Shown here in pieces: positions 1 to 62,434 of a DNA stretch of 62,434 bases. Each line of letters starts with the position of its first letter. Within the stretch, counting starts at the first letter, position 1. The translations under genes and the position numbers were made by a program. Origin of the DNA: Vicingus serpentipes (GTDB taxonomy: Bacteria > Bacteroidota > Bacteroidia > Flavobacteriales_E > Vicingaceae); assembly GCA_024103385.1 (NCBI GenBank), contig JAGFIT010000032.1, forward strand, positions 1 through 62,434. Reading direction: 5' to 3'. The notes below the pieces were generated by a model. It worked only from the letters and a program-made list of their open reading frames with translations, did not search any database and was not told where the DNA came from.

Positions 1-1496
1 GAAGAAGCTTCTATCTTAATGCTTTGCTCTTTACCTGTAGCTTTATCTTTTGCAGAAATATTCATGATACCATTCGCATCAATATCAAACGTTACTTCAA
101 TTTGAGGAACACCTCTTGGTGCTGGTGGTATATCTGCCAATTGAAATCTTCCTAAAGATTTATTGTCATTCGCCATTGGTCGCTCTCCTTGTAACACATG
201 GATATCAACTGCTGGTTGGTTATCTGCTGCCGTAGAGAAAGTTTCTGACTTTTTAGTTGGTATAGTTGTATTCGCTTCAATTAACTTAGTCATTACTCCC
301 CCCATGGTTTCAATTCCTAAAGAAAGAGGTGTTACATCTAATAACAATACATCTTTTACTTCTCCTGTCAAAACTCCTCCTTGAATAGCTGCTCCAATTG
401 CTACTACTTCATCAGGGTTAACTCCCTTAGAAGGCTCTTTACCAAAAAATTTCTTTACTGCATCCACAATTGCTGGTATTCTAGTAGATCCTCCTACTAA
501 TATTACTTCATCAACATCTGAAGTAGAATATCCCGCACTCTTTAAAGCTGATTTACATGGAGCAATGGTTCTCTTGATTAAATCATCTGCCAATTGTTCA
601 AATTGAGCTCTTGTTAATGTTCTTACCAAGTGTTTTGGTCCTGAAGCGGTAGCCGTTACATAAGGTAAATTAATTTCTGTCTGAGTAGTACTAGAAAGTT
701 CTATTTTCGCTTTTTCTGCTGCTTCTTTTAATCGTTGAAGCGCCATTGGATCTTCTCTTAGATCAATCGATTCGTCTTTCTTAAATTCATTAGCTAACCA
801 ATCTATAATTACTTGATCAAAATCATCTCCTCCTAAATGCGTATCTCCGTCAGTAGATTTTACTTCAAAAACTCCATCTCCTAATTCCAGTACAGATACA
901 TCGTGCGTTCCACCACCACAATCAAAAACAATAATTTTCTGATCTTTATCTTTCTTATCTAACCCATAAGCCAAAGCTGCTGCTGTAGGCTCGTTAATAA
1001 TTCTTTTTACCGTTAAACCTGCTATTTCTCCAGCTTCTTTAGTTGCTTGTCTTTGTGCATCATTAAAGTAAGCAGGAACAGTAATTACCGCTTCTGTTAC
1101 ATCTTGTCCTAAATAATCTTCTGCAGTTTTCTTCATTTTTTGAAGAATCATTGCTGAAATTTCTTGAGGAGTATATAACCTATCATCAATTTTTACTCTT
1201 GGAGTATTATTGTCTCCTTTTACTACTTTATATGAAGAACGTTTAATTTCTTTTGCTACTTGGTCAAAAGAGTTCCCCATAAATCGTTTGATAGAAGAAA
1301 TAGTTTTTTCAGGATTGGTAATTGCCTGACGTTTTGCAGGATCTCCAATCGCTCTTTCTCCTCCTTCAATAAATGCTACGATAGAAGGTGTTGTTCTTTT
1401 TCCTTCTGAATTAGGAATTACAACTGGCTCGTTTCCTTCCATTACTGAAACACACGAGTTGGTTGTTCCTAAATCTATTCCTATTATTTTTCCCAT
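1..1496 (-). CDS. dnaK: Chaperone DnaK (Hsp70), 3' end outside the window
   Basis: This is the cytoplasmic Hsp70 chaperone, which uses ATP to bind and release unfolded polypeptides together with DnaJ and GrpE. Translating the minus strand from the ATG at 1494-1496 gives an uninterrupted Hsp70 of about 498 residues. It begins [20 protein letters not shown] (phosphate-1 loop) and contains the [12 protein letters not shown] segment, the second phosphate loop ([10 protein letters not shown]), the [10 protein letters not shown] segment, the adenosine loop ([10 protein letters not shown]) and the start of the substrate-binding domain ([17 protein letters not shown]). The C-terminal lid, about 130-140 residues, lies beyond base 1. 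The upstream gap to the next gene on the same strand is 171 bp, so it probably has its own promoter. Identity is certain; only completeness is unknown. Confidence 0.97.
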
Positions 1497-1667
1497 GATA
1501 ATTGTTTTAATTTTTATTCTAAATAATTTTCTACAACCAAGTAGTCAAACAATATGCCATTGGTTTTAGGAAGGTTTTATGGGAAATATTGACAGAAAAT
1601 AAAGGGATTTATCAAAAATGTACTGACAAAATAGTGACAGAACGACAGTTACACAAGATTTTTAACT

Positions 1668-2717
1668 CTACAACTGTGTACATTTGAATGAAGATGTTGT
1701 GCTGTGACAAAACCCTAAACCTAATGTCTGTAATTTAATTATAGTATTTTGATCAACATTAACAGGATGTGCTGGATTTGGGTTATTAGGTATTTCTATC
1801 TGTATCGTTCGAGAAGAAAAAATACCTATTCCGTTATTCACATTGGTATATTTAGGTTTATCTTGGTTTACACTGGTTGACGGAGCAGTTACCTTCATAA
1901 AGGTACTCAACTCTGTCCCTGCTATTTTAAACTCTAAAGAAATATCATTGACTTCTCGATGTGAAAAAAAAGGCATTGAAGATGTAGGAGTGACATTGGA
2001 AACGATGTTATCAAAAAAAGCCTCTCCTTTCAACTCCCATTTCAATGATTTTGTAAGTACTTCTTTTTCTCCTAAGGACATTTTCACTGTTTTAAGAACC
2101 GAATCCTTTGATGATGCTGTTGTATAATGTTCTGTATAATTAAAATATAAAACTGCTTCAACTTTGCCTATATTTTCACCTGTAGTTAAACTTATTTCTT
2201 GAGTACTATATTGCGTCCCATTCCAAAAAGTAAAGACTGTAATTTTGCCTCCTAACTTAGAGGAATTTATAATCTCCGTTTCTGCTGTTATTTCTTTGTT
2301 CAATTCCTTATTGACTATCTTGAGTTTATAGAAGCTTTTTTCATTGATAGCAGGCTCTATAAATTTATACAATACATTCCCTGAGTTATCAAAAATTCCA
2401 GGATCCTTAATCACTTCATCAACTGTCCTTGTTAATAAATAAGATTTTACTAATCCATTACTGTTATGTTCTTCTACTGTAACCTCTAAAACACCAGCTG
2501 AATAATTAAAATTAGCTGAATTAGCAGCCAAATCAAGCGCGCTACTAGTTCCTGAAAATGCCTTATTCACCTTAATGTAATGTACCGAATCTGCAGGATT
2601 AATTAATCCATAAACTACCGTAATATCTTCGTAAGGAGCGTTGACATCTATTTCTGTGGAGCATGAAAAAAAAGCCAATAAAGGGAACATAAATAGGTGA
2701 AAGTATATTTTTTTCAT
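1668..2717 (-). CDS. Outer-membrane-type lipoprotein, DUF4249-like
   Basis: A predicted lipoprotein of 349 residues. The ATG at 2717 is preferred over the in-frame ATG at 2753 because it places a standard lipoprotein signal at the N-terminus: MKKIYFHLFMFPLLAFFSC, with the lipidated cysteine at residue 19. The mature part opens with an acidic stretch (STEIDVNAPYED) and a V-x-Y-G-L-I-N-P segment, as seen in Bacteroidota DUF4249-type proteins, followed by beta-rich sequence. I assign that family from general pattern only. No catalytic motif is visible. It lies upstream of dnaK on the same strand and divergent from panB (142 bp between starts), and nothing in the neighbourhood suggests a specific role. 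Confidence 0.6.
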   Translation of the reverse strand: MKKIYFHLFMFPLLAFFSCSTEIDVNAPYEDITVVYGLINPADSVHYIKVNKAFSGTSSALDLAANSANFNYSAGVLEVTVEEHNSNGLVKSYLLTRTVDEVIKDPGIFDNSGNVLYKFIEPAINEKSFYKLKIVNKELNKEITAETEIINSSKLGGKITVFTFWNGTQYSTQEISLTTGENIGKVEAVLYFNYTEHYTTASSKDSVLKTVKMSLGEKEVLTKSLKWELKGEAFFDNIVSNVTPTSSMPFFSHREVNDISLEFKIAGTELSTFMKVTAPSTSVNQDKPKYTNVNNGIGIFSSRTIQIEIPNNPNPAHPVNVDQNTIIKLQTLGLGFCHSTTSSFKCTQL

Positions 2718-2794
2718 AGCTTCATGGATTTTTAATACTAACAAAAGTATCATTTTTAATTAAAACAAACATAAATTTGTGACTTGGGTTAACT

Positions 2795-2812
2795 GCCATT
2801 TACACAAATGGC
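2795..2812. promoter_or_regulatory. Perfect palindrome in the divergent lipoprotein/panB intergenic region
   Basis: GCCATTT-ACAC-AAATGGC is a perfect 7-bp inverted repeat with a 4-nt loop, lying between two divergent genes, 48 bp before the panB ATG. It could be an operator or an RNA hairpin in the panB leader. There is no T-tract, so it is not a classical terminator. Confidence 0.35.
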
Positions 2813-2859
2813 AAGATTTGAGAATAAACGGTATTTTAACTTAACAAAAGGCAAAAAAA

Positions 2860-3678
2860 ATGTCAGTACACCATTCAGAAATTAAAAGAGTTACCACTCA
2901 TGTGCTTCAAGAAATGAAGTTACGGAAAGAAAAAATTAGCATGCTTACCAGTTATGACTATTCGATGGCAAAAATTATCGATAGTGCAGGAATTGATGTT
3001 ATTTTAGTGGGTGATTCTGCTTCTAACGTAATGGCAGGACACGAAACAACACTCCCTATTACGTTAGACCAAATGATATATCATGCTTCTTCTGTAATAA
3101 GAGCAATAGAAAGAGCTCTAGTTGTGGTTGACTTGCCTTTTGGCTCTTATCAAGGAAACTCTAAAGAAGCACTCTCTTCTGCCATAAAAATTATGAAAGA
3201 ATCAGGAGCACATGCCGTAAAGTTAGAAGGAGGAAAAGAAATTATTGAATCTGTTCAGCGAATTTTATCTGCGGGAATTCCTGTGATGGGACATCTAGGG
3301 TTAACCCCTCAGTCTATCTATAAGTTTGGAACTTATATTGTTAGGGCCCAAGAAGAAGAAGAGGCGGAGACATTAATAGCTGACGCTAAATTATTAGAGC
3401 AAGCCGGTTGCTTTGCCTTAGTTTTAGAAAAAATACCCGCAGATTTGGCTAAAAAAGTAGCCGAAGAAATTACCATTCCAGTAATCGGTATAGGGGCTGG
3501 AAATGGTGTTGATGGACAAGTATTGGTGATGCATGACATGCTAGGAATAACACATGAGTTTAGCCCTCGTTTTTTAAGAAGATATCACAACCTTTACGAA
3601 GAAATTAAAGGAGCAGTAGAAGCATATGTAAATGATGTTAAATCTCTTGATTTTCCTAATGAAAAAGAGCAATATTAG
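2860..3678 (+). CDS. panB: 3-methyl-2-oxobutanoate hydroxymethyltransferase
   Basis: PanB transfers a hydroxymethyl group from 5,10-methylene-tetrahydrofolate to 2-oxoisovalerate, giving ketopantoate, the first committed step of pantothenate and CoA synthesis in the cytoplasm. The 272-residue product has the usual length and carries family landmarks in order: the N-terminal [17 protein letters not shown], the metal-binding ILVGDS, the GHETTLPIT loop, [20 protein letters not shown], and the C-terminal [24 protein letters not shown]. The ATG at 2860 starts directly before conserved sequence. The next gene is unrelated and 55 bp downstream, and no other pantothenate gene is present in the window. 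Confidence 0.97.
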
Positions 3679-3733
3679 CCAGTTAGCTTGTTCTTTTTTT
3701 ATCATCATCTAAAAATAATTCTATCTTTAAAAA

Positions 3734-5296
3734 ATGAAAATCACAACTTTCATTGTTTTAATATCTTTTGTAGCTACGTTTTCGTTTGATTCAGCTGCTC
3801 AAAAATTGAATTATGAAATTTCCGATAATGCAGGAAAAATGTTTGATTTGGGCAACTATCAAAGAGCTAAAGAATTATATCGATCCTTATATAAAGAAGA
3901 TTTAACCGATGTAAAAAACAAATACTACTTTGGGGTTTGTCTGGTTTATACTTATGAACCAGAAGATGGAATTGAAATCCTAGAAGCTGTTTCCAAAACA
4001 CCTTCTCCCCCATCAGAAATATGGTATCATCTGGCTAAAGCTTACCATCTAACTAACAAATACGACAAGGCAATTGCCTTGTATAAAAAAAATAATCAGC
4101 TAAACGGTAATAATGAAGATTTGCTAACCGAAGCTAACCGAAATATTGAAATGTGTGAAAATGCAAAAGAACTGATAAAAAAACCAATTCATGTAGAGTT
4201 TGAGAATTTAGGAAAAAGAATTAATTCTGTAGGAAAAGAATATCTCCCTCTAATTACACCCGATGAAAGTTTTTTGTTTTACACCACCAGGAGAGAAGGC
4301 ACTACAGGACGGGTTTATGATTTAGAAGGCTATTTTACTGCTGATATTTATCATTCCAAATACAAATATGGAAAATGGAGTAAGGCAAAATCTGTAGGAA
4401 TGCCTAACTCTTATGGCAATGAACAAACTGCTGGTATTTCTGAAAATGGTGAACACGTAGTTTACTACGTCAATAACCCTACCAGTAAAAACAATCTTCA
4501 AATCTCAACTAAAAATAGGTCTTCTTACAAAAAAGCTGTTCAAATAGAATCAGATAAAATTAACGCTAATTCTAGTGTACATGTCTCTGGTACCGTCTCT
4601 AATGACCAAGACTATCTTATTTTTTCTAGTGATAGAGCTGGAGGCTTCGGTAAGCAAGATTTATATATCTGTAAGAAATTACCTAATGGAGAATGGGCAG
4701 AACCAGAAAATATGGGCAGAACTATCAATACAGCGTATGATGAATGCTATCCTTATTTAAGTAATAATGGTTATGATTTATATTTTGCTTCGAAAGGACA
4801 TAATTCCATGGGAGGTTATGATATTTTTAAAACTCAATTCGACCTCTCTAAAAAAGAATGGTCAAAGCCTATTAATATAGGATACCCCATCAATAACCCA
4901 GACGATAACATGAGCATCTGTTTTAGCGAAAACAAAAAGTTTGCATACGTTGCTGCTAATCGGAAAGATTCTGAAGGCGATTTAGACATCTATCGAGTAA
5001 ACTTTCTAAATATTTCTCCCTCCTATACCACTTACAAGGGATTTGTACTTAATAGTGATTCTAGCTTATTTAATATACCGCTAACAATAGAGGTATTTAA
5101 TGCTAAAACAAAAGAACTTTATGGCATTTATCAAGCCAATGAAAAAAAAGGAAGCTATATTATGATTCTACCTCCAAACAAATATGAGATAAACATTGAA
5201 GTTCCTGGAAAAGGTACTTTCAAGGAAACATTACTTGTAGAAGACAGAAGTAAATACAAAAAAGAAATTAACCGAAACATAAGAATCTCTTTCTAA
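3734..5296 (+). CDS. Secreted TPR plus PD40 beta-propeller protein
   Basis: A 520-residue exported protein. Residues 1-22 form a signal peptide (hydrophobic core, then DSAAQ). Residues about 25-140 are TPR-like helices (NYQRAKELYRSLYKED, then YHLTNKYDKAIALYKKNNQL). Residues about 150-425 contain WD40-like PD40 propeller blades, for example DYLIFSSDRAGGFGKQDLYI, YDLYFASKGHNSMGGYDIFK and FAYVAANRKDSEGDLDIYRV. The C-terminus is a short beta-sandwich-like tail; unlike the related protein at 33430-35757 there is no OmpA domain. In Bacteroidota such TPR/PD40 proteins often accompany type IX secretion or gliding components, but no such gene is adjacent here. The pseudouridine synthase follows after 19 bp. 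Confidence 0.75.
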   Translation: MKITTFIVLISFVATFSFDSAAQKLNYEISDNAGKMFDLGNYQRAKELYRSLYKEDLTDVKNKYYFGVCLVYTYEPEDGIEILEAVSKTPSPPSEIWYHLAKAYHLTNKYDKAIALYKKNNQLNGNNEDLLTEANRNIEMCENAKELIKKPIHVEFENLGKRINSVGKEYLPLITPDESFLFYTTRREGTTGRVYDLEGYFTADIYHSKYKYGKWSKAKSVGMPNSYGNEQTAGISENGEHVVYYVNNPTSKNNLQISTKNRSSYKKAVQIESDKINANSSVHVSGTVSNDQDYLIFSSDRAGGFGKQDLYICKKLPNGEWAEPENMGRTINTAYDECYPYLSNNGYDLYFASKGHNSMGGYDIFKTQFDLSKKEWSKPINIGYPINNPDDNMSICFSENKKFAYVAANRKDSEGDLDIYRVNFLNISPSYTTYKGFVLNSDSSLFNIPLTIEVFNAKTKELYGIYQANEKKGSYIMILPPNKYEINIEVPGKGTFKETLLVEDRSKYKKEINRNIRISF

Positions 5297-5315
5297 ACCG
5301 TTCCATAATTTTAAA

Positions 5316-6017
5316 ATGACTCCACTTCCTAACATTGAAATTCTTTATGAGGATAACCATATTATTGCCGTGAATAAAAAATCAGGAGATATTGTTCAAG
5401 GAGATAAAACTGGTGACACACCGCTTAGCGACATTGTTAAGTCCTACATCAAAATTAAGTACAATAAACCTGGGGAAGTCTATTTGGGAACAACACACCG
5501 AATCGATCGGCCTACAAGTGGAATAGTATTGTTCGCTAAAACCAGTAAAGCTTTGGTTCGATTAAATAAAATGTTTCATGATAAGGAAATACAAAAAACA
5601 TATTGGGCTATTGTCAATAATAAACCTCCAAAACAAGAAGGTAAGCTCATTCATTATCTTAAAAAAAACGAGCAAAAAAATAAATCTGTAGCCTATGATC
5701 AAGAGCTAAAAGGAGCCAAAAAAGCAGAATTAACATTTAAAGTAATACATCAATATGAAAACTATTACCTATTAGAAATCAATCCTTTAACTGGAAGACA
5801 TCATCAAATTAGAATTCAATTATCAAGCATTAATTCTCCTATAAAAGGCGACTTAAAATATGGGGCTTCTCGATCTAACCCAGATGCATCTATTTCTTTA
5901 CATGCTCGAAAAATTGAGTTTGTTCATCCTGTAAAAAATGAACCTTTAAAAATAATTGCTCCTGCTAACCCAAAAGATCCTCTTTGGAAAATTGCCAATC
6001 AGTTATTTAAGGATTAA
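5316..6017 (+). CDS. RluA-family RNA pseudouridine synthase
   Basis: This enzyme isomerises uridine to pseudouridine in rRNA or tRNA. The catalytic motif is clear: T-H-R-I-D-R-P-T-S-G, with the nucleophilic aspartate at residue 64. The later LTGRHHQIRIQLSSI segment and the GDLKYGA segment are standard for the RluA family. At 233 residues it is the compact form without an N-terminal S4 RNA-binding domain, so the exact target base cannot be read from sequence. It follows the PD40 protein by 19 bp and may be cotranscribed with it. Confidence 0.92.
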   Translation: MTPLPNIEILYEDNHIIAVNKKSGDIVQGDKTGDTPLSDIVKSYIKIKYNKPGEVYLGTTHRIDRPTSGIVLFAKTSKALVRLNKMFHDKEIQKTYWAIVNNKPPKQEGKLIHYLKKNEQKNKSVAYDQELKGAKKAELTFKVIHQYENYYLLEINPLTGRHHQIRIQLSSINSPIKGDLKYGASRSNPDASISLHARKIEFVHPVKNEPLKIIAPANPKDPLWKIANQLFKD

Positions 6018-6048
6018 CATTTTTTAACAAAAAAGACACACTACCCTC

Positions 6049-6079
6049 TTTGTTTATAACGTTTTTGAAGTAAATTTTG
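6049..6079 (+). promoter_or_regulatory. Candidate Bacteroidota promoter for htrA
   Basis: TTTG at 6049-6052 is followed after 18 bp by TAAATTTTG at 6071-6079, close to the Bacteroidota -33 TTTG / -7 TAnnTTTG arrangement but with one extra T. It ends 30 bp before the htrA ATG. Confidence 0.4.
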
Positions 6080-6109
6080 TAATAATGACAACTTTAAAAA
6101 CTATAAGCC

Positions 6110-7576
6110 ATGAGAAAAAATATTAAACTTTTAGTAAGCACACTAGGAATTGCTTTAATAGGTGGTTTATCAGCAATCACAGTATACAAGGCATTTGAAA
6201 AAGAACAAACTTCAGCATTAGTTGAAGAAACCTCCTATTCAAACTTAACCCATCTTACCAATAATAAATCAATAATCCCCTCTGCTGTAACAAGTTTTGA
6301 GCTTGCCGCAGAAATATCTATTAACGCTGTAGTACACGTTAAAACCGAAATAGAAACCAAGCAGCCTATTGATCCACTTTATCATTTCTTTTACGGATCT
6401 TCTTATTCAATTCCCCCACAAATAAGAAAATCATCGGGCTCAGGAGTTTTAATCTCTAATGACGGCTATATTGTTACCAATAACCATGTAATAGAAAATG
6501 CCAACAACATTTCGATAACACTCAACAATAAAAAAACTTATAATGCAGAAGTTATCGGTAGCGACCCCACAACAGATTTAGCATTACTGAAAATTGATGA
6601 AGATAAATTACCCTTTATAACATACGGAAACTCTAACAATATAAAGGTTGGTGAATGGGTGCTTGCTGTAGGTAATCCATACAACCTCACTTCTACTGTT
6701 ACCGCAGGAATTGTCAGTGCAAAAGGAAGAGACATTAACATCTTAAGAAACGACCCTTACAACGGGTTGTCTGCTATTGAATCTTTTATCCAGACAGATG
6801 CTGCAGTTAACCCTGGAAACAGCGGAGGAGCATTAGTTAGTACTACAGGGGAATTGATAGGAATTAATTCTGCCATCCAATCTCCCACAGGTGCTTACAG
6901 TGGTTATTCTTTTGCTATACCAGTAAATATCGTAAAAAAAGTAGTAGAAGATTTGAAAGAATTTGGAAATGTTCAACGTGCCTTTTTAGGAGTAACTATT
7001 AGTGATTTAGATGAAAACCTTGCAAAAGAATTGGGCACCAATAATTTAAATGGTGTATATGTTGGTGGCTTAACTGGTGGTTCGGCTGAGAAAACAGGAA
7101 TAAAAGAAAAAGACATCATCCGAAAAATTGGCAATAAAACCATTAACAATGTTCCTGAATTACAAGAAGAAATGAGTCAATTTAGACCTGGAGATGAGAT
7201 TATTATTACCGTAAGCCGCAACGACAAAACAATTAAAATCCCTGTTACGCTGAAAAATTACAATGGAGATGAAAGTGTTATATCCAGCACCACAGAAAAT
7301 GTCTATAAACTATTAGGGGCTAAATTTTCAAATGCCAGTAAAAAAGAAATAAAAAATTTAGGTTTAGAAGGTGGTGTAAAAATCGATCAGCTTTATAATG
7401 GCAAGCTAAGAAGTGTTGGTGTAAGAGAAGGATTTATCATTACAAAAATTAATCATCAAAAAATAAAATCTACAGAAAATCTTATTACCACAATAGAGCA
7501 AGCAAAAGGAGGTATTCTAATGGAAGGTGTTTATGAGAATGGACGAAGAGAGTTTTATGGATTTGGAATGAGGTAA
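6110..7576 (+). CDS. htrA: HtrA/Deg-family periplasmic serine protease
   Basis: An envelope quality-control protease of 488 residues. An N-terminal hydrophobic segment (residues about 6-25) exports or anchors it. The trypsin-like domain carries the full triad: His126 in VTNNHVIENA, Asp156 in DPTTDLALLKID, and Ser238 in NPGNSGGALV. Two PDZ domains follow, the first around residues 285-375 (FLGVTISDL, then GSAEKTGIKEKDIIRKI) and a second, more divergent one near the C-terminus (GFIITKINHQKI). Length and order match the DegP/DegQ-type Do proteases of Bacteroidota. It has its own likely promoter and is followed by 200 bp before rpoD. Confidence 0.94.
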   Translation: MRKNIKLLVSTLGIALIGGLSAITVYKAFEKEQTSALVEETSYSNLTHLTNNKSIIPSAVTSFELAAEISINAVVHVKTEIETKQPIDPLYHFFYGSSYSIPPQIRKSSGSGVLISNDGYIVTNNHVIENANNISITLNNKKTYNAEVIGSDPTTDLALLKIDEDKLPFITYGNSNNIKVGEWVLAVGNPYNLTSTVTAGIVSAKGRDINILRNDPYNGLSAIESFIQTDAAVNPGNSGGALVSTTGELIGINSAIQSPTGAYSGYSFAIPVNIVKKVVEDLKEFGNVQRAFLGVTISDLDENLAKELGTNNLNGVYVGGLTGGSAEKTGIKEKDIIRKIGNKTINNVPELQEEMSQFRPGDEIIITVSRNDKTIKIPVTLKNYNGDESVISSTTENVYKLLGAKFSNASKKEIKNLGLEGGVKIDQLYNGKLRSVGVREGFIITKINHQKIKSTENLITTIEQAKGGILMEGVYENGRREFYGFGMR

Positions 7577-7713
7577 GTTAACGAATCTATGATGAAATGA
7601 GATAATAGTAATTTTTTATCCTCTATATTTTTGTTACGAATAAGCTTTTATTAAAGACAAATTATAGATTTAATTCGATGAAAAAATAAAAAATAAACAA
7701 GGTGTTTTCTTAC

Positions 7714-7744
7714 TTGACTTGCTTTGAAAAATTGGGTAGTTTTG
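7714..7744 (+). promoter_or_regulatory. Bacteroidota-type promoter for rpoD
   Basis: TTG at 7714-7716 is followed after 20 bp by an exact TAGTTTTG at 7737-7744, matching the TAnnTTTG -7 element used by the primary sigma factor of Bacteroidota. It ends 32 bp before the rpoD ATG. Confidence 0.6.
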
Positions 7745-7776
7745 CTGCACTATCACTAACTAACTAAACTATCAAT

Positions 7777-8640
7777 ATGAGGCAACTAAAAATCACCAAA
7801 TCTATCACTAATCGTGATAGTGCATCTCTAGATAAGTACTTACAAGAGATAGGCCGAGAAGGCTTAATAACTGCGGAAGACGAAGTTGAATTAGCACAAA
7901 AGATTAGAGAGGGTGATCAAGTAGCCTTAGAAAAATTAGTAAAAGCCAACCTTCGTTTTGTGGTATCTGTTTCTAAACAATACCAAAACCAAGGATTAAC
8001 TTTACCTGATTTAATCAACGAAGGAAATTTAGGTTTAATTAAAGCCGCACAACGTTTTGATGAAACCAGAGGATTTAAGTTTATATCTTACGCAGTATGG
8101 TGGATTAGGCAATCTATCTTGCAAGCTATTGCAGAACAGGCAAGAATTGTTCGATTACCTCTTAACCAGGTGGGTTCTTTAAATCGTATTAATAAAACTT
8201 TTTCACGATTAGAGCAAGAGTTTGAACGTGAACCATCTCCTGAAGAAATTGCTGATTGTTTGGAAATTGATAAAGAAAAAGTAAGTGAAGCTCAGAAAAT
8301 ATCTGGAAGGCACGTATCGGTAGATGCTCCTTTTAGAGAAGATGAAGATGGAACTTTATTGGATGTACTCTCAAATGATAATTCTCCAATGACAGATATT
8401 TCCCTTATTAACGAATCTTTACAACGAGAAATTGATCGTTCATTATCCACATTGACAGACCGAGAAAGAGATGTCATCAAATTATTTTTTGGAATAGGAA
8501 TTCCACACCCTTTATCATTGGAGGAAATTGGAGAAAAATTTGAACTCACAAGAGAACGTGTTCGTCAAATTAAAGAAAAAGGAATCAGAAGGTTGCGACA
8601 CACCTCAAGAAGTAAATTATTAAAATCATATTTAGGATAA
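7777..8640 (+). CDS. rpoD: Primary RNA polymerase sigma factor (sigma-70, short Bacteroidota form)
   Basis: A 287-residue sigma-70 factor without the long region 1.1 and non-conserved insert of the E. coli protein, which is the normal build of the primary sigma factor in Bacteroidota. It has region 1.2 ([19 protein letters not shown]), the core-binding and promoter-melting region 2 ([20 protein letters not shown], then [16 protein letters not shown]), region 3, and region 4 with a helix-turn-helix near the C-terminus ([20 protein letters not shown]). It carries a good TAnnTTTG promoter of its own. The GAPDH gene starts only 10 bp downstream, so the two are probably cotranscribed. Confidence 0.95.
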
Positions 8641-8650
8641 AAAAAAAACA

Positions 8651-10114
8651 ATGGAAGTGCTAGAAAATAACAGAGCCGCTTACGAAGAAAAATTAAATCA
8701 ATACGTAAGCGATGAAAAAGCAGCAGTAGATTTAATCAGTTCAATAGGACATTTGATGTATGAAAAATCAATTGAGTTGGTTTTATTTAGAAACCCTTTG
8801 GTAGATCAGAGTGTTTCTCAGGTATTGAACCTACACAAAAAAGCAAAATCAATTGCTTACAATCCAGTTGGAATTCACGATACATCAGCATTAGCAAAAG
8901 AATTAATCAACATCGATATCGCTCCTTCTAAATTAGATATTGGAAGACTAGCCCGTGAATGGAGTTTAGAAAAGGCTAATTTTAGCAGCACTGCTGATTT
9001 TCTAAGCAATAAATTAGCTGATTTTCAAAATAATGACGAACACAATCCAAAACCAAAAGATGTTGTTTTATACGGATTTGGAAGAATTGGAAGATTAGCT
9101 GCACGAGAATTAGTGAAACAAGCAGGAAAAGGACAACAATTGCGTTTAAAAGCCATTGTTACCAGAACAGTAAACAAAGATACTATTACCAAAAGAGCGG
9201 CTTTACTTAGAAATGATTCTGTACATAATGAATTTCAAGGAACAGTTGAAGAAGATTACGAAAACAATGCTTTAATCATCAACGGTCAAATTGTTAAAAT
9301 GATCGAAGCTAAAAACCCTGAAGATATTGATTATACCGCATACGGAATTAAAGATGCCTTAGTGATTGATAATACAGGTGTTTTTACCAATAAAGAAGCG
9401 CTATCAAGACATCTAAAATCAAATGGAGCAAGTAAAGTATTGTTAACTGCTCCGGGAAAAGAAATTCCTAACATTGTTTACGGTATCAATGAAAGTATTT
9501 TAGATTTAGAAAATGATGATATTTTTTCAGCTGCATCGTGCACCACAAATGCCATCGCTCCTATTTTATACACCATAGAGAATTCTTTAGGTGTTGTAAA
9601 AGGACACATTGAAACTGTTCATGCCTACACGAACGATCAAAACCTGTTGGACAACATGCACAAAAAACCTCGTAGAGGACGTTCTGCTGCCATTAACATG
9701 GTAATTACTAGTACTGGAGCAGGAAATGCAGTAACAAAGGTGGTACCTAGCTTAAAAGACAAATTAACAGCAAACGCTGTTAGGGTTCCTACACCTAATG
9801 GCTCTCTTGCTATTTTAAACTTAAATGTAGCAAAAGAAACTACGCTTGAGGATGTAAACGAAATCGTAAGAAAAGCAGCATTACAAGGAAATTTAGTTAA
9901 CCAGATTAAATATGAAATTGATCCTGAACTGGTTTCTAATGACATTATTGGAAATACCTGTTGTTCTGTTTTTGATAGTAATGCTACTATTGTTTCAGCC
10001 GACAAAAAGAACATCGTTCTATACGTATGGTACGATAATGAGTACGGCTACACCAAACAAGTAATTCGTTTAGCCAAATACATTGCAAAAGTTAGACGCT
10101 TAATATATTATTAA
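8651..10114 (+). CDS. gap: Glyceraldehyde-3-phosphate dehydrogenase, N-terminally extended
   Basis: GAPDH oxidises glyceraldehyde-3-phosphate to 1,3-bisphosphoglycerate with NAD(P) and phosphate. The catalytic domain begins around residue 135: the Rossmann motif GFGRIGR is at 142-148, and the active-site Cys297 sits in SAASCTTNAIAP. Other family signatures are VITSTGAGNAVTKVVP, VRVPTPNGS and the C-terminal WYDNEYGY. About 130 residues precede the Rossmann fold; this helical extension is found in one GAPDH type of Bacteroidota and explains the 487-residue length against the usual ~335. Starting at the ATG only 10 bp after rpoD suggests joint transcription. A hairpin terminator follows the stop. 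Confidence 0.95.
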   Translation: MEVLENNRAAYEEKLNQYVSDEKAAVDLISSIGHLMYEKSIELVLFRNPLVDQSVSQVLNLHKKAKSIAYNPVGIHDTSALAKELINIDIAPSKLDIGRLAREWSLEKANFSSTADFLSNKLADFQNNDEHNPKPKDVVLYGFGRIGRLAARELVKQAGKGQQLRLKAIVTRTVNKDTITKRAALLRNDSVHNEFQGTVEEDYENNALIINGQIVKMIEAKNPEDIDYTAYGIKDALVIDNTGVFTNKEALSRHLKSNGASKVLLTAPGKEIPNIVYGINESILDLENDDIFSAASCTTNAIAPILYTIENSLGVVKGHIETVHAYTNDQNLLDNMHKKPRRGRSAAINMVITSTGAGNAVTKVVPSLKDKLTANAVRVPTPNGSLAILNLNVAKETTLEDVNEIVRKAALQGNLVNQIKYEIDPELVSNDIIGNTCCSVFDSNATIVSADKKNIVLYVWYDNEYGYTKQVIRLAKYIAKVRRLIYY

Positions 10115-10137
10115 TAATCAATTGTTTTAGATCACAA

Positions 10138-10176
10138 AGAGGTTGCTTAAGAAATTAAGTCAACCTCTTTTCTTTT
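10138..10176 (+). terminator. Rho-independent terminator after gap
   Basis: AGAGGTTG-CTTAA pairs across a GAAA loop with TTAAG-(T)-CAACCTCT, a 13-bp stem with one bulged T, followed by TTTCTTTT. It lies 24 bp after the gap stop codon. Confidence 0.85.
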
Positions 10177-10185
10177 GAAAAAAAC

Positions 10186-10719
10186 ATGGCACAAGAAAAA
10201 AAAGACAACCGCTTTAACAACATCATCAAGAGTTTATCTTCCAATAAAAATGAGGAAGTACTAACTGCTATCAAACAGCTTAGAAAACACGGAAAACCAG
10301 AAGCTATTCCTCATTTACTTCACCTTCATCAAACAACTACTAATGACGAAGTGATTAATGAAATCACCCAATTTTTATTTGATTTAAAAGATCAATCAGC
10401 CACAGAAACAATCATAAATGCTATAGCTAAAGAAACCAACAACAGTAAAAAAGCTTTTTTAATTTCTATATTTTGGCAATCTGTATTAGATGCTAGCGAC
10501 CACCTTTCTTTCTTAGTAAACCAAGCCATACAAGGCGATTATATGGTGGCTGTGGAAGCAATGACCGTTATCGATAATTTTGAAACCACTTTTCATGAAG
10601 ATGAAATAATGAACATATTCTATGACCTTGATGAAGCCATTGAACACGAAGAAGAAGATAAAAAAGAACTTCTCATCACATTCAAAGAAGCCATAAGATC
10701 TTTAAGCGTAGAGTTTTAA
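10186..10719 (+). CDS. Small HEAT-repeat-like helical protein
   Basis: A 177-residue soluble protein with no signal peptide. The sequence is almost entirely helical, with repeating pairs such as NEEVLTAIKQLRKHGKPEAIPHL, then TTNDEVINEITQFLFDL, which is the pattern of HEAT or PBS-lyase-like repeats. The C-terminal third is acidic (EHEEEDKKEL). No catalytic motif is visible, so a scaffold or binding role is the most that can be inferred. It sits between the GAPDH terminator and the S41 protease gene. Confidence 0.65.
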   Translation: MAQEKKDNRFNNIIKSLSSNKNEEVLTAIKQLRKHGKPEAIPHLLHLHQTTTNDEVINEITQFLFDLKDQSATETIINAIAKETNNSKKAFLISIFWQSVLDASDHLSFLVNQAIQGDYMVAVEAMTVIDNFETTFHEDEIMNIFYDLDEAIEHEEEDKKELLITFKEAIRSLSVEF

Positions 10720-10794
10720 TGCGATTTACCGTTTATAATATTTTAACATATTACCTTCTTGTTTTTAACTAAGTTTGTTATCAAAATAATAAGC

Positions 10795-12393
10795 ATGAAA
10801 ATTTACCGCCAACTCTCATTAATATTCCTATTTGTTTTTATTTCAAAAGTAACTACGGCTCAATATGTAGCTTCTGAAGGAATTAAAAAATTAGATGCAT
10901 TATTTCAATACATCAATTATGCGTATGTAGATTCTACCGATGAAAACAAATTGGTGGAGAAAGCAATAGTAGCCACTCTTAAAGAACTAGACCCCCACTC
11001 TGTTTATATTCCTAAAAAGGAATTGGACAAAATGAACGAACCTCTAGTAGGGAACTTTGAAGGAGTAGGCATACAATTTAACATACTGGACGACACTTTA
11101 ATTGTTGTAGCTACAATAGCTGGAGGACCATCTGAAAAAGTAGGTTTATTGGCTGGAGATAAAATTGTTGAAGTTGATGGCGAAAATATTGCTAGCGTTG
11201 GATTACAAAACAGCGATGTTCAAAAAAAATTGAGAGGAGATAAAGGAACAAAAGTAAATGTAGGTATTAAAAGAAGAAGCGTAAAAGATATTTTAAATTT
11301 TACCATTACCAGAGACAAAATTCCTATTTATAGTGTGGATGCTTCCTACATGATTGATGAAGAAATAGGCTACATCAAGGTAAATCGTTTTGCTAAGAAC
11401 ACCTTAACTGAATTTAAAGAAGGGTTAGAAAAGCTAAAGAAACAGAACATGCAACATTTGGTAATTGACTTGCGTGGTAATGGCGGAGGTTATTTAAAAA
11501 CAGCCATTCAATTATCTGACGAAGTGTTAGCTGGCAAAAAGTTAATTGTTTATACCGAAGGGGCTAAAAACCCAAAGCAAGAATACTACACCAGCACTAC
11601 AGGAGGTTTTGAACACGGGAAATTAGTATTGCTTATTGATGAAGGCTCTGCCTCTGCTTCGGAGATTGTAGCTGGCGCTATACAAGATTACGACAGAGGG
11701 CTGGTAATAGGTAGACGCTCTTTTGGAAAAGGGTTGGTTCAGAAGCCTTTTAACTTGCCCGATGGTTCAGCTATTCGGTTGACTGTTGCGCGATACCATA
11801 CTCCATCAGGAAGATGCATTCAACGCCCTTATGACGATGGAAAAGAAGAATATTACAAAGAATTTAGTAGACGTTACGAACACGGTGAATTTATGAATCA
11901 GGACAGCATATCTCTTTCTGACTCTCTTAAATTTAAAACCATCAATAGCCAACGTATTGTTTATGGTGGTGGTGGTATTATGCCAGATGTTTTTGTTCCA
12001 ATAGATACCACCTTATCATCCGATTATTTTGGCAAAGTAAGTCGTAAAGGCATTTTAAACGATTATGCATTAACCTACATGGATGACCATAGAGATGAAC
12101 TCAACTTAAAATATCCAAGCATTAAAGAATTTAAAACCAATTTTGATGCTGAAAAAGAATTATTGGAAGACTTTATTGCTTATGCTGAGAACAATGATGT
12201 AAAACGTAATGATGAAGAAATTAACACTTCCAAAAAAGCAATTGTAATCCGTTTAAAAGCGCTAATTGCCCGAAATTTATGGGACACCTCCGCTTATTAC
12301 GAAATAGCCAACGAATTAAATGATGCATTGGTTAAGGCCATTGAGGAAATTAATAGCAACACTTTTAAAAAAGAAAAATTAGTTTATAAATAA
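10795..12393 (+). CDS. S41-family C-terminal processing peptidase
   Basis: A periplasmic tail-specific protease of 532 residues. I place the start at 10795 rather than the earlier in-frame ATG at 10759 because MKIYRQLSLIFLFVFISKVTTAQ is a clean signal peptide. The PDZ domain (residues about 85-160; GPSEKVGLLAGDKIVEVDGE) precedes the S41 catalytic domain with the segment DLRGNGGGYL, the probable nucleophile Ser287 in EGSASASEIVAGA and the general base Lys312 in SFGKGLVQ; their spacing of 25 residues equals that of E. coli Prc. The extended C-terminus is typical of the CtpA form in this phylum. The DUF1573 gene follows after 41 bp. Confidence 0.93.
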   Translation: MKIYRQLSLIFLFVFISKVTTAQYVASEGIKKLDALFQYINYAYVDSTDENKLVEKAIVATLKELDPHSVYIPKKELDKMNEPLVGNFEGVGIQFNILDDTLIVVATIAGGPSEKVGLLAGDKIVEVDGENIASVGLQNSDVQKKLRGDKGTKVNVGIKRRSVKDILNFTITRDKIPIYSVDASYMIDEEIGYIKVNRFAKNTLTEFKEGLEKLKKQNMQHLVIDLRGNGGGYLKTAIQLSDEVLAGKKLIVYTEGAKNPKQEYYTSTTGGFEHGKLVLLIDEGSASASEIVAGAIQDYDRGLVIGRRSFGKGLVQKPFNLPDGSAIRLTVARYHTPSGRCIQRPYDDGKEEYYKEFSRRYEHGEFMNQDSISLSDSLKFKTINSQRIVYGGGGIMPDVFVPIDTTLSSDYFGKVSRKGILNDYALTYMDDHRDELNLKYPSIKEFKTNFDAEKELLEDFIAYAENNDVKRNDEEINTSKKAIVIRLKALIARNLWDTSAYYEIANELNDALVKAIEEINSNTFKKEKLVYK

Positions 12394-12434
12394 GATTTGT
12401 ATTTTTACTTTAAAATTAAAAAACACTTAAAAAA

Positions 12435-12995
12435 ATGAAAGAGAATATTAAAATTGGATTAATTGGTGTAATCGCTTTAACATTAATTATCAATACTTTT
12501 TTTATGGATGGCGGTTCTTCTAGTACCAGTTCATCTAACAACGCAACCCCACAAAGTAATATTGCTGCTAACCCAGCACCCAACAATGTGATTAACCCTA
12601 TTAGTACTCCTCCAGCCAACACCCCTATTCAACAACCAACAGCACCCTTAGCTTCTGAAACAAGAGCAAAAACTACTATAAAGTTTGCTGAGTTGAACCA
12701 CAACTTTGGTCAGGTAAAACAAGACTCTAAAAACACTAAAATTTTTAAGTTTACCAATACAGGTACCGAGCCATTAATTATAGAAAATGCCAAAGGATCT
12801 TGTGGCTGTACCGTACCTAAGTACCCTAAAGAACCTATTGCTCCTGGTGCTACGGGTGAAATTGAAGTGGTTTACAGTCCTGGAAAACAACAAGGTGCCC
12901 AAAATAAAAACGTAACCATTACAGCCAATACTGACCCTATTACTACTACCTTAAACATCTCAGCAGAGGTGCAAATTGTAGCAACTGTACATTAA
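12435..12995 (+). CDS. Membrane-anchored DUF1573 protein
   Basis: A 186-residue protein with an N-terminal hydrophobic anchor (residues about 5-22), a Ser/Asn/Pro-rich linker (residues about 26-75), and a C-terminal DUF1573 domain. The domain is recognisable from HNFGQVKQ, FTNTGTEPLIIENAKGSCGC, the TVPKYPKEPIAPGATGEI segment and a final beta strand (NVTITANTDPITTTLNI). DUF1573 is an immunoglobulin-like fold of unknown function that is very common in Bacteroidota envelope proteins. It has its own downstream terminator. A similar domain ends the OmpA-family protein at 33430-35757. Confidence 0.85.
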   Translation: MKENIKIGLIGVIALTLIINTFFMDGGSSSTSSSNNATPQSNIAANPAPNNVINPISTPPANTPIQQPTAPLASETRAKTTIKFAELNHNFGQVKQDSKNTKIFKFTNTGTEPLIIENAKGSCGCTVPKYPKEPIAPGATGEIEVVYSPGKQQGAQNKNVTITANTDPITTTLNISAEVQIVATVH

Positions 12996-13016
12996 ACGAT
13001 ACCTTTACTTGATATT

Positions 13017-13047
13017 AAAAAGCGTAGTTTCCTCTACGCTTTTTTTT
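13017..13047 (+). terminator. Rho-independent terminator after the DUF1573 gene
   Basis: AAAAAGCGTAG pairs with CTACGCTTTTT across a 6-nt loop, and the stem runs into a T-tract at 13041-13047. It closes the housekeeping block before the repeat region. Confidence 0.9.
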
Positions 13048-13062
13048 ATTTCTTGTGCAATC

Positions 13063-13460
13063 ATTCCGAAGAGGTCATCCTGATTCCGATAGCTATCGGG
13101 ATCGGAATCTCTCCCTACTCACTTAATAGACCCTGAAAGCATTCTTCTCAGATGCTTCGACAGGCTCAGCATGACATACCTTCCCAATCTCCGTCATTCC
13201 GAACTTGTTTCGGAATCTCTCCCTACCTGTATAGACCCTGAAACATTCCGATAGCTATCGGAACAGGGTGACGTACAACATCCCAATTCCCGTCATGCTG
13301 AACCATGTCCTCAACTTGATTGGGGATCATTCAGCATCTTTCCTAATCCCACAGACCCTGACATTCCGATAGCTATCGGAACAGAGTGACGCACAGGGCA
13401 ATACACAAAACCCCAATTCACGTCATTCCGAATTTATTTCGGAATCCCTCCCTAATCCCC
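13063..13460. repeat. Array of composite palindromic repeats, left part
   Basis: This stretch without a larger gene holds three units of about 105-120 bp starting with AGACCCTGA at 13128, 13233 and 13353, preceded by a partial unit from 13063. Most units combine a first palindrome built on CCGATAGCTATCGG (cores at 13088-13097, 13250-13259 and 13368-13377; the 13128 unit has a different hairpin) with a second, GTCATTCCGAA...TTCGGAATC or GTCATGCTGAA...TTCAGCATC, ending in CTCCCTA or TTCCTAA. They resemble REP-type intergenic repeats. The array resumes at 13836 after the GIY-YIG gene. Confidence 0.85.
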
Positions 13461-13467
13461 TAAAAAC

Positions 13468-13788
13468 TTAACATGTATTTTCTTCCAACATACCTTCATC
13501 ATACCAATCTTTCGCCAAATCTTTGAGTTGAGCATTATCTTCCTTAATTAAATTCCATTTCCAGTCTTTATGCCAATTCTTTAATTGCTTCTCTCTTTCT
13601 ATAGCATCCTGTATAGTGGTATGCTCTTCATAATACATTAAGTATTTGAGCTGGTATTTTGAAGCAAATTTTGACCCTTTACCAATTTTATGTTCTAGAA
13701 TCCTCCTCTCCACATCATTAGTAACTCCAATATACAGTGTTGTTCTCTTTTTGTTACTTAAGATATATACAAAACCTCCTTTTTCCAT
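13468..13788 (-). CDS. Small GIY-YIG nuclease-domain protein
   Basis: A 106-residue protein made of a single GIY-YIG domain: FVYILSNKKRTTLYIGVTND supplies the two family tyrosine motifs (Y-I-L and Y-I-G), followed by the arginine-containing helix ERRILEHK, and IEREKQLKNWHKDWK carries the candidate metal-binding glutamate. I use the ATG at 13788, which starts just before the domain; 13815 would add nine residues. Stand-alone proteins of this size are common in Bacteroidota and their function is not established. It lies exactly inside the palindromic repeat array, which continues on both sides, so a link between nuclease and repeats is possible. Confidence 0.88.
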   Translation of the reverse strand: MEKGGFVYILSNKKRTTLYIGVTNDVERRILEHKIGKGSKFASKYQLKYLMYYEEHTTIQDAIEREKQLKNWHKDWKWNLIKEDNAQLKDLAKDWYDEGMLEENTC

Positions 13789-13835
13789 ATTGCTACGAAT
13801 ATAATAATTCTTCAAACTATTTTCTTTAACTAGTG

Positions 13836-14065
13836 AGACCCTGAAACATTCCGATCCCGATAGCTATCGGGATCGGAACAGGATGACTAACAAAACCCCA
13901 ATCTCCGTCATGCTGAATTTAGTTCAGCATCTTTCCCACTTACCCAGATCCTGAAACATTCCGATAGCTATCGGAACAGGATGATGCGCAGGGCAACACA
14001 AGACTCCAATCTCCCTTCATTGCGGTCCCGATGGCTTATCGGGATCGGAATCCGTCCTAAAATTT
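13836..14065. repeat. Array of composite palindromic repeats, right part
   Basis: Two more AGACCCTGA / AGATCCTGA units start at 13836 and 13946, with GATAGCTATC cores at 13859-13868 and 13963-13972 and a GTCATGCTGAA...TTCAGCATC palindrome near 13907. A decayed unit with GATGGCTTATC ends at about 14065. The unit order and spacing (110 bp) match the left part, so the GIY-YIG gene interrupts one array. Confidence 0.82.
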
Positions 14066-14260
14066 ACGTGTTTTAACGGATAGGATACTGTAGATTTTAG
14101 TTGTAGATTTGGTATGCTAGAACCCTTATTAAGGTATTAGCCGTTTTTAATCGTTTGTACTTAATTGTATTCGTTTACAGACGGATAAAATGATAAACAA
14201 CTGATTAATACTGAATTAAAAGTAACTAAAAATAAATCCATTCCCGATAGCTATCGGGAG

Positions 14261-14288
14261 CGAATAAAATGCATATGCACTTTATTCG
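14261..14288. repeat. 28-bp near-perfect palindrome
   Basis: CGAATAAA and TTTATTCG arms flank a TGCATATGCA centre; only one base pair is mismatched over 28 bp. It immediately follows a CCGATAGCTATCGG repeat, so it may be the end of a palindromic element or a hairpin upstream of the operon. Confidence 0.7.
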
Positions 14289-14327
14289 GTTGTTAGCCAC
14301 AAGCGGAAAAAACCCAACGCACAAATA

Positions 14328-14354
14328 GCACATTTGCAATTCGCACAGGCTAAC
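14328..14354 (+). repeat. Left copy of a repeat flanking the GHKL/DUF1016 cassette
   Basis: GCACATTTGCAATTCGCAC followed by AGGCTAAC. A close copy lies at 18205-18230, just after the last gene of the operon, in the same orientation. Directly repeated ends are what a moved cassette would leave. Confidence 0.55.
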
Positions 14355-14493
14355 ACAACAAACCGAAATTGCAAAAGAGCTATTTTCACCAATCTTGAAT
14401 ATAGTAAATTATGAATATTTATTTACTATATTTTGTATTATATAGTTTTTATTTATAAGTTTGTAGACTTATATCATTTAATTGTTATTACAA

Positions 14494-14724
14494 ATGGACA
14501 ATTCTAAACTAAAAAAAGAGCGATTTAAAAGAGTAGCGTCAAAGAGAGTTGATAATCTTTTGGTTGGAATAAGAAGCCTTTCAAACTGTTCTAACACGAA
14601 TAATTACGAATACTCAGAAGAAGATGTTCAGAAAATGATAAAGGCAATAAAAGACGAATTAAGGACAATGGAAACACTATATAGGAAGAACCTAAACAAA
14701 AATATTGACAGCTTTAATTTCTAA
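14494..14724 (+). CDS. Small helical protein, first gene of the GHKL/DUF1016 operon
   Basis: A 76-residue protein of unknown function. The ATG at 14494 is used; an upstream in-frame TTG at 14482 would add four residues. The N-terminus is basic (KLKKERFKRVASKRVDNLL), and the rest is two predicted helices around a SNCSNTNNYEYSEEDVQKM segment. It resembles a widespread small-protein family that I remember only from defence or mobile settings, without a known function. It ends 5 bp before the GHKL ATPase gene, so the two are cotranscribed. A role as a nucleic-acid-binding or regulatory partner is conjecture. Confidence 0.7.
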   Translation: MDNSKLKKERFKRVASKRVDNLLVGIRSLSNCSNTNNYEYSEEDVQKMIKAIKDELRTMETLYRKNLNKNIDSFNF

Positions 14725-14729
14725 AGATT

Positions 14730-17135
14730 ATGGAAAAATTATTTTGGCAACTCTACAATGCAGACTCAGAAACTGAAGTTAATAGTGTTATTATTTCAAA
14801 TGAATTATTTAAAGACCCTACAAACTGGAAACCATATGGAGGAATTGAAGGAAATTTTGGAACTTTTGAAAGTCAGCAAAACCATCCGGTTCCTGCATTA
14901 ATTGAAAAAATCACAAATTCCATTGATGCAACTTTAATAAAAGATTGTAAGATTAATGGGATTGACCCGAAATCAAAAGACGCTCCAAAATCTATGAGCG
15001 AAGCTGTAGAAAAATTCTACAATGTCAAAAATGGTGAAATAGGTGAACTTTCAAATAAGGAAAGAAGAGAATTAGCTGAAAACATTCAAATCTTAGCAAC
15101 CGGAGATAAAACTCAACCATGTATAACGATATTTGATTCTGGTGAAGGTCAAACCCCAGAAAATTTTGTAAATACTTTTCTTTCTTTGCACAGAGGAAAT
15201 AAAGCAAATATTCATTTTGTTCAAGGAAAATATAACATGGGCTCAACTGGGGCTGTTGTTTTCTGCGGTGACAAAAAGTATCAACTCATTGCTTCTAAAA
15301 GAAATAAGCAGCTAAATAATAATAGTGATTCTAACTTCGGCTTTACCTTAGTTAGAAAACACCCTTTGACCAAAATTGATGAAGACAACAATGTTAAAGC
15401 CACTTGGTATGAATATTTTTGTCCTAATGGAGAAATACCTTCATTTAAAATAAACGAATTAGATTTAGGTCTTTATAATAAAAATTTTATTTCAGGAAGT
15501 ATTGTTAAATTATATTCTTATCAACTTCCAAGAGGTTCTCGCTCTGATGTTACGTTAGATTTATGGAGGGATTTAAATCAGTATATGTACCATCTACCAT
15601 TACCTATCAGCGTATATGAAAAACGTGATTACAAAGGTAAAACTCCAAACAAGCCAGTTTTGGGAAACCGAACACGTATTACAATTGATAGTCGTGATAA
15701 AGTAAGTAAAACTATTCAATTTACTATCCCTAAAGAATCAGGATTAGGTGATATTAGCATTGAAGTGATAATTTTTAATTCAGATGTAGATCATGGAGAA
15801 TTTATTAAAAACAAATCAATCATATTCACTCAAAATGGTCAAGTTCATGGCTTTGAGGGACAATCTTTTATATCCCAAAGTCTTGGTTTTTCATTATTAA
15901 AAACCACTACTCTAATTCATGTGGATTGTACCAATATCCCAACTGAGATTAGGCAAGATTTATTCATGTCCAATAGGACTCATTTAAAGCAATGTCCGAA
16001 AACAGAACATTTGCTTGATGAAGTAATTGGATTATTAAAGAAAAGTAGCGAATTAAAACGACTTAATAATGAAAGAAAAAATTCATTACTTCGAGACTCC
16101 AAATCTGATAAAGACTTAATAGAGACCATTTTATCCAAACTACCAATTGACAAGAATGTTGTGAATCTTTTAAAAAAGAATGGCTCCTTGGATTTTTTGA
16201 AATCGGCAGGAAATAAAATCAACACTAATAATCATAATGCAAAAAAAACTGAACAAAAAAAATTAAATCGATTTCCCTCTATTTTCAATTTGAATCTAAA
16301 AAAAGATAAAAATGGAAAAGTCTACAAGACCATTCCTTTAGATTCAACAGGAAAAGCATCAATCGAAACAGATGTAGAAGATGATTATCTGTTTAGACCT
16401 GTGGAAAAAGGAGAATTTGAAATACAGGTTTTGCAAAAACGAAATAAAACGGATAAACCTGTAAATCCAACACCAAATCCTTTTCCAGATGATGTAACTG
16501 ATATATTAACTATAAATAGAGAAGGACCTATTGATGGATCTATAAGGTTATTAATTAAACCTAATGAAAAAGCAAAAGTAGGAGATGAAGTTGAAGTAAG
16601 GGCAACTCTTAGTTCGCCTGGAAAAGAATTTGAATGTATTTTTAATGTAATAGTTGACGAGAAAATTGATAAGCCTAAAACCAAAGAAGAAGCTTCTTCA
16701 GAAACTTTTCCAAATCTTCCCACTCCAAGAAAAGCGTTTAAAGAAAAGCAGGAAGATGGAGATTTGACTTGGGCTGATGAAAATCTCAAATGGACAGGAC
16801 ATGATATCGTTAAAGTTATACCTGAAAATAGTGAAGATGGTGAGCTCACCGTTGCCGGAATAATAGTAAATATGGACTCTTTTGCATTGTTAAACTTTAT
16901 ATCCAAGAATCGAATTAGTACCGAAAAAGAAATCAAATTTATCAAAGACAAGTACTTTTTATCAGTTTATCTACATTCACTTTTTCTATTTAGTATCATG
17001 CAGAAAATGAGGAATGATGATGAAAAATTGAAACCTTTAGAAATTGATGAGTTTATATCAAACATGATTAAGCCGTACGCCAGTTTCTTGCTATACGAAA
17101 ATTATCACATTGAAAAATTTGCTTTTGCTGAATAA
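14730..17135 (+). CDS. GHKL-type ATPase, candidate defence protein
   Basis: An 801-residue cytoplasmic protein whose N-terminal 200 residues form a GHKL (Hsp90/MutL/MORC-like) ATP-binding domain. The N box is E59-x3-N63-x2-D66 (EKITNSIDA), the G1 box D136-S-G138-E-G140, and the G2 box the glycine-rich GKYNMGSTGA (residues 166-175). The middle resembles a MutL-type second domain, followed by a basic linker, a beta-sandwich-like region (residues about 540-640) and a helical C-terminus. GHKL ATPases of this kind are known from restriction-like and defence operons. The DUF1016 nuclease gene begins 2 bp after the stop, strongly suggesting that ATPase and nuclease act together. I cannot match the pair to a named system. 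Confidence 0.8.
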   Translation: MEKLFWQLYNADSETEVNSVIISNELFKDPTNWKPYGGIEGNFGTFESQQNHPVPALIEKITNSIDATLIKDCKINGIDPKSKDAPKSMSEAVEKFYNVKNGEIGELSNKERRELAENIQILATGDKTQPCITIFDSGEGQTPENFVNTFLSLHRGNKANIHFVQGKYNMGSTGAVVFCGDKKYQLIASKRNKQLNNNSDSNFGFTLVRKHPLTKIDEDNNVKATWYEYFCPNGEIPSFKINELDLGLYNKNFISGSIVKLYSYQLPRGSRSDVTLDLWRDLNQYMYHLPLPISVYEKRDYKGKTPNKPVLGNRTRITIDSRDKVSKTIQFTIPKESGLGDISIEVIIFNSDVDHGEFIKNKSIIFTQNGQVHGFEGQSFISQSLGFSLLKTTTLIHVDCTNIPTEIRQDLFMSNRTHLKQCPKTEHLLDEVIGLLKKSSELKRLNNERKNSLLRDSKSDKDLIETILSKLPIDKNVVNLLKKNGSLDFLKSAGNKINTNNHNAKKTEQKKLNRFPSIFNLNLKKDKNGKVYKTIPLDSTGKASIETDVEDDYLFRPVEKGEFEIQVLQKRNKTDKPVNPTPNPFPDDVTDILTINREGPIDGSIRLLIKPNEKAKVGDEVEVRATLSSPGKEFECIFNVIVDEKIDKPKTKEEASSETFPNLPTPRKAFKEKQEDGDLTWADENLKWTGHDIVKVIPENSEDGELTVAGIIVNMDSFALLNFISKNRISTEKEIKFIKDKYFLSVYLHSLFLFSIMQKMRNDDEKLKPLEIDEFISNMIKPYASFLLYENYHIEKFAFAE

Positions 17136-17137
17136 AC

Positions 17138-18187
17138 ATGACAAACAAACCTTCAAATACTAAATTTTATTCTCAAGTTGTAGATTTATTACAATCTGCA
17201 AGAAATAAGGTTGTACGTACCGTTAACCAAACAATGGTGCTAACCTATTTTGAAATAGGTAGAATGATTATTGAAGAGGAACAAGGCGGAAAGGAGAGAG
17301 CTGACTACGGAAAATCATTATTAAAAGAGTTATCAAAAGTATTAACTAAGGAGTTTGGCAAAGGTTTTTCAGTTGACAACCTTGAAAATATGAGACGTTT
17401 CTATTTGGTTTATGGAAAATCCGAAACACTGTCTCGGATTTCTTCAAAAGCAATTTCCGAAACAGCGTCTCGGGAATTGAAACAGGAAGAATTTATACTA
17501 AGTTGGTCTCATTACCTTAAACTAATGCGTATTGATGATGAAAATGAGCGGAAATTCTATGAAATAGAATCTTCCAAAAATAATTGGAGTGTGCGAGAAC
17601 TTGATAGACAATATGATTCAGCACTATATGCTAGGCTTGTTTTAAGCAGAGACAAAGACGAAGTTAAAAAGCTTTCAGAAAAAGGCTTAGTCCTAGAAAA
17701 ACCAAAAGACGTAATTAAAGACCCTTATATTTTAGAGTTTATCGGGCTTCCTGAAAAATCTACTTATTCTGAAAGTGATTTAGAGCAAGGAATTATTGAC
17801 AAACTCGAACAATTTTTACTTGAATTAGGCACTGGATTTACTTTTGTAGCAAGGCAAAATCGGATTTCTTTTGACAACAAGCATTTTCGCATAGATTTAG
17901 TTTTTTATAACCGAATACTAAAGTGCTTTGTGCTTATTGATTTAAAAATTGGCGAGCTAAAACATCAAGACATTGGACAAATGCAGATGTATGTAAATTA
18001 CTATGATAGAGAAATAAAATTAGATGATGAAAATAAAACTATCGGGATTGTTCTCTGCCAAAACAAAAGTGAAGCTGTTGTAGAATATACATTACCAGAA
18101 AATAACGAGCAAATATTTGCAAGTAAATACAAAACCGTATTACCAAGCAAAGAAGAATTAAAATTATTAATAAACGAAACTGAATAG
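17138..18187 (+). CDS. DUF1016 (YhcG-type) PDDEXK nuclease
   Basis: A 349-residue two-domain protein. The N-terminal DUF1016 domain (residues about 8-170) shows the family pattern TYFEIGRMIIEEEQGGKERA, YGKSLLKELSKVLTKEFGKG, then LSWSHYLKLMRI. The C-terminal PDDEXK domain has acidic residues around ESDLEQGIIDKLEQFLLELG, Asp243 in RIDLVFYN, and Asp258-x-Lys260 in VLIDLKIG, followed by the QMQMYVNYYD helix. YhcG-like proteins are often linked to restriction-modification or defence loci. Residues 93-118 are a Ser/Thr-rich variable insert. Being 2 bp behind the GHKL ATPase gene, it is probably the effector nuclease of the operon. Confidence 0.9.
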   Translation: MTNKPSNTKFYSQVVDLLQSARNKVVRTVNQTMVLTYFEIGRMIIEEEQGGKERADYGKSLLKELSKVLTKEFGKGFSVDNLENMRRFYLVYGKSETLSRISSKAISETASRELKQEEFILSWSHYLKLMRIDDENERKFYEIESSKNNWSVRELDRQYDSALYARLVLSRDKDEVKKLSEKGLVLEKPKDVIKDPYILEFIGLPEKSTYSESDLEQGIIDKLEQFLLELGTGFTFVARQNRISFDNKHFRIDLVFYNRILKCFVLIDLKIGELKHQDIGQMQMYVNYYDREIKLDDENKTIGIVLCQNKSEAVVEYTLPENNEQIFASKYKTVLPSKEELKLLINETE

Positions 18188-18204
18188 CCAACGCATTAAG
18201 TCAT

Positions 18205-18230
18205 ACACATTTGTAATTCGCACGAGCCAA
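18205..18230 (+). repeat. Right copy of the repeat flanking the GHKL/DUF1016 cassette
   Basis: ACACATTTGTAATTCGCAC followed by GAGCCAA. It differs from the copy at 14328-14354 at a few positions and lies 18 bp after the nuclease stop codon, in the same orientation. Confidence 0.55.
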
Positions 18231-18301
18231 TGCTCAACCAAAAATCACAAATAAGTATGTCTTTGCCAACGCTAAAAACAGACTGAATGAAAACAGCCAG
18301 T

Positions 18302-18370
18302 GGCTAACAAAATGTATAGGTCATAGCCACCCTTCGGGATGGCAACGCCCCATACATAGAACGTTATGGC
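18302..18370 (+). repeat. Imperfect palindrome resembling an integron attC site
   Basis: Outer boxes GGCTAAC (18302-18308) and GTTATGGC (18363-18370) pair with a bulge. After an unpaired spacer, ATGTAT (18312-18317) pairs with ATACAT (18352-18357). The centre (18326-18343) is a GCCA...TGGC hairpin. Two paired boxes separated by an unpaired spacer, with AAC and GTT facing inward, is the attC arrangement. The outer boxes deviate from the RYYYAAC/GTTRRRY consensus by about one base each, and no integrase gene is in the window. Confidence 0.4.
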
Positions 18371-18396
18371 TAATTTGACAATAAAATAAATGAACT

Positions 18397-18852
18397 ATGA
18401 AATCCACTAAAAAGAAGTCTCATCCATTTTGGAAATTTTTCTGGCTTTCTTTTCTTGTACTGTCACTAGTTTATGCATGGTATTCATTTTATGCTCCTTC
18501 TAATGATATTAAATGGGAAAACAACATTACGTCTATTGAAGACCTGACCAATAATAGTTCTAATAAAAATACCTTACTTTTTTTTACAGGAAAATGGTGT
18601 TCTCCTTGCCGTATTATGAAACGTGAAGTTTTCGCTGACCAAGAGGTTGAAAAAAAAGTCAATTCTAAAGTAAATCCGGTAATTATTGATATTGACAACC
18701 CAAATACTAAGGAGATAGTAAATTATTATAAAATTGGAGCAACACCAACAACAATTATTGTTGATTCAAAAGGAGAAGTGCTGGAATATGCTGTGGGAAA
18801 AATTGACAAAAAGAAATTTCTTGAAATACTTAATAATTCCCAAAGTAAATGA
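18397..18852 (+). CDS. Membrane-anchored thioredoxin-like protein
   Basis: A 151-residue protein with an N-terminal membrane segment (residues about 11-31) and a periplasm-facing thioredoxin fold. The redox motif is W-C68-S-P-C71 in FFTGKWCSPCRIMK, and the cis-proline loop is GATPTTIIVDSKGEVL. It probably reduces disulfides or supports cytochrome or envelope assembly. It lies downstream of an attC-like palindrome and convergent to mpl, so it might be a passenger cassette rather than part of a local pathway; that is inference from context. Confidence 0.88.
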   Translation: MKSTKKKSHPFWKFFWLSFLVLSLVYAWYSFYAPSNDIKWENNITSIEDLTNNSSNKNTLLFFTGKWCSPCRIMKREVFADQEVEKKVNSKVNPVIIDIDNPNTKEIVNYYKIGATPTTIIVDSKGEVLEYAVGKIDKKKFLEILNNSQSK

Positions 18853-18874
18853 TAGTGGCTTTGCCACAACGTTC

Positions 18875-20233
18875 TCACCCCACCAACCCCTTTCCAAAAG
18901 CATTTAAGTTCACCCCATCAAAATTGCCTGAGCTCATGAGCAGCAATACACTTTTGTTCCAGTCTTTTGCTTTTAACAGCTGAAACAATTCATCCGAATT
19001 GTTATAAATTACCACATTATCAGAGGCAAAAGCAGCTTTTACCTCTTCAGGAGTAATGGCTGCAAGTTTTTTGTGTTCTAAGGTATGGTTACTGTAATAT
19101 ACATAAGCCTCATCAGCTGCTTCCATACTGTTTTTGTATTCTTTTAAAAAATCTTTATTTAAGCTGCTAAAGGTGTGTAATTCCATGCAAGCTATCAGTT
19201 TCCTATTAGGGTATTGTTTTTTCACCGCCTGTGTAGTTGCTTTTAATTTAGAAGGAGAGTGCGCAAAATCTTTGTAAATAGCAGTTGAATCGTTTTTAGC
19301 AATTAACTCCAGGCGTTTAGCAGCCCCTTTAAAATCTTGAATGGCTTCATAAAACTGTTCATCTTCTATTTTTAATTGATTACAAATTAAACGTGCTCCA
19401 TTTAAGTTTTGTAGGTTGTGGTCGCCAAATATTTCTAAAGGAATTTCATTGCCTTCTACCAATAAAGAAGTTACTCCATTATTAATCGTGTTTTCTGGCG
19501 TTTGATAGCCAATTCTATCAATATCCGGGTTGGGCGTAGTTAAGGCAATTTTATTCACCTCAGGGTCTGCTTTGCAATAAATCAGCACTCCATTCTTCTC
19601 AATTAATGTAATAAAAGTAGCAAACTGCTCTACATAATTTTCAAAAGTGGGAAACACATTAATGTGATCCCAGGCTATACCGCTAATCAAAGCAATGTTT
19701 GGGTGGTATAAATGAAACTTTGGTCTTCTATCTATTGGCGAAGAAAGGTATTCATCCCCCTCCAACACAATTATTGGAGCATCTGTTATCTTTACCATCG
19801 TATCAAAACCTTCTAATTGTGCTCCCACCATATAATCAAACTCTTTATTGCATTTTTCCAGCACATGCAACACCATAGAAGTAATGGATGTTTTACCATG
19901 GCTCCCTCCTATTACTACTCTTACCTTGTCTTTCGCTTGTTCGTAAATGTATTCCGGATAGGAATATACTTTTAACCCCAACTCTTGTGCTTTTAGCAAT
20001 TCAGGGTTATCAATACGAGCGTGCATCCCTAAAATAATAGCATCCAATTCAGGTGTTATTTTTTCAGGAAACCAACCAAACTCCTTGGGCAATAATCCGT
20101 ATTTGGCAATTCTACCTTTACTGGGTTCAAATATTTCATCATCAGAACCCGTTACATGAAATCCTTTTTGATGTAATGCAATCGCTAAGTTATGCATAGC
20201 ACTACCTCCTATTGCTATAAAATGTACTCTCAT
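18875..20233 (-). CDS. mpl: UDP-N-acetylmuramate:tripeptide ligase of peptidoglycan recycling
   Basis: Mpl joins recovered L-Ala-gamma-D-Glu-meso-DAP to UDP-MurNAc, feeding wall fragments back into peptidoglycan synthesis in the cytoplasm. The 452-residue product starts with a Rossmann-type MRVHFIAIGGSAMHNLAIAL, has the Mur-ligase ATP loop GGSHGKTSITSM (Lys114), the central EGDEYLSSPIDRRPKF segment that distinguishes Mpl from MurC, the ISGIAWDHINVFPT segment, and the C-terminal KDFAHSPSKLKAT. Length agrees with the family. It is divergent from the MBL hydrolase gene (108 bp) and convergent to the thioredoxin gene. Confidence 0.93.
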   Translation of the reverse strand: MRVHFIAIGGSAMHNLAIALHQKGFHVTGSDDEIFEPSKGRIAKYGLLPKEFGWFPEKITPELDAIILGMHARIDNPELLKAQELGLKVYSYPEYIYEQAKDKVRVVIGGSHGKTSITSMVLHVLEKCNKEFDYMVGAQLEGFDTMVKITDAPIIVLEGDEYLSSPIDRRPKFHLYHPNIALISGIAWDHINVFPTFENYVEQFATFITLIEKNGVLIYCKADPEVNKIALTTPNPDIDRIGYQTPENTINNGVTSLLVEGNEIPLEIFGDHNLQNLNGARLICNQLKIEDEQFYEAIQDFKGAAKRLELIAKNDSTAIYKDFAHSPSKLKATTQAVKKQYPNRKLIACMELHTFSSLNKDFLKEYKNSMEAADEAYVYYSNHTLEHKKLAAITPEEVKAAFASDNVVIYNNSDELFQLLKAKDWNKSVLLLMSSGNFDGVNLNAFGKGLVG

Positions 20234-20341
20234 ATAACGAACTTAGGTATTATAAGCTTTTGAAAAGCATGTTAAAAATTCAATTTTCAACAGCCTAATG
20301 TTATTTCCAAAATGGGTAACTTGCAGCATAAAATCAAAACA

Positions 20342-21181
20342 ATGAAAATTTATCCTTTAAATACTGGAAACTTTAAGTTAGATGGTGGCGCTATGTTTGG
20401 TGTAGTACCCAAATCGATATGGCAAAGAACCAACCCTGCAGATAGTAATAACATGTGCGATTGGAGCATGCGTTGTATGTTAATTGAAGATGGAGACCGC
20501 TTAATGTTGATCGACAACGGAATGGGCAACAAGCAAAATGAGAAATTTTTCAGTTACTACTATCTTTTTGGAGATGATTCTTTAGAAGGTAATTTGAACA
20601 AGTTAGGTTTTACTGCTGATGACATTACAGATGTGTTTTTAACGCATCTCCACTTCGACCATTGTGGTGGTGGTGTAAAATGGAATAAAGACAAAACCAA
20701 ATACGAACCTACTTTTAAAAATGCTACCTATTGGAGTAACTCCAAACATTGGGAATGGGCAACTGTTCCTAATCAACGAGAAAAAGCTTCTTTTCTCAAA
20801 GAAAACATTATTCCGATGCAAGAGTTTGGTCAATTGAAATTTATTGACCAGGAAGGGTTTGATTACTTTGATATTTTATTAGCTAATGGACATACCGAAT
20901 CACAAATGATCCCTCACATTAAGTACCAAGGAAAAACGGTAGTTTTTATGGCTGATTTATTGCCCTCTACAGGTCATATTCCTTTGCCTTATGTGATGGG
21001 CTATGATACTCGACCATTATTGACGTTAGATGAAAAAGGAAAATTTTTAAAAGAGGCTGCCGATAAAGAGTACATTCTGTTTTTGGAACACGACATTAAT
21101 AGTGAGTGCTGTACCGTACAACATACTGAAAAAGGAGTTCGATTAAAAGACACCTTTCAATTTAATGAATTGTTCAAATAG
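20342..21181 (+). CDS. MBL-fold metallo-hydrolase
   Basis: A 279-residue metallo-beta-lactamase-fold hydrolase. The metal-binding signature T-H102-L-H104-F-D106-H107 is intact, and later ligands are visible in NGHTESQMIPHI, FMADLLPSTGH and LFLEHD. I use the ATG at 20342 because the preceding ten residues from 20312 look non-conserved; there is no signal peptide, so it is cytoplasmic. The substrate cannot be deduced; quorum-lactonase-like and general hydrolase roles both fit. The DUF4476 gene follows after 19 bp. Confidence 0.88.
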   Translation: MKIYPLNTGNFKLDGGAMFGVVPKSIWQRTNPADSNNMCDWSMRCMLIEDGDRLMLIDNGMGNKQNEKFFSYYYLFGDDSLEGNLNKLGFTADDITDVFLTHLHFDHCGGGVKWNKDKTKYEPTFKNATYWSNSKHWEWATVPNQREKASFLKENIIPMQEFGQLKFIDQEGFDYFDILLANGHTESQMIPHIKYQGKTVVFMADLLPSTGHIPLPYVMGYDTRPLLTLDEKGKFLKEAADKEYILFLEHDINSECCTVQHTEKGVRLKDTFQFNELFK

Positions 21182-21200
21182 TTTATACGTTTAAAGTTGA

Positions 21201-22004
21201 ATGTTAAAAGTTAGAAGCATATTATTCAAAGCCAGCTCTTTTACCTTGCTTTACTTGCTATCTTTCAACTCCATTGCCCAAAGTACTAACACCATTTTTA
21301 AAGGAAAAACACCTTTTAAAGTGAGCATTAATAACACCCTACAACATCAGAAGTACACCAACAACCTAAATATAAGTCTTTACGGAGAACAGTATTACAA
21401 TATTAAAATTGAGTTTGAAAACGATACTACTATACTCCAAAAGAACATTTATATCATTGACAATGGCTTAGCCTATTTTTTTGAGGTTACGTTAAAAGAT
21501 TTTAAACTGAAAAAGATTACCCCAAATCAATTGTTAGAAAAAGAAGAAAATCTACTTGCTATTACCTACACAGGAAAAAAGCTCATAGTTGAAAATATGC
21601 TTGCGGATACGCTACAAGAGGACACTACTTATACGCCTCCTTTTGATAGTTATTATGAGTTAGAAGATTACAATGGGATTATTACCTGCCCTTGGCCCAT
21701 TAAACCAGAAGAATTAGCTGAATTAAAAGGAATTCTCAACTCCCAACCGATAGACGATAGTAAATTTGAAAAAATAAAAGAACGTGTTTTAGATAGTGAT
21801 TCGCTATGCATTATGGTGAGTCAGGTAGCAGAACTGATTCCATTATTTCAATACGAAGATACCAAGTTGATTTTTGCAAAATTTATACTTCCTTCTATTT
21901 TTGACATGGATAACATTGGAAAACTAGAAACCGTTTTTGAGTTTGAAAATAGTGTGGATGAGTTAAAGGAGATAGCGAAGAAAATTAAATCTTCAATTGA
22001 ATAG
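21201..22004 (+). CDS. Secreted DUF4476 protein
   Basis: A 267-residue exported protein. Residues 1-27 form a signal peptide ending in FNSIAQ. The middle is beta-rich. The C-terminal ~95 residues match DUF4476: a CPWPIKPEEL start, LNSQPIDDSKFEKIKERVLD, the QVAELIPLFQYEDTKLIFAKF segment, and FEFENSVDELKEIA. The function of DUF4476 is unknown, though it is widespread in Bacteroidota. The signal-peptide region coincides with a pyrimidine-rich repeat (see findings). The 3' end overlaps the convergent TonB receptor gene by 20 bp. Confidence 0.8.
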   Translation: MLKVRSILFKASSFTLLYLLSFNSIAQSTNTIFKGKTPFKVSINNTLQHQKYTNNLNISLYGEQYYNIKIEFENDTTILQKNIYIIDNGLAYFFEVTLKDFKLKKITPNQLLEKEENLLAITYTGKKLIVENMLADTLQEDTTYTPPFDSYYELEDYNGIITCPWPIKPEELAELKGILNSQPIDDSKFEKIKERVLDSDSLCIMVSQVAELIPLFQYEDTKLIFAKFILPSIFDMDNIGKLETVFEFENSVDELKEIAKKIKSSIE

Positions 22005-24459
22005 TAAAATAATAACTTCTAATTGAAGATGGTATAATTCCTGGTCCGGGGTAGCCTGTCGCTCTTCTAGTAAAATAGCTTTCATTGGTTAGGTTGTTTA
22101 CCCCCGACTCAAATCGAATCTTATCAAAATCAAATTTAAAAGATAAATCCATCACCGCATAAGAAGGGATTGTTCCTATAATTGCATTGGGTATAAATAC
22201 AAGCTCACCATTTTTATCTTTCCCTGCGTTAGTAGCATCAGAATAATGCTCTTTGGTAAAACTGTATTGGTAACTAGCAGAAAAGTTCTTGTATGCTACA
22301 GTTAAACCTGTTTTAAAAGTAACAGGAGGAACCGATTCTACCAACTTATCATCAAAAGCGCTGTTTTTAGAACCCGTGTAACGAGCATCAATATAAGAAA
22401 CGTTTCCAAATGTAGTGAACGAAAAATGACTGGTATCACTAAAAATAATTTTCCACCAATCCAATTCAACAACAGCTTCTACCCCTCTGATTGTTGCTTT
22501 TGAAACATTAGTTCGATACCGGTAAGGAATAAATGTTTTTTCATCTACTTGATCTATACTCCCTATTCTATTATCGTACAATAAAACAAATCCTGAAACA
22601 TCATAACTTAGTTTTCTCCCAACAAAACCCCTTACTCCCAAATCAAAATTATAGCCTGTTTCGTCTTCCAAATCAGGATCTATTCTAAAGTTTTTGTTTT
22701 TAATCTGCATATCAGAAAAATTGATGCTTCTATAGTTTTGCGTAAAGTTGGCATAAACATCCAGCGTATCATTGAACTTGTAATTAACTCCTAACCCTCC
22801 TATTACAAAAGACCTGCTATTCGATCTATTTTCAGTCCATGTAGTATCAAAGATGGGGTTTTCTGCTAAATCATAAATAATTTCTCGGTAACTTCCATCA
22901 GCAGTGGTGTTGATATTTTCGTAACGAACTCCAGGAGTAATACTCCACCTATTTCCTAAACGGAAAATGTGCTCCGCAAAAAAAGCATAATTCGTGCTTG
23001 GAAATTGATAATCAGACCCTTCTAAATTATCAGGATTATTGTAGGTAAAATTTGGTAAATCGGTGGTATCTGCTTTTCCTTGCTGGCTTGAGTTAAAACC
23101 TTTGTAAAAACGTCCTCCAACAACAAAAGCCCAAGTCTGTTTTCCAACATCATAAAGATGTAATAACCTCGTTTCATTCCCCCAATTTTTAAATTCTCCT
23201 GCTATTAAATCCCTTTCTTCCTGAACATTATCTGGTCTACTAATATTTCCTAAAATTCCTAATGCTTTTCTTGAAGCATGTAATCCAAAAAACTGTGATT
23301 TAATTTTAGTTTTCGGATTAAACTCATAGTTAAAAGCTGTTGCAAATAAATTCCAATCTACCTCAAACCAATTACGTGCTCTTTTAGAAGTTATAGGGTC
23401 TTTATAAAACTCTTTATCTGTTAACCCTCCTGGTTGTTGGGTTAAATAATACATCTTGGTATATTCAATGTTTACGGAAGCCTTCTCTGATAAATGATGA
23501 GTTAAATTAATTGCTCCCGAATATACTTCAAACTCAGAGTTGGGTCGCCATTCATTTCCCTTCTTTAATTGAAAATAACCATACCCTTTCCATGTTCCCT
23601 CCTTAAAACCAACGCTCATAAAAGAATTATTCAAATTAAAAGAACCAAATGTGTGACGATAAATAACTTCTAAATCTTTATCTACCGGACCATCATGAAG
23701 TTTAAAATTTAATAACCCTCCAAATTGGGTTCCAAATTGCAACGATGCCGCACCTCTTATTAATTGAATTTCTTTAATAGCCTCTGAAGGCGGAGTGTAA
23801 TAACTTTCAGGATAACCCAAAGCATCTGCGCTAATATCGTATCCATTCTGTCTAGTATTAAAATTGGAAGTTCTGTTAGGATTTAACCCCCTGCCTCCTA
23901 TTCCTAACTGCACACCGGCTCCATCACTTTCCCAAATATTTAATCCAGGTATCCTTGAATAAATTTGTCGTCCTTGATTGGTTGCCTTATTAGCATTGAT
24001 CTCTGCCAACTGTATTACTTCATTTTTTTTCCCTTGACTAATCATAACCCCTTCAATAGAACGCATTCTAGTCATCGTACCCATCCCTTCCTTTTCTGAA
24101 ACAATTTCAACAGATTCTAATGTTTTTACTTCTTTTTTTAACTCTGAATTTAAAACCAACTCTTTTTGATTAAGTGTTATTCTTTTTTCTAATTTAACGT
24201 ACCCTACAAAATGAAACACCAATGTGTAATCACCAAATGGCACATTTTTTAGTAAATACACTCCTTCTTCATTGGTTTGAGTAGCTTGTTTATTTTCCAA
24301 TAAATAAACGGTACAAAAAGGAATTTTTTCATTGGTATTAGATTTTACACTACCCGATATATTTCCTTTATTTTGAGCAAATAACAAAGTGGGCAGCATA
24401 AAAAATACTACCCACAATTTTGAACTAAGCTTAACTATTATACTAAAATCAATCCCCAT
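21985..24459 (-). CDS. TonB-dependent outer-membrane receptor, FecA-like
   Basis: An 824-residue outer-membrane receptor for active uptake, probably of an iron complex. After a signal peptide (residues 1-29, ending LFAQ) comes a carboxypeptidase-like regulatory domain (about 32-115; FVGYVKLEKR), the plug (about 130-255; SRIPGLNIWESDGAG, then IQLIRGAASLQFGTQFGGLL) and a 22-strand-type barrel to the C-terminus, with TonB-receptor motifs such as FDLGVRGFVG and LTNESYFTRRATGYPGPG. The ATG lies inside the end of the imelysin gene (11-bp overlap), so translation is coupled. Its operon partners, imelysin and DUF4856, support an iron role. The specific ligand is not readable. Confidence 0.93.
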   Translation of the reverse strand: MGIDFSIIVKLSSKLWVVFFMLPTLLFAQNKGNISGSVKSNTNEKIPFCTVYLLENKQATQTNEEGVYLLKNVPFGDYTLVFHFVGYVKLEKRITLNQKELVLNSELKKEVKTLESVEIVSEKEGMGTMTRMRSIEGVMISQGKKNEVIQLAEINANKATNQGRQIYSRIPGLNIWESDGAGVQLGIGGRGLNPNRTSNFNTRQNGYDISADALGYPESYYTPPSEAIKEIQLIRGAASLQFGTQFGGLLNFKLHDGPVDKDLEVIYRHTFGSFNLNNSFMSVGFKEGTWKGYGYFQLKKGNEWRPNSEFEVYSGAINLTHHLSEKASVNIEYTKMYYLTQQPGGLTDKEFYKDPITSKRARNWFEVDWNLFATAFNYEFNPKTKIKSQFFGLHASRKALGILGNISRPDNVQEERDLIAGEFKNWGNETRLLHLYDVGKQTWAFVVGGRFYKGFNSSQQGKADTTDLPNFTYNNPDNLEGSDYQFPSTNYAFFAEHIFRLGNRWSITPGVRYENINTTADGSYREIIYDLAENPIFDTTWTENRSNSRSFVIGGLGVNYKFNDTLDVYANFTQNYRSINFSDMQIKNKNFRIDPDLEDETGYNFDLGVRGFVGRKLSYDVSGFVLLYDNRIGSIDQVDEKTFIPYRYRTNVSKATIRGVEAVVELDWWKIIFSDTSHFSFTTFGNVSYIDARYTGSKNSAFDDKLVESVPPVTFKTGLTVAYKNFSASYQYSFTKEHYSDATNAGKDKNGELVFIPNAIIGTIPSYAVMDLSFKFDFDKIRFESGVNNLTNESYFTRRATGYPGPGIIPSSIRSYYFTIQLKI

Positions 24460-25585
24460 CCGTATCTTGATATGTAATTAGTACCTCTAAAGCATTTGTC
24501 ATTTCTATTTTTATATAAGGAACTAACATTTGCATTTTTTGATACACTGCTTCCACACCTGATTGGTTATTTACCACCTCATTACTCAAAGGGTCGTTTA
24601 TGTTTCCTAACTCTACCTGAATAGCACTAAATTGATTATTAATTACTGTCGATAACGGTTGCCCATTATTTTGTGCATTTACAAAATTCATATAATCATC
24701 TAGCCCTTCTCCATTTACTGTAGAAATATAGCCTTTTCCTTGAATAAAGTTTTGTATTGATGTTAACGAACGATAAACATAAGGCAATGACTGGTTTGAG
24801 TAATAAGCTTCTACATGCTCTGGCATTGGTAATTGAGAAAAACCATTAAACACTCCAGCAGGTAAACCTACCTTGCCTTTTCTAATGTAGCCTTCATAAT
24901 GCTGACTTATTGCATTTACGACATCACTAATAGAACTTCCTTGTGCATTACTTGCACTATTATTGATAAAAGCAGTGCCATAACTACTATTCCAATCATT
25001 ATATACAGTAGAAGCATTAGTTTCTATTTCCGATGCAACATCTTGCAAATAAGTTTTTGCATTAACGGTATTGGTATAATAATTCACAATATCAGCATCA
25101 ACAGCCGCTATACCATTTAATAAAAAATCCAGTGCCTGAAAACCTTTTGCATCAAAATTAGAAGCTGCCTGCAAATTATATACTCCAGAAGATATATTAC
25201 TTTTAATTAAAGCAGTATCAACAGGATAAATGTTTGTTTGTGCTCTTAAGCTTATATTCGCTGCCGGACCAAATTCTAAGAAAGCAACATCTTGCCATAT
25301 CAACAAACTGATCTCCCATTCTGTTCTTAAGTTTTGTAACGATAGTATCGTTGGAGATGCAATAAACGAGTCTACCTCATTATTTAATATTTTCACCTGA
25401 TTGTAATAAGCAGCATACGCAGGTTGAATGTATTGATGAGTATAATTATTAAGCAAAGCAGTTCTATCATATTCCTCAGGATCTTTATCTTCTGGAATAA
25501 CGGGATCTTTATCTTTACTACACCCTATTAAAATTAACAAGCTAAAGACAAATAGTAACTTAAATAAAATTTGATCCTTTTTCAT
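24449..25585 (-). CDS. Imelysin-family (M75-like) lipoprotein
   Basis: A 378-residue lipoprotein (lipobox LILIGC, Cys22) of the imelysin/IrpA type, implicated in iron uptake in several bacteria. Helical segments such as YIQPAYAAYYNQVKILNNEV, WEISLLIWQDVAFLEFGPA and KGFQALDFLLNG match the family. The family's GxHxxE motif is here G-F-Q-A-L-D, that is with Gln and Asp in place of His and Glu. Bacteroidota relatives also vary at this spot, so this may be a subfamily trait. It is the middle gene of the DUF4856-imelysin-TonB receptor operon and overlaps the receptor gene by 11 bp. Confidence 0.88.
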   Translation of the reverse strand: MKKDQILFKLLFVFSLLILIGCSKDKDPVIPEDKDPEEYDRTALLNNYTHQYIQPAYAAYYNQVKILNNEVDSFIASPTILSLQNLRTEWEISLLIWQDVAFLEFGPAANISLRAQTNIYPVDTALIKSNISSGVYNLQAASNFDAKGFQALDFLLNGIAAVDADIVNYYTNTVNAKTYLQDVASEIETNASTVYNDWNSSYGTAFINNSASNAQGSSISDVVNAISQHYEGYIRKGKVGLPAGVFNGFSQLPMPEHVEAYYSNQSLPYVYRSLTSIQNFIQGKGYISTVNGEGLDDYMNFVNAQNNGQPLSTVINNQFSAIQVELGNINDPLSNEVVNNQSGVEAVYQKMQMLVPYIKIEMTNALEVLITYQDTDGD

Positions 25586-25729
25586 TACCTCTCTTTTTAT
25601 TAGGATTTATTTACAATAAAATCAATAACGACTTTAGGGCTGACTTTGTCAACCCTAAAGAATTATACCATAATAACTGTAACTATTCCTATCTTCTTTT
25701 TCATTATTTAATTTCTACAAAAATAACTA

Positions 25730-26899
25730 TTAAAGACTTGCTTTAACACTTGTTAATCCTGTTTTTGAAGCAATTAAATCAATTGCATTATTAATGTCAG
25801 AAATAGTGATATTCTCAAAATCATTAATGTAACTAAGCACCGTATCAATTTCTGCAGTAGTCATTCCTGTAGAAGAAATAGCATTATAACCATATCTTAA
25901 TCCATCTATTAAACCTTTGGCTTCTGATAACTCATGATTCCTTACACATGGATTGTTAATACTGGCTTTCACTTTATTCAAATAACTAATTGCAGTTCCT
26001 GCACAAACTCTCTCCATTTCATTTCTAATAATAATGATTTGAGCATCTCTTGTTGCATAATCTTTATTATCAATAGCAGCTCTACCTTTTCTAAAAGCAT
26101 TACCTAGTATTGTTGCTGAACCTAAAACACTTTCTCTTGAGTTGGTATATTTACCCCAAAAACGATTGGTTCCATTTGTAGGGTAATCTACTTCAGAAGT
26201 AAAGTAACCATAAGCTTCATCCCAATGGTGTTGCATTTCTGTATAATTCTTGCCTGATACTAAAGCCGTATTGTCATCATCGTTCAATGTACCCAGATAA
26301 TTTACAGTCATTTGATTCATAAATACTGCACACATCAATCCTTTTTCAAGCAATTCTTTGTACTCATAACCTGCTCCTGATTGTAAATAACTCTTTGTTC
26401 CATTAGTCCAAACTCCACCCTGTCCATATGTTTCAGCAGAATTGGAATAATTCAAATTACTTAGTAAGTCTACAGAGTCCATATAGTTTTCAAACATTGT
26501 TTGAATACCTATATCTCCTGCTGCTGTTTTATCTTTTAGTTGTTTAGTTGAGCCCGTCAGTCCTAAACTCGGTGCATCAATCCATGTGTACCCATTATTA
26601 GCATACATATTTTTTAATGTCGTTGCATCTATAAACGTTCCTAAAGTGTTTCCTGACTTGATGTAAGCTATCATCTCATCTGCCATTTCTAAACGCTGCT
26701 GTTGCCCACTAAAATCAACTGTACTTGCCCCTGTTCCATCCTCAAAAGCATAAGTAGCAGGAACACTATATCCTGAAGTTGACGGTGTTGTGGTTGTTAC
26801 CTTTGGTGCCGGGGGGTCTTCATCTTTTGAACACCCTATTGCAAATACAACAGTACTTGCTATCATTAAATTTTTAACTGTATTTTTATTGAATCTCAT
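25730..26899 (-). CDS. DUF4856 lipoprotein
   Basis: A 389-residue lipoprotein (Cys23 in FAIGCSKDED), with a Thr/Pro linker and then the DUF4856 domain, recognised by YAFEDGTGASTVDFSGQQQR, the LKNMYANNGYTW segment, the HHWDEAYGYFTS helix, and the C-terminal YLNKVKASINNPCVRNHELS. DUF4856 is an all-helical, imelysin-related fold that usually occurs next to imelysin and a TonB receptor, as here. It is the first gene of that operon. The upstream region carries a Fur-box-like palindrome (26936-26958) and a NarL-like palindrome (26995-27010), so expression is likely to respond to iron and to a second signal. Confidence 0.9.
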   Translation of the reverse strand: MRFNKNTVKNLMIASTVVFAIGCSKDEDPPAPKVTTTTPSTSGYSVPATYAFEDGTGASTVDFSGQQQRLEMADEMIAYIKSGNTLGTFIDATTLKNMYANNGYTWIDAPSLGLTGSTKQLKDKTAAGDIGIQTMFENYMDSVDLLSNLNYSNSAETYGQGGVWTNGTKSYLQSGAGYEYKELLEKGLMCAVFMNQMTVNYLGTLNDDDNTALVSGKNYTEMQHHWDEAYGYFTSEVDYPTNGTNRFWGKYTNSRESVLGSATILGNAFRKGRAAIDNKDYATRDAQIIIIRNEMERVCAGTAISYLNKVKASINNPCVRNHELSEAKGLIDGLRYGYNAISSTGMTTAEIDTVLSYINDFENITISDINNAIDLIASKTGLTSVKASL

Positions 26900-26935
26900 C
26901 TTTGAAAATTTATATGTGTTTATCTTTTTTTGTTT

Positions 26936-26958
26936 TTATTTAGACTAATTCTAAATAA
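26936..26958. promoter_or_regulatory. Fur-box-like palindrome upstream of the DUF4856 operon
   Basis: TTATTTAGA-CTAAT-TCTAAATAA: perfect 9-bp arms with a 5-bp spacer, 36 bp before the DUF4856 start codon. The same arms and spacer length occur at 28658-28680. The sequence agrees with what I recall of Fur-type boxes in flavobacteria. Confidence 0.65.
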
Positions 26959-26994
26959 CAAAACAAAAGTAAATGAGGAATTAAAAACTGACAA

Positions 26995-27010
26995 TACCTT
27001 AAATGTGGTA
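26995..27010. promoter_or_regulatory. NarL-like 7-2-7 palindrome upstream of the DUF4856 operon
   Basis: Read in the direction of transcription: TACCACA-TT-TAAGGTA, an inverted repeat of two 7-mers with a 2-bp centre, 95 bp before the DUF4856 start. It is nearly identical to the site at 27997-28012, including about three flanking bases on each side. Confidence 0.6.
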
Positions 27011-27012
27011 TT

Positions 27013-27960
27013 TTACTTTTTTAGTCTAAAGTAAAGGTTCTTAAAAGGAGAAAATAGGTTTTGAGTAAGAGAACGATAGGAGTCATCCTCCTCGCCCAAG
27101 CCAAAAGTAATCTCCTTAACATCTTTAGATTTAATTAAGGTTCCAAAAAGATAATCCCAAATAGCTAACCTAGACCCTAAGTTAGTATCAAAATGCTCCT
27201 TTTTATTACTGTGATGGATTTGATGCTGAAAAGGGCTAATCAAAATATTTTCCAAAAAATCAAAATAAGTCAACTTAACATGAGAGTGGCGAAGGTTAGC
27301 CCCAAAAAAGAAAAATAAAAAATTTAACACATTTATCCCTAAAAAAGTAATTAGATGTACACTACCATTTCCTAAATAAAGAAACACTCCTGTTATTAGC
27401 GCTTTTACCATTAAAGTCCCTAAATTATTTATAATTAATTCTATGGGGTGTATCCGATATTGTGTAAAAGGATTTAACTCTGTTGCTGCATGATGTATTT
27501 TATGAAATTCCCATAAAACAGGGATTTTATGCATCAAATAATGAATAAAAAAACTAAGAAAGTCATTCACAACAACTATACATACTGTATATAAAAGAAC
27601 AATGGTACTTATTGACCAATTTAAATTAGATACGCCAAAACTCTCAATAAGATATTTATTTATTCCTTCTGCAACATACAGTACATACACTATTACTGGC
27701 GCAATAATGAGCACCTTGATTAAACTATTAAAAAATATTAATAAGTAATCTATTTTTGCAGAATTACCCATCCATCTTTTTCTACTAAAAAAATAATCGG
27801 CAAAGGATGTCTTTTCCTTAGACCTATAATAAACATATAAGGCTAGAAGAAAAGAGGTAAATAAATAAAGAATAAATACCCGTTTATTTGGTGAGAACAA
27901 ATAGGTAAATGGCATTTTGATTACTTCAGCAACTATATCTACTATATCGGCAGGTAACAT
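27013..27960 (-). CDS. Sterol desaturase / fatty acid hydroxylase family membrane protein
   Basis: A 315-residue integral membrane diiron oxygenase-like protein with four or more membrane segments. The eight-histidine clusters are intact: H140-x3-H144 (FFIHYLMHK), H153-x2-H156-H157 (EFHKIHHAA), His171 (YRIHPIE) and the C-terminal HQIHHS. It probably hydroxylates or desaturates a lipid such as a fatty acid or carotenoid; the substrate is unknown. It stands between the LuxR-type regulator and the iron operon on the same strand, with a NarL-like palindrome 36 bp before its start, the same site as is found before the iron operon. That suggests coordinated control of this iron-containing enzyme. 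Confidence 0.9.
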   Translation of the reverse strand: MLPADIVDIVAEVIKMPFTYLFSPNKRVFILYLFTSFLLALYVYYRSKEKTSFADYFFSRKRWMGNSAKIDYLLIFFNSLIKVLIIAPVIVYVLYVAEGINKYLIESFGVSNLNWSISTIVLLYTVCIVVVNDFLSFFIHYLMHKIPVLWEFHKIHHAATELNPFTQYRIHPIELIINNLGTLMVKALITGVFLYLGNGSVHLITFLGINVLNFLFFFFGANLRHSHVKLTYFDFLENILISPFQHQIHHSNKKEHFDTNLGSRLAIWDYLFGTLIKSKDVKEITFGLGEEDDSYRSLTQNLFSPFKNLYFRLKK

Positions 27961-27996
27961 TATTCGAAATTACTTATTCTAAATTGATGAACACAA

Positions 27997-28012
27997 TACC
28001 TAAAATGTGGTA
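27997..28012. promoter_or_regulatory. NarL-like 7-2-7 palindrome upstream of the desaturase gene
   Basis: Read in the direction of transcription: TACCACA-TT-TTAGGTA, 36 bp before the desaturase start and 11 bp after the end of the LuxR-type regulator gene. It differs from the site at 26995-27010 at one of 16 positions. Confidence 0.6.
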
Positions 28013-28023
28013 ATTAATCAATA

Positions 28024-28656
28024 TTAGGTTTTAATAATATTCTCCTTTACTGCGTAAATAACAATACCTGCAGTATTTTTAATCCCTAACTTATTCATGA
28101 TATTTTTTCGGTGGGTATTTACAGTGTGGGTACTTAAAAATAAAGCGTCCGCTATTTCTTTGTTGGTTAATCCATCAGAAATCAGTTTAATAATCTCTAT
28201 TTCTCTTTCTGATAAACTTATTCCTGCACAATCATTAGCTTCATTATTCGCAGCTTCAGCTAAAATATCAATCACATGTCCGCAGTAAAACTGTTTTCCA
28301 TTGTTCGTGTCCGTTATCGCTTCAATAATCTCTGGTTTCTGACAATCATCTAACAAATAGCTATCTACCCCACTCTTCAATGCCATGTGAATAGTTTGTT
28401 TTGATAAACTCTCTGTAATCGCTAATATTTTACTGTCCTTGTAGATTGTTTTTATCTTTTTAATGGCATCAACACCAAAAGAATCAGGTGCATAATCAAT
28501 CACTACAATGTTGGGAAAATACCTTTTAGATTGCTCTGTTAAATCTTGCATAGAATGAACAACACCCAAAACCCTATTCCCCAATTTACTTTGGATAATG
28601 GTTTTTAGGCCTTCAGCACTAATGGGGTTGTTATTTGCGATTAAGATATCTATCAT
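28024..28656 (-). CDS. LuxR/NarL-type response regulator with a degenerate receiver
   Basis: A 210-residue regulator: a receiver domain (residues about 1-120) and a LuxR helix-turn-helix (LSEREIEIIKLISDGLTNKE, then TVNTHRKNIMNKLGI). The phosphoacceptor Asp54 is present (VVIDY), but the acidic pair that normally binds magnesium after the first strand is replaced (ILIANNN instead of ILxVDDx), so phosphorylation may be weak or absent. I use the ATG at 28656; an in-frame ATG at 28671 would add five residues and overlaps a Fur-box-like palindrome. No histidine kinase gene is adjacent. Its gene lies beside two NarL-like palindromes, its plausible targets. Confidence 0.9.
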   Translation of the reverse strand: MIDILIANNNPISAEGLKTIIQSKLGNRVLGVVHSMQDLTEQSKRYFPNIVVIDYAPDSFGVDAIKKIKTIYKDSKILAITESLSKQTIHMALKSGVDSYLLDDCQKPEIIEAITDTNNGKQFYCGHVIDILAEAANNEANDCAGISLSEREIEIIKLISDGLTNKEIADALFLSTHTVNTHRKNIMNKLGIKNTAGIVIYAVKENIIKT

Positions 28657-28657
28657 C

Positions 28658-28680
28658 TTATTTAGATTCATTCTAAATAA
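28658..28680. promoter_or_regulatory. Fur-box-like palindrome at the start of the LuxR-type regulator gene
   Basis: TTATTTAGA-TTCAT-TCTAAATAA, with the same 9-bp arms and 5-bp spacer length as the site before the DUF4856 operon. It ends 2 bp before the preferred ATG (28656) or overlaps the alternative ATG (28671). Confidence 0.6.
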
Positions 28681-28747
28681 AGCTCAAATGTAAATACTTT
28701 AATGTTAATCTACAAGAAAATAATTGAAATTAATAGGATTAAATTCT

Positions 28748-28763
28748 TTGTTTTGGAAAACAA
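28748..28763. promoter_or_regulatory. 16-bp perfect palindrome upstream of the type B cargo gene
   Basis: TTGTTTTGGAAAACAA, a perfect palindrome 27 bp before the preferred start of the secreted protein at 28791. It could be an operator; there is no second copy in the window. Confidence 0.3.
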
Positions 28764-28790
28764 GGTTTTATGGTTAAATTTACTTTATAT

Positions 28791-31700
28791 ATGAAGCCAC
28801 TACGAAAATTACTACTCCTACTCCCATTATTAATTTCGTTTGCGATAAATGCTGCTGGTGATATACAATTTATTGAAAACAAGGGGCAATGGCCTGGTCA
28901 AGTTAATTTTAAAACTGATGTTTTAGGAGGAAAAATTTGGTTGGAAAAAAACAAGATTTCCTATCAATTTACACATTACCCTGATCTTCATGCTAATTTT
29001 AACTTTAGTGGAAATGATTCAACCTACCAACATGTTGTATGGGCAGAATTTATTGGAGTTAATAATGAATTTGAAATTATTAAAAACAAGAGATCTACTA
29101 ATTATTTCAATTATTTTATAGGTAATGATCCTTCAAAGTGGGCTTCTGAAGCCTATGCTTATACAGATATTAAATACACTAATTTTTACAACAATACCGA
29201 CTTTAGAATCTATGAGAAAAATGGTCATTTGAAATATGATTTTATTTTAAAACCAGGAAGTGAAAACAACATTCAAATCAACTTTCAAGGGCAAGATAAA
29301 ATAAAAACCAATAAAAATGGGGAGCTTATTGTTTACACAAGTTTAGGAGAGATTATCGAAGAAAAACCTTATGCCTACCAAGTAATTAATGGAGAGAAAA
29401 AAGAAATCCCAGCAGAGTTTATATTAAAAGATAATGTGCTAACATTTTCATTAGGGAGTTATGACCAAACTAAAGAATTAATTTTAGATCCAACACTTAT
29501 TTTTGCTAGTTACAACGGGTCTCCTTCTGATAATTTTGGCATGACGGCCACTTATGATGAGCAAGGAAATCTATATACAGGCGGAACTGTTTTTGGAGCA
29601 AACTACCCTACAACTCCTGGAGTTTACGATCCTAGTGGTAATTTCTCCACTACTAACCCTAGTGCTGCTAGTGCTCCTAGATACGGTGTTACAGATATCT
29701 TTATTTCGAAATATGATTCTAGCGGTACATCATTAATCTATTCAACATATATCGGTGGAGGTAATGATTTTGGAGGTTCAGAAGCAGTTCATAGTTTGAT
29801 TTGTGATACGCTAGGTAATTTACATCTATTTGGAACCACTTCTTCTGCAGACTTTCCTATATCCATAAATGCTTTTCAAGATTCTTTAAAAGGTGGAGTT
29901 TTACAACATTTTTATTACAATGGATCCTCTTTCTACAATAATGCTGGTACAGGAGGGGGGACAGATATTTTCGTATCAAAGCTCAATCCTTTAGGTTCTG
30001 CTATTTTGGGATCAACTTATATCGGAGGGTCAAAAAATGATGGTCTAAATTACAATTTATCAAAAGGCACCTATAATTCTATTGCTGCTTATGATTCGCT
30101 CACTAAAAACTATGGGGATCAATTTAGAGGAGAAATAATAATTGATGAACTCGGATACATTTATATTACCAGCTCTACTTATTCTACAGATTTTCCCATT
30201 ATCAATGGGTTTCAAAATAGTTCTGGGGGGCAACAAGATGCTGTTATATGTAAATTTTCTCCTAATTTAGATTCGCTAATATGGTCGTCCTATTTAGGTG
30301 GAGGGGATAAAGATGCAGGGTACTCACTCAAATTAAACTCTAAAAAAGAAGTCATTATATCTGGAGGAACTTGTTCTGCTGATTTTCCTGCTACAATTAA
30401 TGCGCACACCCCAACTTATCAGGGAGGAATTACCGATGGTTATATTGGAATAATAGCCAGTGATGGCTCAAGTTTAAACACTTTAACTTTTTTGGGTACT
30501 AACGACTATGACCAAACCTATTTTGTTGAAGTAGATAGGTGGAATAATATTTATGCTATTTCTCAATCACTCGGAAATTATCCAGTCTCTCCTGGAGTTT
30601 ATACTAATCCCAATAGTTCTCAGTTAATAACAAAGTTTGATTCTACTCTTTCTAGCCTCGAATTTTCTACTGTTTTTGGAAACGGTAATGGACAAATCAA
30701 TATCTCCCCATCTGCCTTTTTAGTCGATGTTTGTGGTAATATATATGTATCTGGTTGGGGAGCTAATATCCTACAAGCAACTCCGCTTTCTGGAATGCCT
30801 ATTACTGCTAACGCATATCAACCTACCTCTCCAAATGGGTTTGATTTTTATTTAATTGTTTTGGAAAGAGATGCTAAATCTTTATTGTATGGTACTTATT
30901 TTGGAGGAGCAATAAGTCAAGAACATGTTGATGGAGGTACCAGTCGTTTTGATAAAAATGGTATTATATATCAATCTGTTTGTGCTGGATGTGGAGCAGG
31001 AAATGATGATTTCCCCACCAGCTCAGGAGCATGGTCAAACACTAATAATAGCGCTAATTGTAATAACGGAGTATTTAAATTTGATTTTGAAATTATTCCA
31101 AAAGCCTATTTTACAGTAGATAATTTTGAAGGGTGCGCACCCCTTACAGTTACCTTTACGAATTCAAGTAACTCATCCGACAGGTATTTATGGAACTTTG
31201 GGAATAATGATACCACATCTGTTGAATTTAACCCAACTCGTACATATACTACTCCTGGTGTTTACACTGTTTCATTATTAATTACAGATTCCATTTGTAA
31301 TACAGTGGATACTGCATTTCAGACCATCATTGTTAATTCTCCTATTACTCTTACTGGAGGAAAAACAATTACAACATGCGATACCGCCATTTTGGAAATT
31401 TTTTCTACGGGTGGTCCAACTACCTTTATTTGGTCATCCAATAACCAATTTACAGACACCCTCAATACTAACTTAACAGATTCTTCATTACTTGTTCTAA
31501 GTACAGACTCTTCTTGGTACTATGTAATGGCATCAAAAAATAATTGTTCCAATATTGATAGTTTTTTAGTCTTACGCAATATTCCTATAACTAAATTAAA
31601 AGATACTGCAAACTGTTTACTTCAAGAAATGTCGTTATTTATTAATAATCTGTCCAATACTCCTGTTACTTACAGTTGGTCTCCTGTTTCTTCCATAATA

Positions 31701-32360
31701 AGTGGTGAGAACAGTCCCTCTCCTACTGTAAACCCCGATACCACTACCACTTATTTTGTTACCATTACATCTCAGAACGATTCTACATGCGTTATTAATG
31801 ATTCAATTACTGTTGTTGTTCCTAATATTAACCCCAATGATATTAGTGTTTGGTCGGATAGGGACACCCTTTACGAAGGTGAAGGTACCTTGCTACATGT
31901 ACTCCCTGATAGTGGATTTTCTTATATATGGACTCCCAACTTATTTATGGATAATCCTACATCTGGTACTCCTTTCGTTACACCTACTTCTACCACATCT
32001 TACACCGTTTTATTAAAAGAAACTTCAAGTAATTGTAGTTATAGTAGAGGCGTTACCATTTACATCTATGAAATCATCTGTGGAGAACCTGATGTGTTTA
32101 TCCCTAATGCATTTACACCGAATGCAGATGGCGAAAACGATGTGTTATTTGTTCGTGGCAAAAATGTAGAAAAGATGTTACTACGAATATATGACCGATG
32201 GGGAGAATTGGTATTTGAGAGTAATAACCAGAAAGATGGATGGAATGGCACATACAAAGGAAACTTAGTAGAACCTGCAGTTTTTATTTATTACTTAACA
32301 GTAACGTGCATCGATGAACAAGAGTATTTTAAAAAGGGGAACATTACGGTTATACGTTAG
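28791..32360 (+). CDS. Giant secreted SBBP-repeat protein with type IX (type B) sorting domain
   Basis: A 1189-residue extracellular protein. The ATG at 28791 gives a signal peptide MKPLRKLLLLLPLLISFAINA; an ATG at 28770 would add seven residues. The mature N-terminus (FIENKGQWPGQVNFKTDVLG) is the Bacteroidota domain that typically precedes SBBP beta-propeller repeats. Repeats follow, for example DIFISKYDSSGTSLIYSTYI and DIFVSKLNPLGSAILGSTYI. Next come a PKD domain (ENFEGCAPLTVTF-like, with YLWNFGNNDT), further Ig-like modules, and the gliding-associated type B C-terminal domain (VFIPNAFTPNADGENDVLFV, then IYDRWGELVFES). The last directs export through the type IX system. PorP/SprF and OmpA partners follow in the same direction. 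Adhesion or surface display is the likely role. Confidence 0.9.
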   Translation: MKPLRKLLLLLPLLISFAINAAGDIQFIENKGQWPGQVNFKTDVLGGKIWLEKNKISYQFTHYPDLHANFNFSGNDSTYQHVVWAEFIGVNNEFEIIKNKRSTNYFNYFIGNDPSKWASEAYAYTDIKYTNFYNNTDFRIYEKNGHLKYDFILKPGSENNIQINFQGQDKIKTNKNGELIVYTSLGEIIEEKPYAYQVINGEKKEIPAEFILKDNVLTFSLGSYDQTKELILDPTLIFASYNGSPSDNFGMTATYDEQGNLYTGGTVFGANYPTTPGVYDPSGNFSTTNPSAASAPRYGVTDIFISKYDSSGTSLIYSTYIGGGNDFGGSEAVHSLICDTLGNLHLFGTTSSADFPISINAFQDSLKGGVLQHFYYNGSSFYNNAGTGGGTDIFVSKLNPLGSAILGSTYIGGSKNDGLNYNLSKGTYNSIAAYDSLTKNYGDQFRGEIIIDELGYIYITSSTYSTDFPIINGFQNSSGGQQDAVICKFSPNLDSLIWSSYLGGGDKDAGYSLKLNSKKEVIISGGTCSADFPATINAHTPTYQGGITDGYIGIIASDGSSLNTLTFLGTNDYDQTYFVEVDRWNNIYAISQSLGNYPVSPGVYTNPNSSQLITKFDSTLSSLEFSTVFGNGNGQINISPSAFLVDVCGNIYVSGWGANILQATPLSGMPITANAYQPTSPNGFDFYLIVLERDAKSLLYGTYFGGAISQEHVDGGTSRFDKNGIIYQSVCAGCGAGNDDFPTSSGAWSNTNNSANCNNGVFKFDFEIIPKAYFTVDNFEGCAPLTVTFTNSSNSSDRYLWNFGNNDTTSVEFNPTRTYTTPGVYTVSLLITDSICNTVDTAFQTIIVNSPITLTGGKTITTCDTAILEIFSTGGPTTFIWSSNNQFTDTLNTNLTDSSLLVLSTDSSWYYVMASKNNCSNIDSFLVLRNIPITKLKDTANCLLQEMSLFINNLSNTPVTYSWSPVSSIISGENSPSPTVNPDTTTTYFVTITSQNDSTCVINDSITVVVPNINPNDISVWSDRDTLYEGEGTLLHVLPDSGFSYIWTPNLFMDNPTSGTPFVTPTSTTSYTVLLKETSSNCSYSRGVTIYIYEIICGEPDVFIPNAFTPNADGENDVLFVRGKNVEKMLLRIYDRWGELVFESNNQKDGWNGTYKGNLVEPAVFIYYLTVTCIDEQEYFKKGNITVIR

Positions 32361-32419
32361 TTCAAAAGTTGATAAAGTTGAAAGGCAAAAGGATAAACAT
32401 ATTTAGGTTTAAGTTCTAC

Positions 32420-33429
<1,010 letters not shown>

Positions 33430-33433
<4 letters not shown>

Positions 33434-35757
33434 GTTGGAAAGTAAAAAGTGAAAAGTCAAAAGTTACCCTGTTAAATAATCTTTTACAGAGAACACCTCT
33501 TGTAGGGTGTACTTTAGCCTTCACTTTACTACTTTCCACTTTCAACTTTCAACTGTCAGCCCAAAACCAAAAACAACTCGTTAAAACTGGAGATCAATTA
33601 TATGCTGAAGGCGATTTTTATGGAGCGTCATTATGGTATCAACAAGCATTAGAGATTGACTCTACTTATCTAGATATTGTATTTAAGTACGCAGAGTCTT
33701 TACGTCTTTATAACGATTATGCGAAAGCGGAATCCAAGTATTACTACATTTATAAAAAAGATAGAGGAAAAGTATATCCTACAGCTCCGTTTTGGTACTC
33801 AATGATGTTAAAATATAATGCAAAATACCTCAATGCTAAGAAATCCTTTAAAGGAGCCAAACGCTTATTTTCTAATGATAGGAATAGCTATTATTACTTA
33901 AAAATAATGCAGGAAATAAAGGCTTGTGATACTGCTCTGGAAATTATGAAAGATTCTATTCCTGTTGACATTAAAAATATGGGAGACCACATTAACACCT
34001 ACAACAGTGAATTAGGAGGCACGCTCTTAAACGATTCAACCATCATTTATTCTTCATTAAGAGATGAAAAAATGAAAGAAAATAATGTTGTTACTGACAC
34101 TTCTTTATACTTAGTTCGCTTGTTTCATGGAAGTAAAAGTGGTGATTTATGGGGAACCGATAAACAATTAGAAGAAAAAATAAATGAAGCCAATTATCAT
34201 ATTGCTAATGGTTATTTTGATGCTGATGAAAATATTTTTTACTACAATAAATGTGACCGTGATTTTAAATGTAAAATTTACGCCATCCTATTTGAAAATG
34301 GTGAATGGAAAACTCCTTATGAAGTAAAAAATGTGAATATGGATGGTTATACCACTACACAACCCTCTGTAGCAACTATTGAAAATACTAAAGTGCTTTT
34401 TTTCTCCTCTGATCGTCCTGGAGGAAAAGGCATGAAAGACATTTGGTATTCGCAAAGGGATGCTAGCGGAAAATATAGAGCACCCGCTAACGCTGGAGCT
34501 AACATTAACTCTATTGAAGATGAAATCACCCCTTTTTACAACGCAAAAGACACCTCATTATATTTTAGCTCCAATTGGCATGAAGGTTTGGGCGGTTTTG
34601 ATATTTTTAAATCCCACACCGATATAAACAGTTTTGAGAAGCCAAAAAACATAGGATACCCTATCAATACAAGCACCAATGATTTTTATTACAATATTTT
34701 TAACCAAACAGTGCTGATCACTTCTAACCGAATTGGGTCATATACTAAAAAAGGAGAGACATGTTGCAATGATATTTATACTTATGAAATTCCTAAAATC
34801 GCTGAGGACAGTATCCCTGAAGTTTTTTCTAATTTGGAAGAATTAAACCGTTATTTACCTGTACGCCTTTACTTCCATAATGATCATCCTAATCCTCGCA
34901 CAACAGATACACTTACCAATTTAAATTACATGACCACTTACAAAGGTTACACCAGATTATATCAAGAATATAGAAGGGAGTATTCAGAAGGATTAAAAGG
35001 TGAAGAAAGAGAAGATGCTTTGTTAGATATTGAAGAACTGTTCTCAGAACACATCGACAAAGGAGCGGAAAACCTAAAGATGTTTACTCCTTTGTTAGTA
35101 AAAGAGTTAGAAGCTGGAAAAACAATAACATTAACCATCAAAGGGTTTGCTAGTCCGTTAACGAAATCCGATTATAATGTTAACCTTACCTTACGAAGAG
35201 TTTCCAGCTTAATCAACTATTTAAGCGAATATGACAATGGGAAACTACTCCCCTACATTAACAATACCGCTGATAATGGCGCTCGATTAGTATTTATAAA
35301 AATTCCTTTTGGTGAATACCAATCTCAAAAAGGAATTAGTGATGATGTTAAAGATTTGAGGAATTCTGTTTATCATCCGAAGGCAGCACTAGAACGAAAA
35401 ATTGAAATTATTGCCATAGATGCTAATGATACTAATGCTGTTGCTTTTGATGGAAGTGAGCTAGAAAAATTACCAGTGCTTACATTCGAAGATAGCATAA
35501 TCAATATATTTTCTAGTGAAACTAAAAAACAGTTAAAAATAACGAACAATGGAGAAGCTCCTTTAAAAATATTTAGAGCCGTTTTTGATTGTGATGGTTT
35601 TAGTATTGAACTTCCTGAAGAAGAAATTCCAGTTATGGGAACAACTTATCTAACCCTTAAAAACCAAACAAACGAAAACACCTCAAAACAATGTACTGTT
35701 GAGTTTTTAACCAATACAATTCCCAATAAGATTATTAAGAAAATTCTAATAGAATAA
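33430..35757 (+). CDS. TPR/PD40/OmpA-family envelope protein with DUF1573-like tail
   Basis: A 775-residue envelope protein partnering PorP/SprF. It has a long signal peptide with an unusually long basic lead (residues 1-45, ending FNFQLSAQ), TPR helices (about 50-180), PD40 blades (about 190-450; FFSSDRPGGKGMKDIWYS, SLYFSSNWHEGLGGFDIFKS), and an OmpA-like domain (about 545-670; TIKGFASPLTKSDYNVNLTL, then RRVSSLINYLSEYD) in which the usual peptidoglycan-binding Asp after G-x-A/T is Ser. The C-terminal ~90 residues (KQLKITNNGEAPLKI, FDCDGFSIELPEEEIPVMG) look like DUF1573. The ATG overlaps the PorP stop by 4 bp, indicating translational coupling. Confidence 0.9.
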
Positions 35758-35768
35758 GCTACAAAACA

Positions 35769-35802
35769 GAACAGCCTCACTTAAATATAAGTAAGGCTGT
35801 TC
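35769..35802. terminator. Bidirectional hairpin between convergent genes
   Basis: GAACAGCCT-(C)-ACTT pairs across AAATAT with AAGT-(A)-AGGCTGTTC. It lies between the OmpA gene (+) and the M16 gene (-). On the minus strand the stem is followed by TGTTTTG; on the plus strand there is no T-run. Confidence 0.65.
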
Positions 35803-35820
35803 AATAATGAAAAAAAACGA

Positions 35821-37926
35821 TTATTCAAAAATAGTATCTTCTAGTCCTTTGTTTTGTTCTATAGAAATCACTTTCATATCTAACGACTGTGGTCCGAACG
35901 ACTCCTTTATTGTATGTGCATATTGAATACCATCTACTTCTTTATAATCAGCATAAGTAGTAATAACAGCTATACTCCCTCCTTTCCCATCATCTTGAGT
36001 TTGCATAGACTTAACCTGTAATTTAGTTGCTACATCATACCACTCTGTTTTTGTGTCTCCATTAGGTTGAGTAGAAACCATTTTGTAGGCATCTTTACCC
36101 TCTACTGGTTCAATACCCAACAATTCAAATTTAAAGCCTAACTCATCGTATTTAGTATCTACAAATAGAATAGAATTTGCTTTCATTTCTTCCAACTCTT
36201 TTCCTTTTAGAGATTTCTCTCCTTGCATTCCTGATGCTTTGCCAACAACACCATTAAATGATTGTTTTTGGATAACCATTGGTCCATTAGGAGTATTCAT
36301 ACTCATCACTTGAGAAAACTTATTCGGTGATTTTTGATAGCGAACTATCTCTATATTTTGCCCCTGAATAGATGCTCCCATCTTAACAGTGAGATCTTTA
36401 ATAGGCTTTAATTTTTTAGTTAAACTCTTCCCTAAAGGCAAACCGTATTTTGCTTTAACAGAACTATCTATTACCATTTTAGCTGTTACGCCCTCAGGAG
36501 CAGGTTTTAATGGTTCTTTCCATTCATTACCGTAAATATCAAGTAGCTCTACTTTCTTATCTGCGCTAAATTGTGCTAAACTTTCAGCTACCGACTTATC
36601 CCCAACCACTAAAACAAAAGCATTATTTGGTTGAATGTACTTTTTTGCCATCGCTTGAATATCATCCACCGTAACTGCTGAAATTTGCTGCAAATAAGTT
36701 GAATAATGATCTTTAGGTAAACCATATTTTTCAATGTTAATTGCAAATCGAGCAATTGTTTGAGGATTTTGTAAAGAATAAGCAAAAGTTCCACTCAAAT
36801 AATTTTTCACATCTTGCAATTCTTTTTCGGTTACTTTCTCATTCACTATTCTATTTAACTCTACCATAAATTGAGTAACAGAGCTATCGGTTACCTCATT
36901 TCTCACTTTTGCATTTGCGTTAAAATTACCTACCAGCTGGTCAGAAGACAACGAAGAATAAGCCCCATAAGTAAACCCATGCCCCTCTCTTAAGTTCATA
37001 AACAAACGAGCTGTAGAACCTCCCCCTAAAATAGCATTCATTATTCTAGCTTTCACTACATCAGTACTATTATTTTTATAATCAACAGGGTAAGTAATAT
37101 TTACTACTGACTGTGTTGCTCCTTCTTTATGCACTACAGCTACTCTAGTTTTTTGAGGGGCTAGAGGAGTTTTATATTCATGAACTGGTACATCTCCTTT
37201 TTTCCATGCTCCAAAATATTTTTCCATCAATGGCTTAGCTTCTTCTACTGTAATATCTCCTACTACTGCTAAATAAGCAACATTGGGTTTAAAGTAAGTG
37301 GTAAAATATTCCTTGCATTTTTCTAACGTAATTTTTTCAACCGTTTCTTCTGTACTCAATTCTCCATAAGGGTGATCTTTACCGTACAATAAAACAGAAC
37401 GTACATTTCCTGCTATTGCATCTGGGTTATCTTTAGCTGAAACGATCCCAGAAATAGTTTGTTTCTTAATTTTATCCAACTCCTCCTGTTTAAATACAGG
37501 ATTCATGATTACATCCGACATTAATGTTAATAATTTGTCTTGGTGTTTTTTTAGTGAAGAAGCATAAACCCACTGCGAACCTGTATTTAAGGTGGCTCCC
37601 ATAAAATCAATTTCTTCATCCAATTGCTCTTTGGTTTTAGTGGTTGTTGCTCTACCTAAAAGAGATCCTGTAGCTGATATATATCCAGCCATTTCTCCTT
37701 CTAAAATCGGATCAATATCTAACGATAAAGAAAAAGATACTTTAGGTAGTTTATGATTTTCAACTACAAATACTTTTAGTCCATTCGCTAAAGTAAATGA
37801 TTTGATGTCTCCTAGTTTAATTTCTGGAGCTGGTCCTGCCAGTGGTTTTTTACTTCTATCTAATTTCTGAGCAAAAACACCTGAAATAATGGTAACTGCT
37901 ATTAATAATGTTGCAATTTTTTTCAT
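35821..37926 (-). CDS. M16-family peptidase homologue lacking the zinc motif
   Basis: A 701-residue exported M16 (insulinase/pitrilysin) protein with signal peptide MKKIATLLIAVTIISGVFAQ. Two M16 halves are recognisable (TLANGLKVFVVENHKLPKVS in the first, GGGSTARLFMNLREGHGFTY in the second), but the HxxEH zinc site is absent: the corresponding stretch reads EGEMAGYISATGSLLG. A C-terminal extension of ~200 residues resembles an outer-membrane lipoprotein-sorting-like fold (VDTKYDELGFKFELLGIE, then TEWYDVATKLQVKSMQT). It follows the active M16 gene by 53 bp on the same strand; such pairs usually form a heterodimer in which this subunit binds substrate. Confidence 0.9.
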   Translation of the reverse strand: MKKIATLLIAVTIISGVFAQKLDRSKKPLAGPAPEIKLGDIKSFTLANGLKVFVVENHKLPKVSFSLSLDIDPILEGEMAGYISATGSLLGRATTTKTKEQLDEEIDFMGATLNTGSQWVYASSLKKHQDKLLTLMSDVIMNPVFKQEELDKIKKQTISGIVSAKDNPDAIAGNVRSVLLYGKDHPYGELSTEETVEKITLEKCKEYFTTYFKPNVAYLAVVGDITVEEAKPLMEKYFGAWKKGDVPVHEYKTPLAPQKTRVAVVHKEGATQSVVNITYPVDYKNNSTDVVKARIMNAILGGGSTARLFMNLREGHGFTYGAYSSLSSDQLVGNFNANAKVRNEVTDSSVTQFMVELNRIVNEKVTEKELQDVKNYLSGTFAYSLQNPQTIARFAINIEKYGLPKDHYSTYLQQISAVTVDDIQAMAKKYIQPNNAFVLVVGDKSVAESLAQFSADKKVELLDIYGNEWKEPLKPAPEGVTAKMVIDSSVKAKYGLPLGKSLTKKLKPIKDLTVKMGASIQGQNIEIVRYQKSPNKFSQVMSMNTPNGPMVIQKQSFNGVVGKASGMQGEKSLKGKELEEMKANSILFVDTKYDELGFKFELLGIEPVEGKDAYKMVSTQPNGDTKTEWYDVATKLQVKSMQTQDDGKGGSIAVITTYADYKEVDGIQYAHTIKESFGPQSLDMKVISIEQNKGLEDTIFE

Positions 37927-37979
37927 GTCTATCTATTTATGGAAGTAAAGCTAATTTTTACTTCAAAATGATCATTAAA

Positions 37980-39308
37980 TTATTTTTTTTCTTCTTCTTT
38001 TGGTTTTGGTAAGTAATGTAACACTACTCTATTGTCTTTTCTAAAATATTCTTTAGCTACACGCTGTATATCTTCTCTTGTTACTTTCATATACCTATCT
38101 ATTTCAGTATTAATTAAATTAGCGTCTCCATAGTAAACAAAATAATTAGCTAAATTTTCTGCTACACCCTCCACCTTCGATTTGCTAGAAACCATATCAT
38201 TTTCAATTTGATTTCTCAATTTTTGAAATTCCTTTTCTGTAATCAATTCATTTTGCAGTTTCTCCACTTCCAAATCAATCGCTTTTTCTAATTCAGCAAT
38301 ATCCCCTCCCATATTTACCAAACCATACATTAACGATAAACCTGGGTCTTCTGAAGATAAAGGAAAAGCACCTACAGCCATTGCTATTTGTTGATCATCC
38401 ACCAAATTCTTTTTTAACCTAGAACTGTTCCCCTGAGAAAGAATTTGCGCTAACATATCTACAGCATAAGCATCTTCAGTACCTTGAGCTGGAGAATGAT
38501 ACCCCAACATTACTGCTGGCAATTGAATGTTGTCGTATACCGTATCTCTTATTTCTTGATGTTTAATCGGTTCAACAATTTTAGGTCTATTCATTTCTCT
38601 TGTTCCTCTAGGAATAGTTGAGAAATATTTATCAATCCACTTTTTAATTTGTTTCTTGTCAATATCTCCAGCAACAGAAATAGTTGCATTATTAGGCACA
38701 TAGTAGGTCTTATAAAAATCTCTAAACTCATCTATGGTTGCTTTATTTAAATGGTCTAAAGAACCTATTGCCACCCATCTGTAAGGATGTTTTTCGAAGG
38801 CTCTTTTGTACATTTCTGGTAAAAAAGTTCCATAAGGCTGGTTATCATAACGTTGTCTAAATTCTTCTTTTACTACTTCTCTTTGCGTTTGAACTCCAAT
38901 AGAATCCACTTTCAAGTCCTGCATTCTTTCTGCTTCCATCCACAATCCTAGTTCTGCTTGATTAGAAGGCAATACTTCAAAATAAAAAGTTCTATCAAAC
39001 GATGTATTTGCATTTAAAAATCCTCCATTAGAGGTTACTGTTTTCATAAACTCTCCTCTATCTATATTAGATGACCCTTCAAACATTAAATGCTCAAAAA
39101 AGTGAGCAAAACCCGTTCTTTCTGGGTTTTCATTTTTAGAGCCCACATGATACAATACCGTAACTGCCACAATTGGAGTAGAATGATCCTCATGCAAAAT
39201 AACATTGATTCCATTTTTAAGCTGATATTGCTCAAACTCAATTTTGTTTTGTGCCTGAATGCTTATTACTGATGTATAAAGGGCAAACGACAAAATTAAT
39301 TTCTTCAT
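37980..39308 (-). CDS. M16-family zinc metallopeptidase, active subunit
   Basis: A 442-residue exported zinc protease. The ATG at 39308 yields signal peptide MKKLILSFALYTSVISIQAQ; a longer frame from 39413 would add 35 residues that do not resemble a signal. The inverted zinc motif is H69-F-F-E72-H73 (GFAHFFEHLMFEG), and the downstream acidic EVVKEEFRQRYDNQPYG supplies the third ligand region. It is the first gene of a pair with the motif-less M16 protein downstream and probably degrades peptides in the periplasm or at the cell surface. Confidence 0.93.
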   Translation of the reverse strand: MKKLILSFALYTSVISIQAQNKIEFEQYQLKNGINVILHEDHSTPIVAVTVLYHVGSKNENPERTGFAHFFEHLMFEGSSNIDRGEFMKTVTSNGGFLNANTSFDRTFYFEVLPSNQAELGLWMEAERMQDLKVDSIGVQTQREVVKEEFRQRYDNQPYGTFLPEMYKRAFEKHPYRWVAIGSLDHLNKATIDEFRDFYKTYYVPNNATISVAGDIDKKQIKKWIDKYFSTIPRGTREMNRPKIVEPIKHQEIRDTVYDNIQLPAVMLGYHSPAQGTEDAYAVDMLAQILSQGNSSRLKKNLVDDQQIAMAVGAFPLSSEDPGLSLMYGLVNMGGDIAELEKAIDLEVEKLQNELITEKEFQKLRNQIENDMVSSKSKVEGVAENLANYFVYYGDANLINTEIDRYMKVTREDIQRVAKEYFRKDNRVVLHYLPKPKEEEKK

Positions 39309-39389
39309 AAGTAGTTCTTTATATTGTCTTAACTGAATATTAACGACAACGAAAGTAATGATAAAATTGATAACCTTTTTTCTGAAAAT

Positions 39390-39420
39390 ACACAAATGGT
39401 TAAATAGGAACACAAATGGT
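39390..39420. promoter_or_regulatory. Direct repeat upstream of the M16 operon
   Basis: ACACAAATGGT occurs at 39390-39400 and again at 39410-39420, a 20-bp period (about two helical turns), 82 bp before the M16 ATG on the minus strand. ACACAAATGG also occurs at 2802-2811 within the panB upstream palindrome. It could be a tandem binding site. Confidence 0.35.
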
Positions 39421-39598
39421 ATTTATTTTATTAGTTTTTTACTTTTCTTAAATGCTTCATCTTAAGAAACCTTATTAGATATATTGCGTATTTCTATCTA
39501 AGGGGTATTTTGAATGAAAATCATCTATTTAACAAGTGTTTTCTATAAAAACTAGCCTTTTTCACCTTTTTTCTCGATGGTACAAAATACGTTAAAAA

Positions 39599-41047
39599 AC
39601 CTACCGTGTGTACACATCTTCATAAAGAATCCATCCTTGATAAATATCATAGAATCTTCTGAGGCCAATTAAAAGAGTAGTAATTCCAATAGTTGTTTGA
39701 GAATTATACCCTTTCCATCCTCCAAGTCTAGCAATTACCCAAGTTGCCCAACTGAGTGATTTTTCAGGAAAAGGATTTTTGAGTTTCTCCGTTTTTCCTT
39801 CTAATAAAACACATTGTTGTTCTAAACATTCCTGTTCTTTTTCATTAAAGCACATTAAAGATTCAAGTGTTTCTCCTTCGGGAATACTATAACTAAAACG
39901 CATTTGAAAAAGTCGGGTAATTGTTGTTAACATCAACACACACAATTTCCTGATGGATTTAGCTGATTCCAATTCACTTGCTTCAATATTGTAGCCTTCT
40001 TTTTTAAGAATTCGAAACACTTCTTCTACCATCCAACGCCAACTGTACCATTCAATAATGTTTAAAGCTTCTTTTAGGGAGTTTACTGGTAAGGTTGTTA
40101 AAATTCTCCAAATAACTGGCTGTTTTGATTTCGTATTAACTTCTTTTGCTTCAACCACATATAAATCCACACTTTCTTTTAAATGTTTAAAGGCTGACTG
40201 TGGTCTTTTTATAGTAATTGGGCAATAACGAATTTCCAATTTAGCAGTTCTTTTATTGCGTTTTCTTCTTCTTTCGGCTGGTATATCTATTGAATAATTG
40301 CCTGCAACTTTACATTTAGCAAGTTTATCATGTAATTTAATTTCCTCTTCTAATCTTCGATTCATTCTGCTACGAATCAATAAATGTGTTTTTTCATCTG
40401 GTATACGGACAAACTGTTCGTATATATCTCCTTCTCTGTCTTGAACTATTATAATGCTATCTGCTTTACTTAGAGTATCTTTTGTCTTCATAGATGATTC
40501 TATCCACTTATAAGATTCTTTTTCTTCTATTGCAAGTTTTGGACATTCACGCTCTCGCTCTCGTTTGCTTGTCTTTTCTTTGAATCTATGCCACACTTTA
40601 ATTGCAGAATAACCCAAAGGAAATCCATTGGTAGCATCAACTACAAATGAAGGGTGTATTAAAAAACCTAAGTCATAATTGGCTGCATTGGTTCTTCCTA
40701 TAGAGTCTTCCAAATTGATTCTGTTTTTATGATTGTAAAGACTTATATCTGAGGTGTCCTGAATACTTAACACTACTTTACCTTTTGATGCTACCCCACA
40801 TTGCTTAGTAATCTGTTCGATGAGTTCTTCTTCTTTTGTTTTATTGTTGTTGAGAAAACGATACCAACCTCGCTGACTTGCATAATCATCTGACATCTGC
40901 CGTATAGAATGGCAACTTTTTACAAAGAGCGATTGAACTATTTTTACTGCTCTTTTCTCTAATCGCTTATCGCCAAAACATCCTTTAAAATTCATTCTCC
41001 TTTTTTTCTGCAAAACTAAAAAGAAAAGATGTGTACACACGGTAGGT
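39599..41047. mobile_element. Complete IS4-family insertion sequence (1449 bp)
   Basis: Perfect 22-bp terminal inverted repeats lie at 39599-39620 and 41026-41047 (outer end ACCTACCGTGTGTACACATC). They enclose one transposase gene. Flanking bases are A-rich on both sides, AAAAA at 39594-39598 and at 41048-41052, so a short target duplication is possible but cannot be told from poly-A. No longer duplication is seen. The element sits between the M16 operon and an Fn3 protein gene, next to repetitive DNA, and disrupts no recognisable gene. Confidence 0.92.
39601..40995 (-). CDS. IS4-family DDE transposase
   Basis: A 464-residue transposase. The N-terminus (MNFKGCFGDKRLEKRAVKIV) is the Tn5-type DNA-binding domain. 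Catalytic residues are Asp80 (SIQDTSD), Asp186 (VQDREGD) and Glu324 within the exact IS4-family signature Y317-x2-R320-x3-E324-x6-K331 (YSWRWMVEEVFRILKK). I use the ATG at 40995, because a longer frame to 41055 would begin outside the terminal repeat. The stop codon TAG (39601-39603) lies within the other terminal repeat. All key residues are intact, so the element may still be active. Confidence 0.95.
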   Translation of the reverse strand: MNFKGCFGDKRLEKRAVKIVQSLFVKSCHSIRQMSDDYASQRGWYRFLNNNKTKEEELIEQITKQCGVASKGKVVLSIQDTSDISLYNHKNRINLEDSIGRTNAANYDLGFLIHPSFVVDATNGFPLGYSAIKVWHRFKEKTSKRERERECPKLAIEEKESYKWIESSMKTKDTLSKADSIIIVQDREGDIYEQFVRIPDEKTHLLIRSRMNRRLEEEIKLHDKLAKCKVAGNYSIDIPAERRRKRNKRTAKLEIRYCPITIKRPQSAFKHLKESVDLYVVEAKEVNTKSKQPVIWRILTTLPVNSLKEALNIIEWYSWRWMVEEVFRILKKEGYNIEASELESAKSIRKLCVLMLTTITRLFQMRFSYSIPEGETLESLMCFNEKEQECLEQQCVLLEGKTEKLKNPFPEKSLSWATWVIARLGGWKGYNSQTTIGITTLLIGLRRFYDIYQGWILYEDVYTR

Positions 41048-41614
41048 AAAAACACGGATATTAATTATTGAGCTTAGTGAAGTAAAGTAAGTTCATTTGC
41101 AGTTAAGTGGAGATTGCTTCGTACCTGGCAATGATGGAAATTAAAGAGTTCAATATGGAATAATCCGCCTTTGTTTTGTTCTTTTCTGTGAGTAGCTTGT
41201 TATTATCAGCAAGCAGAAAATTATTTTTTGTTTGCTGTTTGTTCTTTTCTGTATGCTCCATTTTATTTTTTGAGGGCTAAATGTTGTTTGCTGTACTTAT
41301 AAAGCTATTTTTTGAGTGCTGATTTTTATTTTCTGTTTGCATAACGTTATTTTCTGCGAGCAGATTGTTCTTTTTAGAGGGCATAATTTTATTTTACGAG
41401 GGCAGAAAATCATTTTTTGATGTCTTAAAATTCACCTTTAAAAATAATTAAAGTATTAATAATCAATATTTTAAAATTTATTTCATTGGTTTATGCAATA
41501 GAAAATAAATGCTTGGCGTTGCCTTTAGAGTGGCCACTGTTCTTTTAAAATAAATTATTAACCCGTTTAATTGGAGGAGTATATCCTCTGATTAAACCTT
41601 TAAACCTTAATGTT
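41048..41614. other. Repeat-rich non-coding stretch right of the IS element
   Basis: No convincing gene. 41111-41137 carries a REP-like hairpin (ATTGC at 41113-41117 pairing with GCAAT at 41128-41132, in a GATTGCTTCGTACCTGGCAA context). 41171-41430 is a degenerate 21-bp repeat array, annotated separately. 41431-41614 is AT-rich and presumably contains the promoter of the Fn3 gene. Confidence 0.6.
41171..41430. repeat. Degenerate ~21-bp tandem repeat array
   Basis: About twelve units of 20-22 bp, each a T-rich half (such as AAATTATTTTTT) followed by G-x-G-x-GC-x-GA-like bases (GAGGGCATA, GAGGGCAGA, GCGAGCAGA, GTTTGCATA). Read on the minus strand, one frame gives seven-residue repeats such as KNNFLLA, DNNKLLT, EKNKTKA, KKNNLLA and ENNVMQT, interrupted by stops at 41277-41279 and 41394-41396 and ending at a stop at 41103-41105. 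This could be a decayed heptad-repeat gene or a non-coding array. Confidence 0.6.
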
Positions 41615-42217
41615 ATGAAAAAGTGGAAAGTAGTATTAGGACTCGCATCACAAAGTGTCCCTCAGAAAATAGACCAAGCACGGTTAATTATTGAATCCAT
41701 GTCGGACAACGATTATTTTCCGAATCCCACCCCCAAATTAATAGATGTATCTAAAAAAGTAGCAGAGCTGCAAAAGGCTTATACGTTATCCAGAGATGCA
41801 GGGAAGGAGCAAACTGCGGATATGCATACCAAATCATTTAATTTGGATATTGATTTGATTGCTTTGGGCAACTATGTGCAGGATACTGCCAATAAAGACA
41901 ATGAAATTGGCGATGTAATTATTTTTTCTGCGGGCATGGATGTAAAAAAAGATGCTGGAGCAAAAAAGAGAACGTTTAATGTAGTTAATACGGCTACTGA
42001 TGGCAGAGTGAAGCTGCAAACGATTAGTGAAGGTCGTGCGGCTTATGTTTGGGAGTATTCTTTAGATCAGGAAGATTGGACTTCGGGAGGGGTTACTACT
42101 CAGGCCTCTACTGTAATTAACGGTTTGTTATCGGGTAAACGCTATTATTTTAGGGTAGCATCAATTACAGATGAGCAAGGTCCTTGGTTGGGTCCGATTA
42201 ACCTTATTGTTACTTAA
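41615..42217 (+). CDS. Fibronectin type III domain protein of unknown function
   Basis: A 200-residue protein without a signal peptide. The N-terminal half is helical (VPQKIDQARLIIESMSDNDY, then KVAELQKAYTLSRDAGKEQT). The C-terminal ~95 residues form an Fn3-like beta-sandwich, with the typical W-E-Y-S-L-D-Q-E-D-W strand, a STVINGLLSGKRYYFRVASI strand and a final GPWLGPINLIV. Proteins of this design are scattered in Bacteroidota and I know of no function. The gene stands alone between the IS element, its repeat array and a palindromic element whose left arm overlaps the stop codon. Confidence 0.75.
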   Translation: MKKWKVVLGLASQSVPQKIDQARLIIESMSDNDYFPNPTPKLIDVSKKVAELQKAYTLSRDAGKEQTADMHTKSFNLDIDLIALGNYVQDTANKDNEIGDVIIFSAGMDVKKDAGAKKRTFNVVNTATDGRVKLQTISEGRAAYVWEYSLDQEDWTSGGVTTQASTVINGLLSGKRYYFRVASITDEQGPWLGPINLIVT

Positions 42218-42332
42218 TTAACGTGAGTCTCGTATCGAGAATAGCTTTGAAAATCATTGTCAGTTCGAGTAATTTTCGACAGAAAATTGTATGAGAACCC
42301 ATGATTTTCTTATTCAAAACTCACGTTAATTA
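42215..42332. repeat. 118-bp palindromic element overlapping the Fn3 gene stop
   Basis: A perfect 14-bp inverted repeat, TAATTAACGTGAGT at 42215-42228 and ACTCACGTTAATTA at 42319-42332. It encloses inner hairpin-forming sequence (CTCGTATCGAG, and CAGTTCGAGTAATTTTCGAC). The left arm contains the stop codon of the Fn3 gene. Confidence 0.75.
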
Positions 42333-42345
42333 CTTTTTGCTGACT

Positions 42346-42387
42346 CACCGCTTGTTCTATTCAATAGGGCAGGCGGTGTTGTTTTTT
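42346..42387 (+). terminator. Hairpin terminator after the Fn3 gene
   Basis: CACCGC (42346-42351) pairs with GCGGTG (42373-42378), with an inner CTATT/AATAG stem, followed by a T-rich tract (TTGTTTTTT). It separates the Fn3 gene from the convergent membrane protein gene. Confidence 0.75.
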
Positions 42388-42823
42388 ATTTAATCCAGCC
42401 TTTTTTTATGGAATAATCTGAAAACCATATTAAAAGTAAACCAAAGGTGACAATCATCACAGGCATGGTAGCTGCTTGTCCGGGTCCGTAAACTTCCATT
42501 GATTTGGTGAAAAATACATTGTGAATCATTTGTGGAACTATTGCACAGAAAGAAATAATAAAGGCAAGTTTGGCCCATTTCTTTTTTAGTAATAAGCCTA
42601 TAGAACCAAACAATCCAAAAAATACGGCTATTGCAAAAATTACAGTTGTCCAAATGGGGTAATCTCCATAAAGCGCTCTTTCGTTTTCAGGTAATGCTGC
42701 CAATGCTTCTTCTGATATAAAAGTATATGCAAAAAAAGACATCACTCCCATAACATTCCAAAGAACAAAAAAGATGGCTACTGCCCAAAACCATATCGGA
42801 TTTTTTATTTTTAAATCTTCCAT
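42386..42823 (-). CDS. Four-helix membrane protein of unknown function
   Basis: A 145-residue protein with four membrane helices (residues about 11-33, 57-80, 86-104 and 118-137). It starts MEDLKIKNPIWFWAVAIFFV, has a soluble loop SEEALAALPENERALYGDYP between helices 1 and 2, and a positively charged tail (KKGWIK). No transporter or enzyme motif is visible. It is followed on the same strand by no close partner, and the upstream DUF6629 gene is 136 bp away. Confidence 0.75.
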   Translation of the reverse strand: MEDLKIKNPIWFWAVAIFFVLWNVMGVMSFFAYTFISEEALAALPENERALYGDYPIWTTVIFAIAVFFGLFGSIGLLLKKKWAKLAFIISFCAIVPQMIHNVFFTKSMEVYGPGQAATMPVMIVTFGLLLIWFSDYSIKKGWIK

Positions 42824-42959
42824 AATAAACTGTTTTTAAATTATTTTTTGTTTTAGTAATACCAATTAAAAGTACAAATTAATATACCAAAACGAATTGT
42901 TTAATTAAAAATATTTATAGGAGTATCGGGATGACGGTATTGGGGGATTTAATGATTGG

Positions 42960-43628
42960 CTAAGGAAGTATGCTCGGTAGTATTTTAGGAGAGGGATTAA
43001 GTTCATACATTACAGCTAAAACGATCATACTTATAATTGATGCAAAAAAGCACCATACAGATACAATGTAATCGGTATAAAATATTGCGGTGATGATATA
43101 GGAGATGAGAATGGCCGATCCTAAAAACCACATTCTTTTAATATCGGAGAAAAAGGGAGGAGCAACTGTTGCAATTAAGTATAAAGCACCACCATAAGTA
43201 CTGATTATTTTAGGATAATCTTGTTTATAAACAATGTGGTTACCTATTGCTTTGGCTTGAACATCAAAAGACAGTAAACAGTAGCCTAGATAAAGAGATA
43301 CGATTGCACCAATTATAACCAACACTTTTTCTATGGTTTTTCTTTTTTCTTTTTTTTTAAGCATTATTATTGACAAAGGAACCCAAAGGGGCCAAACTAT
43401 TTGTGCGAAGAAAAGAAAAATATAGGTGGCAATTCCTTGAAGGAAAGAGTAGGATGGATGGGTGAGTGAAAGCCAAACAAAACCCTCACTAATTTGTTGA
43501 AATGCAAAAAGTAATGGAATACTTGCAAAAGCAAGTTGAGAAGGTCGTTCTGTTTTTCTTATAGCAGCAATTCCTATTACCGAAATAATAGCACCGGCAC
43601 CAAAACTTGCAGTTGCTGAAAAACACAT
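42960..43628 (-). CDS. DUF6629-like integral membrane protein
   Basis: A 222-residue protein with about seven membrane helices. The N-terminus MCFSATASFGAGAIISVIGI and the following SIPLLFAFQQISEGFVWLSL segment are characteristic of the DUF6629 family, whose function is unknown. A short cytosolic KKKEKRK stretch separates helices 4 and 5. It has no operon partner, and the 363 bp upstream consist of repeat elements. Confidence 0.75.
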   Translation of the reverse strand: MCFSATASFGAGAIISVIGIAAIRKTERPSQLAFASIPLLFAFQQISEGFVWLSLTHPSYSFLQGIATYIFLFFAQIVWPLWVPLSIIMLKKKEKRKTIEKVLVIIGAIVSLYLGYCLLSFDVQAKAIGNHIVYKQDYPKIISTYGGALYLIATVAPPFFSDIKRMWFLGSAILISYIITAIFYTDYIVSVWCFFASIISMIVLAVMYELNPSPKILPSILP

Positions 43629-43991
43629 ATTGTGGAAAGGTAGAACCTTTAATTGGATAATTTAGAAATTATTTGAGGAGAGTTCTAAAAATTAATCTTT
43701 TGCATCCCTTCTAATCCCGATAGCTATCGGGAGGGGAAGGGGTGTGTTAATTGAAACATAATTTTTAGAACTCCCTTTGATATAAATGTAAGAATGATAA
43801 ACAAGCGATTAAAAGAGGAGTACGAGAAAGGTACAATCGAAGTAATCTTTGTTGGGTGTAAAGTTAAGATTCCTGTTCTCCATTACATTTCTACAGGAAT
43901 GATGGGGTAAAAGGTATCGGGATTGGAATGATGGATGTTTTGGAGAGTAGGGAGATGTTGTTGAAATGGAGTGTTGCGCTTATTATTTCGG
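43629..43991. other. Non-coding stretch with a nested palindrome and repeat remnants
   Basis: No convincing gene. It holds the 94-bp nested palindrome at 43680-43773 (annotated separately) and degenerate remnants of the GATAGCTATC-type repeats around 43915-43940 (TATCGGGATTGGAATGATGG). A 38-codon frame at 43794-43910 is too short to support. Confidence 0.6.
43680..43773. repeat. 94-bp nested palindrome carrying the GATAGCTATC repeat core
   Basis: Perfect 15-bp arms GAGTTCTAAAAATTA (43680-43694) and TAATTTTTAGAACTC (43759-43773). They enclose an inner palindrome CCCGATAGCTATCGGG (core 43719-43728) flanked by CCCTTC and GGAAGGGG. The whole can fold as one long hairpin, like a MITE or transposable REP unit. 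Confidence 0.8.
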
Positions 43992-44537
43992 TTAATTTAT
44001 CTTAAGCCAGTCAAGTAGTTTTTTCTTATCACCATCATCAATATCATCAGTTTGAACTTTTACTTTTTTATCAGTCTGTATAATGGTTACTTCTCTGTTG
44101 TCAATTTCTATATCAGTAATATCAGCTTTCTTTATCCATTTCCTATTTTGTTTTTTAACGGTCATTTTATTCGGAAATAATATTATTTCGTAATTTGAAT
44201 CTACCCATGAGATAATAATGATTAGTAAACCAACATAGCACAATGTACTTTCTCTAAAATTAACATTACCATCTAATATTCCCATCATATCGTTCCACCC
44301 TAATATTACTCCAATGGAAGTTCCAAACAATTTACCTTTTAAATTGTTCCCAATTTTAATGTGTTGGGCTTTTTTAAAAAAGAACGTTAATTCAACAATT
44401 ATCAAGTACGTATAAACTAAAACAAAAGCACCTTTTATTAGAAGTTGTTTATTCGCATCCATTTCAGAAGGATTATAATAAATCAGAAATGCAATTAATC
44501 CACTTATATAAATTATCAAATGAAGTAAAGTTCTCAT
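43992..44537 (-). CDS. Membrane protein with C-terminal soluble beta-rich domain
   Basis: A 181-residue protein of unknown family. Four membrane helices are likely (residues about 4-20, 32-52, 68-82 and 97-112). The soluble C-terminal ~65 residues have a PH-like beta pattern: NYEIILFPNKMTVKKQNRKW, DITDIEIDNREVTIIQTDKK, then an acidic DDIDDGDKKKLLDWLKIN helix. The ATG at 44537 starts directly at a membrane segment. It is 59 bp downstream of the DUF819 gene on the same strand and may be cotranscribed from there. Confidence 0.65.
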   Translation of the reverse strand: MRTLLHLIIYISGLIAFLIYYNPSEMDANKQLLIKGAFVLVYTYLIIVELTFFFKKAQHIKIGNNLKGKLFGTSIGVILGWNDMMGILDGNVNFRESTLCYVGLLIIIISWVDSNYEIILFPNKMTVKKQNRKWIKKADITDIEIDNREVTIIQTDKKVKVQTDDIDDGDKKKLLDWLKIN

Positions 44538-44588
44538 GGTTGTTCTATTTATTGTTCAATTTTTTCAAATATAATATAACTTTTACTG

Positions 44589-44605
44589 TCCCCGTATTAC
44601 GGGGA
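44589..44605. terminator. Short hairpin at the end of the DUF819 gene
   Basis: TCCCCGTA-T-TACGGGGA is a perfect 8-bp palindrome with a 1-nt centre. It overlaps the DUF819 stop codon (44597-44599) and is followed, in the minus direction, by CAGTAAAAG, not by a T-run. It could slow or end transcription, or protect the 3' end. Confidence 0.4.
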
Positions 44606-45853
44606 TACAATTTCCATAAGTGTAGCACAAAGAATAGCGCCATAGGTTCCTAAAGCGTACCCTAATACAGCTAACAAAACACCCACAGGGGCTAAGCTTG
44701 GGTGAAAGGCTGAAGCTATTACAGGCGCAGAGGCTGCTCCACCAACATTGGCTTTACTTCCTACAGCTAAAAAGAAGAATGGAGCTTTAATAATTTTAGC
44801 GACTATAACTAGTAACCCTACATGAAAGGCCATCCATATCAACCCAATAAAGATAAAGTCCCAATATTTAATAAGTTCTGATAAATCGATTTTCATACCA
44901 ATAATAGCTACCAAAATGTAAATAAAAACACTCCCTAATTTAGAGGCTCCAGCACCTTCCAATTTTCTGCTAGAAGTAAATGATAGTAATAAACCTATAG
45001 TTGTCGAAATGACAACTATCCAAAAGAATTGACTCGCTAAAATAGATGTTGATAGGGTAGGACTAGCATTTGCCGCAGCACTAAATATTTCCCCCAAAAA
45101 GTGAGATAAACCAACACCTCCAAAAGCAATAGCGGCTAATTTAATAAGATCAGTTACGGTAGCTTTCTTTTCTACACTGGCAGTATAATTAGCCATGGTA
45201 ATTTTAAGTCTTTCTATAGAAGAAGAATCGGCTTTTAACCACTTATCGATTTTATCAGATTTTCCGGCTCCTAATAGGATAACAGCCATCCATATATTAG
45301 CCACAACAACATCAACAGCGAGCATAGCTCCATATTTTTCAACATCAAATTGATAGAGCTCTAACATAGCCGTTTGATTGGCTCCGCCACCTATCCAACT
45401 ACCAGCCAATGTAGCTAATCCTCTCCATACGGCTTCAAACCCAGCTCCATTAAGTGTGTCTGGAGAGATAATAGAAGTAATTAAAATAGCAATAGGTCCT
45501 CCCAATATAATCCCTACAGTAGCGGTAAAAAACATGATTAACGCTTTTGGACCTAATTTTAAAATGCCTTTTAAATCTGTGCTTAACGTCATTAAGATAA
45601 GTGAGCCTGGTAAAAAATAGTTTTTAGCAATAGGCCATAAATTAGATATTTTGGGAGATATTACTCCAAATGTGCTTAATAGTGCGGGCAGTAAATAACA
45701 CATTAACAAAGCAGGAACTATCTTGTAAAACCATTTGGTGTTTTTTAAATTAGAAGTATAAAAAACAAATCCCAAACAGCACATGAGTAAACCAAACACT
45801 ACGGCATCGTTAGTGAAGAGAGGTTCGTTGATCAATTCTGTAGCTGATGGCAT
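44597..45853 (-). CDS. DUF819-family membrane protein
   Basis: A 418-residue polytopic membrane protein of the DUF819 (YjcL) family, with about ten membrane helices. Landmarks are LLPALLSTFGVISP, the RGLATLAGSWIGGGANQTAM segment, VGLSHFLGEIF, KLEGAGASKLGSVFIYILVA, and the C-terminal KANVGGAASAPVIASAFHPS, then LGYALGTYGAILCA. The internal similarity of the Gly/Ala-rich segments suggests a two-repeat transporter fold. Substrate is unknown. NadA lies 112 bp upstream on the same strand. Confidence 0.88.
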   Translation of the reverse strand: MPSATELINEPLFTNDAVVFGLLMCCLGFVFYTSNLKNTKWFYKIVPALLMCYLLPALLSTFGVISPKISNLWPIAKNYFLPGSLILMTLSTDLKGILKLGPKALIMFFTATVGIILGGPIAILITSIISPDTLNGAGFEAVWRGLATLAGSWIGGGANQTAMLELYQFDVEKYGAMLAVDVVVANIWMAVILLGAGKSDKIDKWLKADSSSIERLKITMANYTASVEKKATVTDLIKLAAIAFGGVGLSHFLGEIFSAAANASPTLSTSILASQFFWIVVISTTIGLLLSFTSSRKLEGAGASKLGSVFIYILVAIIGMKIDLSELIKYWDFIFIGLIWMAFHVGLLVIVAKIIKAPFFFLAVGSKANVGGAASAPVIASAFHPSLAPVGVLLAVLGYALGTYGAILCATLMEIVSP

Positions 45854-45965
45854 ATTTTATAAATTACGGTTAAGAAAAACGAAAATAGTCTTTTTATGCT
45901 AAAGGTAATAGTCGCTGTTAATTGATTGTACTAAATGCTTAAAGTGCTATCCTTTCTGCATTAGC

Positions 45966-46964
45966 TTAACCCTGCCTGTCGGCAGACAGTTCCAACATGC
46001 GGTTTACCGATTTTAAGGCTTTTAATCGGGTTTCCTCAGGAACAAAAATTTCGGGTTGTAAATGCACTAAGCTGGCATGTATTTTTTCTAAAGTATTCAT
46101 TTTCATGTAAGGACATTCGCTACATGCACATGTATTGTTGGCGGCTATTGGCGCAGGAATTAGCTTTTTATGAGGTACCGCTTGTTTCATTTTATGGATA
46201 ATACCCACCTCTGTAGCTACGATAATTTCTGTAGCCTCACTCTCTTGTACATATTTCAAGAGGGCAGTAGTAGAACCAATAAAATCAGCTTCATCTAATA
46301 CATCTTGTTGGCACTCTGGGTGAGCAATGAGTTTAGCATTCGGGTATTTACCTTGTAGCATTTTTAGTTTATCGGCAGAAATTTCTACATGCACTTCGCA
46401 AGCACCATCCCATAACACCATTTCTCTTCCTGTTTTCTTGGCTACGTATCTTCCTAAATTAATATCTGGAGCAAAAACAATCTTGGCATCCTTTGGTAAG
46501 CTGTCTACTATTTTAACTGCATTAGATGAAGTACAAATAATATCGCTTAATGCTTTAATTTCTGCAGAACAGTTGATGTAACTAATTACCGTATGATTGG
46601 GGTATTGGGCTAAGAATGCTTCAAATTTATCCGTAGGAGCCGAGTCTGCTAAAGAGCATCCAGCATTTAAATCAGGAATAATTACTTTTTTATCAGGACT
46701 TAAAATTTTAGCCGTCTCGCCCATAAAATGAACTCCAGCAAATAAAATCACATCGGCATTGGTTGCAGCAGCTTCTTGAGATAAACCTAAACTATCACCA
46801 ATGTAATCGGCAATGTCTTGTATGTCCTCTTGTTGATAATAATGGGCTAGTATTACAGCATTTTTTTCTTTCTTTAATCGTTGAATTTCATCGATTAAAT
46901 TTTTTTCTTTATCTAAGTTAGCCGTTACAAACCCTTGATTTTTTACTTGTTCTAAAACGTCCAT
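45966..46964 (-). CDS. nadA: Quinolinate synthase A
   Basis: NadA condenses iminoaspartate with dihydroxyacetone phosphate to quinolinate, the precursor of NAD, using a [4Fe-4S] cluster. The 332-residue product carries [20 protein letters not shown], the first cluster cysteine Cys103 ([10 protein letters not shown]), Cys189 ([10 protein letters not shown]) and a C-terminal cysteine cluster ([13 protein letters not shown]) containing the third ligand; [18 protein letters not shown] is also typical. No nadB or nadC is nearby. The P-type ATPase gene ends 52 bp upstream on the same strand. Confidence 0.97.
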
Positions 46965-47016
46965 TCATATATTAATTTGAGTAAAATTAAGCAATGCAAC
47001 TATTTTTACCATTAAA

Positions 47017-49476
47017 TTAATGATATAACTTTTTGCTTTTGGCTAAAATAGTAGAGGCAATGGTTACAAAAATGACTACGGTAATAGAACTCAACGGCAT
47101 TAATATAGCAGCAACAACTGGAGAGAGTAATCCTTGAACAGCAAAAAATAAACCTACTAAATTATATAGAAAAGAAAGTACAAAACTTATGGTAATAATG
47201 GTAATACTGCCTTTGCAAAAACTAATGAAGGCAGGCAGTTTCTCAAAAACTTTGGCATCCAAAATAGCATCGCAAGCAGGAGAGAAGGTATTGATGTCTT
47301 CAGAAATAGAAATACCTACATCGCTTTGTTGTAATGCACCAGCATCATTTAAACCATCACCTATCATTAATACTTTTTCTCCTTTTTGCTGAAGCTGTTT
47401 AATAAAGTTGAGTTTATTTTCAGGTGATTGATTAAAAAGTAACTCGCTATTGCTATTAAAGTAATTTAATAGATTTTCTTTTTCACTGTCGTTGTCCCCA
47501 GAAATTAATTTTAATGTAAACTTTGATTGAAGCTGTTCGATGGTGCTTTTAAGGTTGTTACGGTATTTATTGACTAATTCGTAATACCCGTAGTATTTTT
47601 TATTTATTTTAATGTGTACCCGTGTTGCTTTAGAAGAACTTTTGTCCACTTCTTTAATAAATTGCTCTGATCCAATGGTAAATTGATAACCGTCTATTTG
47701 AGCAATTATTCCTTTGCCTAAAACTTCTTCATAATGCTCAATATCAATAAACTCTTGGGTGTTAATGTGGTTGAAAATCATTTTACTCAAAGGGTGTGAT
47801 GATTGTCTTAAAATGGATTGTAATTGTGTTTTTTCGTTTTTACTCAGTTCTTTACCGTGATAGTTAATAACGGTATTAGATGATTGCGTAATAGTTCCTG
47901 TTTTGTCAAATACGATGGTAGTTACCTTGGCCAACTTTTCGATTACAGCAGCATTTTTTAAATAAAACTGCTTGTTGCCCAAAATTCGTAAGACATTACC
48001 AAAAGTAAATGGAGCGGATAGAGCTAATGCACAAGGGCAAGCAATTATCAATACCGCAGTAAATGTGTTAAAAGCTGTAGTTACATCTTTACCAATCCAA
48101 AACAAACCACTCCCAAAAGCGATAACCAAAATAATGAGGGTAAAATATTTACTAATGGAGTTGGTAATGTTTTCAAAATGATCCTCCTCTTTTTTGGTAA
48201 AAGCATCATCGTTCCACAATTGCGTGAGGTAGGAGTGAGATAATTCTTTTAATACTTTTAATTGGATGGCTTGTCCTATTTGTTTACCTCCTGCATAAAT
48301 TTTATCTCCAACATTTTTTCTTACGGTCATTGATTCTCCAGTGACAAAACTACTATCTATGTTAGCGTTTCCTTTTAATAACTCACTATCTACAGGAATG
48401 AGTTCATTATTTTTAATTAAGATAATGTCACCAACATTAAGCTCACTAACAGGAATGCTGTTCTCCTTATTGTTTTTGTCAATTCGAATAACGGCAATAG
48501 GGAAGTAAGATTTATAATCTCGTTCAAAAGAAAGAATATTGTATGTTTTTTGTTGAAAAACCCTTCCTAATAATAAGAAGAAAACCAAACCTGCTAAAGA
48601 ATCAAAGAACCCAGCACCGGTATTGGAAATCACTTCAAAAGCACTCCGCAGAAACAGTACTAAAATACCTAAGGAGATAGGAATGTCAATGTTAATGAGT
48701 TTTCTTTTAATACCTACCCATGCGGAAGAGAAATAATTATTTGCACTATACAGTAATACAGGTAAAGAAAGCACCAAGTTAACGTACCCGAAGAAGCGAG
48801 CAAATTCACTTTCTTTAATAGCATTTAACCCAAAGTATTCCGGTAAACTGATGAGCATAATGTTTCCAAAGCAGAAGCCAGCTATACCTAGTTGGTATAT
48901 TAAACTGCGGTCTACTTTTCTTTTTTTGTTTTGAGAAAGGTCGTTGAGATTAATTTCTGGTTCATAACCAATAGAAGTTAATAGTTCAACTAATTTCCGA
49001 GTAGATAATTGATGATGTTGAAAGGAAATTTTTAATTCCTTTTTTAAGAAATTAACCCTCGAAGATTTGATGTCATTGTTGAGTTTAAACAAGTTTTCCA
49101 ACAACCAGACACATGAACTACAATGAATTTGAGGTAAATAAAAAGTGATAACGCTCATGTTTTCATCTTTAAAATCAACTAATTCATCAACTACTTTTTC
49201 ATTTTCGAGGTACTCAAATTTTTGAGTGGTGTTTTTAGGAGGAGTTATTCCTGGAGTATTTTCAATATCGTAATAATTACAGAGGTTGTTTTGATTAAGA
49301 ATTTCGTAAACAGTCTGACAACCCAAGCAACAAAATGATTTCTCATCAAATACAATAAGCTCGTCATCGCAGTTTTCTCCACAGTGATAACAAGATGTTG
49401 GGGTGTTTTCCAATAGGGTTATTTTATGGCTGTAAAATTTGAAGATAAAATTACTTAAAAACATGAATTTTATCAT
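47017..49476 (-). CDS. Copper-type P1B-ATPase (CcoI/FixI-like)
   Basis: An 819-residue heavy-metal transporter. N-terminal cysteines (C29, C32, C36, then C49-C50-x2-C53) form the metal-binding ATPase domain seen in cytochrome-oxidase-linked pumps. A heavy-metal-associated domain follows, with C119-S-S-C122 (IHCSSCVWLLENL). The core has the CPC motif (IIACPCALALSAP), the phosphorylation site DKTGTIT and the hinge MIGDGLNDAGAL. ATGs at 49476 and 49464 are both possible starts. This type usually supplies copper to cbb3 oxidase, but no cco genes are adjacent. It is divergent from a Cys-rich Crp/Fnr regulator, 33 bp away, which probably controls it. Confidence 0.92.
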   Translation of the reverse strand: MIKFMFLSNFIFKFYSHKITLLENTPTSCYHCGENCDDELIVFDEKSFCCLGCQTVYEILNQNNLCNYYDIENTPGITPPKNTTQKFEYLENEKVVDELVDFKDENMSVITFYLPQIHCSSCVWLLENLFKLNNDIKSSRVNFLKKELKISFQHHQLSTRKLVELLTSIGYEPEINLNDLSQNKKRKVDRSLIYQLGIAGFCFGNIMLISLPEYFGLNAIKESEFARFFGYVNLVLSLPVLLYSANNYFSSAWVGIKRKLINIDIPISLGILVLFLRSAFEVISNTGAGFFDSLAGLVFFLLLGRVFQQKTYNILSFERDYKSYFPIAVIRIDKNNKENSIPVSELNVGDIILIKNNELIPVDSELLKGNANIDSSFVTGESMTVRKNVGDKIYAGGKQIGQAIQLKVLKELSHSYLTQLWNDDAFTKKEEDHFENITNSISKYFTLIILVIAFGSGLFWIGKDVTTAFNTFTAVLIIACPCALALSAPFTFGNVLRILGNKQFYLKNAAVIEKLAKVTTIVFDKTGTITQSSNTVINYHGKELSKNEKTQLQSILRQSSHPLSKMIFNHINTQEFIDIEHYEEVLGKGIIAQIDGYQFTIGSEQFIKEVDKSSSKATRVHIKINKKYYGYYELVNKYRNNLKSTIEQLQSKFTLKLISGDNDSEKENLLNYFNSNSELLFNQSPENKLNFIKQLQQKGEKVLMIGDGLNDAGALQQSDVGISISEDINTFSPACDAILDAKVFEKLPAFISFCKGSITIITISFVLSFLYNLVGLFFAVQGLLSPVVAAILMPLSSITVVIFVTIASTILAKSKKLYH

Positions 49477-49509
49477 GTTTTTATTAGTTTTGTGTTATTA
49501 CACCTAATT

Positions 49510-50217
49510 ATGAAAAAGAAGATGGAAATGCCACATTGTGATACTTGCGGCTCCAGACATAAATCCGTTTTTTGCAGCTTATCTGAGCAAGAAGTGAATA
49601 ATGTAGATGCTTCTAAAGGCTGTAATATTTACGATAGAGGACAAGTTATTTTTCATGAAGGCAATAGAACCAATGGTATTTATTGTATCAATAAAGGAAA
49701 AATAAAATTATTTCAATTAGGATCAGAAGGGAAGGAACAAATCATTCGTTTTGCTAAAGCTGGTGATATAATTGGTTATAGAGCATTGTTAAGCGAAGAG
49801 CCATTGTCAGCATCAGCAGAAGCTATTGAGGAAGCTGTGGTTTGCTTTATTCCAAAAGCGCAGGTGTTCAGTTTAATCACAGATAATCCCAATTTTAATT
49901 TTAAGTTGTTAAAAACATTAAGTCACGAGTTAGGTGAAGCAGCAAAAATAATTACTGATTTAGCGCAAAAACCGGTTAGAGAAAGATTAGCTGAAACTTT
50001 GTTGATGTTAAAAGATACATTTGAATTGAATGAAGAAAAGACGATTCAGGTAAAATTATCTAGAGAAGAGCTGGCCAATATTGTGGGTACAGCTACCGAA
50101 TCTGTAATTCGATTGTTATCCGAATTCAAAAAAGATGAAATGATTGCGCTCGAAGGGAGAAATATCAGACTGCTCAATATCCCCGAATTAACTCGAGTAG
50201 CAAATATTTTCGATTAA
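49510..50217 (+). CDS. Crp/Fnr-family regulator with N-terminal cysteine cluster
   Basis: A 235-residue transcription factor: a cyclic-nucleotide-binding-like domain (residues about 40-150; GQVIFHEGNRTNGIYCINKG) and a winged helix (LSREELANIVGTATESVIRL). The N-terminus carries C10-x2-C13-x8-C22, plus Cys38, reminiscent of the iron-sulphur ligands of Fnr, although the spacing differs from E. coli Fnr. That suggests oxygen or redox sensing. I use the ATG at 49510; the frame extends six codons upstream to a GTG. It is divergent from the copper P-type ATPase, a common pairing in Bacteroidota. Confidence 0.9.
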   Translation: MKKKMEMPHCDTCGSRHKSVFCSLSEQEVNNVDASKGCNIYDRGQVIFHEGNRTNGIYCINKGKIKLFQLGSEGKEQIIRFAKAGDIIGYRALLSEEPLSASAEAIEEAVVCFIPKAQVFSLITDNPNFNFKLLKTLSHELGEAAKIITDLAQKPVRERLAETLLMLKDTFELNEEKTIQVKLSREELANIVGTATESVIRLLSEFKKDEMIALEGRNIRLLNIPELTRVANIFD

Positions 50218-50277
50218 TTTATTTCTTTAAATTATTTTTTTGGCACAGCATTTGGAATGTTGTTGAAAAAAATAATT

Positions 50278-50802
50278 ATGAAAAAGATAGCTCCAATTTT
50301 AATTATTCTATTTTCTCTTTCTTTTACAAGTTGTGTAGTAGTAGATAATACTCCTGGTCCGAATGGTCGAGACGGGTTAGCTTATTTTGGGATTGATTTC
50401 GAACATAAACCTCCATATAGTTATTGGGACAATAACAAATCTATTCCTTATAATCCAGCTTTTGGTACTTATTATCATACCTATCCAGGAGTGTATGAAT
50501 TTGAATACTTTATCAATCCTCGAGAATACTGGTATGGTACTTATGAGGTTTACATTAATTATGGAGGAATAGGAGGACCACACGGAGAACCTGGTTATGA
50601 TGGTTTAGATACTTACTTAATGCTAATTACTGATCCACATGGATTTCATACTCATGAAAATGGTTATGGGTATAAATCAGCCAATGCAGAAGAACCTCTT
50701 GTTGTTGAGAAAAATGAAGGGAAATACAATTATAAAATCACTATTCAAAAAGGAAACATAGAAAACAGACAAGCACAATCACCTAAGTACATGATAAAGT
50801 AA
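50278..50802 (+). CDS. Small Tyr/Gly-rich lipoprotein
   Basis: A 174-residue lipoprotein. The ATG at 50278 gives MKKIAPILIILFSLSFTSC, with lipid Cys19; an ATG at 50257 would add seven residues. The mature protein opens VVDNTPGPNGRDGLAYFGID, a collagen-like G-P-x-G-x-D-G stretch seen at the N-terminus of several Bacteroidota lipoproteins, and is then rich in Tyr, Gly and His (PHGEPGYDGLDTYLMLITDP). No catalytic motif is visible and the function is unknown. It is followed by a strong terminator. Confidence 0.75.
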   Translation: MKKIAPILIILFSLSFTSCVVVDNTPGPNGRDGLAYFGIDFEHKPPYSYWDNNKSIPYNPAFGTYYHTYPGVYEFEYFINPREYWYGTYEVYINYGGIGGPHGEPGYDGLDTYLMLITDPHGFHTHENGYGYKSANAEEPLVVEKNEGKYNYKITIQKGNIENRQAQSPKYMIK

Positions 50803-50835
50803 AAGTTAGTTTTTATATAGTTAGGTTAAAGAAGG

Positions 50836-50859
50836 GGAGCGAGCAATCGCTCCTTTTTT
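50836..50859 (+). terminator. Rho-independent terminator after the lipoprotein gene
   Basis: GGAGCGA-GCAA-TCGCTCC followed by TTTTTT: a perfect 7-bp stem, a tetraloop and a T-tract. Confidence 0.92.
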
Positions 50860-50921
50860 AGTTAAAATAGATATCGCTGCTAAACATATAACATGTCTTT
50901 TTATTTAGAGTTCTTAGTTAT

Positions 50922-53900
50922 TCATCGAATTAAGCTAAGCGTTCCTTTTTTGAAGTATTCTTGACCATCCAATCCTTTGGCGGAAATGATGTAGAAATAG
51001 GTTCCATCGGGAACTTCAGATCCAGCTAGGGTAGTACCATCCCAATATCCCTTAATATGATTCCAAGAATACATTAGTTGTCCCCATCTGTTGTATATAA
51101 CTCCTTCAACAGATTCCATGTTAACACTTTTTACGGTAAAAACATCATTAGTTCCATCTCCATTAGGAGTAAACACATTCGGAATTAAAATTTCAGACTC
51201 ACCAAAAGTAATAATGGTTACGGTATCTATTGCTGTACACCCAGCAGAATCACTAACAGTTAAAACAACCAAATATTCGCCAATCTTAGGATATACGTGA
51301 TTAGGCGAAAATAAACTACTATTATTGCCATCACCAAAATCCCAAAAGTAAGTAACATTTGGTGTACTACCATTTCCAAATAATACATCCAAAGGAATAG
51401 GTCCTGTAATAGGATTAGCATTGATGGCAGCAGTTACTCCTCCAATAATCACAGAGACAGAGTCTATGGCACTAGAACAAGTACTCGTTTCCCTTACATA
51501 ATAGGTAAATGTGCCAGTACTAGTAACATTAGGAGAGAAGGGGCTTCCCGTTCCAATCAAAATTGTTCCTGCAGGATCACTATACCAAGTAATAGTGCCG
51601 TTACCGCTTCCAGTAGCCGTTAAGCTTAATGGATTACCTAAACAAATTGGAGCGGAAGTATCTGCTATAATTGTACTTAACGGATCTAATATTAATTGAA
51701 TAGAAGTTGTGTCGGTACAACCTGTAGTAGGATTCATCACTTCAGCATAAACTCTTGTAGGTCCTGTTAAGAAAGCATTTTCAGAAACAACTAAAGTAAG
51801 TAAGGTGTTATCAGTATACCATGTTACTGTATTACTTGTTCCACCATTTACAGTATTATTTAAAGTAGTTAAATCAAATGTTCCTTGACCTGTTCCATCA
51901 TCACATAAGCTCATGCTGGTCGAAAATACAGCTGGTAAAGGATGAATGCTAATAGTCAGATCCATGGTCTCCTGACAAGGAGAAGTACCTACGGTGTAGG
52001 TTAATACATAATCACCAACCCCAGGTGAAGTAAAGGTAGTACCACTTACACCCGTTCCAGACCAATTACCACCAGTTGTTCCGCCTTCATAAGTAGTTAA
52101 ATCAAGAGTTGTTATAGCATTTAAACAGAAGGTGTCAGTAGTTAACGTTAAGGTAGGATCCACATCAGAATTAACAGTTATAGTGATGTTTTCCGACTCT
52201 TGACAAATAGAAAGCCCTACGGTATAAGTTAATACATAATCACCAGGACCAGGCGAAGTAAAAGTTGTTCCTGTTACCCCAGTACCCGACCAAGTACCAC
52301 CAGTAGTGCCCGCCTCCAAAGTAGTTAAATCAATAGTAGTTGCAGCATCCAAACATAAAGTGTCTGTAGCTCCAGTTAAAGAAGGGTCCACATCAGGATT
52401 CACTGTAAAGTGAACAAAAATACTAACGATAGGACAAGTTCCCTGTTGAACATCCACCCTGATACTATCTCCATTATTGATTGTTACACCAGTTGGTCCT
52501 GTTGCCCAAGTATAAGAAGTAGCACCAACAAACACTCCATTATTAAAAGAAGTTAAATCAATTCCAGTAACACTTCCGCTACCAACTATATCTTCACAGA
52601 ATTCAGGTTGTGGATCAGTTAATAGGATGTTATCTCCAACAGAGTAAGTAACACTATCCTGAAGTGTACAGCCATTAATAATAACTTCAAAGTAGAACAC
52701 TTCACCACTATCTACAGTTTCGCTAGTAGGAGTGAAAGGTACACCATAAGTATTGTCAGTATACCACACAAAAGTTCCGGTAGGATTTAAAGTTGTTTCT
52801 AATCCTGTAACATCAATGTTTAAAGCTTGTTTAGTTCCAGGAATGTTTTCACACTCAGAAGGATTAATAGGAGCAACAGTAGGTAAAAGATTTACCTTCA
52901 TAGTTAAAGTAGCCGATTCCTCACAAGGAGCTACACCAACCGTATAAGTTAATGTGTAATTACCACTTAACCCAGCAGGATCAAAATCAGTACCAGTAAC
53001 ACCATTACCTGACCAAGCGCCACCAGTAGTACCCGCTTCGTAAGTTGTTAAATCAACTAGTCCGTAAGTATCACAAACAGAATCATTTGTCATAGTTAAA
53101 GTAGGATCCACATCAGGTTGAACATGGATATCAATAGTTGCTGTTTCCTGACAAGGAGCAATACCTACAGTATAGGTTAAAGTATAATCACCAACTCCTG
53201 GAGAAGTAAAGGTAGTACCAGTAACACCAGTACCCGACCAAATACCACCAGTAGTAGCTGCTTCATAAGTAGTTAAATCGATAGTAGTTCCTGAACCCAA
53301 ACAGAGTGTATCATTAGCTAATGTTAATGTTGGATTGGGATTGGCTATTACACTAATCGTAGTGTTGGCAGTTTCCTGACAAGGAGCGTTACCTACAGTG
53401 TAAGTTAACACATAATCACCCACGCCAGGAGAAGTGAAAGTAGTACCCGAAACACCAGTACCTGACCAACTACCTCCAGTAGTACCAGCTTCTAGAGTAG
53501 TTAGATCAATAGTAGTACCACCAGCTAAACAAAGGGTGTCTGTAGCAGCTGTTAAGCTAGGATCTACATCAGGTTGTACTGTAATGGTAAGAATCGAGCT
53601 ATCTTGGCAGGATATTATTCCTACAATATATTTAAGTGTAATATTACCTGATAAACCTGATGGATCAAAATTGCTTCCAGTCACACCAGAACCACTCCAT
53701 ATTCCTCCGGTAGTACCTGTTTCATAGCTTGTTAGGTTGACTAATCCATCTGCTTCACAAACAGTATCATTTGGTCCAGTAGTTCCTGTTGGAAAAGGAA
53801 AAATAGTAAGATTTAATGTGTCATAAGCATCTCCACATGATAAATTCACCCCATAAGCTCGAAGAATTAACACTACATTGCCGCTAAGCGTGTCTGTATT

Positions 53901-55895
53901 TCCAGGGGTATAAGTAGGATTAATTAATGTTGGGTCGTCAAATATGCCATCACCGAGAGTAGACCATCGAAGACTATCAGCATTGTTGGTGCTTGCTGAA
54001 GGTATAAAGTAAGTGTCTCCAGAGCAAATAGTGTCATCTGGACCTGTATTGGCTGTTGTTAATATGCAAGTGAGAACACAATTAGAAAGTTCAGAGGTAC
54101 CATCACTAGCCAAATGTGCAGTAGCAGATACGGAATTACCACTTAAGGCACCTGAATAGGACCAGTTTCCTGCTCCATCAGCAGTAACAAAAGTGATGTG
54201 ATTTTTTCCTTCACAACAGAGATCATTCGTAAAAATTTCTATCCTTGAACCAATAGGTGCTGTTCCTTCAACAAAAGAGCTAGAAACCGTAGCAGTGTTA
54301 ATTATTGGGGCCAAAATATTGTTGTTAGCACCACCAGTGAGAATAATTCCTTTTCCAGAACCGCCAAGTTGGTTGTTACAAAAAATACTATTTAAATGAA
54401 TATCATTTTGATTTCTAGAATGTATACGTATTCCTTCTAAACCATTATATGCAATAATGTTGCTTCTTCCTGCTGTGGTACTTCCAATTTGTACGCCAGC
54501 AGCATTAGTGTAAATTCCATTTTGAATGTTTCCAAAATTTAAGGTTCCACTAATATCAGTTCCTATATAATTATTGTTAATGGAATAACTTGTGTTTGTG
54601 GCAAATTGAAGATCTATTCCATGTGCACCGTTGCTAGATATAATGTTGCGATCACTTGTTGAGTTTCCACCGATAGTAATAGTTGCAGTAGTTCCTCCAT
54701 TACCACGAATACCACTCATATCGTTTGGTATAGCAGCTATTCCTGATTTATTTAATCCTATAATATTTCCTTTTATTGTGATTGTTGGGGTTGTTGCACT
54801 TCCTGAAGTAATACCATGTCCACCATTACCAGAAATAACATTTCCTTCACCCACCCCATTACCACCAATTGTCATCCCTACTGTAGTACCATTATTGGTA
54901 ATTCCATGACTTCCATTACCAAAATCTAGATTACCTGTAATATCTACGCCAATATGATTTCCTTGAATTACATTTCCAGAACTATTTGTTCCTGTGATAT
55001 CTATCCCAACACCAGTGTTGCAAGATATGATATTCATTGAGGCGAGTGTATTCCCTCCAATATTATTGCCATTAGTATTGGTTCCGCTTATTGTAATTCC
55101 ATCACCACCATTTCCTAAACAAGCGCTACCATTTGCATTTACACCAATATAATTTCCTTGTATGTTTGTTCCTGGAAAAAGAGTAGAAGCACTAATGGTT
55201 ATTCCATGATTAGCATTAGCAGAAATTACATTTCCTTCGCCTAATGTTGATCCTCCGATATTTTGAACACTAACGGTAGTTCCTGAAATATTAATTCCAC
55301 TCCCTCCATTTGGTATTGCCGTTGTTCCTAAATAATCAGTTCCAATGTAGTTGGCGGCAATAGATATGTTTAAAATAGTTGAATTACTACAAGATATCCC
55401 ATTTGAAGTGCAGCCGTTAATGACATTTCCTTTATTTAAGATGCCAATAATAACATTATCGCCCGTTACTCGAATTCCATTATTAAAATTATTAATTAAC
55501 AGTCCGTATACCTCGCAGTTATCTGAAACAATGTTTAATCCGTTACCAGCTCCTGCACCAATTATAATAATTTTTGGGCTTGTTCCTGTATAACCATTTG
55601 TCGGTTGGGTTGTGCCGTCAATAATAGTTCCATCTCCGTTAATACCGTTAATTTGGGGTAAAGGAGATAATAGATTAATGGTATGAGGAGCTATTCCTGG
55701 AATATTAAAATTAATATTATCTGCAGTAGCAGTTCCTTTTGCATCTATTATTGCTTGTCGGAGCGATCCTACACCGCTGTCGTTAGTGTTGGTTACTGTA
55801 TAGGTTGCTGCGTGTAAAACAATAACAGAAAGTAAGAATAATGTTAAGAATAAAAATTGAAGGATATTAGTAACATTACTATATGTAGTTTTCAT
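50922..55895 (-). CDS. Giant secreted beta-helix and repeat adhesin-like protein with type B sorting domain
   Basis: A 1657-residue extracellular protein. A signal peptide (about residues 1-30) is followed by a CSLREAI-like motif (NTNDSGVGSLRQAIIDAKGT) and a parallel beta-helix (about 60-520) full of NxIxGN turns (GNGGDGITISGTNTNGNNIG). After a bridging module come six copies of a ~76-residue repeat carrying the core TTGG-x-WSG-x-GV, four in series, then two unlike modules, then two more. A PKD domain (YFWDFGDGNNSSLFSPNHVY) and the type B C-terminal domain (ILIPNVFTPNGDGTNDVFTV, then IYNRWGQLMYSW) end the protein. Type IX export and surface attachment follow from that domain. Divergent from the helical protein gene at 56087. 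Confidence 0.9.
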   Translation of the reverse strand: MKTTYSNVTNILQFLFLTLFLLSVIVLHAATYTVTNTNDSGVGSLRQAIIDAKGTATADNINFNIPGIAPHTINLLSPLPQINGINGDGTIIDGTTQPTNGYTGTSPKIIIIGAGAGNGLNIVSDNCEVYGLLINNFNNGIRVTGDNVIIGILNKGNVINGCTSNGISCSNSTILNISIAANYIGTDYLGTTAIPNGGSGINISGTTVSVQNIGGSTLGEGNVISANANHGITISASTLFPGTNIQGNYIGVNANGSACLGNGGDGITISGTNTNGNNIGGNTLASMNIISCNTGVGIDITGTNSSGNVIQGNHIGVDITGNLDFGNGSHGITNNGTTVGMTIGGNGVGEGNVISGNGGHGITSGSATTPTITIKGNIIGLNKSGIAAIPNDMSGIRGNGGTTATITIGGNSTSDRNIISSNGAHGIDLQFATNTSYSINNNYIGTDISGTLNFGNIQNGIYTNAAGVQIGSTTAGRSNIIAYNGLEGIRIHSRNQNDIHLNSIFCNNQLGGSGKGIILTGGANNNILAPIINTATVSSSFVEGTAPIGSRIEIFTNDLCCEGKNHITFVTADGAGNWSYSGALSGNSVSATAHLASDGTSELSNCVLTCILTTANTGPDDTICSGDTYFIPSASTNNADSLRWSTLGDGIFDDPTLINPTYTPGNTDTLSGNVVLILRAYGVNLSCGDAYDTLNLTIFPFPTGTTGPNDTVCEADGLVNLTSYETGTTGGIWSGSGVTGSNFDPSGLSGNITLKYIVGIISCQDSSILTITVQPDVDPSLTAATDTLCLAGGTTIDLTTLEAGTTGGSWSGTGVSGTTFTSPGVGDYVLTYTVGNAPCQETANTTISVIANPNPTLTLANDTLCLGSGTTIDLTTYEAATTGGIWSGTGVTGTTFTSPGVGDYTLTYTVGIAPCQETATIDIHVQPDVDPTLTMTNDSVCDTYGLVDLTTYEAGTTGGAWSGNGVTGTDFDPAGLSGNYTLTYTVGVAPCEESATLTMKVNLLPTVAPINPSECENIPGTKQALNIDVTGLETTLNPTGTFVWYTDNTYGVPFTPTSETVDSGEVFYFEVIINGCTLQDSVTYSVGDNILLTDPQPEFCEDIVGSGSVTGIDLTSFNNGVFVGATSYTWATGPTGVTINNGDSIRVDVQQGTCPIVSIFVHFTVNPDVDPSLTGATDTLCLDAATTIDLTTLEAGTTGGTWSGTGVTGTTFTSPGPGDYVLTYTVGLSICQESENITITVNSDVDPTLTLTTDTFCLNAITTLDLTTYEGGTTGGNWSGTGVSGTTFTSPGVGDYVLTYTVGTSPCQETMDLTISIHPLPAVFSTSMSLCDDGTGQGTFDLTTLNNTVNGGTSNTVTWYTDNTLLTLVVSENAFLTGPTRVYAEVMNPTTGCTDTTSIQLILDPLSTIIADTSAPICLGNPLSLTATGSGNGTITWYSDPAGTILIGTGSPFSPNVTSTGTFTYYVRETSTCSSAIDSVSVIIGGVTAAINANPITGPIPLDVLFGNGSTPNVTYFWDFGDGNNSSLFSPNHVYPKIGEYLVVLTVSDSAGCTAIDTVTIITFGESEILIPNVFTPNGDGTNDVFTVKSVNMESVEGVIYNRWGQLMYSWNHIKGYWDGTTLAGSEVPDGTYFYIISAKGLDGQEYFKKGTLSLIR
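51960..53810 (-). repeat. Intragenic ~228-bp repeats encoding six 76-residue modules
   Basis: Within the 1657-residue cargo gene, six related modules, each with D-T-x-C, then E-x-GTTGG-x-WSG-x-GV, then LTYTVG-x-x-x-C-Q-E, lie in two clusters: about 53100-53810 plus a fourth copy to about 52880, and about 51960-52400. Nucleotide similarity is high enough to allow recombination between copies. Boundaries are approximate. Confidence 0.8.
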
Positions 55896-55953
55896 AAGTT
55901 TAAAAAATTATTTAATAATAAATATGATAAGCTGTAATTACACTGTTTTTTAA

Positions 55954-56081
55954 TACTAGTAAAGTTATGCTAGAGGTCTAGTATCTGCAATTCTAATTGT
56001 TTTATTTTTAAGTTGTTTACTATGAATAAATAATAGTTATTATATTTGTTATCAATTAGTTAATTATATTTTATATAAGTA
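55954..56081. promoter_or_regulatory. Divergent control region, module A
   Basis: Ordered motifs shared with 60402-60538: TACTAGT at 55954-55960 with AAAGTTA behind it, CAATTCTAATT at 55988-55998, ATCAATTAGTTAATTA from 56051, and AAGTATTT just before the ATG. The distance from CAATTCTAATT to ATCAATTA is 63 bp in both regions. Confidence 0.65.
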
Positions 56082-56086
56082 TTTCA

Positions 56087-57556
56087 ATGAGGTGTTCTGA
56101 TGATTTATTCCAATTGATAAAATCAATGGAAAAAGCGGAAAAAAGGTATTTTAAAATTTATGCATCAAAGTATAACGGGAGTCGTTATTATGTAGATCTT
56201 TTTGAAGCCATAGAAAAACAAACTAAAAAAGAGAAGAGTTATAATGAACAACATATAATCTCTCATTTTAAAACACAGAATTTCGTTAAAAACTTTTCTG
56301 TAACAAAAGCGTACCTATACAAAAAGATACTTCGATCAATGAGGGAGTTTTATGCTGACAGCATTACAAAAGAAGAAGAAATAAAAGAAATAATTGATAA
56401 TATTAGGTATTTAATTAAACGCTCTTTATTTACACAAGCTAAGAAATTATTGATTAAGGCTCATCAAATAGCAGACGATTATGAACGTTTTGTTGATAAG
56501 CTAGAATTGATAAATATGGAACGTCTTTTTATAAGTTATATTAACCTTAAAGAATCTAAAGAAGTAAGTTATAAAAGATTATATGAATTAGAACTATATA
56601 GTATTGATTGTATAAAAAAAATTAGTGAACAGGAAAATATATCAAATGAAATATACCTTAAGGTTCTAAGTCTTGGAGAAGGAGATAGGGCTAAATTCTA
56701 TGATGAATTAGAAGTATTAAATAATCATCCTTTACTTAAAAATGAAGATTCGCTTACCTTATATCGCACTAAACGTTCTTATTATCACGCTAAAGCAATG
56801 TATCATAGAGCTATAGAAGAATATGATAGGAGTTTTCTTTATCAAAAGAAACGTTTTGAATTATTTGATGAGTATCCGATGTTTGTTCATTTGGGTTTAT
56901 CTACTAGCTATATTTCTGCATTAAATAATCTTTTATTGTCTTGTATTGGTATGGGAAACCAAAAATATTTTGATTATTATATCAGCCTCCTACGTTCTTT
57001 TAAGTCGAAAGAAAAGAAAATTCAATGTGCGGTGTTTACATGTTCTTATAATATGGAAATAAACATGTGTTTAAAATATAAAAATTTTGAAGAAATTTTA
57101 GCGATTATTCCAATTATTGAGAATGGCTTAAAAAAGTATAGAGGTATTATGGAGAGTGTAGGAGAGCAAAACATATTGTTTGGTGTGGCTTGTTTATATT
57201 TTCGATTAAAAGAACATCGCAAAGCAATAGAGTGGATTAATAAATTATTTGATTACGAGGAAAGTTTACAACACCATAGTATCCAATCATCTATCAAAAT
57301 TATGCAATTGTTTATTTATTATGAATTGAATTACACTGAATCGTTACCTCATTTATTAAGATCTACTCAAAGATATTTTTTGAAAAAAGGGAAGATGTTT
57401 GAGATAGAAAAGCAAGCTATTTCTACAGTAAAACTATTGATGAAGGATGATAAAGAGAAAAAAGAAGAAATATACTCTTCCTTTAAAAAGTTTGTTGATA
57501 ATTCAGAAGAATTATTACTTACAGAACTGCTTGGACGGATGGGGTTGAGTCTTTAA
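56087..57556 (+). CDS. Large helical (TPR-like) protein, paralogue A
   Basis: A 489-residue soluble protein without signal peptide or membrane segment, nearly all helical and rich in Lys, Tyr and Phe. It starts with the DDLFQLIKSMEKAEKRYFKI pattern that I associate with an uncharacterised Bacteroidota family, followed by AYLYKKILRSMREFY and helical pairs reminiscent of TPR (YYHAKAMYHRAIEEYDRSFL, then HRKAIEWINKLFDYEESL). The end is LLGRMGLSL. The protein at 60540-62000 is homologous over the whole length. Each lies divergent from a type IX cargo gene, with shared control motifs, suggesting a regulatory or assembly role for that cargo. Function unproven. Confidence 0.75.
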   Translation: MRCSDDLFQLIKSMEKAEKRYFKIYASKYNGSRYYVDLFEAIEKQTKKEKSYNEQHIISHFKTQNFVKNFSVTKAYLYKKILRSMREFYADSITKEEEIKEIIDNIRYLIKRSLFTQAKKLLIKAHQIADDYERFVDKLELINMERLFISYINLKESKEVSYKRLYELELYSIDCIKKISEQENISNEIYLKVLSLGEGDRAKFYDELEVLNNHPLLKNEDSLTLYRTKRSYYHAKAMYHRAIEEYDRSFLYQKKRFELFDEYPMFVHLGLSTSYISALNNLLLSCIGMGNQKYFDYYISLLRSFKSKEKKIQCAVFTCSYNMEINMCLKYKNFEEILAIIPIIENGLKKYRGIMESVGEQNILFGVACLYFRLKEHRKAIEWINKLFDYEESLQHHSIQSSIKIMQLFIYYELNYTESLPHLLRSTQRYFLKKGKMFEIEKQAISTVKLLMKDDKEKKEEIYSSFKKFVDNSEELLLTELLGRMGLSL

Positions 57557-57562
57557 CCTTCA

Positions 57563-57835
57563 TTATAAGGAGATAATACCCTCAATTCTTTCTGCTTTTT
57601 TATAGATATCAATAATTTCATCAGCATTCATCATGAGTTCTTTAGCTGTAATGCTAATAAATTTATTAGTGCTTGATTGCCTTGTGGTTACTTGAGCGGC
57701 ATCACTAAATAAAGCTTCAACTAAAGCTAATTTTTTGTTATCAGCAGGAATAATAAATTTAAACATATAAAGATGAGGGAATTCAGCTTGTTCATTTAGC
57801 TTTTGTTTTAAACTGTCGTAAAATTCTTTTTGCAT
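57563..57835 (-). CDS. DUF493-family (YbeD-like) small protein
   Basis: A 90-residue cytoplasmic protein with a ferredoxin-like alpha/beta pattern matching DUF493: MQKEFYDSLKQKLNEQAEFP, HLYMFKFIIPADNKKLALVE, then VTTRQSSTNKFISITAKELM and a final helix ADEIIDIYKKAERIEGIISL. I use the ATG at 57835, which yields the family's usual length; an ATG at 57868 would add eleven residues. E. coli YbeD is linked to lipoate metabolism by gene neighbourhood only, so no function is claimed. It is convergent with the preceding gene (6-bp gap). Confidence 0.82.
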   Translation of the reverse strand: MQKEFYDSLKQKLNEQAEFPHLYMFKFIIPADNKKLALVEALFSDAAQVTTRQSSTNKFISITAKELMMNADEIIDIYKKAERIEGIISL

Positions 57836-57940
57836 ACTAGTAATTTTATCAAAAATAACCCCAATCAATAAAAGAGCTGATAATTATCATTATTTTTTTA
57901 TAAAAGAGAACTACCTTTGTTCAGATATAAAATGATAATT

Positions 57941-58768
57941 ATGAAAAATATTCTTGTCCCTACCGATTTTTCTGAATGTGCTCATCATGCTGCTGAAGTA
58001 GCAGTACAGATAGCTAAAGAAGCCAGTGCAACTATTCATTTATTACATGTAGTAGATATTCCGTTAACTTCTTATGATGCAGGGATGCATACTTATGAAA
58101 ATATTCCTGAAACGATGTTTTTAATGAATCATGCGAAGGAGAGTATGGAGAAGTTGAAAAATGAAACAATGTTTAATGGAGTAGAAGTGACCACAATGGT
58201 GGAGTTTGATTTAACGTATTCTAGAATAACCAACGAAGCAAAAGAGAAAAATGTAGATTTAATTGTAATGGGCTCTCATGGAGCATCTGGATTTCAAGAA
58301 TTAATGATAGGTTCTAATGCAGAACGAGTAGTTCGTTTTGCAGCATGTCCAGTGTTAACTATTAAAAAGAAACATACTAAATTTGACATACAAAATATTG
58401 TGTTGGCTTCTGATTTTAAAGAGGATAGCGCCCCTTTCTTTGATCATTTTAGTGCTTTTATAAAGTTGTTTGATGCTCACATTCATTTATTAAAAGTGAA
58501 CACAGCACTTAATTTTGAGATAACTCCGGTTAGTAGAAAGTTAATGGAGTCTTTTTTAATTAAACATGATGTTAAAAATTCTTCTACACACATTTATAAT
58601 GACGAGAGTGAGGAAGATGGTATTCTCAATTTTGCTGAAGAAGTGGATGCTGATTTAATTGCAATAGGTACGCACGGAAGAACAGGTTTATCCCATTTAG
58701 TGAATGGAAGTTTAGCAGAAAGTGTTATTAATCATGCAGGAAGACCTGTATTGAGTATAAAAATATGA
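57941..58768 (+). CDS. Universal stress protein with two UspA domains
   Basis: A 275-residue cytoplasmic protein made of two tandem Usp domains. The first begins MKNILVPTDFSECAHHAAEV and has the nucleotide-binding pattern GSHGASGFQELMIGSNAERV; the second begins IQNIVLASDFKEDSAPFFDH and has GTHGRTGLSHLVNGSLAESV. Both keep the G-x2-G-x9-G(S/T) ATP-binding arrangement. Tandem Usp proteins are common stress-response factors in this phylum. I use the ATG at 57941; ATGs at 57932 and 57917 are also in frame. Confidence 0.93.
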   Translation: MKNILVPTDFSECAHHAAEVAVQIAKEASATIHLLHVVDIPLTSYDAGMHTYENIPETMFLMNHAKESMEKLKNETMFNGVEVTTMVEFDLTYSRITNEAKEKNVDLIVMGSHGASGFQELMIGSNAERVVRFAACPVLTIKKKHTKFDIQNIVLASDFKEDSAPFFDHFSAFIKLFDAHIHLLKVNTALNFEITPVSRKLMESFLIKHDVKNSSTHIYNDESEEDGILNFAEEVDADLIAIGTHGRTGLSHLVNGSLAESVINHAGRPVLSIKI

Positions 58769-58783
58769 TATACAATAGTTAAT

Positions 58784-58813
58784 ATAGGGTGATGGTAACT
58801 TACTATCCCCTAT
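58784..58813. terminator. Hairpin between the convergent Usp and type A cargo genes
   Basis: ATAGGG-T-GAT-G-GTAA pairs with TTAC-T-ATC-CCCTAT, a long, slightly imperfect stem that contains the stop codon of the minus-strand gene (58810-58812). There is no T-run on either side, so it may be a 3'-end stabiliser rather than an intrinsic terminator. Confidence 0.45.
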
Positions 58814-60384
58814 TCTTTGAAAATCTTATTAATGGTTGTTTTTGTTTTCAAAAAATAAATTCCAGAGGATAATGATGATACGTCTATTTGTTTTCGATTA
58901 TTATTTTCTTTTGAAATCTGAATAGAGTGAGTTAGATCTTGCCCTAAGTAATTAGCTAAAACGATATCTTTTAATTCTAAAGAATTCCCCATTATAGTAA
59001 TACTATTTTTAGCTGGATTTGGATAAACAGTAACTATTTCTTTATTAGCAATATTGATAGTCACTATCGGAAAATATTCAAAACGCCCATCAAAATCGGT
59101 TTGTTTTAAACGATAATAAGAAGTCCCAAAATAAGGTTTTTGATCTACTGAGGTGTAATGTCGTATTTGACTGGAATTGCCTGCTCCTGTTACTTTTACT
59201 ACTTCTTCCCAATTGATAGCATCTTTAGATTTATATATGGTAAAGTAATTGTTATTTATTTCGGTAATGGTATTCCATTCTAGTTGAACTTTATTATCTC
59301 TTTCATAAGCACTAAAAGATAGTAGTTCTATTGGGAGTGTGAGTGCATCACAAGTACAATAGGTTACGCTTCCTCCAAAAGGTACATTTGTTCCTGAATA
59401 GGAATCTACTTTTGGATCCATTGTTGTTCCTGCTCTTGTTGGTGCTACGCCAGAATTGTCACAAAAATCTACATTTCCAGTTAAAAGAACGCTACCCGTG
59501 AAAGAAGATGTTGAGATTACTTTTATGGCACCACAATCAGTCACTCCGGTAATAGAGCCATTTCCGCTTGCAGTAAAATCATCAACAGTTGTTAGCGATC
59601 CATCATAAACATTAAAAGTACTTCCTGAAAAGTCAAGAGTGCCTGTTGGAGCATATATGATTCCTTTTTGGTTGAGGGTAGCCCCAACGGTTACAGAGAT
59701 TGTCCCTGTTGCTTCAATATATCCATTAGTTTCATTGGTTAAGGTTCTGTCTACATCGATGTTAGAAACCCACATACTGTCCGAATTAGTTAAATCTCCA
59801 GAGATGTCAATATCTCCACTTGTCCAAGAGCCGTCATTGCAAATTGCATTATCTGTAGCGGTGCCATTAAAATCAACAGCATTAGCACCGAAATCAACAG
59901 TTCCATTATTGTTATAAAAAAAATTTCCACTTCCGGTACGGGTCATAGCACCTGAATGTGTAATGCTTCCACAATTGTCAATGGTGAGGTACCTACTTGA
60001 TCCAAAACTAATGGCTGGAAGTGTTGCACTAGCAGATGGTCCTATTTGTATAGTTCCTCCATCACCTAGAGCGGCATCTATATATCCAGGGTTAAAAATA
60101 GCGGTGCCTGAGACACATACTACGACATTATCGTCATCAAAATCGATGTTACCAGTATATGTTCCTCCAGTAATACATAGCTTATCGCCATTAGAAGAAC
60201 TCGCAAAATCAGTAGAACTACTTGATGAGTAGGTTACAGTACATCCACTAGAACAATCACTTGGACAGGTTGTACATTGGGCGTTACTAATGTGATAAGT
60301 GATGAGGAAGATTATTGCAACAATAATCCTCAAAACAACACTATTGTGTGAGTAAAATAAGGGAGATAGAGAGGGGGTATTCAT
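58810..60384 (-). CDS. Secreted protein with type IX (type A) sorting domain
   Basis: A 524-residue exported protein. The N-terminal hydrophobic region (residues about 15-35) is a late signal peptide, followed by a Cys-rich start (CTTCPSDCSSGC) and repetitive beta-strand sequence with many Gly, Thr, Asn and Asp residues (about 45-330), consistent with a beta-helix. Next comes a LPIELLSFSAYERDNKVQLE-type domain common before type A signals, and finally the type A C-terminal domain (VTVYPNPAKNSITIMGN, then SSLSSGIYFLKTKT). Export through the type IX system follows. It is divergent from the second helical paralogue, with the shared control motifs between them. Confidence 0.9.
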   Translation of the reverse strand: MNTPSLSPLFYSHNSVVLRIIVAIIFLITYHISNAQCTTCPSDCSSGCTVTYSSSSSTDFASSSNGDKLCITGGTYTGNIDFDDDNVVVCVSGTAIFNPGYIDAALGDGGTIQIGPSASATLPAISFGSSRYLTIDNCGSITHSGAMTRTGSGNFFYNNNGTVDFGANAVDFNGTATDNAICNDGSWTSGDIDISGDLTNSDSMWVSNIDVDRTLTNETNGYIEATGTISVTVGATLNQKGIIYAPTGTLDFSGSTFNVYDGSLTTVDDFTASGNGSITGVTDCGAIKVISTSSFTGSVLLTGNVDFCDNSGVAPTRAGTTMDPKVDSYSGTNVPFGGSVTYCTCDALTLPIELLSFSAYERDNKVQLEWNTITEINNNYFTIYKSKDAINWEEVVKVTGAGNSSQIRHYTSVDQKPYFGTSYYRLKQTDFDGRFEYFPIVTINIANKEIVTVYPNPAKNSITIMGNSLELKDIVLANYLGQDLTHSIQISKENNNRKQIDVSSLSSGIYFLKTKTTINKIFKE

Positions 60385-60401
60385 AATAATTTTTTATACG
60401 C

Positions 60402-60538
60402 TACTAGTGTAACAAAGTTACTCTAATTGTTCATTGGAGTACAATTCTAATTATTATTAAACTAAGTATTTTATGGTATTAAATTATTTTATATTATATT
60501 TATAATCAATTAATTAAATAAGTTTAGACTAAGTATTT
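60402..60538. promoter_or_regulatory. Divergent control region, module B
   Basis: TACTAGT at 60402-60408 with AAAGTTA behind it, CAATTCTAATT at 60442-60452, ATCAATTAATTAA from 60505, and AAGTATTT immediately before the ATG. Order and most spacings match the region at 55954-56081 (63 bp between the second and third motifs; 35 against 36 bp from the third to the ATG). Confidence 0.65.
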
Positions 60539-60539
60539 T

Positions 60540-62000
60540 ATGAGAGCTTCTGATGATTTATTTCACTTGATAAAATCAATGTCAAAATCAGAGAAAAGGT
60601 ATTTTAAAATTTATACTTCAAAAATGGGGAGTAATATGCATTATTTGAATCTGTTTAATGCTATTGATGAACAATCAAAAAAAGGAGGCAAGTATAATGA
60701 AGAAGAAGTGTTACTGCGCTTTGAAGAGAAAAAAATTTTTTCGGTAGCAAAAGCTTATTTGTATAAAAAGATTTTACATGTAATGAGAGAATATTATGTT
60801 GAGAATACATCAACAGATGAAAGTGTTAACGAGTTGGTTAGTAATATTAAATACCTTTCAAAGCGTTCTCTTTTTAAACAAGCTAAAAAATTACTTGTTA
60901 AAGCCAACCAATATGTAGATAGGTATGAGCAATTTTTGGATAAAATAATATTGATAAAATTAGAACGATTTTTAATAAGTTATCCTGTTTTCAAAGAATC
61001 CAGAGAAGATACTTATAGAAGGTTATATAAATTAGAATCTTTTTGCATAAACTATATTAAACAAATTAGTGAATATGAAAATTTAGCTAATGAGATATAC
61101 CTTCATTCGATAAATTTTGGAAAGGGAGATACTGGTAAATTGATGGATAAGTTACATGAGTTGAATAACCATCCTTTACTTCAAGATGAATCTCTTGCTA
61201 CTTTATATCATACTAAGCGCTCTTATTATCATGCAAAATCTATGTATTATAGAGCAATAAAAAAATATGGAGAAAGTTTTTTATACCAAAAAAAGCGTTT
61301 TGAATTGTATGATGAATATCCACAATTTATTCATTATAGAGTATTTAATTATATTTCATCCTTACATAATTTATTATTGTCATGCATTGGTATAGGAGAT
61401 CAAAAATCTTTTAATTATTATTTAAAAATAATGAGATCAATTAAGTTAAACGAAAAAGGGGTTCAAAGTGCTGTTTTTAATTCTTCTTACCACATGGAAA
61501 TTAAAATGTGTTTGAAAACTAAACAGTTTGATAAACTATTAAAGATTGCTCCTGATGTTAAAAAGGGCTTAGAAGTTTATTCAGGTGTTTTAGAAACGAT
61601 TGGAGAACAAAATATTCTTTTTGGTCTTTCTTGTTTATTTTTTCAAATAAAGAAACATCATCAAGCAATGGAGTGGATAAATAAGTTGTTAGACTATGAT
61701 GAAAATAACCAGTATCCGAATATTCAATCTTCCGTGAGAATTATGCAATTATTTGTTTATTACGAAATGGATTATATTGATTCATTACCTTATTTATTAA
61801 GGTCATCTCAAAGGTATTTTTTAAAAAAAGGGAAAATGCTAGATATAGAGGAGGAAACTATCTCTACAATTAGGTTATTGCTAAAGTGTAATAATAGGGA
61901 AGAAGAAAAAGAAATATATATTGATTTTAAAAAAGCTGTTGCCAATTCGGAAGAATTAGCACTTAAAGAATTGCTTGGTCAAATGGGATTGACATTGTAG
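60540..62000 (+). CDS. Large helical (TPR-like) protein, paralogue B
   Basis: A 486-residue soluble, helix-rich protein homologous along its full length to the one at 56087-57556. Shared segments include S/AEKRYFKIY near the N-terminus, AKAYLYKKIL, TKRSYYHAK, FLYQKKRFEL, GEQNILFG, and SQRYFLKKGKM near the C-terminus. No catalytic motif, signal peptide or membrane segment is visible. It is divergent from the type A cargo gene and followed, tail to tail, by a third cargo gene that leaves the window. The paralogy extends into the upstream control region, which implies duplication of a whole module. Function unknown. Confidence 0.75.
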   Translation: MRASDDLFHLIKSMSKSEKRYFKIYTSKMGSNMHYLNLFNAIDEQSKKGGKYNEEEVLLRFEEKKIFSVAKAYLYKKILHVMREYYVENTSTDESVNELVSNIKYLSKRSLFKQAKKLLVKANQYVDRYEQFLDKIILIKLERFLISYPVFKESREDTYRRLYKLESFCINYIKQISEYENLANEIYLHSINFGKGDTGKLMDKLHELNNHPLLQDESLATLYHTKRSYYHAKSMYYRAIKKYGESFLYQKKRFELYDEYPQFIHYRVFNYISSLHNLLLSCIGIGDQKSFNYYLKIMRSIKLNEKGVQSAVFNSSYHMEIKMCLKTKQFDKLLKIAPDVKKGLEVYSGVLETIGEQNILFGLSCLFFQIKKHHQAMEWINKLLDYDENNQYPNIQSSVRIMQLFVYYEMDYIDSLPYLLRSSQRYFLKKGKMLDIEEETISTIRLLLKCNNREEEKEIYIDFKKAVANSEELALKELLGQMGLTL

Positions 62001-62021
62001 TTTAATCATAAATATTATTTA

Positions 62022-62056
62022 AAAAAAAGCCCCGAAATGTTTCGGAGCTTTTTTAT
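62022..62056. terminator. Bidirectional terminator between convergent genes
   Basis: An A-tract, then GC-C-CCGAAA, pairs across TG with TTTCGG-A-GC and a T-tract (AAAAAAGC...GCTTTTTT). One C/A mismatch interrupts the stem. A-run and T-run on the two sides allow termination in both directions. Confidence 0.85.
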
Positions 62057-62073
62057 AAGTATTTGTTGGAGTT

Positions 62074-62434
62074 TTATCTAATCAAGCTAAATCCACCTTT
62101 TTTGAAGTACTCTTCCCCATCAAGCCCTTTAGCTTGGATGATGTAGAAGTAGGTTCCGTCAGGAGCCTCAGCACCAGATAGAGTAGTACCATCCCAATAT
62201 CCTTTAATGTGATCCCAAGAGAACATCATTTGTCCCCATCTGTTGTAGATGACTCCTTCTAACGATTCAAGGTTCACACTTTTTACTGTAAATACATCAT
62301 TGAAATTATCTCCATTTGGTGTAAATACGTTAGGGATTAAGATTTCTGATTCCCCAAAAGTAATGATGGTTACATAAGCTGTATCATAGCAAACACCATC
62401 TGTTACGGTGAGTTGCACCAGGTATTCCCCAATA
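62074..62434 (-). CDS. C-terminal part of a third type IX (type B) cargo protein; 5' end outside the window
   Basis: The minus-strand frame is open to the right edge, so this is a partial gene. The visible ~119 residues start within a PKD-like domain (IGEYLVQLTVTDGVCYD) and end in a complete type B C-terminal domain: ILIPNVFTPNGDNFNDVFTV, IYNRWGQMMFSWDHIKGYWD, then YFKKGGFSLIR. This tail is very similar to that of the 1657-residue protein, so the two are paralogues. A GTG near the edge is not the true start. Export through the type IX system is expected. Confidence 0.9.
   Translation of the reverse strand, partial: IGEYLVQLTVTDGVCYDTAYVTIITFGESEILIPNVFTPNGDNFNDVFTVKSVNLESLEGVIYNRWGQMMFSWDHIKGYWDGTTLSGAEAPDGTYFYIIQAKGLDGEEYFKKGGFSLIR

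Follow-up and report, generated by a model that had tools for sequence, protein, structure and literature searches.

The two-component system and sigma factor PorXY/SigP act on the type IX secretion machinery and on many of its cargoes. To our knowledge, the control of type IX secretion known so far acts on the secretion machine and not on individual cargoes among the many type IX surface proteins of Bacteroidota. Another point of reference is RusR, reported to regulate ribose utilization in Bacteroides thetaiotaomicron (PMC12596196, citing Glowacki et al. 2020, PMID 31901520), which a passage in the same article describes as controlling the transcript levels of an operon.

Here, we describe modules in Vicingus serpentipes that bring these two subjects together. 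We consider it probable, at roughly two chances in three, that each module pairs a type IX surface protein, the cargo, with a RusR-type transcription regulator that acts locally, is dedicated to this cargo and controls it, the two genes standing head to head.

RusR-like proteins facing type IX cargoes

The window, a 62,434-bp stretch of DNA that makes up the whole of contig C57, carries two genes for paralogous proteins of about 490 residues (58.6% identity over 490 columns), each divergent from a gene for a secreted type IX cargo (Table 1). We call these proteins regulators A and B in line with the reading given above. Their layout had been noted in the first-pass annotation, as had the difference in cargo type, and both observations hold: cargo A ends in a type B sorting domain (CHU_C, 1.2e-21; TIGR04131, 5.3e-14) and cargo B in one of type A (Por_Secre_tail, 3.3e-13; TIGR04183, 7.5e-10), with every one of these matches above the curated cut-off. 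The further cargo gene noted past regulator B is present as a C-terminal fragment (CHU_C, 6.4e-21), which, like cargoes A and B, exceeds the cut-off of the sorting-domain models.

Table 1. Coordinates of genes, control regions and candidate sites in the window
Feature	Position	Strand	Description
Cargo A	50922..55895	-	1657-aa secreted protein, PKD and Ig-like domains, type B type IX sorting domain
Control region A	55896..56086	.	between divergent genes; control-region profile E 4.7e-17
Candidate cargo A promoter	55960..55990	-	TTG-N20-TAACTTTA, TTG inside CAATTCTAATT; consensus match only
Degenerate repeat A, upstream copy	56009..56024	+	TAAGTTGTTTACTATG; aligns with exact repeat of B and C
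Candidate -7 box, regulator A	56041..56048	+	TATATTTG; consensus match, kept in all 4 copies
Repeat A, start-codon copy	56076..56089	+	TAAGTATTTCAATG; sequence and alignment
Putative regulator A	56087..57556	+	489 aa, RusR/BT2802-like
Cargo B	58810..60384	-	524-aa secreted protein, type A type IX sorting domain
Control region B	60385..60539	.	between divergent genes; control-region profile E 6.8e-20
Candidate cargo B promoter	60413..60444	-	TTG-N21-TAACTTTG, TTG inside CAATTCTAATT; consensus match only
Direct repeat B, upstream copy	60462..60475	+	CTAAGTATTTTATG; overlaps regulator -33 position
Candidate -7 box, regulator B	60495..60502	+	TATATTTA; consensus match
Direct repeat B, second copy	60529..60542	+	CTAAGTATTTTATG; ends in regulator start codon
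Putative regulator B	60540..62000	+	486 aa, RusR/BT2802-like
Third cargo	62074..62433	-	119-aa type B C-terminal fragment, truncated at contig end, convergent with regulator B

Alignment shows both window proteins to be related, distantly but over the full length, to RusR (BT2802). Regulator A matches NF058569, the NCBIfam model of the BT2802/RusR family, at 8.8e-31 (107.4 bits, 468 of 502 positions) and regulator B does so at 6.2e-28 (98.1 bits); the alignment is collinear over the full length, with residues 1-471 corresponding to positions 1-468 of 502. Because these scores fall far under the curated cut-off of 550 bits, the proteins are regarded as relatives and are not filed as members of NF058569. 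One member above the cut-off stands head to head with a ribokinase gene, its likely target. Beside the window regulators there are no ribose utilization genes, the neighbours being type IX cargo and unrelated genes. The family extends over Bacteroidota and Ignavibacteria, and its largest count in one genome is 91 members (in 4.5 Mb).

An AlphaFold2 model of regulator A (pLDDT 90) places a conserved N-terminal domain ahead of a TPR superhelix, for which the nearest solved folds are Rap (8rte_A, Z 18.5 over 283 residues at 4.7 Å) and NprR (5dbk_A, Z 16.3), with domain III of MalT also among the structural matches (Z 15.1). Since LGN and proteasome subunits score nearly as high, the match to Rap and NprR is to be read as a likeness of fold. 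Searches of solved structures by sequence gave weak TPR matches only, e.g. kinesin light chain. The N-terminal domain is conserved and carries a net positive charge; it contains no Pfam helix-turn-helix (HTH) and no recognisable DNA-binding fold, and residues 1-134 have no clear structural match. The regulators start directly with this domain and have no apparent signal peptide, and no ORF of at least 80 aa lies directly downstream on the same strand.

Copies of the module and the control region

The genome encodes four close copies of the helical protein, and opposite every one of them (4/4) lies a gene for a secreted protein, that of copy D being truncated at a contig end. Module B of the window and module C on contig 66 agree to 81% in their regulators and 77% in their cargoes, and on these values the pair is a recent duplication of a complete module; cargoes A and D are also related (48%). 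It had been proposed that the conserved part of the module is the helical protein plus its control region. This describes A and B well, as they share both and differ in cargo, but the proposal needs amending because the duplication of B and C together with the kinship of cargoes A and D indicates that the cargo was partly duplicated as well. The four-copy clade was found in the source genome only, and the same genus yielded no close relatives at E 1e-60.

Both control regions contain CAATTCTAATT (55988-55998 in A, 60442-60452 in B) and ATCAATTA (56051-56058 in A, 60505-60512 in B), which are 63 bp apart from start to start in each region, with 52 bp in between, and ATCAATTA starts 36 bp (A) or 35 bp (B) from the regulator ATG; the spacing reported at first inspection is thus reproduced. 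In the 100 bp that precede the ATG, 39 columns are invariant among the four close copies; the 500 dinucleotide shuffles that set the chance level gave 11.5 on average and 17 at most. A profile of the control region finds exactly four sites in the genome, all at the close regulator copies (E 2e-20 to 2e-16; next match 0.07), so that by this search the complete region is absent from unrelated promoters. CAATTCTAATT taken alone as a regulator site is unspecific, with 13 genome sites vs 6 for the reversed control, and is more likely to be part of the cargo promoter. The promoter boxes in Table 1 are consensus guesses; tried as a promoter consensus for this genome, TTG-N19-21-TAnnTTTG showed no enrichment in sense orientation (sense 8 vs antisense 5 of 110).

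The two copies of direct repeat B match at 14/14 positions and lie 67 bp apart. The exact repeat core occurs six times in the genome, five of them within these control regions. When one mismatch was allowed, TAAGTNTTTTATG fell to background level as a site (71 vs 108 for the reversed control), and only exact sites are concentrated in the control regions. Copy A has a degenerate form of the repeat.

Several clades of the wider family carry a direct repeat with one copy over the regulator start codon and the other 65-79 bp upstream. Across the family, a start-codon direct repeat was found in 12/92 cases vs 5/520 (p 2e-7), and the spacings cluster at 64-68 and 75-79 bp (23/36 vs 5/68, in bins picked after the first set had been seen); the spacing classes of different clades are one helical turn apart. 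A stricter test kept a single row from each similarity cluster and used matched shuffles; p 0.02 was then reached by 6 of 82, where 1.6 are expected, and new genomes gave a modest replication. The repeat is clear in some clades only. Inverted repeats at the start codon show no enrichment (p 0.69). A single operator sequence for the whole family was rejected: ATCCTA is enriched upstream (29/94 vs 16/315, p 2e-10), but some of the matches are related loci and many clades are without it.

Facing genes across the family

A sample of 79 loci included 55 divergent upstream neighbours that could be scored, and a type IX C-terminal signal is present in 27 of these, compared with about 3% for positions nearby; the enrichment is restricted to the divergent upstream position and absent from the wider neighbourhood. 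Six of the eight family members in the source genome are divergently paired with type IX cargo, as are 11/13 in an unrelated genome, G063 (vs 15/95, p 1e-6); in genome G050, the pairing counted with recognised sorting domains alone is not significant (p 0.11). The facing cargoes form about ten unrelated groups, and the family tree implies at least 13 changes of state. Pairing counts are inflated by expanded genomes. We found no reports of the regulator-cargo pairing in the open-access literature.

Other clades have leucine-biosynthesis genes, ribokinase or other genes opposite the regulator, and because entire clades do so, type IX pairing does not characterise the whole family. Such varied targets are as expected for local regulators. 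The first-pass annotation had envisaged a dedicated regulator or chaperone family for surface proteins. The association with type IX cargo does extend to other members, in the 79-locus sample and in G063, and this, the diversity of the cargo groups and the repeated changes on the tree argue for a regulator family; the leucine and ribokinase clades make the restriction to surface proteins too narrow, and a chaperone role is unsupported.

Proposed mechanism and competing explanations

In the mechanism that we propose, a cytoplasmic, cargo-dedicated regulator would sense a signal via its TPR superhelix, and its conserved N-terminal domain would bind the control region between the divergent genes. 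The first site would lie at or just upstream of the regulator -33 box, adjoining the candidate -33 box of the cargo, and the second, directly repeated site, some 6.4 or 7.4 DNA turns from the first, would overlap the regulator start codon. Once bound, the regulator would activate the cargo and restrain its own expression. We infer that the protein binds DNA, which way the control runs, the signal and the role of the repeat as operator.

A repeat copy over the start codon in several clades, with ATCCTATG ending in the start codon in 5/94 members vs 0/947 other genes, might instead mean that the protein binds this repeat in its own mRNA and controls its own translation, with the cargo affected only indirectly, and an N-terminal domain in which no DNA-binding fold was recognised would suit such a role. 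We regard this as unlikely, as spacing classes one DNA turn apart are relevant to DNA and not to RNA, RusR is described in the passage cited above as acting on operon transcript levels (PMC12596196), and the other repeat copy, lying upstream of the candidate -7 box, would stay untranscribed from that promoter. It also seems improbable that regulator and cargo are without a functional link and that the pairs go back to a single ancestral neighbourhood, copied by tandem or segmental duplication in genomes with many type IX genes. Whole-module duplication of B and C, a four-copy clade confined to the source genome, the inflated counts of expanded genomes and the G050 result would all fit such an origin, but duplication does not readily place some ten unrelated cargo groups in the same position, with the state changing 13 times or more along the tree and enrichment only at the divergent upstream position, and A and B have regulator and control region, not cargo, in common.

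One-to-one pairing with secreted proteins, and the frequent binding of other proteins by TPR proteins in general, would also be compatible with a protein that serves the neighbouring cargo in the cytoplasm, as its chaperone or as a helper in secretion. We hold this to be very improbable and favour a regulator role on the gene and sequence patterns described here: the family also faces leucine-biosynthesis genes and ribokinase, which need no secretion helper, unrelated kinds of cargo leave the regulator and control region unchanged, and type IX cargo exits the cytoplasm via Sec. A chaperone would leave the conserved control region unexplained, and it sits poorly with kinship to a reported transcriptional regulator, operator-like repeats in several clades and the lack of an apparent signal peptide.

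If the cargo-dedicated regulator is the correct reading, this one-to-one family would provide a separate switch for each surface protein, the role of uncharacterised surface proteins could be approached through the signal of their regulator, and RusR, known until now as one characterised ribose regulator, would be linked to a large superfamily whose N-terminal domain is unrecognised. A more ambitious picture is tentative and, on balance, doubtful: some Bacteroidota may hold their surface proteins as a library in which every protein has a private TPR regulator and operator and is switched on by a separate signal; the regulator would bind DNA through an N-terminal domain of new fold, at an operator of two sites, one of them its own start codon.

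Among known systems, the RusR family shares near full-length homology with the window regulators and a head-to-head layout with a likely target (ribokinase), whereas the window regulators face a type IX surface protein and RusR faces sugar genes; close copies number four here, and another genome holds up to 91 members. The RRNPP regulators of Bacillota (Rap, NprR, PlcR) resemble the modelled architecture in its N-terminal domain followed by a TPR region of the predicted Rap/NprR fold, but they belong to a different phylum, the window N-terminal domain is without a recognised HTH, and no peptide gene was identified among ORFs of 80 aa or longer directly downstream. MalT-type regulators, which control transcription and carry a TPR-like sensor, resemble the proposed role and architecture, whereas the window proteins have neither an ATPase domain nor a LuxR-type HTH in Pfam. 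With PorXY/SigP, finally, the modules would have in common the control of type IX function, but here every regulator adjoins one cargo.

Window modules and their close copies

The window, which is the entire contig 57 of the 3.1-Mb draft genome of Vicingus serpentipes, carries two modules (A and B), each setting a regulator against a type IX cargo, i.e. a secreted surface protein with a type A or type B C-terminal sorting domain. Among the genome collections surveyed, the named organisms closest to this genome belong to Vicingaceae and other Flavobacteriales. The two regulators are 59% identical, and remeasurement upheld the motif distances first assigned to their control regions, with 63 bp separating the motif starts and 36 bp (A) or 35 bp (B) remaining to the ATG. 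The first-pass annotation took the constant unit to be the regulator plus its control region, and this was borne out, because A and B have both in common and differ in cargo; the two genes between the modules lie outside the duplicated unit. The genome contains four close modules in all, with C on contig 66 and D on contig 19. The close regulator copies are 56–59% identical to A, and a secreted protein stands opposite the regulator in all four. The cargoes of A and D are related large proteins (48% identity over 611 aa), the C-terminus of D lying beyond the contig end, where its sorting domain is not scorable; those of B and C are type A proteins with 77% identity between them. Their regulators are 81% identical, so B and C arose by a single recent duplication that took in the complete module. 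In module C (L012:8614-15738), the type A cargo is separated by 2 bp from a following 2374-aa protein whose sorting domain is type B, so both types of cargo may be under this one control region.

Across 100 bp upstream, A–D agree at 39 invariant columns, where none of 500 shuffles gave more than 17, and a sequence profile of the control region matches only these four regions in the genome.

Features of the window modules and candidate promoter elements
Feature	Position	Strand	Size	Remark
Regulator A	56087-57556		489 aa	Facing a type B cargo
Small protein of unknown function	57563-57868	-		Between modules A and B
Gene reading like tandem universal stress protein	57917-58768	+		Between modules A and B
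Regulator B	60540-62000		486 aa	Facing a type A cargo
Candidate cargo promoter, TTG-N20/21-TAACTTTR	A, B, C	-		TTG within CAATTCTAATT
Candidate TATATTTR box	~40 bp before regulator ATG	+

Predicted structure of the regulator

The NCBIfam family nearest to the regulators is BT2802, a ribose utilization protein, the BT2802 gene being the one called RusR; nearly the whole length is matched, with a score far under the cut-off. The predicted structure (pLDDT 90) comprises a five-helix N-terminal domain (about residues 1-92), in which EKRYFK is invariant, followed by a TPR superhelix. In structural comparison of the model, the best matches of the TPR part are Rap, at Z 18.5 over 283 residues (4.7 A), and NprR, at Z 16.3, and since LGN and proteasome subunits score just below these, the modelled likeness is one of fold, not kinship. 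The isolated N-terminal domain gave no clear fold match. Its mean net charge is ~+5 across the family (only +3 in regulator B), the remainder carrying +1.7 per 95 residues, and this positive charge would suit nucleic-acid binding without demonstrating it.

Pairing with type IX cargo across the family

Scanning species genomes for the family yielded 79 loci, distributed over Bacteroidota, Ignavibacteria, and Calditrichia. With sorting domains called by profiles built from the window's own domains, not curated models, a type IX cargo occupied the divergent upstream position at 27 of 55 scorable loci, and ~3% of positions three to five genes away. These cargoes form ~10 mutually dissimilar groups, among them 780-800-aa Vicingaceae proteins, 311-325-aa Ignavibacteria proteins, and large Ig-like proteins. 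A tree built from 94 members requires at least 13 switches between facing and not facing a type IX cargo; the pairing thus is not one inherited neighbourhood. Non-cargo clades stand opposite leucine genes, small lipoprotein-like genes, or cytoplasmic proteins. Members of the leucine clade (L018:8082-9485, L128, L132, L140, L154, L265) face, head to head, leucine-biosynthesis genes whose sequences resemble 2-isopropylmalate synthase or LeuC, and likely constitute a regulator of leucine synthesis conserved in Bacteroidota.

Within V. serpentipes, type IX cargo also stands opposite more distant members found on contigs 12, 22, and 68; a contig 3 member lies opposite one of the genes in a leucine-type operon, and contig 38 holds two regulators in tandem ahead of a co-directional type B cargo. 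Cargo accounts for six of eight scorable divergent neighbours of family members in this genome, in which 73 sorting domains of type A and 39 of type B exceed the cut-off (~4% of genes, assuming an estimated ~2,800). The contig 68 member (L017:8103-9645), opposite a type A cargo, is in two ORFs (160 and 337 aa) and is probably a broken gene.

Two other genomes carry large expansions of the family, G050 with 91 matches and G063 with 23. Type IX cargo makes up 11 of 13 divergent neighbours in G063, against a background of 15/95 (p 1e-6), and 6 of 21 in G050, where enrichment with recognised sorting domains alone was not significant (p 0.11). Ten further G050 neighbours of the 21, facing regulators of this RusR-related family, are large secreted SprB-repeat proteins with a common cysteine-rich C-terminus, not a recognised sorting domain. 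At G050 loci L266-L282 (e.g. L273:2286-5582, L267:8741-12919, L279:7011-10754), and also at L143 and L260, many large secreted proteins share this stretch of ~75 residues (GQFTKGTANCxGCGCKEW...LCPGxYxxNIKDKNGCSVNVNLTAP); these DUF7948, beta-propeller, and SprB-repeat proteins lack a recognised type IX sorting domain, and their common end is a candidate new C-terminal sorting signal. The expansion in G050 (4.5 Mb) is both active and decaying, as some of its members are fragments or have internal stops.

Start-codon repeat and a proposed mechanism

The 14-mer CTAAGTATTTTATG occurs twice in B and C, 67 bp apart, one copy ending at the -33 position and the other in the regulator ATG; D keeps 10/14, and the repeat in A is degenerate. 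The same layout recurs with other sequences in the Vicingaceae clade (ATTGTATTCCTATT/ATTGTATTGCTATG, 79 bp apart), at L126 (CTCTATATCCTATC/CTCTGAATCCTATG, 77 bp), and in the leucine clade (ATTTAATTACGATC/TTTTAACTACTATG, 65 bp). At ≥11/14 matches it was found in 12/92 members versus 5/520 other genes of the same loci (p 2e-7), and good pairs were spaced within 64-68 or 75-79 bp, bins one helical turn apart that were picked on this first set, in 23/36 versus 5/68 controls. Replication in the G050/G063/G132 set, which has two loci in common with the first, was modest (p 0.015 at 10/14); when each similarity cluster was reduced to a single row and the shuffles were matched in composition, 6/82 reached p 0.02, where 1.6 were expected (p 0.006). 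Given the post hoc bins, the modest replication, and the count left after clustering, the repeat is best regarded as belonging to several clades and not as established for every one. In Ignavibacteria (L081-L086), a conserved ATyCGTAGGATTC block containing the inverted repeat ATCC-GTA-GGAT lies in the divergent region 91-96 bp upstream of the regulator ATG, and is possibly the operator of these members.

In the mechanism we propose, which the pieces of evidence fit, a local regulator would occupy one site between the divergent promoters and a second at its own start codon, and would control both the facing cargo and itself. Cargo activation with self-limitation is the most economical guess as to how, since the upstream site falls across the regulator's -33 region, just behind that of the cargo; direction and signal are what we infer. 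That the regulator instead acts on RNA, that the protein is a chaperone for the cargo, as the first-pass annotation had also entertained, or that regulator and cargo have no functional link are all less likely than such local control.

A limited search of the open-access literature found no report of type IX cargo being systematically paired one-to-one with such regulators, of the family's expansions, or of the start-codon repeat. Regulators of the RusR type are themselves of an already known kind, and RusR is described in PMC12596196 (citing Glowacki et al. 2020, PMID 31901520) as regulator of the ribose system. A RusR/BT2802 member in genome G150 that exceeds the family cut-off stands opposite a ribokinase-like gene, in the same head-to-head layout as the modules of the window.
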